From Ruminococcus sp. (GTDB taxonomy: Bacteria > Bacillota > Clostridia > Oscillospirales > Ruminococcaceae), in contig JAFUTK010000013.1 of assembly GCA_017471405.1 (NCBI GenBank), positions 1 to 34,904 of the forward strand: a stretch of DNA of 34,904 bases, read 5' to 3'. The position numbers and the translations under genes were made by a program. The notes below the pieces were generated by a model that saw nothing but the letters and a program-made list of their open reading frames with translations, was not told where the DNA came from and ran no database searches. This document shows, piece after piece, positions 1-34,904 of the stretch (position 1 is its first letter; each line of letters begins with the position of its first letter).

Positions 1-281
1 CATTTTCCGAAGGCAGCGGAGCCTCCGGCCTTGTTCATCATGGCAACGATGCAGCCTAAAATAACGAGGAAGATGAGTATTCCCACATTCCAGGGGTCGG
101 AGAGGGAGGCCACAAAGCCGTCGTTGATGATGTGGTTCGCCGCCTTGACGGGGGCGAATTCGGCATAGAAAAGTCCTCCCAGCAGAATGCCGACAAACAG
201 AGAGCTGTAAACCTCTTTTGTGAGCAGAGCCAGCAGGATAGCTACGATGGGCGGTACCAGCGCCCAAAAGGTCGCATACAT
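1..281 (-). CDS. NhaC-type Na+/H+ antiporter, N-terminal fragment (cut by window edge)
   Basis: I translated this open frame by hand from an ATG at 281; it runs off the left edge, so only the first 93 residues are present. The fragment begins MYATFWALVPPIVAIL and shows two or three hydrophobic stretches (about residues 5-20, 25-42 and 68-85). The opening, with a short helix followed by ALLTKEVYSSLF and a re-entrant Gly-rich segment, resembles NhaC-family antiporters, which exchange Na+ for H+ (or malate/lactate in some members) across the cell membrane. An AAGGA ribosome binding site lies about 9 bases upstream, and a good sigma-A promoter sits at 313-341. Family assignment is from the N-terminus only; another ion-transporter-superfamily member is possible. 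Confidence 0.72.
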   Translation of the reverse strand, partial: MYATFWALVPPIVAILLALLTKEVYSSLFVGILLGGLFYAEFAPVKAANHIINDGFVASLSDPWNVGILIFLVILGCIVAMMNKAGGSAAFGK

Positions 282-312
282 AGCAACACATCCTTATCAA
301 TATGATAATATT

Positions 313-341
313 AGTTTAACATATTAAACATCTGCTGTCAA
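313..341 (-). promoter_or_regulatory. sigma-A promoter for the NhaC-type gene
   Basis: On the minus strand, TTGACA (336-341) and TAAACT (313-318) are separated by exactly 17 bases, about 30 bases before the start codon at 281. The remainder of 282-588 holds a GC-rich inverted repeat (CCCTCCGGAGGG at 416-427) and the divergent promoter of the next gene; I see no gene in it. Confidence 0.7.
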
Positions 342-488
342 TAATTTACGCCCTTTTCTGACAGATTAAACAAACCAGCCCGCACAAATCCGTACATTTT
401 AACGGCGGGCGGAGGCCCTCCGGAGGGTTCGGGCATAGCTGACAAAATACGGGGAAATATGCGCGGCGTTTTTTCTCACTTTTCCCTA

Positions 489-517
489 TTGCAATTTACC
501 TACCATTGTGGTATAAT
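489..517 (+). promoter_or_regulatory. sigma-A promoter of the L,D-transpeptidase gene
   Basis: TTGCAA (489-494) and a perfect TATAAT (512-517) are 17 bases apart, with a TGG extended -10 element directly before the -10 box. It lies 72 bases upstream of the chosen start at 589. Confidence 0.8.
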
Positions 518-588
518 ATGCTTATATAGAAAAATAGTGACATTTTTTGTACACTTGGCAATTGCTGTCAGAAGGAGACGATCAGAAA

Positions 589-2070
589 ATGGCAGTATCC
601 GGAGCAAAAAAGAAAAAGAAGAAAAAGAGCTCAAATCTCCCGCTGATAATAACGCTGGCGGTATTCGGCGTTCTTGTGGTGGGGGTGCTCACAGCTTATT
701 TCGTGGGAAGGTCCTATTACAGCGACAGGTTCCTGCCCAATACCTTTATCAATAACATCAATGTCAGCGGTATGACCCTTGATGAGGCTGACAAGACCTT
801 CCGCCACGTTGAGGAGGGCGGCGACTTCACCGTTGTCCGGCAGGACGGGCAGGAGGTGCATATCCCGCTGGATGCTATTGATTACGGCTACAACACCGAT
901 GAAAAGGTCAAGGAGATATTTGACCGGCAGGGCTCCGGTGCATGGTTTATGGGCTATGCCGGCAAGGCGGATTATTACTTCTCGGATTCCTCTCACTATG
1001 ACAGGGACAAGCTGAAGGCTGCCCTTGCTGCTGCTGACTGGGGCAGCGCCAAGACGCAGAATGCCGAGATAGTCAAGACTGACTCCGGCTACGAGATAAA
1101 GGACGCCGTTCAGGGTGACGAGATGGATTATCCCACTCTGGAGAGCTATCTGCTGGGTAAGTTCGATCAGGGAATATTCACAGTTGCGGCAAAGGATTCC
1201 GACTGCTACATCAAGCCTGCGATAGAGGCGGCTGATCTGGCAGAGGAGTGTGAGAAGCTCAACAGTATAAATGACCTTTATATCACCTACGATTTCGACT
1301 ACACCACCGAGACCCTCACCGGCGACGAGCTTCAGGCGATGATAACCTATGACGAGGACACCTTTGAGATAACCGCCGACAGGGAAAAGTGTATGGACTA
1401 CATCGAGAAGCTGGCGGAAAAGTACGATACCTACGACACCGAGAGAAAGTTCCACGCCACCCTGCAGGGAGATATAATCGTGCCGAGAAGCGACGATGCC
1501 AAGTACGGCTGGTGGATATATCAGGACGAGACCTGCGATGCTCTGGTCAAGATGCTGGAGGCGGGCGAGAGTGTTGAGAGCGTTAAGCCTGTCTACTACG
1601 AGCAGTACGGATATACCTACACCGGCGTTCCCGAGGCAAGGACAGCTGATGACGATATTGGCGACACCTACTGTGAGATAGACCTGAGCGCCCAGCACTT
1701 CTGGTATTACGAAAAGGGCGAGATGAAGTACGAGTGCGACATCGTTTCGGGGCAGACCACCTCGCTGGCGAGGACAACTCTTCCGGGCGTTTACAAGCTC
1801 TGGAACAAGCAGACCAACTACCGTATGAAGGCCACCAATGCCGATGGCGAGAGCTGGGATAACACCTGCAACTACTGGAACAATGTGTCGCTCTGTGGCA
1901 TAGGCCTGCATGATGCCTCGTGGCGTTATGCCTTCGGCGGGAATATCTACAAATATGACGGCTCTCACGGCTGCGTTAATATGCCGTACGACGCCGCAAA
2001 GTATGTATATGACAACGTTCCGCTGGAAACGCCTGTAATAATGTATTACAAGTCCGCTGATGCGGCATAA
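589..2070 (+). CDS. L,D-transpeptidase with N-terminal membrane anchor (YkuD family)
   Basis: This protein forms 3-3 cross-links in peptidoglycan or attaches proteins to it, acting outside the membrane. The 493 residues run: a very Lys-rich cytoplasmic start (about 1-16), one transmembrane helix (17-38), a long extracellular region resembling the PG_binding_4/YoaR-like domain of Enterococcus faecium Ldtfm, and a C-terminal YkuD catalytic domain. The catalytic motif SHGCVN is intact, with the nucleophile at Cys462 and the upstream GLHD histidine also present. I chose the ATG at 589 rather than an in-frame ATG at 547 because GAAGGAG (571-577) is placed for it and the upstream residues look non-coding. 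It is monocistronic, flanked by its own promoter and terminator. An Ldt of this type can bypass beta-lactam-sensitive transpeptidases; whether this one does is unknown. Confidence 0.93.
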   Translation: MAVSGAKKKKKKKSSNLPLIITLAVFGVLVVGVLTAYFVGRSYYSDRFLPNTFINNINVSGMTLDEADKTFRHVEEGGDFTVVRQDGQEVHIPLDAIDYGYNTDEKVKEIFDRQGSGAWFMGYAGKADYYFSDSSHYDRDKLKAALAAADWGSAKTQNAEIVKTDSGYEIKDAVQGDEMDYPTLESYLLGKFDQGIFTVAAKDSDCYIKPAIEAADLAEECEKLNSINDLYITYDFDYTTETLTGDELQAMITYDEDTFEITADREKCMDYIEKLAEKYDTYDTERKFHATLQGDIIVPRSDDAKYGWWIYQDETCDALVKMLEAGESVESVKPVYYEQYGYTYTGVPEARTADDDIGDTYCEIDLSAQHFWYYEKGEMKYECDIVSGQTTSLARTTLPGVYKLWNKQTNYRMKATNADGESWDNTCNYWNNVSLCGIGLHDASWRYAFGGNIYKYDGSHGCVNMPYDAAKYVYDNVPLETPVIMYYKSADAA

Positions 2071-2074
2071 GGAA

Positions 2075-2114
2075 AACGCATACTTCCTGTGAGGGGAGTA
2101 TGCGTTTGTTTTTT
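2075..2114 (+). terminator. bidirectional intrinsic terminator between ldt and sigF
   Basis: A perfect 10-bp stem (AACGCATACT at 2075-2084 with 2097-2106) has a 12-base loop and is followed by a T-rich tail on the plus strand. Read on the minus strand it ends in GCGTTTTCC, so it may also stop sigF transcription. Confidence 0.8.
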
Positions 2115-2130
2115 GGCGCGGGCTTCGGTT

Positions 2131-2171
2131 CGCAAAGGGGTATTTTCCGCTGCTAGGGGTACCCCTTTGCG
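2131..2171. repeat. inverted repeat with overlapping palindrome
   Basis: A 12-bp arm CGCAAAGGGGTA (2131-2142) is matched by its exact complement at 2160-2171. The right arm overlaps a second perfect palindrome, AGGGGTACCCCT (2155-2166), so two hairpins compete. No T-tract follows on either strand. Confidence 0.7.
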
Positions 2172-2198
2172 CGGGGGAACAAAGCACGCTGCCTTGGA

Positions 2199-2867
2199 TC
2201 ATATCATCAGCTTTCGCATAAATTCCAGCAGCTTCTTTTCCCGGCGGGAGACCTGCACCTGGGTCATGCCCAGCTCACTGGCCGTCACCGACTGGGTCTT
2301 GCCGCAGAAGTAGCGCAGATAGATGAGCCGGCGGTCCTTGCCCTCTAAAAGGGAAAGGGTTTGGTAGAGGGAGAGGCGGTCGTTTATCTCGGTGTCCGGG
2401 GGCTCGACGGGGATATCTGTTTCCGAGCCGTCGCTGTCGTCAAAGCCGGAGGTAAGGCTCACCGGGGGAAGTGCGGCACCTATGGCTTCGATGACGTTTT
2501 CTCTGTCCTCTCCCGTCAGATCGCACAGCTCCGAGATAGTGGGCTCCCGCCCCAGTTCTGTTAAGAAGCGCTCCCGCTCCCGGGTCATTCTCAGCGACAG
2601 CTCCTTTAAGCTGCGACTGACCTTTACCGTCCCGCCGTCCCTAAAGAGGCGCTTTATCTCTCCTAAGATTACCGGCACAGCGTAGGTGGAGAAGCGCACG
2701 CCTCTCTCCGCGTCGAAGGCGCGGGCTGCCTTCATAAGTCCTATACAGCCGGAGCCGTAGAGGTCGTCATACTCAATTCCCTTGCCGCGGAAGCGGTTGG
2801 CGCACATATGCACAAGGCCTAAATTTTCCTCCGCTAGGCGGTCAGTCTCCCTTGTTTTTGTCTCCAT
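2199..2867 (-). CDS. sigF: RNA polymerase sporulation sigma factor SigF
   Basis: SigF is the first forespore-specific sigma factor, held inactive by SpoIIAB until septation. The 222 residues contain sigma-70 region 2 (LVHMCANRFRGKGIEYDDLYGSGCIGLMKAARAFD-type segment, about 18-55, followed by the RFSTYAVPVILGEIKR stretch), region 3 (about 90-130) and region 4 with a helix-turn-helix (about 172-218, ending VTASELGMTQVQVSRREKKLL). The neighbours decide between SigF and SigG/SigB: it is the last gene of a spoIIAA-spoIIAB-sigF cluster, its start lying 26 bases inside spoIIAB. An AAAGG Shine-Dalgarno precedes the ATG. Its presence shows the lineage carries early forespore control, though the window cannot show that the organism sporulates. 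Confidence 0.95.
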   Translation of the reverse strand: METKTRETDRLAEENLGLVHMCANRFRGKGIEYDDLYGSGCIGLMKAARAFDAERGVRFSTYAVPVILGEIKRLFRDGGTVKVSRSLKELSLRMTRERERFLTELGREPTISELCDLTGEDRENVIEAIGAALPPVSLTSGFDDSDGSETDIPVEPPDTEINDRLSLYQTLSLLEGKDRRLIYLRYFCGKTQSVTASELGMTQVQVSRREKKLLEFMRKLMI

Positions 2868-3312
2868 CGGATGCCTTTCGTGTCTTGAGCGAGCGCACCA
2901 TCGTTACCGTTGTCCCCTTGCCGGGACGGCTCACCACCTTGAGCCTGTCCGTAAAGCTCTCCATTATGGCAAAGCCCAGACCTGCCCGTTCCTCCTCGGG
3001 AGCGGTGGTGAACAGCGGGGTCTTAGCCTGCTCGATATCGCTGATGCCGCAGCCCTTGTCCTTTATTCGTATGTAGACACGCTTGCCCTCAAGCAATTTG
3101 GCCTGAAGGACTATTTCTCCGACGGTATCTCGGTAGGCGTGGACGATGCAGTTGGTGACCGCCTCGGAGACGGCGGTTTTTATCTCCGAGAGCTCGTCCA
3201 CAGCGGGGTCGAGAGAGGAAATAAACCCCGATACCGCCAGCCTTGCGAACCGCTCGTTCTCAGAGAGGGAGGGGAACCTCACCGTCATCTCATTGAGGAT
3301 ATTTGCTCTCAT
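2842..3312 (-). CDS. spoIIAB: anti-sigma F factor / SpoIIAA kinase SpoIIAB
   Basis: SpoIIAB binds and inhibits SigF and phosphorylates SpoIIAA. It is a GHKL-type ATPase: the N-box is visible around EIKTAVSEAVTNCIVHAY (about residues 44-61), the G1 box in DKGCGI (about 84-89) and the ATP-lid/G2 region in EERAGLGFAIM. Length is 156 residues, close to the usual 140-150. I start it at the ATG at 3312 because GGGAGGTG sits about 8 bases upstream and because this start overlaps the spoIIAA stop in an ATGA arrangement, as in other species. A longer in-frame start at 3363 would bury the protein start within spoIIAA and adds 17 residues unlike the family. Confidence 0.95.
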   Translation of the reverse strand: MRANILNEMTVRFPSLSENERFARLAVSGFISSLDPAVDELSEIKTAVSEAVTNCIVHAYRDTVGEIVLQAKLLEGKRVYIRIKDKGCGISDIEQAKTPLFTTAPEEERAGLGFAIMESFTDRLKVVSRPGKGTTVTMVRSLKTRKASDGDKNKGD

Positions 3313-3659
3313 AGCTTCACACCTCCCGAAAAGCTGCGGTGCCCCGACTGAATAACTCTGCACAGTCTGCCGACGCCTGCCAGCTCCATTATCTTTCTGA
3401 CCTCCGGGCAGGGGTCGGTGATGAGGAGGTCGCCCCCCATATCGTTCATCAGCTTGTAGCGCCCGATGATGAGCCCGATGCCGCTGCTGTCCATAAACCC
3501 GACACCGGAGAAATCCAGTATCAGGTGGAGTGGCAGGCGGGTCATTATCTCCTTATCCACCGGCTCTCGCAGACCCTTTGCGGAGCAGTGGTCGATATCG
3601 CCTGAAAGCTCGGCCAGAAGTGAGCGGCTCTCGGCGTCATAGAACAATTTGCAAGGCAT
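3309..3659 (-). CDS. spoIIAA: anti-sigma F factor antagonist SpoIIAA
   Basis: SpoIIAA is the STAS-domain switch that, when dephosphorylated by SpoIIE, binds SpoIIAB and frees SigF. The 116-residue product has the STAS fold pattern and the conserved phospho-acceptor motif FMDSSG, with Ser58 in the same position as in Bacillus subtilis. The start at 3659 is chosen over 3683 because GGAGGG lies just upstream. It is the first gene of the operon and overlaps spoIIAB by 4 bases. I could not find a convincing sigma-H promoter (AGGA...GAAT) in 3660-3827; only a TATAAT-like box without a matching -35 is present there. Confidence 0.95.
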   Translation of the reverse strand: MPCKLFYDAESRSLLAELSGDIDHCSAKGLREPVDKEIMTRLPLHLILDFSGVGFMDSSGIGLIIGRYKLMNDMGGDLLITDPCPEVRKIMELAGVGRLCRVIQSGHRSFSGGVKL

Positions 3660-3827
3660 TTTTATCCCTCCTGTTTGCTGCAAGGATAATTATATCCCGG
3701 GAGAGATGAAAAAGCTGTCGAAGCGTGGGTCGATATACGCTTATTTTTGCAGTGTTCACGAAATCTTAATATATATCTGATATTATAGGTTGTGGATATA
3801 CTGAAAATATAACCGGAGGTCATAAAA

Positions 3828-4688
3828 ATGGTACGAATTTATTCTGACAGCACCTGCGATTTATCTAAGGAGCTTTGTGAGCGCTATAATATAACTATCC
3901 TGCCGCTCTATATCATTCTGGGCGATAAGGACTACCGCGACGGAGAGAATATCACCCCTACGGAGATATTTAAATGGTCCGACGAGCACAAAACTACCCC
4001 CAAGACCTCGGCGGCGTCATTGGAGGATATCGCCGCCCGCATGAAGCCTGCCTTGGACGCCGGGGACGACATCGTAGCATTTTCCATCTCGGCGGAGATG
4101 TCAAATATGGGCAACGTTATCCGGCTGGCTGCGCAGTCTCTGGACGCGGAGGACAGAGTTCACTACATCGACTCCCGAAACCTTTCCACCGGCATAGGCC
4201 ATCTTGTGGTGGAGGCGGCAGAGCTGGCGCAGAAGGGTACGCCTGCGGAGGAGATAGTGGAGTACGTCACCGCTCTTATCCCGAAGGTGCGGGCTAGCTT
4301 TGTTGTGGATACGCTAACCTACCTTCACCGGGGAGGCCGCTGCAGCGGGCTTGCGGCAATGGCGGGAAGCGTGCTGCGGCTGCATCCGAAGATATCCGTC
4401 AAGGACGGAGTTATGGGTGCAGGAAAGAAGTACAGGGGCAAGTATTCCAGCATTATCGTTGACTACGCCAAGGAGATGAAGGCGGAGCTGCTAAAGGCCA
4501 AGCCCGACCGGGTATTCGTTACACATACTGTCCCCGACAGCTCCCGGGAGCCGGTGGAGCAGGTGCTCTCCTACCTGCGCTCTCTCGGGTACTTTAAAGA
4601 GGTGCTGGAGACCAAGGCGGGAGGCGTTGTTTCCAGCCACTGCGGTCCTGGCACTCTGGGAGTGCTCTACATCGAGGGCGAAGAATGA
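3828..4688 (+). CDS. DegV family fatty-acid-binding protein
   Basis: DegV proteins bind fatty acids; the FakB members present them to the kinase FakA for phosphorylation and use in membrane lipid. The 286-residue protein opens with the family signature IYSDSTCDLSKEL and carries the TPKTSAAS lipid-loop segment (about residues 57-64), the ISAEMSN segment and VDTLTYLHRGGR-type helix near residue 165. Length matches the family (about 280). GGAGGT precedes the ATG by 9 bases. Its last bases overlap the folC start in an ATGA junction, so the two are translationally coupled, although no functional link between fatty-acid binding and folate is known to me. No FakA-type kinase is in the window. Confidence 0.93.
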   Translation: MVRIYSDSTCDLSKELCERYNITILPLYIILGDKDYRDGENITPTEIFKWSDEHKTTPKTSAASLEDIAARMKPALDAGDDIVAFSISAEMSNMGNVIRLAAQSLDAEDRVHYIDSRNLSTGIGHLVVEAAELAQKGTPAEEIVEYVTALIPKVRASFVVDTLTYLHRGGRCSGLAAMAGSVLRLHPKISVKDGVMGAGKKYRGKYSSIIVDYAKEMKAELLKAKPDRVFVTHTVPDSSREPVEQVLSYLRSLGYFKEVLETKAGGVVSSHCGPGTLGVLYIEGEE

Positions 4689-5950
4689 ACGGTGTAGATT
4701 ACATCTCGACCTTTTCCCGGCTGGGGAAGAGGATAACCGACCTCTCTCGTATTTCAGCATTGATGGAGCTTGTAGGCAGGCCTCAGGACAGGCTCAAATT
4801 CATACACATTGCCGGAACTAACGGCAAGGGCTCTATGGCGCAGATGTTCAGCGAGGTGCTGACCAGGGCGGGGTACACCGTAGGGCTGTTCACCTCTCCC
4901 TATATCGTCAGCTTCTTTGACAGGATAAGGGTAAATAATGAGGATATCCCGGTAGACGAGCTGGACGGAATAATGTCGGAGCTGGAGCCGCTGCTGGAGG
5001 CTTCCCCTCTGCGGGGGGAGCTTACCCAGTTCGAGGTCACCCAGGCGGCGGCGTTCAAATACTTTGAACGGCGCAAATGCGATGTTGTTGTGCTAGAGGC
5101 CGGGCTGGGAGGCCTGCTTGACAGCACGAATGTGATAGAGAGCCCGCTGGTGTCGGTCATCGGGTCGATAGCTCTTGACCACACCGCCATTCTGGGGGAC
5201 ACAGTAGAGAAGATAGCCTTCCAGAAGGCCGGAGTAATCAAGCCGGGGTGCCCCTGCGTGCTTTCGGCGGGGAATCCGCCGGAGGCAGTGAGGGTGTTCA
5301 GGGAGCAGGCGGCCAAAAAGCAATCGCTGCTGTGCATACCCAACCTTATGCTCTGCCGTGTGACAGAGACCGGCATCACCGGCAGCACCTTCACCTACCG
5401 TGGGGAGGAATACCGCACCACTATGGCGGGGCTGCATCAGGTGAGCAACGCGCTGACCGTTATCGAGGCGCTGCGGCTCATAGGTGAGGAGCTGCCCGTC
5501 AGCGGGGAGGCTGTGATGCAGGGCATAGCCGCCGCAAGGCTTTACGGAAGGGTGGAGATACTCTCCGAAAGCCCACTGACAGTCCTTGATGGCTCACATA
5601 ATCCCGACGGGACAAGGGCGCTGGCAGGCTTCCTCAAAGGAATGGGCGGCAAAGAGGTCAGGGCAGTCATCGGTATGCACACCGACAAGGACGCGGGAAA
5701 GGCAATTGCAAACCTCGTGCCGGAGGTGACGGAGTTCTACCCCGTTAGCGGGTTCTCCGACAAGGACTACCCCGCCGCGGAGCTGGCGGAGGTCATAAGG
5801 TCGGCAGGAGGCAGGGCGGTGCTGACAGATGAGAGCATCGAAGCCCTGATAGCCCGCCTGCGGGCAGAAAACCCCGATGGCGTGACACTTATAGCGGGGT
5901 CGCTGTATCTGGTGTCCTATGTGAAGCTGAGGTGCGAGGATATCGGGTGA
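4685..5950 (+). CDS. folC: bifunctional folylpolyglutamate / dihydrofolate synthase
   Basis: FolC adds glutamate to dihydropteroate or to tetrahydrofolate, retaining folates in the cytoplasm. The 421-residue protein is a Mur-ligase-family enzyme: P-loop GTNGKGS at residues 44-50, the Mg-binding and substrate region around GLGGLLDSTNV (about 139-149), a central His near LDHTAILG, and the C-terminal domain beginning with DGSHNPDG (about residue 302). Length is typical. The start codon overlaps the end of degV by 4 bases and relies on a weak purine-rich stretch in the degV end rather than a full Shine-Dalgarno, as expected for coupled translation. Confidence 0.95.
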   Translation: MNGVDYISTFSRLGKRITDLSRISALMELVGRPQDRLKFIHIAGTNGKGSMAQMFSEVLTRAGYTVGLFTSPYIVSFFDRIRVNNEDIPVDELDGIMSELEPLLEASPLRGELTQFEVTQAAAFKYFERRKCDVVVLEAGLGGLLDSTNVIESPLVSVIGSIALDHTAILGDTVEKIAFQKAGVIKPGCPCVLSAGNPPEAVRVFREQAAKKQSLLCIPNLMLCRVTETGITGSTFTYRGEEYRTTMAGLHQVSNALTVIEALRLIGEELPVSGEAVMQGIAAARLYGRVEILSESPLTVLDGSHNPDGTRALAGFLKGMGGKEVRAVIGMHTDKDAGKAIANLVPEVTEFYPVSGFSDKDYPAAELAEVIRSAGGRAVLTDESIEALIARLRAENPDGVTLIAGSLYLVSYVKLRCEDIG

Positions 5951-5971
5951 GGGCAGTCGCCAAAAAAAGGG

Positions 5972-6000
5972 TTGACTTTTTGGGGCAAAAGTGAGATAAT
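5972..6000 (+). promoter_or_regulatory. sigma-A promoter of rimO
   Basis: TTGACT (5972-5977) and GATAAT (5995-6000) are 17 bases apart, downstream of the folC stop and 72 bases before the rimO start. Confidence 0.75.
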
Positions 6001-6012
6001 ATAACAAAGTGC

Positions 6013-6040
6013 GCTGATGTGAGTATCATCAGCATTTTGT
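6013..6040 (+). promoter_or_regulatory. hairpin in the rimO leader, possible attenuator
   Basis: GCTGATG (6013-6019) pairs perfectly with CATCAGC (6027-6033), and ATTTTGTG follows. It begins only about 6 bases after the predicted transcription start and is weaker than a full terminator. Confidence 0.4.
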
Positions 6041-6071
6041 GTTGATATTTAGTTGACAGGGAGGACGGAAA

Positions 6072-7400
6072 ATGGCAACGAGAGTCGGAATGGTATCGCT
6101 GGGCTGTGCCAAAAATCAGGTCGATGCCGAGAGAATGCTCTATATGCTCAAGGGCGCAGGCTTCGAGATAGTCGCAGATGCGGCGCTTTCGGACGTTGTC
6201 ATCGTCAACACCTGCGGATTTATCGAGGCCGCCAAGCAGGAGGCCATCGACACCATACTGGAATTCTGCACCCTTAAGGAGGAGGGCAGGATAAAGGCTG
6301 TGGTCTGTACCGGATGCCTCGCGGAGAGATACCGTGACGAGGTGCTCAAGGAGATACCCGAGCTGGACGCCGTTGTGGGCATCGGCTGCAACGGGGATAT
6401 CGTTCAGGTCATCAGAGATATTTTCGCCGGAGATACGGAAATAAAGCGCTTCGGTGAGAAGGAGGCTCTGGATATCGAGGGTGAGAGAATACTTTCGACC
6501 CAGCCCTTCTATGCATACCTTAAAATTGCCGAGGGCTGCGACAATTGCTGCACCTTCTGCGCTATCCCCCTTATCAGGGGAAGGTTCCGCAGCCGGACTA
6601 TGGAGGATATCGTGGCGGAAGCCGAGGAGCTGGCCTCAAAGGGCGTTACCGAGCTGGTAGTCATCGCTCAGGACACCACCCGTTACGGCGAGGACAACTA
6701 CGGCGAGAAGAAGCTGCCCGAGCTGCTGCGCCGGCTTTGCAGGATAGAGGGTCTCAAATGGATAAGGACGCTCTACTGCTACCCCGAGCGGATAACCGAC
6801 GAGCTGCTGGACACTATTGCATCGGAAGAAAAGCTCGTCAAGTATCTGGATATACCGCTGCAGCACTGCAATGGGGACATACTTAAAAGAATGAACCGCA
6901 GCGGCGACAGGGAAAGCCTCTCGGCGCTGATAAAGAAGATAAGGGAGCGCATCCCCGGGGTCATCATCAGGACGACTATGCTCACCGGCTTCCCAGGAGA
7001 GACGGAGGACCAGTTCTCGGAGCTCTGCCAGTTCGTCAAGGAGACGAAATTCGAGCGTCTGGGCTGCTTTGCCTACTCCGCCGAGGAGGGGACACCCGCT
7101 GCCGACTTTGAGGACCAGGTGCCTATAAAGGTCAAGGAAAAGCGCAGCGAGATAGTTATGGAGGAGCAGATGTTCATCTCCGACCGTTTCAATGAGGCTA
7201 TGATAGGTCAGACGCTGGAGGTAGTCACCGAGGGCTTTGACCGCTACGCCGAGTGCTGGTTCGGCAGGAGCTCTATGGACGCCCCGGAAATAGACGGCAA
7301 GGTGTTCTTCACATCGGAGAACAAGCTGAGGATAGGCGAATATGTGAAGGTGAAGATCGACGATGTTATGGACTACGATCTGATCGGCACAGTTGTTTAA
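6072..7400 (+). CDS. rimO: ribosomal protein uS12 methylthiotransferase RimO
   Basis: RimO attaches a methylthio group to the conserved aspartate of ribosomal protein S12, using S-adenosylmethionine. The 442 residues contain the N-terminal methylthiotransferase domain with its three cluster cysteines (Cys12, Cys48, Cys82), the radical-SAM motif CxxxCxxC (Cys156, Cys160, Cys163) and a C-terminal TRAM domain (about 375-442). The SLGCAKNQVDAE opening and the absence of the MiaB-type insert favour RimO over MiaB. GGGAGG lies about 9 bases before the ATG. Own promoter and leader hairpin upstream; pgsA follows after 117 bases. Confidence 0.95.
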   Translation: MATRVGMVSLGCAKNQVDAERMLYMLKGAGFEIVADAALSDVVIVNTCGFIEAAKQEAIDTILEFCTLKEEGRIKAVVCTGCLAERYRDEVLKEIPELDAVVGIGCNGDIVQVIRDIFAGDTEIKRFGEKEALDIEGERILSTQPFYAYLKIAEGCDNCCTFCAIPLIRGRFRSRTMEDIVAEAEELASKGVTELVVIAQDTTRYGEDNYGEKKLPELLRRLCRIEGLKWIRTLYCYPERITDELLDTIASEEKLVKYLDIPLQHCNGDILKRMNRSGDRESLSALIKKIRERIPGVIIRTTMLTGFPGETEDQFSELCQFVKETKFERLGCFAYSAEEGTPAADFEDQVPIKVKEKRSEIVMEEQMFISDRFNEAMIGQTLEVVTEGFDRYAECWFGRSSMDAPEIDGKVFFTSENKLRIGEYVKVKIDDVMDYDLIGTVV

Positions 7401-7427
7401 AGTGAGTTTATATTACTGGGATATAAT

Positions 7428-7445
7428 GTCAGCATCTCCGCTGAC
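7428..7445. repeat. inverted repeat GTCAGC-N6-GCTGAC upstream of pgsA
   Basis: A 6-bp inverted repeat right after a TATAAT box (7422-7427). The same arms recur at 8136-8149 behind pgsA with a 2-base spacer. It could be a hairpin in the pgsA leader or an operator. Confidence 0.45.
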
Positions 7446-7517
7446 GCAGAGATAGCATTTTTTTCGCCGGATATCAGCTGCATTTCCGGACATCACCCGA
7501 AAGGAACCGAATACAAA

Positions 7518-8096
7518 ATGAATCTTCCAAATAAACTTACTGTGCTGCGTGTGATACTTGTGCCGTTCTTTCTGCTGTTCGTGCTGTGCTACGAGATACC
7601 CCAGCATATGATCTGGGCGCTGGTGGTATATGTCATCGCGTCGCTGACCGACTGGCTGGACGGCAAGCTGGCAAGAATGAACAATCAGGTGACCACCTTC
7701 GGAAAATTCTTGGACCCGCTGGCGGATAAGCTTCTGGTAATGACAGCGCTCATCGCCTTCACCTTTGAGAGGCTTATCGACCCGGTGGCGGTAGTCATAA
7801 TCCTCTCCAGAGAATTTATGGTGACTGGCCTGCGGCTTGTAGTGGCCGGAGAGGGCGTTGTGGTGGCTGCCGGCATATGGGGCAAGCTCAAGACCGCCTT
7901 CACGATGATAGCACAGATCGCCATAATGGCAATGCAGATATTCCACCCGGACGCAAAGGGAAGTCCCGACCTGAACTGGGGCTCGACTATTTTCCTCATC
8001 AACGAGGCGCTCATATGGATAGCCGTTATTCTGACGGTGATCTCCGGGTGCATATATCTTAAGGCCTACTGGAAATATATAGATTCAAGCAAGTAA
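7518..8096 (+). CDS. pgsA: CDP-diacylglycerol--glycerol-3-phosphate 3-phosphatidyltransferase
   Basis: PgsA makes phosphatidylglycerol phosphate, the committed step to phosphatidylglycerol and cardiolipin, in the cell membrane. The 192-residue protein is mostly hydrophobic and carries a complete CDP-alcohol phosphotransferase motif: Asp45, Asp48, Gly49, Ala52, Arg53, Gly62, Asp66 and Asp70 all fit the spacing D-x2-DG-x2-AR-x8-G-x3-D-x3-D. Size and the opening MNLPNKLTVLR are typical of PgsA rather than phosphatidylserine synthase. An AAAGGAA sequence lies about 12 bases upstream. A TATAAT box at 7422-7427 lacks a good -35, so co-transcription with rimO is also possible. Confidence 0.93.
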   Translation: MNLPNKLTVLRVILVPFFLLFVLCYEIPQHMIWALVVYVIASLTDWLDGKLARMNNQVTTFGKFLDPLADKLLVMTALIAFTFERLIDPVAVVIILSREFMVTGLRLVVAGEGVVVAAGIWGKLKTAFTMIAQIAIMAMQIFHPDAKGSPDLNWGSTIFLINEALIWIAVILTVISGCIYLKAYWKYIDSSK

Positions 8097-8135
8097 GCTG
8101 GGGTGCGTCAATTCGGAATTGAGGTATACAATATT

Positions 8136-8149
8136 GTCAGCAAGCTGAC
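8136..8149. repeat. inverted repeat GTCAGC-AA-GCTGAC downstream of pgsA
   Basis: Same two 6-base arms as at 7428-7445, here with a 2-base spacer, 40 bases after the pgsA stop. Confidence 0.4.
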
Positions 8150-8190
8150 ATTTAACCTATGCGAATAATATCTTTTGATAGCTGTCATAC

Positions 8191-8256
8191 GTTACAACCG
8201 CGGGCACGGAAGTACGTCGCCCACACAACTGAAAGCGACGAAGGAGCGTAACGCGA
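8191..8256 (+). repeat. 66-bp dispersed intergenic repeat, copy 1
   Basis: By hand alignment this segment matches the reverse complement of 32713-32778 over the same 66-base length without gaps, at about 54 identical positions. The last 37 bases (containing CAACTGAAAGCGACGAAGGA) differ at only two positions. It sits in the 205-base gap between pgsA and the gene at 8302, and is followed by a GC-rich hairpin, GCGGGG-GCGTG-CCCCGC. It encodes nothing convincing. Confidence 0.8.
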
Positions 8257-8301
8257 ATTCGCCCGCGGGGGCGTGCCCCGCATACAAAGGGGGTAATTTG
8301 T

Positions 8302-8841
8302 ATGGGAATGAGTTTACAGCTGCGGGAAAGCCTGCAGGAGCTTTTGTATTCCGATAAATACGACACAGAGGATACAGAGCTGATAGTTCAGCACAGACAC
8401 GATAAGAAAAGACCGGCAACAGCGCTTGTTCCCACTATAGAGAACCCGCTGTTCAAAAAGATATGTCGCCTTATGGGGGTGCACATCGACCACGCAGAGC
8501 TGAGGGACGCTTACTTTTCCGAAAAGCTGGGAGAGGGCAGAGTGTTCATCTTCCACTTCAAGGACACCGAATATTTTATGGCGCTTAACTGTCACCGCGA
8601 CAGGCTGGAGGACACCGACGCCGTAACGCTGGCGGTCTACGTCGATGCAAGGAAGTACGTCAAGCTCCGGGAGTATTTTGAGATACTCTGGGAGAACTGT
8701 GAGCTTGAGGGCAAGCAGCCGCTAGAGGATACGCCTCTCATCAAGGCGGTGCTGGAATCTGATAAGAGGACAGTTTACTATAAGGGCAGCAGCATTCCCG
8801 TTGCGGGCAAAGAGCTGATGCAGAGCATAATGTCACACTGA
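8302..8841 (+). CDS. conserved-looking protein of unknown function, 179 aa
   Basis: I do not recognise a family. The protein is soluble, with no signal peptide or membrane segment, and mixed alpha/beta composition. Features visible: an N-terminal helix (LQLRESLQELLYSDKY), an acidic stretch, a HRHDKKRP basic patch (about 31-38), and a C-terminal half with alternating hydrophobic strands (GRVFIFHFKDTEYFMALNCHRD and AVTLAVYVDARKY). AAGGGGGT lies 7 bases before the ATG. The codon use and reading frame conservation look real. It stands directly after the dispersed repeat and is followed by a terminator that leads straight into cysS. Confidence 0.8.
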   Translation: MGMSLQLRESLQELLYSDKYDTEDTELIVQHRHDKKRPATALVPTIENPLFKKICRLMGVHIDHAELRDAYFSEKLGEGRVFIFHFKDTEYFMALNCHRDRLEDTDAVTLAVYVDARKYVKLREYFEILWENCELEGKQPLEDTPLIKAVLESDKRTVYYKGSSIPVAGKELMQSIMSH

Positions 8842-8854
8842 AAAAGAATGTTTT

Positions 8855-8887
8855 CCTCCCGACACCGGACGGGTGCGGGAGGTTTTT
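8855..8887 (+). terminator. intrinsic terminator between the 8302 gene and cysS
   Basis: CCTCCCG-a-CACC pairs with GGTG-CGGGAGG around a 5-base loop and is followed by TTTTT (8883-8887). Only about 4 bases separate it from the cysS ribosome binding site, leaving no room for a new promoter. Confidence 0.82.
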
Positions 8888-8905
8888 ATGAAAGGAAGAT
8901 AGGAT

Positions 8906-10318
8906 ATGAAGCTTTACAATTCCGCGAGCCACAGAGAGGAGGAGTTCGTTCCCAACGAACCCGGAAAGGTGAAGATGTACACCTGCGGCCCTACCGTCTA
9001 TCACTTCGCTCATATCGGTAATTTGAGAAGCTATATTATGGAGGACGTGCTGGAAAAGTACCTGCGGTATGTGGGTTATGACGTCAAGAGAGTCATGAAC
9101 ATCACCGACGTGGGACATCTGACCTCCGACGGCGACACCGGCGACGACAAGATGCTAAAGGGTGCCAAGCGCGAGCATAAGACCGTTATGGAGATAGCGG
9201 ACTTCTACACCAAGGCCTTCTTTGCCGACTGCGGAAAGCTGAACATCAAGACCCCCGACGTGGTAGAGCCCGCTACTCACTGCATCGGCGAGTTTATCAA
9301 GGTCATCAAGGCGCTGATAGAGAAGGACTACGCCTACGAGGCCGGAGGGAACATCTACTTCGACACCTCAAAGCTTGATAAGTACTACATCTTCGGAGAC
9401 GTCAGCGAGGAGGATCTGGAGGTAGGCGTTAGAGAGGGCGTTGAGGCCGACGGCAACAAGCGCAACAAGGCGGATTTCGTCCTCTGGTTCACCAAGTCCA
9501 AGTTCGACGACCAGGAGCTGAAATGGAATTCTCCCTGGGGCGTGGGTTATCCCGGCTGGCATATCGAGTGCAGCTGCATCTCTATGAAGCATCTGGGTGA
9601 GAAGCTGGATATCCACTGCGGCGGCATCGACAATCAGTTCCCCCACCACACCAATGAGATCGCACAGTCTGAGGCTTACCTCGGACATAAGTGGTGCAAC
9701 TACTGGTTCCACGTTCATCACCTGAATACCACAAACGGCAAGATGTCCAAGTCCAAGGGCGAGTTCCTTACCGTCTCGCTGCTGGAGGAAAAGGGCTACG
9801 ACCCGCTGGTATACAGATTTTTCTGCTTGCAGTCTCACTACCGCAAGTCGCTGGTGTTCAGCTGGGAGAACCTGGACAACGCTAAGCAGGCTTATGATAA
9901 GCTAGTGTCGAGGGCTGCGGCTCTGCTGAAGGAGGCCGACGGCAAGGTTGACGCGGCTGCCTTTGAGAGCCTCAAAGCGGGCTTTACCGCCGCCATGGAC
10001 GACGATATCAACACCTCCAATGCGGTGACAGCACTTTATGATGTGCTCAAGGCGGACACCAATGCCGCCACCAAGCTGGCTCTCATCGAGGACTTCGATA
10101 AGGTGCTCTCTTTGGGTATCGTTGCCAATGCAAAGAAGCTGGCGGCACAGCAGCAGTCGGCGGATATCCCCGCGGAGGTAATGGAGCTGGTGGAGCAGAG
10201 AAAGCAGGCTAGAGCTGCCAAGGACTTTGCCCTCGCAGATAAGCTCCGGGACGAGATAGCCGCTCTGGGCTATGCTATCCGCGAGACCAGACAGGGCACA
10301 GAGATCACCAAGCTTTAA
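8906..10318 (+). CDS. cysS: cysteinyl-tRNA synthetase
   Basis: CysS charges tRNA-Cys in the cytoplasm. The 470-residue class I synthetase shows the zinc ligand Cys27 in CGPTVY, the HIGH-type motif HIGN (36-39), a second zinc region at ECSCISMKHLG, and the KMSKS signature at residues 279-283. Length matches the family (460-480). AAGGAAG precedes the ATG. It lies directly after an intrinsic terminator, so transcription must come by read-through or from a promoter inside the preceding gene. No T-box is visible before it. The cyclophilin gene follows after 20 bases and is probably co-transcribed. Confidence 0.96.
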   Translation: MKLYNSASHREEEFVPNEPGKVKMYTCGPTVYHFAHIGNLRSYIMEDVLEKYLRYVGYDVKRVMNITDVGHLTSDGDTGDDKMLKGAKREHKTVMEIADFYTKAFFADCGKLNIKTPDVVEPATHCIGEFIKVIKALIEKDYAYEAGGNIYFDTSKLDKYYIFGDVSEEDLEVGVREGVEADGNKRNKADFVLWFTKSKFDDQELKWNSPWGVGYPGWHIECSCISMKHLGEKLDIHCGGIDNQFPHHTNEIAQSEAYLGHKWCNYWFHVHHLNTTNGKMSKSKGEFLTVSLLEEKGYDPLVYRFFCLQSHYRKSLVFSWENLDNAKQAYDKLVSRAAALLKEADGKVDAAAFESLKAGFTAAMDDDINTSNAVTALYDVLKADTNAATKLALIEDFDKVLSLGIVANAKKLAAQQQSADIPAEVMELVEQRKQARAAKDFALADKLRDEIAALGYAIRETRQGTEITKL

Positions 10319-10338
10319 GCTTTGACAGGAGACATAAA

Positions 10339-11226
10339 ATGAGTTATTCATCAACAGGCATGCGCGACCCCTTCCATCAGAACAGAATGCGCACCTACTT
10401 CAAATTCTCGATGATAGCCTTTGCGGTGGTCATCGCGGTGGTTGTGGGAATGTTGCTTTCCGGGGCGCAGAAGGAGACGAAGATAGACTACTCCAAATCG
10501 GAGTTCGTCCAGTATGAGACCCCCGCAGACAGCGCACCGGTGGTGGTGTTCGAGACCACCGAGGGCACCTTTAAGGCGGTGCTTTACGAGGAGGAGGCCC
10601 CCAATTACGTCAAGTATTTCAAAGAGCTGGTGAGCTCCGGATATTTCGATAATACCTACGTCTGCACAATACTGCGCAGCGAGGGACTGACCGGAGGCTT
10701 CATCGGCGGCAGCAAGACCAAGGACGGCCTTGCCGCAGACGATACCAACACCGATATGACCGATTTGGAGGTATCTGCTAACCTGCTGCCCACAAAGGGG
10801 GCGCTGGGCTCTCTGACTAAGCAGGCGGGACGCTTTACCAAGGCCAAGGCCGGAAGCGTGTTCACAGTGATGAACGACGTTGTGGATATCGAGGAGCTGC
10901 GTGCTCAGGAGGCCGAGGACGTCAACGGTTATTCCAGAGTTTGTGAGATATTCGAGAAGTACGGCGGCATACCCAACTATTTGCAGATGTACACCCTCTT
11001 CGGGCAGGTCTACGACGGCTGGGACACTATTGACAAGATAAACTCCGCCCGCATCGTCGATGAGGACGTCCCTGAGGATCAGGAGGACAGAAACTACCAG
11101 CCGGAGAAGGATATAGTCATCACGAGGGCATATCTTTCCACCTACGGCGAGCAGAAGGAGAACGGTTTTAATATCCCGCTCAAGGATGCCGCCGAAACCA
11201 AGACTGATGAGAGCAAAGCAAGCTGA
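10339..11226 (+). CDS. membrane-anchored cyclophilin-like protein, degenerate active site
   Basis: The 295-residue protein has one N-terminal transmembrane helix (about 21-41) and an extracellular domain of the cyclophilin peptidyl-prolyl isomerase type: VVVFETTEGTFKAVLYEEEAPNYVKYF matches the first strands and helix, and GYFDNT the following loop. Normally an FHRV motif with the catalytic Arg comes next and then a QGG motif. Here those positions read VCTIL and TGG, so the usual catalytic Arg and Gln are missing. It may be a chaperone or a divergent isomerase at the membrane surface. CAGGAGA lies upstream of the ATG, 20 bases after cysS. The C-terminal 80 residues are acidic and charged. Confidence 0.85.
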   Translation: MSYSSTGMRDPFHQNRMRTYFKFSMIAFAVVIAVVVGMLLSGAQKETKIDYSKSEFVQYETPADSAPVVVFETTEGTFKAVLYEEEAPNYVKYFKELVSSGYFDNTYVCTILRSEGLTGGFIGGSKTKDGLAADDTNTDMTDLEVSANLLPTKGALGSLTKQAGRFTKAKAGSVFTVMNDVVDIEELRAQEAEDVNGYSRVCEIFEKYGGIPNYLQMYTLFGQVYDGWDTIDKINSARIVDEDVPEDQEDRNYQPEKDIVITRAYLSTYGEQKENGFNIPLKDAAETKTDESKAS

Positions 11227-11237
11227 TTTAGTAAATT

Positions 11238-11258
11238 CCGAGCTGCTTCGCAGCTCGG
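11238..11258 (+). repeat. hairpin after the cyclophilin gene
   Basis: CCGAGCTGC-TTC-GCAGCTCGG forms a perfect 9-bp stem followed by five A. It has no T-tract, so on the plus strand it is not a standard terminator. Confidence 0.6.
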
Positions 11259-11263
11259 AAAAA

Positions 11264-11311
11264 TGCGTTAAATGGGTAATCCCCCATATGGGGGATTACC
11301 CATTTAACGCA
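11264..11311. repeat. perfect 48-bp palindrome
   Basis: Two 24-base arms are exact reverse complements with no loop bases: left arm 11264-11287 begins TGCGTTAAATGGGTAATCCC, right arm 11288-11311 ends GGGATTACCCATTTAACGCA. It is A-flanked on both sides. It lies between a small hairpin (11238-11258) and an intrinsic terminator (11333-11356). Confidence 0.95.
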
Positions 11312-11332
11312 AAAAAATATTGCAACAGTTTG

Positions 11333-11356
11333 AGCGCCCCAAAGGGGCGCTTTTTT
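11333..11356 (+). terminator. intrinsic terminator of the cysS-cyclophilin unit
   Basis: AGCGCCCC-AAA-GGGGCGCT, an 8-bp stem with a 3-base loop, is followed by a run of T. The remaining gap up to 11442 contains two small hairpins (GCGC-GTAA-GCGC near 11357; TCCGC-GCA-GCGGA near 11379) and no gene. Confidence 0.85.
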
Positions 11357-11442
11357 GCGCGTAAGCGCAGATAATGTCCGCGCAGCGGACACCTTTATTA
11401 TTCATTATTCAATATAATTTGAGCAGGCGCGCTGACCAAAGG

Positions 11443-11480
11443 AACAAAAACGCACCCCCGCTGCAATACAGCGGAGGTGC
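11443..11480 (-). terminator. intrinsic terminator of the solute-binding lipoprotein gene
   Basis: Read on the minus strand, GCACCTCCGCTG pairs with CAGCGGGGGTGC over 12 positions (one G-U pair) and is followed by GTTTTTG. It stands 34 bases after the stop of the 11514-12953 gene. Confidence 0.85.
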
Positions 11481-11513
11481 CGTAAAAATATCTGTCTAAT
11501 CCGCGCCTGCGTT

Positions 11514-12953
11514 TCAGCTCTCGATGTTTGCCTGTGCCTCTTCGATGAGGAAGTCAAGAGCCTTCTTGTTGGCATTAACGGTGGAGGACCAGCTCTCGGA
11601 GCCTGCCGGGTTCATCGAAGCCTTGATGATGTTGTCGGTCAGGTTGGAGATGTCCTTGGATACGCCCTGAGCGAACTCAAATACGGGATGCTCTGCTGCC
11701 ATAGCGTAGATCTCCGCTCTCATCTCAAGCATATCGTCGGTCCAGCCATAGTCGTTGCGCAGCTGCTCCTCGGTGATGCTCTTGGCGTTGGGGTCGGCCT
11801 CGGCATAGCGTGTGCAGTCCAGCCAAGCGGCTACGCCCTCCGGGTTGGGAGCGTTTCTTACGATGCAGAAGCCGTGAACTCTCGAGGGGATATACTGTGC
11901 GTCGGAATCCTTTGCGCAGGGAACGGGAACGAACATTACCTCGTTGTTAGAGATGTCACCGAAGGGCTCGGTAACGGAGGGTGCGTCCTCAATAGCCCAG
12001 AAGCCGATGGGATAGAAGAGGGTGAGTCCGGAAGCAAGGCCTGTGCCCCACTTGTCCTTGCCGCCTCTTACGTTCCAGTCGTGCTCGTTCTTGGGATAAA
12101 CGACGTTGTTCTTCTGGAGCTCGTACATCATCTCCTGTGCCTTGGCGATCTCGGGAGATTCGATGTTGTTTACGATGTTGCCGTCCTTCATGCCTACGAG
12201 GGGCACACCGGTGGACTCGGTCAGAGCATTCTCATAGTACCAGGCGTCCATAGCGTACCTGTCGTTTTCGGCGTCTGTAAAGTCAAGACACATCTCGCTG
12301 AAGGTGTCCCAGTTCCATTCGCCCTTGTGCCACAGCTCTGCGGGATCATCATAGGGGAGATCCTCAAAAACAGTTCTGTTGTAGATCCAGATGTAAGCGG
12401 GGTCGATGCGGGAGATGCCCACATAGTGCTTATCCTTGTACATAAACTGGTCAGAGGCTGCCTTTACGTCCTTCCAGAGGTCGGAGTCAAAGTCGATGTA
12501 ATCGTCGATAGGCTCGATCATATTCTTGATGGCGCCCTTGGGGAACATATCCATATCGTCTGCGCCGCAGAAGTCGGGCGAGGTGCCTGCGATAACGAGG
12601 GCAGCAAGGTCGTCGAATTTGTTCTCCCAGGTGGTGGATACATACTTGATGGTGCCGTTGTACTTGGATTTGAACAGTGCCAGATCAACGCCGATGTCCT
12701 TATCCTCCGAAGAGGTGGGGTTGATATCCCAGAAGGAGAACCACTGTATCTCTGTATTGGTCAGCTGTCTGGTATCGGCGGTGCTGTCATTTGCGATGGA
12801 GTCGATGACCTCCTGCTGGCTGTCCTCCAGCTTCTTTTCAGTTGTGGTAGTCGTGCCGTCGCCGCTGCCGCTGTCGGAGCTTCCGCAGGAAGCGAAGGAG
12901 ACTGTCATCAGCATAGCTGCTGCCATTGCAGCAAATCTCTTCATATTTCTCAT
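11514..12953 (-). CDS. extracellular solute-binding lipoprotein (ABC transporter, family 1 type)
   Basis: The 479-residue protein has a lipoprotein signal peptide ending SFAS-Cys23, then a Ser/Gly/Thr-rich linker and a long two-lobed binding domain of the sugar-type (family 1) solute-binding class, with segments such as TSPDFCGADDMDMFPKGAI and GEWNWDTFSEMCLDF that are typical of carbohydrate-binding members. It would bind a ligand, probably an oligosaccharide, outside the membrane and deliver it to a permease. No permease or ATPase gene is nearby, so it is an orphan here. GGAGG lies 10 bases upstream of the ATG. It follows the surface-protein gene by 33 bases and is probably the second gene of that operon. 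Confidence 0.88.
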   Translation of the reverse strand: MRNMKRFAAMAAAMLMTVSFASCGSSDSGSGDGTTTTTEKKLEDSQQEVIDSIANDSTADTRQLTNTEIQWFSFWDINPTSSEDKDIGVDLALFKSKYNGTIKYVSTTWENKFDDLAALVIAGTSPDFCGADDMDMFPKGAIKNMIEPIDDYIDFDSDLWKDVKAASDQFMYKDKHYVGISRIDPAYIWIYNRTVFEDLPYDDPAELWHKGEWNWDTFSEMCLDFTDAENDRYAMDAWYYENALTESTGVPLVGMKDGNIVNNIESPEIAKAQEMMYELQKNNVVYPKNEHDWNVRGGKDKWGTGLASGLTLFYPIGFWAIEDAPSVTEPFGDISNNEVMFVPVPCAKDSDAQYIPSRVHGFCIVRNAPNPEGVAAWLDCTRYAEADPNAKSITEEQLRNDYGWTDDMLEMRAEIYAMAAEHPVFEFAQGVSKDISNLTDNIIKASMNPAGSESWSSTVNANKKALDFLIEEAQANIES

Positions 12954-12986
12954 TTCAATATTTCCTCCGTATGATAAAGGGCAGGA

Positions 12987-13733
12987 TTACTTTCTGCGTC
13001 TGATGACCAGTAAGCCGGAGCCTGCGAATACTGCCAGAGCAGCGCCGCTTGCAGCAGCACCGGTAGCAGCGGGGCCGTTGTCTGCGGGAACGTCTGTATC
13101 TGCGGGAGCTGCGGGAGTGTCATCGCCTGCTGCGGGAGCCTCGGGAGCGTCCTTGAAGTCAACGACGATCTTCAGTGTGCCGCCCTTGAAGGCGCCGGGC
13201 TGATCCATTCCTGCCAGCTCGGGAGCTGCGGGCTTGGTGATGTTTCCGGCATCGTCTACCTCGTCGGTAGGTCTCAGATGAATACGGCTGCCGCTCTCTG
13301 CGTCCTCGTAAGCACCCTTGAGGTCAAGTGCGGTCTGGAGAGTGATGGGGTCGCCCTCCTTGGGAGTGAAGGTAGCCTCAACGACCTTCATATCGTAAGG
13401 GTAATGTCCCTCGGGCAGGTTGAGTATCATAATACCCATATCGCCCAGAGTGCCCTTGCCCTCCATTGTGGTATCGGTGAGCACCTCGTTGATGGAATAC
13501 TCAACTGTGATCTGGCCGTTCTCGTCAATGCCGCACCAGTCGCCCTGGTTCCACTTCCACTCCTGGCTCATATAGAAAGCCATAGCGCCGATGTCGTAGT
13601 AGCCCTTCTCGCCGTCTGCGGGCTCCTTGTCGGGGTCAACGTAGTCATAAATGCTTACTGCCGATGCGCTTACTGCCATACAGGCTGCTGCCATAAGTGC
13701 TGCCATTCCTGCAATGATCTTCTTGATTTTCAT
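12987..13733 (-). CDS. secreted protein with sortase-like C-terminal tail, function unknown
   Basis: The 248-residue protein starts with a clear signal peptide (about 1-25, ending SASA). The mature part is rich in Asp, Trp and aromatic residues and in predicted beta strands (for example WKWNQGDWCGIDENGQITVE), reminiscent of a carbohydrate-binding beta-sandwich, though I cannot name a family. A Pro/Ala/Asp linker (about 190-220) leads to PAATG (221-225), a hydrophobic stretch and a final RRRK: the layout of a sortase cell-wall anchor, but with an atypical motif in place of LPxTG. GGAGG lies 9 bases before the ATG. It is the first gene of an operon with the solute-binding lipoprotein, which suggests both serve capture of the same nutrient (inference). 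Confidence 0.78.
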   Translation of the reverse strand: MKIKKIIAGMAALMAAACMAVSASAVSIYDYVDPDKEPADGEKGYYDIGAMAFYMSQEWKWNQGDWCGIDENGQITVEYSINEVLTDTTMEGKGTLGDMGIMILNLPEGHYPYDMKVVEATFTPKEGDPITLQTALDLKGAYEDAESGSRIHLRPTDEVDDAGNITKPAAPELAGMDQPGAFKGGTLKIVVDFKDAPEAPAAGDDTPAAPADTDVPADNGPAATGAAASGAALAVFAGSGLLVIRRRK

Positions 13734-13793
13734 ATTTGTTTTCCTCCATTATAAATTTTTCCGATGGGGGCACTTCCCCCCTGCTGTGATTAC

Positions 13794-13851
13794 ATTATAG
13801 CGCGGCAAAAGTAACATTTATATCAAAAATGTAATTTATATATCAAAAATG
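13794..13851 (-). promoter_or_regulatory. promoter region with 20-bp-period direct repeats
   Basis: On the minus strand a perfect TATAAT (13794-13799) has no recognisable -35 at the right distance. In its place lie direct repeats: TATATCAAAAATG (plus-strand reading) at 13819-13831 and again at 13839-13851, exactly 20 bases apart, about two helical turns. The larger 20-base units 13811-13830 and 13831-13850 agree at about 17 positions. This is the arrangement expected for an activator binding on one face of the helix over the -35 position. Confidence 0.6.
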
Positions 13852-13965
13852 AAATTATACCGCATAACGCAGATATTTCTCGGTTTTTCGGGGGCTTGAG
13901 CGTTCCGAAGAGGGGGAGAATATCAAGAATTTTTCATTAAAAACAAAATTTTTTTGAATTTCCTC

Positions 13966-13994
13966 TTGAAAACCTAGTAAGAATATGGTATTAT
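13966..13994 (+). promoter_or_regulatory. sigma-A promoter of the Rrf2 regulator gene
   Basis: TTGAAA (13966-13971) and TATTAT (13989-13994) are 17 bases apart; the ATG is at 14047. Between them and the start lies a short GCCC-GCCTGA-GGGC hairpin. Confidence 0.75.
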
Positions 13995-14046
13995 AGGGTT
14001 ATGGGATTTTGTCGCCCGCCTGAGGGCTTAGACGGAGGTAATAAAT

Positions 14047-14478
14047 ATGAAGATATCCACAAAGGGAAGGTATGCACTGAGAATGATGATAGATCTCTGC
14101 GAGCATCAGAACGAGGGCTATGTTGCCCTTAAGGACATCGCCGAAAGGCAGGGAGTGTCGAAGAAGTATCTGGAGCAGATAGTCCCCGCCTTCACCAGGA
14201 CAGACCTGCTGCGCACGAACCGGGGCTTTCAGGGAGGCTACCGCCTTGCCCGCAGCCCGGAGAAATACACCATCGGGGAGATACTGCGCCTGACGGAGGG
14301 CAGCCTTATGCCCGTCGCCTGTCTGGACGGACAGGTAATGGAGTGTGAGCGCGCCGCCGACTGCGTTACCCTGCCTATGTGGAAGGGGCTGGCGAAGGTC
14401 ATCAACGAGTATCTGGACAGCCTGACCTTGCAGGACCTGCTTGACCAGTATAACGCCCGCAACGAGTACTATATTTAA
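14047..14478 (+). CDS. Rrf2 family transcriptional regulator
   Basis: The 143-residue protein opens MKISTKGRYALRMMIDL, the hallmark of Rrf2 winged-helix regulators, with the recognition helix around QGVSKKYLEQIVPAF (35-49) and the wing around GGYRLARSPEKYTIGEIL. Three cysteines (Cys92, Cys100, Cys106) stand where IscR-type members hold an iron-sulfur cluster, although the spacing x7/x5 differs from the x5/x5 of IscR. It probably senses redox, iron-sulfur or cysteine status. The usual partner iscS is not adjacent here, so its targets lie elsewhere. GGAGGT precedes the ATG. Single-gene unit with its own promoter and terminator. Confidence 0.93.
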   Translation: MKISTKGRYALRMMIDLCEHQNEGYVALKDIAERQGVSKKYLEQIVPAFTRTDLLRTNRGFQGGYRLARSPEKYTIGEILRLTEGSLMPVACLDGQVMECERAADCVTLPMWKGLAKVINEYLDSLTLQDLLDQYNARNEYYI

Positions 14479-14495
14479 AGAGGGCATACACGTGT

Positions 14496-14542
14496 AATAA
14501 AGGGATATCCGGCTGTGTAGCGGCGGGATATTCCTTTTATTA
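14496..14542 (+). terminator. hairpin terminator after the Rrf2 gene
   Basis: AATAAAGGGATATCC (14496-14510) pairs imperfectly with GGGATATTCCTTTTATT (14525-14541), the A/T-rich base of the stem supplying the T-tract. Confidence 0.6.
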
Positions 14543-14570
14543 TTGATTTCCGCAAATATCCCGCTATCTC

Positions 14571-14599
14571 TTGATTTTAGACAGAAAATATGGTATGAT
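14571..14599 (+). promoter_or_regulatory. sigma-A promoter of the CBS-domain transporter operon
   Basis: TTGATT (14571-14576) and TATGAT (14594-14599) with a 17-base spacer and a TGG extended -10; start codon at 14637. Confidence 0.75.
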
Positions 14600-14636
14600 A
14601 TCTCTAAACTGAATTTTTGGAGGGATACTTTATTTA

Positions 14637-15884
14637 ATGATACCCCTTGCGATATTTGTACTGCTGATGATATCCGCCGTTTGCTCGGCTACCGAGACCG
14701 CCTTTTCCTCCGCCAATAGGATAAGGCTCAAGAACCTTGCGGCCACCAACAAGCGAGCCGCCAAGGCGCTTTCGCTGGCGGAGGATTTCGATAAGGCGCT
14801 AACCGCAATACTCATAGCCAACAATGTGGTGAACATCGCTTCCTCTGCGCTGGCAACGGTGTTTTTCACAGAACGCTTTGGCAGCGGCAGCGTAGGTCTG
14901 GCGACCCTTGTGATGACGGTGCTGGTGCTCATCTTTGGAGAGGTGATACCGAAGAGCCTCGCCAAGGAGAACTCCGAACGGTTCTCGGTGTTTATGGCGC
15001 CTATGCTCTCGGCCTTTGTGTTTGTCATCACTCCGCTGATATGGATATTTTCAGGTATTAAAAATCTGGTGGTCAAAATAGTAGGCCGAAGGGACGGCCA
15101 GCCCTCCGTCACAGAGGAGGAGCTCAAATACATAATCGAGGAGATCGAGGACGAGGGCGTACTTGAAGAGCAGGAGAGCGACCTGGTGCGCTCGGCTCTG
15201 GAATTCGACGAGATCACCATCTCCAAGGTGCTGGTGCCGAGGGTAAGGATAATCGGCGTGGAGAAAAGCGCCTCCCCGGAGGACATAAAGGAGCTGTTCG
15301 TTCAGACCAAGTTCTCACGTCTCCCCGTCTATGAGGGCACCATCGACAATATCGTCGGTGTGATACATCAGTCCGATTTCTTTGAGATGTACCTCTCCGG
15401 CGGGGCGGATATCACCGGCATTATGAAGGAGCCCATCTACCTTGCGGAGAGCAAGAGGATATCCGAGGCGCTGCGGGAGATGCAGAAGGCAAAGCTGCAT
15501 ATGGCGGTGGTCGTGGACGAGTACGGCGGCACCGAGGGCATCTGCACGCTGGAGGACATAATCGAGGAGCTGGTGGGAGAGATCTACGACGAGTCTGACG
15601 ACGAGGACACCTCCTTCATCAGGCTGGGAGAGAACCGCTACAAGGTCTCGGCGGGGCTGCCGGTGGCAGACTTTTTAGACCGTCTCGACCTGCCGGAGGA
15701 CACTATAAAAACCGATAAGACCTCGATGGGCGGCTTTGTGATGGAGCTGCTGGAGAGGATACCTGAGCAGAATGAGTTCGTCAAGTACGGACCCTTTGAT
15801 ATAACCGTCGCAATGGCGGACGAGCAGAGGATAGACAGCCTGACTGTCAGGCTGAACAATAAGGAGGAAACCGAAAATGCCTAA
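14637..15884 (+). CDS. CNNM/CorC (HlyC) family transporter with DUF21 and CBS domains
   Basis: The 415-residue membrane protein has the DUF21 transmembrane domain (about 1-150, with the SATETAFSSANRIRL and LIFGEVIPKSLAKE signatures), a linker rich in Glu, a CBS pair (about 190-320; VLVPRVRIIGVE, SRLPVYEGTIDNIVGVIHQSDF, MAVVVDEYGGTEGICTLEDIIEELVGEI) and a C-terminal CorC/HlyC domain (about 335-410). Members export or regulate Mg2+ and other divalent cations; the CBS pair binds adenosine nucleotides. The historical hemolysin name is misleading. GGAGGG lies 12 bases upstream, slightly far. The next gene starts within its last codons. Confidence 0.93.
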   Translation: MIPLAIFVLLMISAVCSATETAFSSANRIRLKNLAATNKRAAKALSLAEDFDKALTAILIANNVVNIASSALATVFFTERFGSGSVGLATLVMTVLVLIFGEVIPKSLAKENSERFSVFMAPMLSAFVFVITPLIWIFSGIKNLVVKIVGRRDGQPSVTEEELKYIIEEIEDEGVLEEQESDLVRSALEFDEITISKVLVPRVRIIGVEKSASPEDIKELFVQTKFSRLPVYEGTIDNIVGVIHQSDFFEMYLSGGADITGIMKEPIYLAESKRISEALREMQKAKLHMAVVVDEYGGTEGICTLEDIIEELVGEIYDESDDEDTSFIRLGENRYKVSAGLPVADFLDRLDLPEDTIKTDKTSMGGFVMELLERIPEQNEFVKYGPFDITVAMADEQRIDSLTVRLNNKEETENA

Positions 15885-16377
15885 GCAGATAAAGAAAAGA
15901 GAGATAACAGGCGGCGAGAAGGCGGGCAGCGTGCTGCTCATCGTCACTATGATAATAGGGCTGCTGTTCGCAGCGGCGTTTATCATCTTCATTCCCGATA
16001 TCGAGAGCGACAGCCGGGGCTTGCAGCTTTCCAAGGCGGCAGCGCTGGCAGGAGGCTATGTGCTGTTCATCGTGATGTCAATAGCGGCGGCGGTGGTCTG
16101 CCTTGTGAACTACAAAAAGAGCTCGCAGACCGGCGACCTGATGCGGGGCTTCTTTGCGGGGCTGAGCGCATTTCTGGCGCTGCTGTGTGTCAGATTTATG
16201 CTGGCGCTGTTCTTCTCGGGATTGGAAAAGACTGACCTTGTAGATAAGGTGATAGGCGACAACACCTACTCACAGTTCATTGAAAATCAGGCACCGGCAT
16301 TTGCGTGTCTTGTTATCGGGCTCTCGGTGATGCTGTTTGCGGGCATCTCGGGGATAGTCAAGCTTGCCAAGAGATAA
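15877..16377 (+). CDS. four-helix membrane protein of unknown function
   Basis: I do not recognise the family. The 166-residue protein starts with a basic segment (MPKQIKKREITGG) followed by four hydrophobic helices at about 17-38, 56-78, 90-113 and 138-160. The loop between helices 3 and 4 is charged and contains SGLEKTDLVDKVIGDNTYS. AAGGAGG is 10 bases upstream and the start overlaps the transporter gene by 8 bases, so the two are co-translated. It may be an accessory subunit of the transporter or simply an operon passenger; the sequence does not decide. Confidence 0.78.
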   Translation: MPKQIKKREITGGEKAGSVLLIVTMIIGLLFAAAFIIFIPDIESDSRGLQLSKAAALAGGYVLFIVMSIAAAVVCLVNYKKSSQTGDLMRGFFAGLSAFLALLCVRFMLALFFSGLEKTDLVDKVIGDNTYSQFIENQAPAFACLVIGLSVMLFAGISGIVKLAKR

Positions 16378-16388
16378 GGGGGAGCGGT

Positions 16389-16568
16389 ATGTCCGGGGAT
16401 ATGTGCGAGAGCTGTGCATATTTTTTCTATGATGAGGAATATGAATGTTACGTCTGTGATATGGACCTTGATGAGGACGAGCTTGGGAGGTTCATAGCCG
16501 GGACTAAAACCGAATGTCCCTACTACCGCAACGGAGACGAATACGAGGTAGTGAAGCATCAGAACTAA
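16389..16568 (+). CDS. DUF6472-like small cysteine protein
   Basis: A 59-residue protein, MSGDMCESCAYFFYDEEY at the start, with cysteines spaced C-x2-C, C-x-x-x-type in CYVCDMD, and a final ECPYYR. This CESC...YDEEYECY.C...LDEDE...CPYYR...EY pattern matches the DUF6472 family of small clostridial proteins of unknown function, which look like metal-binding domains. An in-frame ATG upstream (16305) lies inside the preceding gene; I chose 16389 because GGGGGAG sits a few bases before it. A second Met at 16401 is possible. It follows the membrane protein by 11 bases, so it is the third gene of the operon. Confidence 0.8.
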   Translation: MSGDMCESCAYFFYDEEYECYVCDMDLDEDELGRFIAGTKTECPYYRNGDEYEVVKHQN

Positions 16569-16620
16569 AAAGCAGCAGGCAGTTGGGATAACGAACGCGA
16601 AGCGCGGCGTTAAAAAAATA

Positions 16621-16649
16621 TTGACTTTTTGTGGCTTGTGTATTATACT
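16621..16649 (+). promoter_or_regulatory. sigma-A promoter of the TPM-like/PspA-like operon
   Basis: TTGACT (16621-16626) and TATACT (16644-16649) are 17 bases apart, 40 bases before the start at 16690. The preceding short gap has a weak hairpin (AACGC-GAAG-GCG, near 16596) that could end the upstream operon. Confidence 0.8.
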
Positions 16650-16689
16650 TTATAGTGTATAGACATTTAATCGAAAGGGAGTGACGTAT

Positions 16690-17757
16690 ATGGGCAGAGC
16701 AGGCCGCGGAGGCGGCGGAGGCTCCCGCGGAGGCGGGTTCGGAGGCTCGAGAGGCTTTGGCTCACATTCGGGCGGCTCGTCTCATAGGAGCAGCTTTTCT
16801 TCCTCCCACAGCTCATGGGGAGGCTCCCACAACAGCTACCACCACAGCTCGCATCACAGCTCCTGGGGCGGCTCCTACCATAAAAGCTACAACTCGGGAC
16901 CGAGGTTTTATTACTTCGGTAGCCCCCGCTATTCCAATAACGGCTATTCGGGAGGCTATAAGGACTCCGCAAGGGCTGCAGCATCCTGTGGGAACATTAT
17001 AGCCAAGACACTGTTTTGGATGTTCATAATAGCCATTTTTATCTGGACGATAACTCCCACTAACTACGCGGACACGAGCTCCATCACCAAGTCTACTGTC
17101 AACAGGGATAAGCTGGAAAGTAGCTCGCTGGTGGAGTCGGATTCCTGGTTCTATGACGAGCTGGACTGGATAAATGACCCGATGGCCCTTAAAAAGGGTA
17201 TGCAGCATTTCTATGAGGAAACAGGTGTACAGCCCTTCCTCTATATCACCGACGATGTGGGCGGCACGCCTACCGACGGGACACTCCAGACCTTCGCTAA
17301 CAACGTCTACGATAAGTATTTCGAGGACGAGGCTCACCTTGTGGTGGTGTTCTATGAGAAGGACGGCAGCTACCGCAGCTGCTATGTCACCGGAGTTGAG
17401 GCCAAGACCGTCATCGACGACGAGGCGGGAGAAATACTGCTGGACTATATCGACCACTACTATTACTCCGACTACGACGAGGCCACCTTCTTCGGCAAAT
17501 CCTTCTCGGAGGCCGCGGACAGAATAATGAGAGTTACCCCCAGCTACGGATGGATAGCGCTGATATTCATTCTGGTCATCGTGTTCTCGCTGATACTGTT
17601 CAGATGGTGGAAGAAAAAGAAGCAGCAGAAGCTGGACGAGATGAAGCAGGCACAGGATATCTTAAATTCCGACCTGAACGAATTCTCCGGCTCGGCTTAT
17701 ACAGGCTCCTCCGCTTCCAGCGAGGTAGACGAGCTGAAAAAGAAGTACGACAAGTGA
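16690..17757 (+). CDS. TPM-domain-like membrane protein with Gly/Ser/His-rich N-terminus
   Basis: The 355-residue protein has a striking low-complexity N-terminus (1-95) of Gly, Ser, His and Arg repeats (GRGGGGGSRGGGF, SHSSWGGSHNSYHH), one transmembrane helix (about 103-121), a globular extracellular domain (about 122-284), a second helix (about 286-303), and a Lys-rich cytoplasmic tail. The globular domain, with a helix before GVQPFLYITDD, then EDEAHLVVVFYEKDG and a CYVTGVEAKTVIDDE segment, resembles the TPM (YgcG) domain. Its role in such proteins is unsettled; phosphatase activity is known only in plant relatives. The ATG at 16690 fits AAGGGAG better than the in-frame GTG at 16681. First gene of a five-gene operon. 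Confidence 0.8.
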   Translation: MGRAGRGGGGGSRGGGFGGSRGFGSHSGGSSHRSSFSSSHSSWGGSHNSYHHSSHHSSWGGSYHKSYNSGPRFYYFGSPRYSNNGYSGGYKDSARAAASCGNIIAKTLFWMFIIAIFIWTITPTNYADTSSITKSTVNRDKLESSSLVESDSWFYDELDWINDPMALKKGMQHFYEETGVQPFLYITDDVGGTPTDGTLQTFANNVYDKYFEDEAHLVVVFYEKDGSYRSCYVTGVEAKTVIDDEAGEILLDYIDHYYYSDYDEATFFGKSFSEAADRIMRVTPSYGWIALIFILVIVFSLILFRWWKKKKQQKLDEMKQAQDILNSDLNEFSGSAYTGSSASSEVDELKKKYDK

Positions 17758-17779
17758 ATTTAGCCTATAGGAGGGGTCA

Positions 17780-18298
17780 ATGGGACTTTTTCAGAAGGAC
17801 GCTCCCGAGGACGAGATAAAAATGCAGCTGGCAGAGCTGGCAGTAAAGCTGGCAGACGTCAGAAAGCAGGTGGGGGAGCTAAACGATGAATATAACCGCG
17901 TGAACGCCCGTAAGCTGGACGCCGAAAAGCAGTCGGAGGAGTACGGCAGGTACGCAAAGAAAGCCCTCTCCGCCGGCAGCGAGGATGATGCAAGAGTGTT
18001 CCTCGCGGAAAAGCACAAGTACGACTTAAAGCTGGAAAAGCTCACAGCCCAGCTGGAGACGATTGGGGCGACCCGCTCCAATGCGATGGAGCTCCACGAT
18101 AAAATGGTCAGGGAGATAAACGAGGCCAAGAGCCGGCTGGCTGTGCTGGAGGCAAGGAACGCCGCAGCGGACGCCTCCATAAAGCTCTCTAAGACCGTAG
18201 ACAGCTTCGACTTCGAGGAGAAGCTCTCCGGGCTGGAAACAGAGTCAGAGCTGAAAGAGGCAATGGCAGACGCAAAGAAGTACACCGACGACGAATAA
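17780..18298 (+). CDS. short PspA/IM30-like coiled-coil protein
   Basis: The 172-residue protein is almost entirely helical with heptad patterns. MGLFQKDAPEDEIKMQLAELAVKLADVRKQ, the YGRYAKKALSAGSEDDARVFLAEKHKYDLKLEKL segment and the late KSRLAVLEARNAAADA segment follow the layout of PspA/IM30/Vipp1, the ESCRT-III-like membrane-stress proteins. It is shorter than the usual 220-230 residues and lacks the amphipathic first helix in its typical form. AGGAGGGG lies 8 bases before the ATG, 22 bases after the TPM-like gene. It probably acts on the inner face of the membrane; a generic coiled-coil protein remains possible. Confidence 0.72.
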   Translation: MGLFQKDAPEDEIKMQLAELAVKLADVRKQVGELNDEYNRVNARKLDAEKQSEEYGRYAKKALSAGSEDDARVFLAEKHKYDLKLEKLTAQLETIGATRSNAMELHDKMVREINEAKSRLAVLEARNAAADASIKLSKTVDSFDFEEKLSGLETESELKEAMADAKKYTDDE

Positions 18299-18315
18299 CG
18301 GGGAGGGATAAGGTC

Positions 18316-18693
18316 ATGGCTTTCTCTATCACCAAGCAGGGCTCATTCCGCTTCTGGGGCGACTGGTTCGGCAGACCCCTGGACAACTCGCACAAGTGCG
18401 TCAGCGCCAGTTTGGAGGACGGCCTGCTGATGGCAGACTTCGTCGACGGCGAGACCCTTACCGTCTACGGGGCGAAGGGCGTCTACTCCGATGAGGGAAA
18501 GTTCTATATCACCGACGCGGATATGATAGTCTGGGAATGGTACCTCTACGACGAGCCGGAGCAGGAGAGCTCCAAACGGTTCATCGAATACAAGAAGCTG
18601 CCGGACGGCAGGATAAAAAAGACCAGTGACCTTGGCAGCGGCATCCCGCAGTATATTGACCCGGAAGGGGCAAATGCGGCGGAGCTGTACTGA
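18316..18693 (+). CDS. small tryptophan-rich protein of unknown function in the PspA-like operon
   Basis: I do not recognise this 125-residue protein. It has no signal peptide or membrane helix; it is aromatic-rich (SFRFWGDWFGRP near the start, IVWEWYLYDEP in the middle) and appears to be mostly beta strand up to about residue 95, with a polar C-terminal tail. GGAGGG precedes the ATG and the gap to the PspA-like gene is 17 bases. Position in a tight operon argues for a shared envelope-related role. Confidence 0.75.
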   Translation: MAFSITKQGSFRFWGDWFGRPLDNSHKCVSASLEDGLLMADFVDGETLTVYGAKGVYSDEGKFYITDADMIVWEWYLYDEPEQESSKRFIEYKKLPDGRIKKTSDLGSGIPQYIDPEGANAAELY

Positions 18694-18719
18694 AATAATA
18701 ATTACGGGAGTTGATTCTG

Positions 18720-18839
18720 ATGAAAGTGTTGGGAAGAATAATTTTAGTCATAGCTGCACTGTGCGCAGTGGGCGCAGCCGTTTCGATGTGCAGCAGGATA
18801 TTTGAAACGAAGATGACCAAGTATTACAAGGTCAGCTGA
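18720..18839 (+). CDS. 39-residue single-helix membrane peptide
   Basis: A small open frame read by hand: starts MKVLGRIILVIAALCAVG, one hydrophobic helix (about 5-26) and a basic tail ending KYYKVS. GGGAG stands 9 bases before the ATG, and the spacing to the genes on both sides (26 and 15 bases) fits an operon member. The small size makes this less certain than its neighbours, but the ribosome binding site and location support it. It could be a regulator or adaptor of the membrane proteins in the operon. Confidence 0.6.
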   Translation: MKVLGRIILVIAALCAVGAAVSMCSRIFETKMTKYYKVS

Positions 18840-18854
18840 CGGGAGGTCTTTTCA

Positions 18855-19247
18855 ATGAATGAAGTGCTTGAATTTCTGAAGTCCGCCGGAACATATTATC
18901 TGGCGACAGTTGACGGCGACCAGCCGAGAGTACGCCCCTTCGGCACTGCTGAGGTGTTTGAGGGCAAGCTCTATATCCAGACCGGCAAGGTAAAGGACGT
19001 TTCCAAGCAGCTTGCCGCCAACCCCAAGGCAGAGATATGCGCCTTCAAGGACGGCGTGTGGCTGAGGGTATCGGGCGAGCTGGTGAACGACGACCGCATC
19101 GAGGCCAAGGCTCATATGCTGGACAATTATCCCAGCCTTAAGGCAATGTATTCCGCCGAGGATGACAATACACAGGTGCTCTACTTCAAGGACGCCACCG
19201 CCGTTTTCTCCTCCTTTACGGCTGCCCCCAGAACTGTTAAGCTGTAA
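18855..19247 (+). CDS. pyridoxamine 5'-phosphate oxidase-like (split-barrel flavin) protein
   Basis: The 130-residue protein has the compact flavin-binding split barrel: MNEVLEFLKSAGTYYLATVDGDQPRVRPFGT at the start, the FEGKLYIQTGKVKDVSKQL strand-helix and the AEICAFKDGVWLRVSGE strand. Members bind FMN or F420 and act as oxidases, reductases or haem-related proteins; the true pyridoxamine oxidase activity is not implied. GGGAGG lies 8 bases before the ATG. It is the last gene of the PspA-like operon, followed by a terminator. Confidence 0.85.
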   Translation: MNEVLEFLKSAGTYYLATVDGDQPRVRPFGTAEVFEGKLYIQTGKVKDVSKQLAANPKAEICAFKDGVWLRVSGELVNDDRIEAKAHMLDNYPSLKAMYSAEDDNTQVLYFKDATAVFSSFTAAPRTVKL

Positions 19248-19258
19248 TATAAAAGATC

Positions 19259-19290
19259 AAAGCCTCCGCCCGACGGCGGGGCTTTTTTTG
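19259..19290 (+). terminator. intrinsic terminator of the PspA-like operon
   Basis: AAGCCTCCGCC pairs with GGCGGGGCTT (one G-U pair) around a short loop and is followed by TTTTTTT. Confidence 0.85.
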
Positions 19291-19302
19291 CTCCGGAGCA
19301 AA
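19287..19302. repeat. 16-bp palindrome overlapping the terminator tail
   Basis: TTTGCTCCGGAGCAAA is a perfect palindrome joined to the T-tract of the operon terminator. Further on, GGCGCAAAG-A-CTTTGCGCC (19401-19419) is another 9-bp inverted repeat. The gap 19291-19575 otherwise shows only A/T-rich promoter-like sequence, including a TGT-TATAAT extended -10 at 19498-19506; I see no gene. Confidence 0.6.
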
Positions 19303-19575
19303 TAGGCAGCGCCATACTAGGCAGGAGGAAAATGCACCTGCGCTCCTCACCTTGTGGTATGCGAGCACCAAAGGTCACAGTGCGAACAAGCCGCGGTCGC
19401 GGCGCAAAGACTTTGCGCCCGTACAAAGTGAGGCGTGACGTTAAAAAAACTTTTTGTTTTATAGTTACTAATATTTAACAACAGGTTCATAAACGTTTGT
19501 TATAATTTTAAACAGTATAATATTTCGTATCATAAGATTAACTATTGTCTATTTTACCGCATTGGAGGGAAATAT

Positions 19576-20823
19576 ATGGAGCAGCACGGAATAAGCAAGC
19601 TCGACCTTAAAAGAAGAAACAGAATGCAGGTGCTCAAGATACTTAAGCAGAGAGGGCCTACATCGCGTATCGACATCGCGGGTATGCTGGAGCTGACAAG
19701 AGCTGCCGTCACCATCATCACCAACGAGATGATAGAGCAGGGCATCATTCAGGAAATAGGCGAGTACAAGCACGTTTCCGAGAAGGCTCCCAGAGGCAGA
19801 AAGAAGATACTTATCGACATAAATCATCACTATAAATTCGCTGTGGGCGTTACCATTGAGGAGGACGTGGTGAGCGTCGGGCTGTCCACTCTGGCGGGAG
19901 ACGTTCTTGACAAGAGGAATGCCTCAGTTGACCCCTCCACCGACAAGCGGGACATCTATGAGTTTGTGGAGAAGGCCATCAGAGAGGTAATGGCGGACAA
20001 CTGCCTTGACCGCAGCTCTATTCTGGGCATCGGGTTCGGAATATTCCCGACGATGTACTCCCAGCTGGATATCGAGGTAAATGACGGCGTTCCCAACTAC
20101 TCAAAGGTCAAGGCCTATGTGGCTTCGCTGACCGACCTGCCCACCGTTTTCGACAACTCGGTAAAGGGCACCGCGATGGCGAATATCGACTTCCTCAAGA
20201 CCAAGGACCCAAACCGCCACAATATCGCGTTTTTGCAGTACGGCAGCACGATGCACTTCGTTGTTACCAATCTGAACGACCCCATTGTTTCCTACGATAA
20301 TCGTACCGGATTTGTGGATAAGATGATAATCGACCCCAACGCCTCCGAGCGCTGCAGCTGTGGCAGAAGGGGCTGCGTCGAGAACGAGATCACCCCTCAG
20401 GCTATCACCAGAAAGATAAGGGCGGTCTACTCCAAGGACAGCACTCCTGCGCTCTTCTCCGGAACGGAGGGCAAGGCGGGAGACATCACTCTGGAAAGGG
20501 TATATGACGCCTACTCCAAAAACGATGAGCCTGTTATCAGGATAGTTGACCGCACGCTGGAGCTCACCGCAGTGCTGCTCAACAACCTTTACTTCTCCAC
20601 CAACCCGCAGAAGATAGTGCTGCATCACTTCCGGTTCAGCCCCGAGCTGGCTGACGACGCCTTCTTCTCAATGCTGAAAAATCACGTAACTGCCATTGGC
20701 GGCTCGCGGGTGGCCAGCAAGATAGAGCAGTCCATCATCGAGGATAAGCACCGATTCCTTTCTGGTGCTGCTATCGCTATCAGAGAGCTGTTCTTCGACA
20801 AGGGCGGATTTGACAAGAACTGA
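19576..20823 (+). CDS. ROK-family transcriptional repressor (probably non-kinase)
   Basis: The 415-residue protein has an N-terminal winged helix (about 10-75, RIDIAGMLELTRAAVTIITNEMIEQGII) followed by a ROK domain, the layout of NagC/XylR regulators of sugar use. The cysteine motif CSCGRRGC is present (Cys260, Cys262, Cys267), but the His of the usual ExGH zinc motif is replaced in RTGFVDKMII. The catalytic ND of ROK kinases reads DNSVKG instead. It should therefore bind a sugar or sugar phosphate without phosphorylating it. GGAGGG precedes the ATG. No sugar genes flank it, so its regulon lies elsewhere or is only itself. Confidence 0.88.
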   Translation: MEQHGISKLDLKRRNRMQVLKILKQRGPTSRIDIAGMLELTRAAVTIITNEMIEQGIIQEIGEYKHVSEKAPRGRKKILIDINHHYKFAVGVTIEEDVVSVGLSTLAGDVLDKRNASVDPSTDKRDIYEFVEKAIREVMADNCLDRSSILGIGFGIFPTMYSQLDIEVNDGVPNYSKVKAYVASLTDLPTVFDNSVKGTAMANIDFLKTKDPNRHNIAFLQYGSTMHFVVTNLNDPIVSYDNRTGFVDKMIIDPNASERCSCGRRGCVENEITPQAITRKIRAVYSKDSTPALFSGTEGKAGDITLERVYDAYSKNDEPVIRIVDRTLELTAVLLNNLYFSTNPQKIVLHHFRFSPELADDAFFSMLKNHVTAIGGSRVASKIEQSIIEDKHRFLSGAAIAIRELFFDKGGFDKN

Positions 20824-20831
20824 TATTTCTC

Positions 20832-20872
20832 CGGCATCTTCCTCTTTATAGTGGAGATGCCGCTGCTTTTTG
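20832..20872 (+). terminator. intrinsic terminator of the ROK gene
   Basis: CGGCATCT (20832-20839) pairs perfectly with AGATGCCG (20855-20862), followed by CTGCTTTTTG. Confidence 0.75.
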
Positions 20873-20897
20873 ATAAGAAAAATTTTGTTCCCGCCTC

Positions 20898-20926
20898 TTG
20901 ACAGGACGGGATTTTGGTTGTATAAT
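20898..20926 (+). promoter_or_regulatory. consensus sigma-A promoter of the T-box/trpB2 unit
   Basis: Both boxes match the consensus perfectly, TTGACA (20898-20903) and TATAAT (20921-20926), with the ideal 17-base spacer. Such strength is usual for units controlled by premature termination. Confidence 0.92.
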
Positions 20927-20939
20927 GTTTTCAATAAGC

Positions 20940-21210
20940 TAAACCGCTGAAGAAGAGTAAGTAGTCTGTGCAGGACGATCACAGAGAGCTGCCGTAGGCT
21001 GAAAGGCAGTATCCGAAACGCAGATGAATGGACTTCTGAGGGTGACCGAAAGCCGTAAGGCAAGTAGCAGTCAACGGGTGTTCTGCCCCCGTTACCAACG
21101 CAGGCTCGTATGACGGTACGAGCGCCGAGAGGACGTTTTTACAAGGAACGTCAATTTGGGTGGCACCGCAGGAAATTCACCTGTCCCATATCTTTGGGAC
21201 GGGTTTTTTA
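20940..21210 (+). ncRNA. T-box riboswitch, tryptophan-specific
   Basis: T-box leaders sense uncharged tRNA and let transcription continue. Stem I elements are visible: an AGTA near the start, AGAGAG around 20983, GGCTGAAAGGC near 20998, then the specifier loop GAATGGACTTCTGAG with the codon TGG at 21029-21031, which reads tryptophan. The conserved T-box GGGTGGCACCGCA follows at 21158-21170 and pairs with tRNA acceptor and antiterminator. The terminator stem is CCTGTCCCA (21180-21188) with TGGGACGGG (21195-21203) plus T6. The gene controlled is a TrpB homologue, which supports the Trp call. Confidence 0.95.
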
Positions 21211-21236
21211 TTTTATTTTTGAAAGGAAGATGCACT

Positions 21237-22604
21237 ATGAGCAAAGAGATCCCGTACAAGATCTATCTCGAGGAAAGCGAGATGCCCAAGCAGTGGTATA
21301 ACGTAAGAGCGGATATGAAGAACAAGCCCGCACCGCTGCTCAACCCCGGCACATTACAGCCTATGACCGTTGAGGAGCTCAGCGGAGTATTCTGCCGCGA
21401 GCTGGCCGAGCAGGAGCTGGATGACAAGACTCCCTACATCGACATTCCTCAGGAAATTCTGGATTTTTACAAGATGTACCGCCCCTCTCCGCTGGTAAGA
21501 GCCTACTGTCTGGAGAAGGCACTGGGCACTCCCGCGAAGATCTACTACAAGTTCGAGGGCAACAACACCTCCGGAAGCCACAAGCTCAACTCCGCTATCG
21601 CTCAGGCTTACTATGCAAAGAAGCAGGGCTTAAAGGGCGTTACCACCGAGACCGGTGCAGGTCAGTGGGGCACAGCACTCTCTATGGCGTGTGCTTATCT
21701 GGGGCTTGACTGCAAGGTATACATGGTAAAGGTTTCCTATGAGCAGAAGCCCTTCCGCCGGGAGGTAATGAGGACCTACGGCGCGGACGTTACTCCCTCT
21801 CCCTCCAACACCACCAACATCGGCAGAAAGATACTTGAGGAGTTTCCCGGCACCACCGGAAGCCTTGGCTGCGCTATCTCCGAGGCTGTTGAGGTAGCTG
21901 TCAGCACAGAGGGCTACAGATACGTTCTCGGCTCGGTGCTCTCACAGGTACTGCTGCACCAGAGCGTTATCGGTCTGGAGGCTATGGCGGCCTGCGACAA
22001 GTATGACATCAAGCCGGACGTTATCATCGGCTGTGCCGGCGGCGGCTCCAACCTGGGCGGACTTATCTCTCCCTTTATGGGCAGAAAGCTCCGGGGCGAG
22101 GCTGACTACGAGTTCATCGCAGTAGAGCCTGCAAGCTGTCCTTCTCTGACAAGAGGAAAGTACGCCTACGACTTCTGCGACACCGGAAAGGTTTGCCCGC
22201 TGGCTAAGATGTACACTCTGGGCTCCGGCTTTATCCCCTCTGCAAACCACGCAGGCGGCTTGAGATATCACGGAATGAGCTCGGTAGTTTCCCAGCTCTA
22301 CGATGACGGCCTTATCGGTGCAAGAAGCGTTGAGCAGACCGCAGTATTCGAGGCTGCACAGAGGTTTGCCCGGGTTGAGGGCATCCTCCCCGCTCCCGAG
22401 AGCAGCCACGCCATCAAGGTGGCTATCGATGAGGCTCTCAAGTGCAAGGAGACCGGCGAGGAAAAGACTATCCTCTTCGGCCTGACCGGTACCGGCTACT
22501 TCGATATGGTAGCATACCAGAAGTTCAACGACGGTGAGATGTCCGACTATATCCCCACCGACGAGGAGCTGGCAAAGAGTCTTGACACTCTGCCTAAGGT
22601 ATGA
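21237..22604 (+). CDS. trpB: TrpB-like PLP-dependent tryptophan synthase beta chain (TrpB2 type)
   Basis: TrpB2 enzymes condense indole (or possibly O-phosphoserine) with serine to make tryptophan. The 455-residue protein has the PLP lysine in GSHKLN (Lys116), the TETGAGQWGTAL segment, and the PLP-phosphate glycine loop GCAGGGSNLGG (about 263-273). The long N-terminal extension and the sequence EGNNTSGSHKLNSA are of the TrpB2 rather than the TrpB1 type. The ATG at 21237 is favoured by AAGGAAG 9 bases upstream; a longer in-frame start at 21156 would lie within the T-box. No trpA or other trp gene is in the window, so it probably scavenges indole under tryptophan shortage (inference). Confidence 0.93.
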   Translation: MSKEIPYKIYLEESEMPKQWYNVRADMKNKPAPLLNPGTLQPMTVEELSGVFCRELAEQELDDKTPYIDIPQEILDFYKMYRPSPLVRAYCLEKALGTPAKIYYKFEGNNTSGSHKLNSAIAQAYYAKKQGLKGVTTETGAGQWGTALSMACAYLGLDCKVYMVKVSYEQKPFRREVMRTYGADVTPSPSNTTNIGRKILEEFPGTTGSLGCAISEAVEVAVSTEGYRYVLGSVLSQVLLHQSVIGLEAMAACDKYDIKPDVIIGCAGGGSNLGGLISPFMGRKLRGEADYEFIAVEPASCPSLTRGKYAYDFCDTGKVCPLAKMYTLGSGFIPSANHAGGLRYHGMSSVVSQLYDDGLIGARSVEQTAVFEAAQRFARVEGILPAPESSHAIKVAIDEALKCKETGEEKTILFGLTGTGYFDMVAYQKFNDGEMSDYIPTDEELAKSLDTLPKV

Positions 22605-22641
22605 TGATGCTTAGTAAAGCCATAAAGTAAATATCCTTAGA

Positions 22642-22680
22642 GGGCCGTTCCTTTGCATTTGCTAGGGGCGGCCTTTTCAA
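22642..22680 (+). terminator. intrinsic terminator of trpB2
   Basis: GGCCGTTCC pairs with GGGGCGGCC (two G-U pairs) around a loop, followed by TTTTC. Confidence 0.7.
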
Positions 22681-22810
22681 CTGTCTGATTTTTTGGTCAA
22701 TATGTATGCATATAATGTTTAATAATTGTACGAAACGCCAAAAATGCCAAAGACATATTCTGTTTACAAATTGATAATAGAATATTAGCATTATATATTA
22801 AGAAATAATA

Positions 22811-22949
22811 TATAATGTATGGTGAATGATTATCCTCACAATGGGGCAGCAGCCTCTGGTGACGGATATGGTCATCACGGTCCCTCACAAAAGGGATGAT
22901 TTGTGTAAAAGCGTTTTGGAGAACGCAAAAAAGGAGTGGAAAAATAATT
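22811..22949 (+). promoter_or_regulatory. structured leader of the cohesin surface-protein gene
   Basis: A TATAAT box (22811-22816) without a clear -35 would start a leader of about 127 bases. It contains four consecutive hairpins: GGGGC-AGCA-GCCTC (22843-22856), TGGTGAC-N7-GTCATCA (22857-22877), TCCCT-N6-AGGGA (22881-22896) and GCGTT-N6-AACGC (22911-22926), then AAGGAG (22931-22936) for the start at 22950. I match no known riboswitch. The stretch 22682-22810 is A/T-rich with no gene. Confidence 0.45.
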
Positions 22950-25900
22950 ATGAGGAAGAGACTTCTCTCAGGCTTCACTTCTCTTGCTCTTGCTCTGTCA
23001 GCGCTGCCGGCAATACCGGCTTCGGCAGAGGGAGAAAAGATCAAGCTTGAAGTCGAGACTGCTACTGCAAAGGCGGGAGAGACTGTCACTGTAAATCTGA
23101 AACTGACCTCCAATCCCGGTTTCGGAACAGGTGACGTCGAGGTCCTGTGGGACAAGGACGTCTTTGCGCTGAAATCTGTTTCCTGGAAGAGCGTTGCACC
23201 TAACAACGGCTCCAACACCAGCACAGCCACAAAGGAAAACACCGGAATGTGGCACGCTGCGTTCGGAGACAGTGAGGCTGACGAGAGCTTTGAGGACGAG
23301 GAAGACGGATTCTATGACGGACTCTGGAAGGGCAAGTATCCACTGAGCGGATACAACTTTACCGCTAACGGTCTGCTCTGCACCATGACCTTCACTGTTG
23401 CCAGCGATGCAGCAAGCGGTGATTATGTCATCGACCTTGACGAAAGCAACGCCGAGTTCTATGACGGCGATATGACAAGCGGCAAAAAGCTGATAGACTT
23501 CGAACTGACTGACGGCAAGATCACCGTTCAGGGAAATGAGCATGTTCACGACCCTGTGTTTCACGCAGCGGATCCGGCAACTTGCACAAAAGACGGCACC
23601 GTCGCTTATTATAGCTGCTCTGGCTGCGACAAGCTTTTCTCCGATGAGGCGATGACCAAGGAGATAACCTCCATCGTTGATAAGGCAAAGGGGCACACAC
23701 CCGGTGAGACTGTTAAGGAAAACATAAAGGGCGCTACCTGCACAGAGGCAGGCAGCTATGACAACGTTGTTTACTGCACAGTCTGCAAGGCTGAGCTCTC
23801 CAGAGAGACTGTTAACGAGAAGGCTCTCGGACACGACTGGAAAGAGCCCGAATATGCTTGGGACGGATTTGCCGGCTGTGAAGCTTCCCGCGGATGCACC
23901 AGATGCGATGTAGTGGAAAGCGAAAGCGCTGTTATCACCAGTGAGGAGACCAAGTCTGCTACCTGCTCGGCAGAAGGTGAAACCACCTACACAGCTACCT
24001 TTAATAATACTGTTTTCAAGACTCAGACCAAGACTGCTGCTATCCCCATCGATCCTGAGGCTCACGAGTGGGACGAGGGAGAGATCACAACGGAGCCTAC
24101 CTGCGTGGCAAAGGGAGTAAAGACCTTCACCTGCAAGCTCAACAAGCAGCACACCAAGACCGAGGAAGTTGCTATCGACCCCAACGCTCACGACTGGGAG
24201 AAGACCGTTACTAAGGAAGCAACCTACACTGAGGACGGCCTTGAGCACTGGGTATGCAAGAACGGCTGCGGCGAGGAGAAGGATGTAACTATCCCGATGC
24301 TCTCTCACGACCACAAGTTCAAGACCCACACTGAGGTCCCCGCTACCTGCACAGAGGACGGAACCAAGGCTTATGTTGAGTGCGAGCTCTGCGGCAAGAA
24401 GTACTTCGACACCACCGCTAACGTTGAGATAACCGACGACAGCCAGCTGGTGATCAAGGCAGAGGGTCACAAGTGGGGCGACGTTACCAAGGAAAAAATA
24501 ACCGAGCCTACCTGCGGCAAGGACGGCCAGCACGATGAGGTCATCTACTGCACAGTCTGCAACGCTGAAAAGCCTGACAGCAGAAAGACAGTTACCGACC
24601 TCGCTACCGGAAACCACACCTGGGGCACTGCTGATTACAAGTGGGCTGATGACAATTCCGCCTGCACAGCGACACACAAGTGCTCCGTATGCGAAAAGGA
24701 AGAGACCGAGACCGTAGATTCCGCTAAGACAGTTACTCCTCCTTCCTGCACAGAGAAGGGCGTAATTACTTACACAGCAACATTTACAAACACTGCATTT
24801 GCAAAGCAGACCAAGACCGTTGACGGCGACCCCGCTAACGGACATACTCCCGGTGAGGCCGTTAAGGAGAACGTCAAGGACGCTACCTGCGGCAAGGATG
24901 GAAGCTACGATGAGGTAGTTTACTGCACAGTCTGCAGCGATGAGCTCTCCAGAGAGTCTAAGGTAATTCCCGCTACCGGCGAGCACACCTGGGGCGACGT
25001 TACCAAGGAAAATGTAACCGAGGCTACCTGCGGCAAGGACGGCCAGCACGATGAGGTCATCTACTGCACAGTCTGCGGCGCTGAAAAGCCCGACAGCAGG
25101 ACTACAGTTACAGACCCTGCTACCGGCAAGCACAGCTGGGGCGCTACCGTTTACAAGTGGTCTGATGACAACTCCACCTGCACAGCGACACGCAAGTGCT
25201 CTGTATGCGAAAAGGAAGAGACCGAGACCGCAAACTCCACCAACAAGGTGACCACAGAGCCTAAGTGCGAGGAAAAGGGCGTTAAGACCTACACTGCTAC
25301 CTTTGAGAATGCAGAGTTTATGCCTCAGACCAAGACTGAGGATATCGACGCTCTCGACCACGATTGGGGCGCTGTTACCTACGAGTGGGCAGCTGACAAG
25401 AGCTCTGTTACCGCTACCAAGCCCTGCAACAGAGACCACGCTCACGACATCGTTGAAACTGTGAACACCACAGAGAGCACCACAGCTACCTGCACAGAGG
25501 ATGGCGTAAAGACCTACACCGCCACCTTTACCAAGGACGTATTCACCGCTCAGACCAGCGACCCCGTTGCAGACACTGCAAAGGGCCACAGCTGGAGCGA
25601 AGTGACCTACACCTGGGCTGAGGACAACTCCACCTGCACCGCAAAGAGGACCTGCTCCGAGTGCGATGCTGTTGAGGAGGAGACCGCTACAGCCACAGCC
25701 GAGACTACCGACGCTGACTGCGAGGTAGCCGGCAAGACCGTATACTCCGTTTCCTTCGAGAACGAAGAATTCAAAGCACAGACCAAGACCGTTGAGATCA
25801 AGGCGCTCGGCCACGAGTGGGACGAGGGTAAGGTCACCAAGGAGCCTACCGACACAGAGGCAGGCGAGAAGACCTACACCTGCAAGCACAACGAGACACA

Positions 25901-26402
25901 CACCAAGACTGAAGAGATCCCTGCTCTCGGCGCTGTGGAGTACACTCCCTCCGTTACAGAGCTGACCTGGAAGAAGGGCAGCACCGATGATGTTGCAGTT
26001 ACCGTAAACCGCAGCAGAGACGATGACAAGACCTTCGGGCTCTTCACAGGTGTTACCGTTGACGGCGAGACTGTTGACGCTGCTAACTACACAGCAGAGG
26101 CCGGCAGCCTGAACCTCAAGCTCCTGGCAGCTTACCTCGAGAAGCTCACTGTCGGAGACCATACCGTTAAGGTAGTATTCACCGACGGCAGCGCAGATAT
26201 CAAGCTGACCATCACTGAGGACGCAGCTCCTACACCGGACGATCAGAACACTCCTGCTCCGACCGATACCGATAAGCCTGGCGATGACGACAAGCCTACA
26301 GATCCCGGCTCCACCAACCCCAAGACCGGAGCAGCCGGCGCAGCAGGCGCAATGCTCATAGCAGTTGCAGCAACGGCATTCGTTCTGAAGAAGAGAAAGT
26401 AA
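22950..26402 (+). CDS. cell-wall-anchored cohesin protein with CxxC repeats
   Basis: This 1150-residue surface protein has a signal peptide (1-26, ending PASA), a cohesin-type domain (about 27-195, with TAKAGETVTVNLKLTSNPGFG and DKDVFALKSVSW) that would bind dockerin-bearing enzymes, a region of about ten Cys-rich units (about 197-990), an Ig-like module resembling CBM_X2 (about 995-1085, with RSRDDDKTFGLFTGVTVDG), an Asp/Pro linker and a sortase tail (NPKTG at 1123-1127, hydrophobic stretch, KKRK). Repeat units read ATCTxxG...YxCxxCxxxxS and come with HxW/GH motifs. The start at 22950 is chosen from AAGGAG and the signal peptide; the longer frame from 22896 has no signal peptide start. It probably holds dockerin proteins at the cell surface. 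Confidence 0.9.
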   Translation: MRKRLLSGFTSLALALSALPAIPASAEGEKIKLEVETATAKAGETVTVNLKLTSNPGFGTGDVEVLWDKDVFALKSVSWKSVAPNNGSNTSTATKENTGMWHAAFGDSEADESFEDEEDGFYDGLWKGKYPLSGYNFTANGLLCTMTFTVASDAASGDYVIDLDESNAEFYDGDMTSGKKLIDFELTDGKITVQGNEHVHDPVFHAADPATCTKDGTVAYYSCSGCDKLFSDEAMTKEITSIVDKAKGHTPGETVKENIKGATCTEAGSYDNVVYCTVCKAELSRETVNEKALGHDWKEPEYAWDGFAGCEASRGCTRCDVVESESAVITSEETKSATCSAEGETTYTATFNNTVFKTQTKTAAIPIDPEAHEWDEGEITTEPTCVAKGVKTFTCKLNKQHTKTEEVAIDPNAHDWEKTVTKEATYTEDGLEHWVCKNGCGEEKDVTIPMLSHDHKFKTHTEVPATCTEDGTKAYVECELCGKKYFDTTANVEITDDSQLVIKAEGHKWGDVTKEKITEPTCGKDGQHDEVIYCTVCNAEKPDSRKTVTDLATGNHTWGTADYKWADDNSACTATHKCSVCEKEETETVDSAKTVTPPSCTEKGVITYTATFTNTAFAKQTKTVDGDPANGHTPGEAVKENVKDATCGKDGSYDEVVYCTVCSDELSRESKVIPATGEHTWGDVTKENVTEATCGKDGQHDEVIYCTVCGAEKPDSRTTVTDPATGKHSWGATVYKWSDDNSTCTATRKCSVCEKEETETANSTNKVTTEPKCEEKGVKTYTATFENAEFMPQTKTEDIDALDHDWGAVTYEWAADKSSVTATKPCNRDHAHDIVETVNTTESTTATCTEDGVKTYTATFTKDVFTAQTSDPVADTAKGHSWSEVTYTWAEDNSTCTAKRTCSECDAVEEETATATAETTDADCEVAGKTVYSVSFENEEFKAQTKTVEIKALGHEWDEGKVTKEPTDTEAGEKTYTCKHNETHTKTEEIPALGAVEYTPSVTELTWKKGSTDDVAVTVNRSRDDDKTFGLFTGVTVDGETVDAANYTAEAGSLNLKLLAAYLEKLTVGDHTVKVVFTDGSADIKLTITEDAAPTPDDQNTPAPTDTDKPGDDDKPTDPGSTNPKTGAAGAAGAMLIAVAATAFVLKKRK
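24476..24725 (+). repeat. internal repeat copy 1 within the cohesin gene
   Basis: The DNA here recurs at 24992-25241, exactly 516 bases (172 codons) downstream, with long runs of identity such as the segment around GGCAAGGACGGCCAGCACGA. The match is at nucleotide level, not only protein level. Confidence 0.85.
24992..25241 (+). repeat. internal repeat copy 2 within the cohesin gene
   Basis: Second copy of the 24476-24725 block. A shorter block near 23700-23820 also recurs near 24843-24960, so repeat units were duplicated more than once. Confidence 0.85.
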
Positions 26403-26417
26403 ACCAATAACGATTAG

Positions 26418-26451
26418 GGCGGCAGCGGCTTTCCCGCGCCGCCCTTTTTTA
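26418..26451 (+). terminator. intrinsic terminator after the cohesin gene
   Basis: GGGCGGC (26418-26424) pairs with GCCGCCC (26439-26445), followed by TTTTTT (26446-26451). The next gene starts 12 bases later with no room for a promoter. Confidence 0.85.
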
Positions 26452-26462
26452 CGGGTGAGAAA

Positions 26463-26804
26463 ATGAAGAAAAAAACAAAAATGGCAATTGCCGGCGCAGC
26501 TACGGCAGTGCTCGTAACGCTGATAATAGTGCTGATAGTAATGCTGATAAGCAACCGCTCGGATAAGCTCAAGGGGCTTTGGAAGCTGGATGTTATAACC
26601 TCCTACGAGTTCGACGGCAAAGGCGAGGGAAGGCTGATAGTCAGCGGAGACTTTGTTTTCACCTACACCATTGACGGCGACAAGGTCAGCATTGACTTCA
26701 AGAATTCCGCAGCCAGAGATATCACCTACACCTTCAAGGTGGAGGGCGACACTCTCACCCTCACAGAGGAATACGGCAAGGAATTCGTGCTGACAAGGCA
26801 GTGA
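26463..26804 (+). CDS. membrane-anchored DUF5640-like small protein
   Basis: The 113-residue protein has a basic start, one transmembrane helix (about 8-30) and an extracellular beta domain beginning GLWKLDVITSYEFDGKGEGRL and continuing FTYTIDGDKVSIDFKNSAARDITYTFKVEGDTLTL. That pattern, with short alternating strands, resembles the DUF5640 lipocalin-like family common in Clostridia; function unknown. GGGTGAG lies before the ATG. It sits between a terminator and a HAD phosphatase gene 21 bases further on, and probably relies on read-through from the cohesin gene. Confidence 0.75.
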   Translation: MKKKTKMAIAGAATAVLVTLIIVLIVMLISNRSDKLKGLWKLDVITSYEFDGKGEGRLIVSGDFVFTYTIDGDKVSIDFKNSAARDITYTFKVEGDTLTLTEEYGKEFVLTRQ

Positions 26805-26825
26805 CACAATCAAAAGGAGATCCCT

Positions 26826-27539
26826 ATGCTAAAGATAGTAATGTTTGATTTGGACGGCACTCTGCTGCCGATGAATAATGACGACTTCACAAAGGGCTAT
26901 TTCAAGTTCCTGGTGAAGAAGTTGACACCCCACGGCTACGACCCGGAGGAGCTTATCGCGGCCATTTGGAAGGGCACCGCGGCAATGGTGAGAAATGACG
27001 GCTCCCGCACCAACTATGAAGCCTTCTGGGAGACCTTCGCCTCCATACTGGGGGAGAGGGTTTACGGAGATCAGGTGCTGTTTGAGGAATTTTACGCCAA
27101 TGATTTTAATCTGGCAAAGGACCTCTGCGGTTTTCGGGAGGCCTCCGGCAGGGCAGTCAAGGAGCTTAAGCAGTCGGGAGTGAGGGTAGTGCTGGCGTCT
27201 AATCCGCTGTTCCCTATGCCGGCGCAGCTCAACCGAATCCGCTGGGCGGGGGTAGACCCGGAGGATTTCGAGCTCATCACCTCTTATGAGGACAGCGTTT
27301 ACTGTAAGCCAAACCCGATGTATTACAAGGCTCTGGCGGAGCAGCTGGGTGTCAAGCCGGAGGAATGCCTTATGATAGGCAACGATGCGCAGGAGGATAT
27401 GGCTGCGGCGGATATCGGTATGCAGGTCTTTCTTATGACTGACGACCTCATCAACAAGGAAGGAAGGGATATCTCCCTTTACCCGAACGGAAGCTTTGAC
27501 GAGGCAGTGGAGTTCATCAAGGAGAGGCTGAAAGGATAA
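26826..27539 (+). CDS. HAD family hydrolase
   Basis: The 237-residue cytoplasmic protein carries all HAD motifs: DLDGTLLP with nucleophile Asp8 and general acid Asp10, a Ser in the VVLASNP motif II, the Lys in YCKPNP (motif III) and GNDAQED (motif IV). A helical cap (about 16-90) places it with C1-cap phosphatases such as phosphoglycolate phosphatase, but the substrate cannot be told. AAGGAG precedes the ATG. It is followed by a bidirectional terminator. Confidence 0.9.
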   Translation: MLKIVMFDLDGTLLPMNNDDFTKGYFKFLVKKLTPHGYDPEELIAAIWKGTAAMVRNDGSRTNYEAFWETFASILGERVYGDQVLFEEFYANDFNLAKDLCGFREASGRAVKELKQSGVRVVLASNPLFPMPAQLNRIRWAGVDPEDFELITSYEDSVYCKPNPMYYKALAEQLGVKPEECLMIGNDAQEDMAAADIGMQVFLMTDDLINKEGRDISLYPNGSFDEAVEFIKERLKG

Positions 27540-27568
27540 AACAAGAGCAAGAATAGGACTATAAATAG

Positions 27569-27602
27569 AATATCCCCACCGTACGGCGGGGATATTTGTT
27601 TT
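27569..27602 (+). terminator. bidirectional terminator between converging genes
   Basis: AATATCCCC pairs perfectly with GGGGATATT (9 bp) around ACCGTACGGC, followed by TGTTTTATA on the plus strand. It lies between the plus-strand HAD gene (stop 27539) and the minus-strand gene ending at 27610. Confidence 0.78.
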
Positions 27603-27609
27603 ATACTGT

Positions 27610-28365
27610 TCACAGCGTCTTAAAGCCCTTGATGCGCTCGAATTCCTCTGCCTGCTCGAAGTCGATAAGCAGGTCGCAGTCGAAGTGAGCGATGATGCGC
27701 CTGTCGGCGGGGCGGTCAAAGGGAGTGCCGTTCCACATCAGAAAGCTCTCAATGAAAATGCGGTGGTCAATGTAAAAGCTCTGTATCGCTGAAAGAGACC
27801 AGTCAATGAATGCCTTGATGTCCACCGGTGCGAATACCCGGGGGTCGCCCGGCTCTACCGCCATAAAGATATTGCCGTTCTCGTGAGGACCTCGGTAGTA
27901 GCAGTAGTCTCTGCTGGATACGCCCGTAGCGGCGATAGCAAGATTGTGACCGTTGAAGGTGTCGTCCAGAGCAAAGCAGTCGGTGGTGAATACCTCAAGC
28001 TGCCACTGCTCACCTAAGCGCTTTATCTCCTCCGCTAGGACGAGAAGGCTCTCATCAAAGTGATTGACGTTGTTCCAGCCCCACATCCAGCTATTGCTCA
28101 CCGAGGATTCGCTCCCCAGAAACTGAACGGGGTAAGCGTCCTCTCCGAAGGAAAGGGTTCGGGCGGTGAAGTCAACATACCAGTTACGGTTCTTGACCAC
28201 CAGCTGTGCAAAGGCCTCCTGCACTGCGGCGGAGCGTCCCACGCAGGCAGAGAATACCTGAAACCAGTTGGAGCGGTCAAGGGGGTAGTCGGTGTCGAAT
28301 ATGTTCTCCCGCTTTGCGGAAGGCTCCGGGCGGGGAGATTTGTCCTTTTTTGAAAAGAGACCCAC
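27610..28365 (-). CDS. DUF6882-like protein
   Basis: The 251-residue protein is soluble with no signal peptide. The central part around DFTARTLSFGEDAYPVQFLGSESSVSNSWMWGWNN, with a Trp-rich WMWGWNN motif, resembles the DUF6882 family of unknown function. The start is GTG at 28365: AAGGAGG is placed 8 bases upstream and the next in-frame Met is far inside. It is the last of four minus-strand genes, 46 bases after the HAD gene. Family recognition is moderate. Confidence 0.68.
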   Translation of the reverse strand: MGLFSKKDKSPRPEPSAKRENIFDTDYPLDRSNWFQVFSACVGRSAAVQEAFAQLVVKNRNWYVDFTARTLSFGEDAYPVQFLGSESSVSNSWMWGWNNVNHFDESLLVLAEEIKRLGEQWQLEVFTTDCFALDDTFNGHNLAIAATGVSSRDYCYYRGPHENGNIFMAVEPGDPRVFAPVDIKAFIDWSLSAIQSFYIDHRIFIESFLMWNGTPFDRPADRRIIAHFDCDLLIDFEQAEEFERIKGFKTL

Positions 28366-28411
28366 GATAATTCCTCCTTGTTATATGTCGGTGTCCGGAA
28401 GAGAGTGCGGA

Positions 28412-29587
28412 TTATCTGTCAGTTGCCAGCTTTTCCGCTACAGCTGTGGCGTAGTCGTCATTGGAGGGGTCATAGCCTTCAAAAAGAGAAGTGTAAAACT
28501 CCTTGACATCGACATCTGTGAGTATGAGCCACACCTGAGAGTTGCGGACAGCAATCTCAAACAGCCTCCTCTTGTCCTCGTCCGACCAATCCTCAACCTT
28601 TGAGAGCTTGTTGAGGGCGGTGTGGGTGGCGGCGTAGTTGGTGCTGTTCTCCAGCAGGAAGCAGAGCCCGCTGCGGTATTTCTGCCGCTCGCTTTGACGG
28701 CGGAGAAATTCCTCCGTTTCCGCCTTGTTCTCGAAATACATAGCCTCAAGACGCTCGGCGGCGGCAGCCTTGTCTATCATTGCTTTCAGCAGCTTGTCTA
28801 TGCGGGTGCCCTCCGAATAATCGGCGGGGGCGAAGAAGCGGATGCGGTGCTCTCCCAGCATTTTGTAGACCTTGCCCTTCTGCTGCTCCTGAGGGTCGTA
28901 AACGCCGATGGCGTTGCCGCCGTAGGAGGTCACCAGCTTCATGCAGGGAACATCGGTGTCGCTGTCGCCTATGTAGATCATATTTCTAAAGGGCACGCGC
29001 AGCTGCTCGGGAGGGATGCTGTCATTGACGCCCTGATCGTTTAGGTCAACCATTCCCTTGCTGATGCGGAAGAGAAACTGGGTCTTGTTGGTGTAGTTGA
29101 TAGCCTGAGCCGGCCATACCGCCACGCCCTTTTCGTTATACAGGAAGGAACTGGCATATATCCTCTCGAACTTATCTGCGATAGAGGTGCCCTCTATCAT
29201 TTCCTTCAAGCCGGAAGAAATGATGTAGTGCTCCACGATGACGCCCTTTTCCCAGCCGTACTCATTTATACGGTCAAACCAGCTCTCCACGCCGGGGAAA
29301 AGCTCGATGCGGGAGCCGTAGTCCAGCAGGGTATTCTTGGTGAACAGCACCTTACCCTCAGACTCGGTTACCATTCGGAACATATAGGCGAGGTTATCGT
29401 CCATACCGTTCTCAAAGGAGAGGCTGTTGCACTTGTCCCAGAAGTCCTTGACCTCCCAGTTCAGCGACTGGATAAAGCCCTGAGCCTGCATATCTGTCTT
29501 GGTGAGGGTCTTGTCGAAGTCGTAGCAGACCGCAACGACGGGCATATCCTCCTTCTGCTTTCTGACGAATTCCTTTTTTGTGCTCAT
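28412..29587 (-). CDS. HAD family phosphatase with C-terminal extension
   Basis: The 391-residue protein has HAD motifs I (VCYDFDKTLT, nucleophile Asp23 and Asp25), II (YIISSG) and IV (IYIGDSDTDVPC), arranged like phosphoserine-phosphatase-type members, with a helical cap insertion of about 90 residues (31-120). About 120 residues at the C-terminus (from about 270) are helical and charged and are not part of the usual fold; their role is unknown. It sits 37 bases downstream of the NUDIX gene; AGGTGAT precedes the ATG. Confidence 0.85.
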   Translation of the reverse strand: MSTKKEFVRKQKEDMPVVAVCYDFDKTLTKTDMQAQGFIQSLNWEVKDFWDKCNSLSFENGMDDNLAYMFRMVTESEGKVLFTKNTLLDYGSRIELFPGVESWFDRINEYGWEKGVIVEHYIISSGLKEMIEGTSIADKFERIYASSFLYNEKGVAVWPAQAINYTNKTQFLFRISKGMVDLNDQGVNDSIPPEQLRVPFRNMIYIGDSDTDVPCMKLVTSYGGNAIGVYDPQEQQKGKVYKMLGEHRIRFFAPADYSEGTRIDKLLKAMIDKAAAAERLEAMYFENKAETEEFLRRQSERQKYRSGLCFLLENSTNYAATHTALNKLSKVEDWSDEDKRRLFEIAVRNSQVWLILTDVDVKEFYTSLFEGYDPSNDDYATAVAEKLATDR

Positions 29588-29624
29588 ATCATCACCTGCT
29601 GTTCTGAAGGTTTAGAGAGGGGTG

Positions 29625-30164
29625 TTATTCTGCCTTTAAAAGCCTTGCCGCTTTGAGTATGGCAAGCTGGGTCTTTGAGTCTGGGTATTTGCCCTCATAG
29701 ACGCCCTCGAGAGCCTCGGCAAAGGGGAGCTTTATCACGTCGATGAACTCGTCCTGATCAAGATGGCGGTCACCGAAGCTTAAGTCTCTTGCAAGATACA
29801 TATGGATTATCTCTGTGTCATATGCGACGGTGGGGTAGAGGCAGCCAAGATAATCAAATCTGCCCGGCTGGGCGCCGATCTCCTCCTTAAGCTCACGCAG
29901 GCCACAGGTGCGGTGATCCTCGCCGTATTCCAGCTTGCCGGCGGGTATTTCCAGCAGCTGGGTGGCGAAGGGGTAACGGAACTGCTTTACCATATAGATG
30001 TTGCCCTCGTTATCCACCGGCACGACGCAAACTCCGCCGGGGTGCTTTATCACCTCGCGGGTGGCGGTGCGGCCGTCCTCCAGCTCGACTGTGTCAACGA
30101 ACAACTTGACAACTATGCCGTCAAACTTCTGCTCGCTTGAAAGTGTTTTCTCATCAAGATGCAT
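29625..30164 (-). CDS. NUDIX hydrolase, ADP-ribose pyrophosphatase type
   Basis: The 179-residue protein contains a complete NUDIX box, GKLEYGEDHRTCGLRELKEEIGA, fitting G-x5-E-x7-REL-x-EE-x-G-[hydrophobic] (about residues 86-108). The preceding VKQFRYP and IPAGK are hallmarks of ADP-ribose pyrophosphatases (NudF type), which hydrolyse ADP-ribose to AMP and ribose phosphate. Its start overlaps the end of the YfhO gene by 11 bases, so the two are probably co-translated. Substrate is inferred from family only. Confidence 0.93.
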   Translation of the reverse strand: MHLDEKTLSSEQKFDGIVVKLFVDTVELEDGRTATREVIKHPGGVCVVPVDNEGNIYMVKQFRYPFATQLLEIPAGKLEYGEDHRTCGLRELKEEIGAQPGRFDYLGCLYPTVAYDTEIIHMYLARDLSFGDRHLDQDEFIDVIKLPFAEALEGVYEGKYPDSKTQLAILKAARLLKAE

Positions 30165-32589
30165 TGTCGGTTACCTCCTCGGTCTCTTTTTTCTTTCTGA
30201 CTATTGCGTAGTTTATTCCCAGATATCCCGCCAGCACTGCCAGAGATGTCACTGAAACAATCCGTCCGGCGGTGAGGCCGGAGGCCTTGAAGCTGAAGGT
30301 GATGGTGCTGTCTCCGGCGGGAACTGCAACTGCCATAAAGCCGTAGCTGACCTTTTCGATATCCGCCTTCTGTCCGTTGACCTCGGCGCTCCAGCCCTCC
30401 TCAAAGGGGACGGAGAAGAACACCAGCCTCGGTTGTTCAAGGTTTATCTTGGCGGTGAAGCCGTCGGAATCATAGTCGAAATAGTAGCAGCTCTGGGCGC
30501 GCTTTTTCTCAATGGTGTGGTTGTAAAGCGCCTTGGAGACCATTGTGGTGGTCCTATCAAACTTGGTGATGATGGGGGCGTATTTCTGCGCCTGCTCCTC
30601 GGTCAGCACCAGCGACTCCATCAGCAGGGTGGGTCTGTCGGTATCGCCCAGCGCCTGTATATCGCTGTCGTAAACATAGGTGTCGTAGGCAAAGCCCATA
30701 GGAACGAAGCTCTTGTTCTCGTAGATGTAGAACTTGTTCTGTGTGCCGACGTACTCAAAGTCTGCCAGCCCGGAGATGTAATCCGGCGGCTCCGGGTCCT
30801 CCTTGCCCTGGAGCTGTGCATCGGTATATTCCTTGAAATAGTACTTGACTGAGAACAGTCCCCTCAGAGCGTAGAGCTTGGGCTCCATTCGGGAGGCCAC
30901 GTCTCTGGTCTGGCCGATGGAGGTATAGAAGTCCATTATAGAGGTAGGCACCACGCTGTGGAAGGTCCTCATAGAGCTCAGCCCCCAGTACATACACCAG
31001 TTGTCCACGCTCTCGGAGGTGTCGATGCGGTAGAAGGTGTTCATACAGCCGTTTTCAAACTCATCGTCATATTCGGAGAGGTCTATCTTCTCTCTGCCGT
31101 TGATGGCGCGCTCGATGTAGTCCTCATTGTCGTCGCCCTGAACGACACCGTAGATGACCGAGGACATCATGCACACCGCACAGGCGGCGGAGGTCATTAT
31201 GCACATAGCGGTGTGGCGCTTGTGCTTGTCAGTTTTCAGCTTGTATATGACGATGAAGAGCATTACCGTCATGATCATCGTGACTACCGCCTGGATATAA
31301 TAGAGCTCGGGATATTTCGCCACCTTACCGATGACAATCGCATCGTCCACCTTTTTAGGCAGCAGACCAATGCCGATGAATATTGCGGCAATGCCGGCGC
31401 AAGGGATAAAACCCCAGCGCAGCTCGTTCTTGTCCTCGTCGATGACCTGTGCGGTCATAAGGCACATTATCAGTATGGGCATATAGTACCAGCGGGCGTA
31501 ATAGCTGCTGTTGAAGAGAATGAACGAGGCATTGAGTATCGGCACGCAGGCCATAACTATGCAGGTGATGATAAGCCTTCCCTGCCATGTCTTTTTGCGC
31601 CTGCGCATAAAGGCGATGACGCCGCACATAGAGAACATCGGCAGATACCCCGCAAGGGACGCCCAGCGGGCCTTGTCCGAGTTGAGGATATTTACCCTTG
31701 CGGGCATATCCGAAAGCATAAAGAATGCCTGAATAATGCGGGGTATGCGGACATTCTCGCTGTAGATGGCCATATCTATGCCGTAGAGGTAGCTGTTGAG
31801 GCGGGGGTTCTGTATCATATCTATGACCGAAGGTAGGAGTATCGCAAAGGAGATAAGAAATCCTAGCACTGCCTCAAAGGCCAGCAGAGCGAATTTCTTT
31901 CCTGTGATGCGAAAGCTCTTGTCGGTGAGGCGTATGAAGAAATATATGATAGTGAACACCACATCGCAGACAAAGAAAAAGTAGCTGATAGAAGCGCACA
32001 GTGCCACAGCTATGGCAAAGGCGCCCTTTTTGTTCTCCTGCACCAGCAGCTCCAGCGCCAGCAGCAGGAGAGGGAAGAAGGCAGTGGCATCGTGGAAGTG
32101 GTTGAAGAACACGTTATAGGTCTGGAAGCCGGAGAAGGCGTAGAGCATTCCTCCGATAAAGGCGGCGCTGGTATTGGTGACGAAGCGCCGGATATAGGCA
32201 TAGGCGCAGACGGCGGCAACGGCAGTTTTTAGCGCCAGCATCCATGGCATCAGATATGCGACCCAGCTTAAGGGGAAGAGGGTAGTCAGCCAGAAGAAGG
32301 GGCTGCCCAGCAGGTAGAAGGAATAGGAGCCGATGAAATTGGCGCCCAGGTCTGTGCCCCAGTCCCAGCCGATGCCGACGTCCTTGACGACCTCATTGGC
32401 GTGCTGGTAGAACATCATCTGCTGGGAGTTGAAGTCGCCGTAATACAGGAAGATGCCCTTATTGAATACCATTGAGGGGATAAAGCTGAGCATCATCGCC
32501 ACGAAAGCAGAGCAGAAAAGCAGAAGATACATTTCCTTTGGGCGCTTTTTGGTGGAGCGCTTAAGGAACCCGGGACGTTCTTTCATCAT
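30154..32589 (-). CDS. YfhO family GT-C-type membrane protein
   Basis: The 811-residue protein has about 12-13 transmembrane helices in its first 480 residues (region KEMYLLLFCSAFVAMMLSFIPSMVF onward, with the YYGDFNSQQMMFYQ loop typical of YfhO), a soluble extracellular part (about 485-770) and a final helix (about 783-800). YfhO-type proteins are GT-C glycosyltransferase-like enzymes; in other Gram-positives they add sugars to lipoteichoic acid or related cell-wall polymers. The start may be the first or the second Met (32589 or 32586); GAGG is better spaced for the second. First gene of the four-gene operon with NUDIX, HAD and the DUF6882-like gene. Confidence 0.9.
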   Translation of the reverse strand: MMKERPGFLKRSTKKRPKEMYLLLFCSAFVAMMLSFIPSMVFNKGIFLYYGDFNSQQMMFYQHANEVVKDVGIGWDWGTDLGANFIGSYSFYLLGSPFFWLTTLFPLSWVAYLMPWMLALKTAVAAVCAYAYIRRFVTNTSAAFIGGMLYAFSGFQTYNVFFNHFHDATAFFPLLLLALELLVQENKKGAFAIAVALCASISYFFFVCDVVFTIIYFFIRLTDKSFRITGKKFALLAFEAVLGFLISFAILLPSVIDMIQNPRLNSYLYGIDMAIYSENVRIPRIIQAFFMLSDMPARVNILNSDKARWASLAGYLPMFSMCGVIAFMRRRKKTWQGRLIITCIVMACVPILNASFILFNSSYYARWYYMPILIMCLMTAQVIDEDKNELRWGFIPCAGIAAIFIGIGLLPKKVDDAIVIGKVAKYPELYYIQAVVTMIMTVMLFIVIYKLKTDKHKRHTAMCIMTSAACAVCMMSSVIYGVVQGDDNEDYIERAINGREKIDLSEYDDEFENGCMNTFYRIDTSESVDNWCMYWGLSSMRTFHSVVPTSIMDFYTSIGQTRDVASRMEPKLYALRGLFSVKYYFKEYTDAQLQGKEDPEPPDYISGLADFEYVGTQNKFYIYENKSFVPMGFAYDTYVYDSDIQALGDTDRPTLLMESLVLTEEQAQKYAPIITKFDRTTTMVSKALYNHTIEKKRAQSCYYFDYDSDGFTAKINLEQPRLVFFSVPFEEGWSAEVNGQKADIEKVSYGFMAVAVPAGDSTITFSFKASGLTAGRIVSVTSLAVLAGYLGINYAIVRKKKETEEVTDNAS

Positions 32590-32625
32590 AAGGCCTCTTT
32601 TCGGTAAAAGTAAGATATCGTTTCT

Positions 32626-32654
32626 ATTATAGCATAGGTCTCGGAAAAATACAA
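32626..32654 (-). promoter_or_regulatory. extended -10 promoter of the YfhO operon
   Basis: On the minus strand TATAAT (32626-32631) is preceded by TGC (extended -10) and by a poor -35 TTGTAT at 17 bases. Confidence 0.6.
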
Positions 32655-32712
32655 GTGGGAAAAACGCAGACTAAGGGAAATCAGAATTTGTGCACAGCGT
32701 GCACCACGCAAG

Positions 32713-32778
32713 TCGCGTTACTCTCCTTCGTCGCTTTCAGTTGTGCGGGCGACATAAGGTATCACCCGCGGTTGTGAC
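32713..32778 (-). repeat. 66-bp dispersed intergenic repeat, copy 2
   Basis: Reverse-complement copy of 8191-8256, same length without gaps, about 54 of 66 positions identical by hand count. It is placed in the 417-base gap between divergent operons. Confidence 0.8.
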
Positions 32779-32837
32779 TTTGATATCAGAAACTGCGGGC
32801 GCCCGGCTCCTCGCCGCTGACGCGGCTCGGAGATATT

Positions 32838-32887
32838 CCGGAAAAGGATATTCTCTCCGCCTTCGGCGGAGAAATACCCTTTTCCGG
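32838..32887. repeat. long near-perfect hairpin upstream of the ECF sigma gene
   Basis: The 50-base element begins CCGGAAAAGG, ends CCTTTTCCGG and has a second inner stem CTCCGCC-TTC-GGCGGAG; only a short A/T-rich internal loop separates the two stems. No T-tract follows. The rest of 32590-33006 contains the YfhO promoter, repeat copy 2, a GC-rich stretch and the sigma promoter; no gene. Confidence 0.75.
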
Positions 32888-32942
32888 CGAAATACAATAT
32901 ATTGTTCTATCGCATCAGCTATGCTGAAAAAAGAGAAAAATG

Positions 32943-32951
32943 TGCTATAAT
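32943..32951 (+). promoter_or_regulatory. extended -10 promoter of the ECF sigma gene
   Basis: TATAAT (32946-32951) preceded by TGC. The -35 is weak (CTGAAA at 32924, 16-base spacer). An ECF-type promoter recognised by its own product could overlap but I cannot see a clear AAC motif. Confidence 0.55.
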
Positions 32952-33006
32952 ATATGTGACCCGGGACGCGGCTTTTGCGTCTCTATTAGTAAAGGGAGGC
33001 GAGGAT

Positions 33007-33561
33007 ATGGAGGACAGCTTGCTTGTAAAGCTTTTCCTTGACAGAAATGAACAGGCACTGTCAGAGGCTCAGCGGCAGTACGGTACCTATTGCCATATGA
33101 TAGCTTACAATATCCTCCGCTCCGACGAGGACGCCGAGGAGTGCGTCAGCGACGCTATGCTGAAGGCGTGGAGGAGCGTTCCTCCCGCAGTTCCTCAGTC
33201 CCTTAAGGCCTACCTCGGCACCCTTACCCGCAACCTCGCTCTCGACCGCTACAGGAGAGCCTCATCAGATAAGCGCAGGGGCTCCCCGCTGCCTATCGAC
33301 GAGCTCTCCGACCATGCCCCCTCCGAGCTCAATGTGGAAACGGAGGCGGAGGGTCAGCTGCTCCGGGAGAGGCTCTCGGCATTTTTATACTCTCTGGACG
33401 AGGAGTCGCGGAGGTATTTTATCCAGCGCTACTGGTATATGCTGGAGATAAGCGAGATAGCGGAGAAAAACCGTGTGGGCAAAAGCAAAGTGAAAATGCG
33501 CCTGCTGCGAGCCCGCGGCAGACTGCGCGAATATCTCAAAAAGGAGGGCTATGAGCTATGA
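33007..33561 (+). CDS. ECF-type (sigma-70 family) RNA polymerase sigma factor
   Basis: The 184-residue protein has sigma region 2 (about 20-90: YGTYCHMIAYNILRSDEDAEECVSDAMLKAW) and region 4 with helix-turn-helix (about 120-180: ISEIAEKNRVGKSKVKMRLLRARGRLREYL), and lacks regions 1 and 3, as ECF factors do. It directs transcription in response to a signal held by its partner. The ATG at 33007 is favoured by GGGAGG about 13 bases before it and by fit to the family; a longer in-frame start at 32902 would span the promoter. The next gene overlaps by ATGA, typical of a sigma/anti-sigma pair. Confidence 0.92.
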   Translation: MEDSLLVKLFLDRNEQALSEAQRQYGTYCHMIAYNILRSDEDAEECVSDAMLKAWRSVPPAVPQSLKAYLGTLTRNLALDRYRRASSDKRRGSPLPIDELSDHAPSELNVETEAEGQLLRERLSAFLYSLDEESRRYFIQRYWYMLEISEIAEKNRVGKSKVKMRLLRARGRLREYLKKEGYEL

Positions 33562-34607
33562 ATAAGGAAAGAGACCTGATGGCATATCTTGACGACAGCT
33601 ATATCTTAGAGGCGGAGCCTAAGGAGGCTCCCCGCAAAGGTGCTAGGCACTTCCGCTTCACCGCAGCGGCTGCGGCAGCCGCCGCCTGCGTAGGGCTTAC
33701 CGCCGTAACGGCAGGAGCAGTGGTGATCTACCGCAGCAGCAGTACCTCAACCAGTACGGTGTATGAGAGCCGAGCCGAGGAAATTCTGGAGTCTCAGGGA
33801 TTAATTCTGGACGAGCAGGTCGGCGGCGAGCATTTCGACGTCTCGCTGGATACTGTCCTTGCTGATGACTACATCTACCGCATTATGCTGACCGCCGCAC
33901 CCAAGGACGACATAGGCAGGAGCTACGTCAGTCAGTATGGCACGCCGGAAAAGGCTCTGGACGGCGTTAGTCTTATAATCACAAATACAGAGGGCGAAAG
34001 CGCTCCCTTCGGCACCCGCTATGCAAGAGTATCGGAGGACGGCAGCTTTGTTATCATCGTCAACGGACACTTTGATGACCTCTTCCGCCGCACCTGTCCC
34101 GACGGCAAGCTGAATGTCAAAGTAAACGGCGATATGTTCGGTAACGCTTCCTTCACCGTAAAGCCGGAGAAAAATCTGGAGAGCCGCATAGCCACCACTG
34201 CCAACGGCACCAAGATACACGTTTCTCCCATAGGTGCCGAGCTCGTTTACGAAAGCGAGGAAGCACAGGATTTCCGCGCCCTCGGCTTCCTCTGGAAGGA
34301 AGGCGGCAGAGAGCGCTTCTTAGAGAGCCTCGGCATCACTCCCGAGCAGGACGCCGCAAATTCTGCGGTCACCAAATGGATAGACTTCCGTTATCTGATG
34401 GCCGGAAAATTCTTCGGGAAGGATAATTACGGCGTCGGCGGAGGCGGCGTGGGCTTCTGGGAAAACGGCGACTATTACGAGGACTTAGGCTACACCGGCT
34501 CCGGCACCTATGTCCAAACAGTGGATTTTGGCTGCATAGTTGACCTTGACGACACCACAGGCGTAGTTTACGGTCTTGAAGAGCTGCCCTACGACAGCCA
34601 GCCGTAA
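33558..34607 (+). CDS. putative anti-sigma factor, single-pass membrane protein
   Basis: The 349-residue protein has a short cytoplasmic part (1-33, with an acidic segment AYLDDSYILEAEPKE), an Ala-rich transmembrane helix (about 34-58) and a large extracellular domain (59-349), containing several beta-rich segments and a late Gly-rich GVGGGGVGFW. The layout and the 4-base overlap with the ECF sigma gene indicate an anti-sigma factor sensing something outside the cell; the extracellular domain resembles the DUF4179-type domain of clostridial members. The cytoplasmic part is short for sigma binding, and no zinc-binding HxxxCxxC (ZAS) motif is visible. The signal is unknown. Confidence 0.75.
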   Translation: MNKERDLMAYLDDSYILEAEPKEAPRKGARHFRFTAAAAAAAACVGLTAVTAGAVVIYRSSSTSTSTVYESRAEEILESQGLILDEQVGGEHFDVSLDTVLADDYIYRIMLTAAPKDDIGRSYVSQYGTPEKALDGVSLIITNTEGESAPFGTRYARVSEDGSFVIIVNGHFDDLFRRTCPDGKLNVKVNGDMFGNASFTVKPEKNLESRIATTANGTKIHVSPIGAELVYESEEAQDFRALGFLWKEGGRERFLESLGITPEQDAANSAVTKWIDFRYLMAGKFFGKDNYGVGGGGVGFWENGDYYEDLGYTGSGTYVQTVDFGCIVDLDDTTGVVYGLEELPYDSQP

Positions 34608-34674
34608 GCAGAGAAGGACTGCTATATATAAAAGGTATAAACGCAGACCTGATGAAAAGCCGGTTTCGGCGCAC

Positions 34675-34713
34675 AAACGGTATCCCTCGTAAGGGGGATA
34701 CCGTTTCTGTTCA
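34675..34713 (+). terminator. terminator of the sigma/anti-sigma operon
   Basis: AAACGGTATCCC pairs perfectly with GGGATACCGTTT (12 bp) around an 8-base loop and is followed by CTGTTC; the outer A-T pairs supply the T-tract. Confidence 0.75.
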
Positions 34714-34823
34714 TATCGCCGCGCGGCGTCCCTAAGACCGATTTGCAGCTGTATTGTAGGAACTGCACAAAACATGGCGAAAAAATTTGCAAAAGTTCTA
34801 CACGAGAAATTTTCGCCAGCTAC

Positions 34824-34852
34824 TTGAAAAAATGCCCGTTATATATTATAAT
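34824..34852 (+). promoter_or_regulatory. sigma-A promoter pointing out of the right edge
   Basis: TTGAAA (34824-34829) and a perfect TATAAT (34847-34852) are 17 bases apart. The gene it serves lies beyond the window. Upstream is an inverted repeat (GGCGAAAAAATTT at 34776 and AAATTTTCGCC at 34807-34817). Confidence 0.8.
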
Positions 34853-34874
34853 AAATCTTGCGTGACTGCACAAA

Positions 34875-34891
34875 GACGTTGTAACAACGTC
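34875..34891. promoter_or_regulatory. perfect palindrome just after the outgoing promoter, likely operator
   Basis: GACGTTGT-A-ACAACGTC, a 17-base perfect inverted repeat, begins about 17 bases after the predicted transcription start at about 34858. Position and symmetry suit a repressor binding site. Confidence 0.55.
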
Positions 34892-34904
34892 GAAAAGATA
34901 TGCG

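Follow-up and report, generated by a model that had tools for sequence, protein, structure and literature searches.

What does a ruminococcal surface protein hold out from the cell wall when its single cohesin is followed by a long series of Cys-rich units rather than by further cohesins? The question is raised by contig JAFUTK010000013.1 of Ruminococcus sp. (assembly GCA_017471405.1), the whole of which, 34,904 nucleotides, constitutes the window analysed here. The frame at 22896..26402 (+) is open and yields a 1150 aa product from the ATG at 22950, preceded by AGGAG 13 bases upstream, a long spacing. The features comprise:

22771..22799 (+), promoter-like site TTGATA-17-TATATT, 10/12 in a consensus scan, which says nothing of function
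22950..23027 (+), aa 1-26, with the start codon and a putative Sec signal peptide, read by eye from the sequence
23028..23534 (+), cohesin, aa 27-195, from a Pfam match and a predicted model
23541..25949 (+), 14-unit Cys/His array, aa 198-1000, for which 14 metal joints of four ligands each are proposed, from Cys/His positions, covariation rules and the match to 9qa6
25956..26225 (+), domain of Ig-like, X2-like type, aa 1003-1092, called BB8 in the IgA protease, from profile A6 against 9qa6
26226..26315 (+), low-complexity D/P/T linker, aa 1093-1122, from the sequence
26316..26402 (+), sortase signal consisting of NPKTG, a hydrophobic stretch, KKRK and the stop, with NF033846 above cut-off
26425..26450 (+), intrinsic-terminator-like hairpin and T run, from a site scan

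Terminator-like sites number three in the region against a mean of 4.4 in shuffles, a count that is not significant. A 1271-aa antisense frame is judged a shadow because its GC by codon position is mirrored. The gene neighbours encode a PLP enzyme, a DUF5640 protein and a HAD hydrolase, and a profile search finds no second cohesin and no dockerin elsewhere on the 34.9 kb contig.

A single cohesin and a wall anchor

The initial annotation had read a cohesin, CxxC units, an X2-like module and a sortase anchor in one protein, an observation that is confirmed, while its interpretation as a whole is supported in part. The single cohesin matches Pfam PF00963 over aa 31-180 (4.1e-9, 37.2 bits, curated cut-off 24.1), and the predicted structure model of the domain displays the cohesin β-sandwich fold, in agreement with the annotation. 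The orthologous cohesins are borderline in the genome search (26.0 bits in G006, 24.4 in G013) and score 21.2 and 19.0 bits by hmmscan against the same cut-off; the G014 fragment has no PF00963 match by hmmscan, its cohesin assignment resting on our own iterated profile. Likewise, hmmscan detects no cohesin in L218, L219, L220 and L055, although the genome search finds one in the first three; divergent ruminococcal cohesins can escape profiles, as the available text of PMC11557425 describes.

At the opposite end, the sortase anchor stands as annotated, matching NCBIfam Rumino_NPXTG (NF033846) at aa 1123-1150 with 24.8 bits against a cut-off of 23.5, and the same genome encodes four sortase-domain genes above cut-off. 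The preceding module had been called CBM_X2-like: the X2-like likeness holds, whereas CBM_X2 (PF03442) as a family name is rejected, the window domain reaching 14.2 bits within the whole protein and 20.8 bits alone against a cut-off of 28.9. Sixteen of the 18 members of profile A6 match CBM_X2 at E 0.1 (best 1.4e-6), and against the PDB the profile has 9qa6 as its only match at E 0.1 (E 1.1e-17). A match to the heme-binding Shr-like_HID lies right at its cut-off, with 22.3 bits.

This architecture resembles ScaE of Ruminococcus flavefaciens, a sortase-anchored scaffoldin with a single cohesin as described in the available parts of PMC4081043 and PMC2930009. The window protein displays both marks of the ScaE type, one cohesin and a C-terminal sortase signal, and shares its presumed anchoring role; however, ScaE belongs to a sca cluster with scaA, scaB and cttA, whereas the window gene lies outside any such cluster on the 34.9 kb contig. 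The amylosome proteins Sca2 and Sca5 of R. bromii are also cohesin proteins with a sortase anchor, but Sca5 carries a pair of cohesins plus two modules of unknown function, and the amylosome cargo consists of amylases (PMC5814915, in its accessible portion).

Within the genus, the layout is present in 4 of 16 species, the source and three others, with the G014 copy split over two contig ends; in at least four further species a Big_2 domain replaces the X2-like domain. The layout is thus more than chance, since 9qa6 matches its array and X2-like domain and three other species of the genus share it. In the cohesin tree, support is modest and branches are long (window type 84/91, Big_2 type 92/96, adaptors 100/99), and its topology suggests that two cohesin lineages may each have gained such stalks. 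The literature search, short of full texts, returned no combination of cohesin, unit array, X2-like domain and anchor; the annotation knew of no scaffoldin with this layout. Several of the parts are described, the units and the X2-like domain as ZBD1/ZBD2 and BB8 of the IgA protease, and sortase-anchored scaffoldins with one cohesin as ScaE.

Proposed metal joints in the unit array

With borders set at the start His, and the division into units and pairs made by hand, the array comprises nine short units (39-54 aa), most with three Cys, and five long units (75-77 aa). The motifs include (i) ten exact CxxC, (ii) one CxxxC and (iii) three C-x5-H, so that the "about ten CxxC" units of the annotation are exact for the motif and slightly low for the units, of which there are 14. 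The unit seems to be a widespread repeat outside any Pfam family. Array and X2-like domain together match the IgA protease of Thomasclavelia ramosa (9qa6, whole-sequence E 2.7e-21), and aa 194-259 resemble its ZBD with an i-E of 1.4e-7. The available text of PMC12237041 describes the units and the X2-like domain of that enzyme as ZBD1/ZBD2 and BB8 and predicts zinc sites at sub-domain interfaces, and its C-terminal part is extended by SAXS (PMC12402451, as far as available). The ZBD1-BB8-ZBD2-SPQTG region thus shares the same units, the Ig/X2-like domain and the wall anchor with the window protein, but has five predicted zinc sites in two ZBDs, and the rest of the enzyme is an M64 protease without a cohesin.

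The annotation had left open whether the CxxC pairs bind metal or form disulfides. In 595 junctions, taken only from units of the form [AP][TS]X...G once duplicates, stretches with X and followers under 45 aa had been removed, a unit that has its first Cys is followed by a single start His in 517 of 542 cases, by [HC]xH in 24 and by neither in one, which sits in L210. Where the first Cys is lost (n = 50), the corresponding counts are 6, 15 and 29, and where it is replaced by His a single start His follows in 3/3 (Fisher p 7e-42 for single start His versus the rest). Loss of the first Cys thus accompanies a second His or Cys at the start of the next unit, or the end of the array, and at internal junctions the combination of loss and double start occurs 15 times against 3.9 expected by permutation within proteins (0/20000). 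The six units that keep a single following His after losing the first Cys are counter-examples, some of them apparently misregistered. An earlier, loosely registered version of the test gave 21/48 against 12/502, and stricter registration of it 15/54 against 24/543. As a weaker, supporting test, [HC]xH opens 12 of 19 first units and 54 of 614 internal ones. Judging from sequence, CxxC is swapped with C-x5-H: of 138 units without CxxC/CxxxC, 42 have His at +6, as does 1 of 510 with CxxC (42/117 and 2/525 in a recount on a slightly different set). No such covariation rule appears in the IgA protease literature in its available parts.

Assigned by hand, each of the 14 joints in the window array has its full set of ligands; the joint between two neighbouring units within aa 632-754, for instance, would be formed by C647, H679, C706 and C709. 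Two automatic parsers give 12/16 and 13/13, with misparses in both and one of the 13 plainly wrong; the same parsers return 8/9 and 7/8 for G006 and 10/12 and 8/8 for G013, and the own-genome adaptor has 3/3. Counts are lower in sibling proteins (G007 6/10, G010 6/9, G008 3/6, G005 8/17), partly because these hold another unit subtype (NHWKVC...) outside the simple four-ligand rule and partly because of misparsing. The CTA cysteines of the long units (310, 572, 744 and 896) also fall outside the proposed joints.

Ligand covariation fits zinc at unit interfaces, the protease sites compared being themselves predictions, and the units look metal-clasped rather than disulfide-bonded. That the CxxC pairs form disulfides, giving an EGF-like stiff rod, would suit an extracellular, Cys-rich, repeated protein, but the reading is disfavoured by Cys-to-His swaps at two positions and by odd Cys numbers, three in most short units, and is very improbable; the absence of disulfides from the protease units themselves rests on predicted models, since the solved 9qa6 structure ends at residue 876, ahead of them. 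The annotation's alternative to an extended stalk was a binding array, in which the units would bind a host glycoprotein, a polysaccharide or metal, the cohesin would merely recruit a helper and zinc would be structural. In its favour, an Ig-like domain may serve to bind a ligand, the authors of the IgA protease study leave room for these domains to bind proteins when the enzyme is soluble (PMC12237041, available text), and array length varies between orthologs (proteins of 957, 1109 and 1150 aa), as in binding arrays. However, the units are combined with widely differing partners (the protease head of 9qa6, cohesin, other secreted proteins) and therefore fit the expectation for a spacer, and the same authors, in the same text, state that neither catalysis nor binding of the substrate involves these domains, for which they propose a role as spacer or hinge. 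A binding array thus seems unlikely, and of the two options offered by the annotation the stalk is the one supported.

Candidate dockerin partners and the adaptor

The source genome encodes seven dockerin proteins, all above cut-off in a profile search that also passes a dockerin in 2 of 14 control genomes, and the only glycoside hydrolase among the seven is a GH25 lysozyme; this genome is 64% complete, and cargo is therefore undercounted. The dockerin class that tracks the anchor has 42 matches at ≥70 bits, only in the four species, with profile A5, trained on those species' own dockerins; the four may form one clade, so that the co-occurrence is weak evidence. The proteins that bear this dockerin class comprise LRR, β-helix and unclassified proteins. 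Among 33 scanned proteins of the 38 non-adaptor matches, some with incomplete sequences, none has a hit to any glycoside hydrolase family at E 1e-4, and for this reason the annotated role of holding dockerin enzymes is not borne out in its usual sense. Dockerins on plant cell wall glycoside hydrolases, the mark of a cellulosome, are thus missing from the scanned set. The mucinolysome of Limousia, described in the available part of PMC12997984, is likewise a cohesin-dockerin system from the gut that is not dedicated to plant fibre, but it employs multi-cohesin scaffoldins and mucin glycoside hydrolases, where here single cohesins and 0/33 hydrolases are found.

Between species, the window-type cohesin keeps 25-33% identity and the X2-anchor part of its protein 43-57%, which makes the cohesin the most divergent part, and the anchor-tracking dockerins show median identities of 58-72% within species and 34-43% between them, together the pattern that a species-private lock and key would leave. 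We infer that the window cohesin pairs with this dockerin class, the main one of the species and of W-x-G-Y type. An adaptor of 294-380 aa, carrying a cohesin and a dockerin of this type, accompanies the anchor in all four species; its layout recalls ScaC of R. flavefaciens, except that the own-genome adaptor bears Cys units between the two domains. The W-x-G-Y dockerins might instead bind the adaptor cohesin, with adaptor molecules polymerising through one another and some other cargo left to the wall anchor, as the adaptor's shared distribution with the anchor would allow and as the self-aggregation proposed for R. bromii Amy4 through its own cohesin and dockerin would parallel (PMC5814915, accessible portion). 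Adaptor dockerins (38-48% identity between species) diverge to much the same extent as adaptor cohesins (40-46%), a point against the pairing with the anchor. Yet the proteins encoded beside the adaptor bear a dockerin unlike the W-x-G-Y class, so the adaptor cohesin has its own partners, and adaptor cohesins are less divergent between species than anchor cohesins. We regard this arrangement as rather doubtful, and retain the pairing of the anchor cohesin with the W-x-G-Y class as the likelier reading.

Proposed function

Taken together, the window protein is probably a wall-anchored, single-cohesin anchoring scaffoldin with a metal-jointed stalk and exchangeable dockerin cargo, zinc and the pairing being deduced from sequence; a ScaE-like anchor that displays dockerin proteins on a 40-70 nm stalk is the likely form. 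The protein would be exported through its N-terminal signal and linked by sortase at NPKTG to peptidoglycan. Each of the 14 joints would hold one zinc by four ligands, including (i) the first Cys of the preceding unit, n-1, or in its place a second His/Cys opening unit n, and, from unit n, (ii) the start His, (iii) the core Cys and (iv) a CxxC Cys or the C-x5-H His. By clasping neighbouring units, these joints would build a long, segmentally flexible stalk, whose far-tip cohesin would dock the species' main dockerin class, carried by up to 20 LRR, β-helix, GLUG or unclassified secreted proteins and by one small adaptor, the latter in turn holding on its own cohesin the LRR/transglutaminase-like products of the genes next to it. 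A single type of socket would thereby present exchangeable cargo beyond the wall.

More tentatively, the system could serve as a species-private plug-and-socket through which surface proteins are exchanged, rather than for fibre digestion, on a zinc-locked stalk that might respond to zinc, with a four-ligand rule readable from sequence. If so, zinc could tune the stiffness or assembly of the stalk, and the rule would tell which residues of which two units form each metal site in a repeat that occurs in many gut bacteria, including the IgA-cleaving protease of the human gut, and for which the literature search found structure predictions only. A cohesin-dockerin system with main cargo other than glycoside hydrolases would broaden the roles supposed for cohesins.

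Architecture of the wall anchor

The gene under study lies on contig C74, which is the window end to end, in a 2.04-Mb genome of 87 contigs (64% complete), and comprises the following features:

22950-26402 (+): wall-anchor gene, 1150 residues
residues before 27: N-terminal signal peptide, by eye
residues 27-195: cohesin (Pfam, over cut-off)
residues 198-1000: Cys/His-rich array
residues 1003-1092: Ig-like (X2-like) domain
C-terminal: D/P/T linker, then NPKTG, a hydrophobic stretch and KKRK (NPXTG anchor in NCBIfam, over cut-off)

Across the array, scans of Pfam and NCBIfam returned no family over cut-off. According to Pfam, the gene is preceded by a PLP enzyme and followed by a small DUF5640/lipocalin-like protein and an HAD hydrolase. 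A 1271-residue open frame (22998-26813, -) runs antisense to almost the entire gene and is probably its shadow, because its GC content by codon position mirrors that of the sense gene. Two direct repeats of 269 nt (24468-24736 and 24984-25252; 87% identical) inside the array-coding region suggest a recent unit duplication. At 32998-34607 (+), a sigma-70-family factor (ECF-like) is followed by a 349-residue protein without a Pfam family, which may be its anti-sigma partner.

Proposed four-ligand joints of the array

Each proposed joint comprises four ligands: (i) the first Cys of unit n-1, or an extra His/Cys starting unit n, and (ii) the start His, core Cys and second Cys of CxxC (or the His of C-x5-H) of unit n. 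Assigned by hand from the Cys/His positions, 14 complete joints take up 37 of the 41 array cysteines.

Table. Proposed joints of the window protein.
1: H198/H200/C223/C226
2: C212/H249/C276/C279
3: C264/H295/C316/C319
4: C339/H372/C395/H401
5: C385/H414/C436/C440
6: H453/H455/C478/C481
7: C467/H507/C534/C537
8: C522/H556/C578/C581
9: C600/H632/C659/C662
10: C647/H679/C706/C709
11: C694/H728/C750/C753
12: C773/H804/C826/H832
13: C848/H880/C902/C905
14: C924/H955/C978/H984

The exceptions obey the rule: HxH begins the first unit and the unit following a lost first Cys (ATY, before 453), and the final unit, adjoining the X2-like domain, lacks a first Cys. Scripted parsing of the same protein gave 12/16 and 13/13 pairs, with misparses in both.

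The rule was tested on the sequences of 655 distinct units from 73 proteins, 510 of which have CxxC as their core pair. Among the 138 units with neither CxxC nor CxxxC, the next Cys stands at +5 in 57 and a His at +6 in 42, the latter occurring in just one of the 510 CxxC units. Where the first Cys is present, the next unit starts with one His in 517/542 cases, two ligands ([HC]xH) in 24 and none in one; where it is lost, the figures are 6, 15 and 29 of 50, and where His replaces it, a single start His follows in 3/3. The Fisher p of 7e-42 is not literal, because units within one protein are related by duplication. Since array ends alone could yield part of this signal, 562 internal junctions were retested by permutation within each protein: a lost first Cys coincides with a double start 15 times versus 3.9 expected, a value reached in 0 of 20,000 permutations, with the internal loss found in 18 proteins from 18 loci. 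The simplest reading of this covariation is that every joint would be a four-ligand site with residues from two adjacent units.

The closest solved relative of the array is the Thomasclavelia ramosa IgA protease (9qa6), matched in two stretches, (i) the first unit and (ii) the last unit with the X2-like domain; the latter domain matches 9qa6 as a profile by itself (E 1.1e-17). Its authors name the counterparts ZBD1, ZBD2 and BB8 (PMC12237041). They predict five zinc sites at sub-domain interfaces, mostly two His and two Cys, consider the fold possibly new pending experiment, and observed no disulfides in structures or models, although the solved structure stops at residue 876, before these domains. 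From the ligand type and these predicted sites, we infer that the metal of the joints would be zinc.

Distribution of the anchor, its dockerin class and the adaptor

Among 16 genomes of the genus, profile searches detect cohesins in 14, of which 13 exceed the cut-off, and dockerins (E 0.001) in 12. In the part of this set inspected for layout, the cohesin-array-X2-like-TG anchor occurs in at least four species, including G006 (957 residues), G013 (1109 residues) and G014, where it is divided between two contig ends. Another version, cohesin-Big_2-Cys array-NPxTG, occurs in G007, G008, G010 and G005; the G005 gene (locus L221:4612-8313, -) reads as two ORFs, a cohesin part and an array-anchor part. 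A tree of 19 cohesins separates the window-type (84/91) from the Big_2-type (92/96) group, so that two cohesin lineages may each have acquired the stalk. Across 84,980 species, 165 stretches encode relatives of the query; the best 80, as 79 loci, include 52 loci with a protein of at least three units (50 Bacillota, 2 Bacteroidota). Two relatives within the genus, RGIG6843 and RGIG6795, come from sheep-rumen assemblies and bear the label Ruminococcus sp. On an Oscillospiraceae contig (L120:7430-13978), one protein carries cohesin, dockerin and Cys units, and the neighbour before it ends in a cohesin-like module.

The dockerin class A5 (A-x-W-x-G-Y in each half) reaches its 70-bit threshold exclusively in species with the window-type anchor (window's genome, G000, 3; G006, 21; G013, 15; G014, 3), the best score elsewhere being 63.9 bits; this is co-occurrence rather than proof of pairing, because A5 was trained on the same four species, which may be one clade. 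Non-adaptors account for 38 of the 42 matches, and 33 of these were scanned (2, 17, 12 and 2 per genome). Within the scanned set, L207 and L208 appear to represent a single protein twice, and some members are truncated by the fetched stretch. The dockerin family is matched by 32 of the 33 and a glycoside hydrolase by none at E 1e-4. The other domains, each in one to four members, are LRR (among them LRR_EndoS, which bears an enzyme's name but is an LRR domain), DUF285, GLUG, Flg_new, beta-helix, CHAP and transglutaminase-like, so many scanned proteins carry no further family. Two dockerin proteins, L203:192-3683 (-), with 89 Cys in 1163 residues, and L017:3508-7512 (-) of the window's genome, whose Pfam match is dockerin only, have an extremely Cys-rich N-terminal part.

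All four anchor species encode a cohesin-dockerin adaptor of 294-380 residues with an A5-class dockerin. Its neighbours carry a different dockerin, being a transglutaminase/LRR protein and an LRR protein in the window's genome and, by eye, similar proteins in the other three species. Between species, the cohesin of the window-type anchor has diverged most, with 25-33% identity versus 43-57% for the X2-anchor part, 40-46% for the adaptor cohesin and 38-48% for the adaptor dockerin. A5-class dockerins show median identities of 58-72% within three species versus 34-43% between species (each comparison capped at 60 pairs; one of the three G000 sequences is that of the adaptor, and G014 has one). 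Such divergence is typical of a fast-evolving pair private to each species, and it tilts the choice of partner for the A5 class towards the wall anchor.

Contig C87 of the window's genome holds a divergent gene pair, encoding (i) a protein with an NPVTG anchor, cohesin-like by eye and without a Pfam match (L018:3050-4750, -), and (ii) a secreted protein that combines a cadherin-like domain with a dockerin of a third type, VIDALTIL (L018:5118-6650, +). The two proteins appear to be a second private pairing of cohesin and dockerin, because a like dockerin adjoins a Pfam cohesin protein in three other genomes: G013 (C67), G011 (L223) and G001 (L224).

A candidate stalked scaffoldin

Ruminococci are already known to have wall anchors with a single cohesin, adaptors, and dockerin proteins of the LRR and transglutaminase kinds (PMC4081043, PMC2930009); in R. 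flavefaciens, some single-cohesin proteins also carry fused regions of unknown function (PMC4081043). As far as the literature search shows, with subscription literature thinly covered, the combination of a cohesin anchor with a putatively metal-clasped array, and the covariation rule, are new. In the IgA protease, ZBD1 is predicted to span 110 Å for 129 residues, and by SAXS the maximal dimension grows to 250 Å, from 106 Å, once the flexible C-terminal domains are added (PMC12402451), a gain of ~144 Å for 289 residues; scaled from either value, a stalk of ~800 residues would reach 40-70 nm. The protein is not filed as ScaE, because no sca cluster surrounds the gene in the 34.9-kb window and the predicted cohesin model is nearer type I. 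In the working model, it would nevertheless work as ScaE does, as an anchoring scaffoldin with a stalk.
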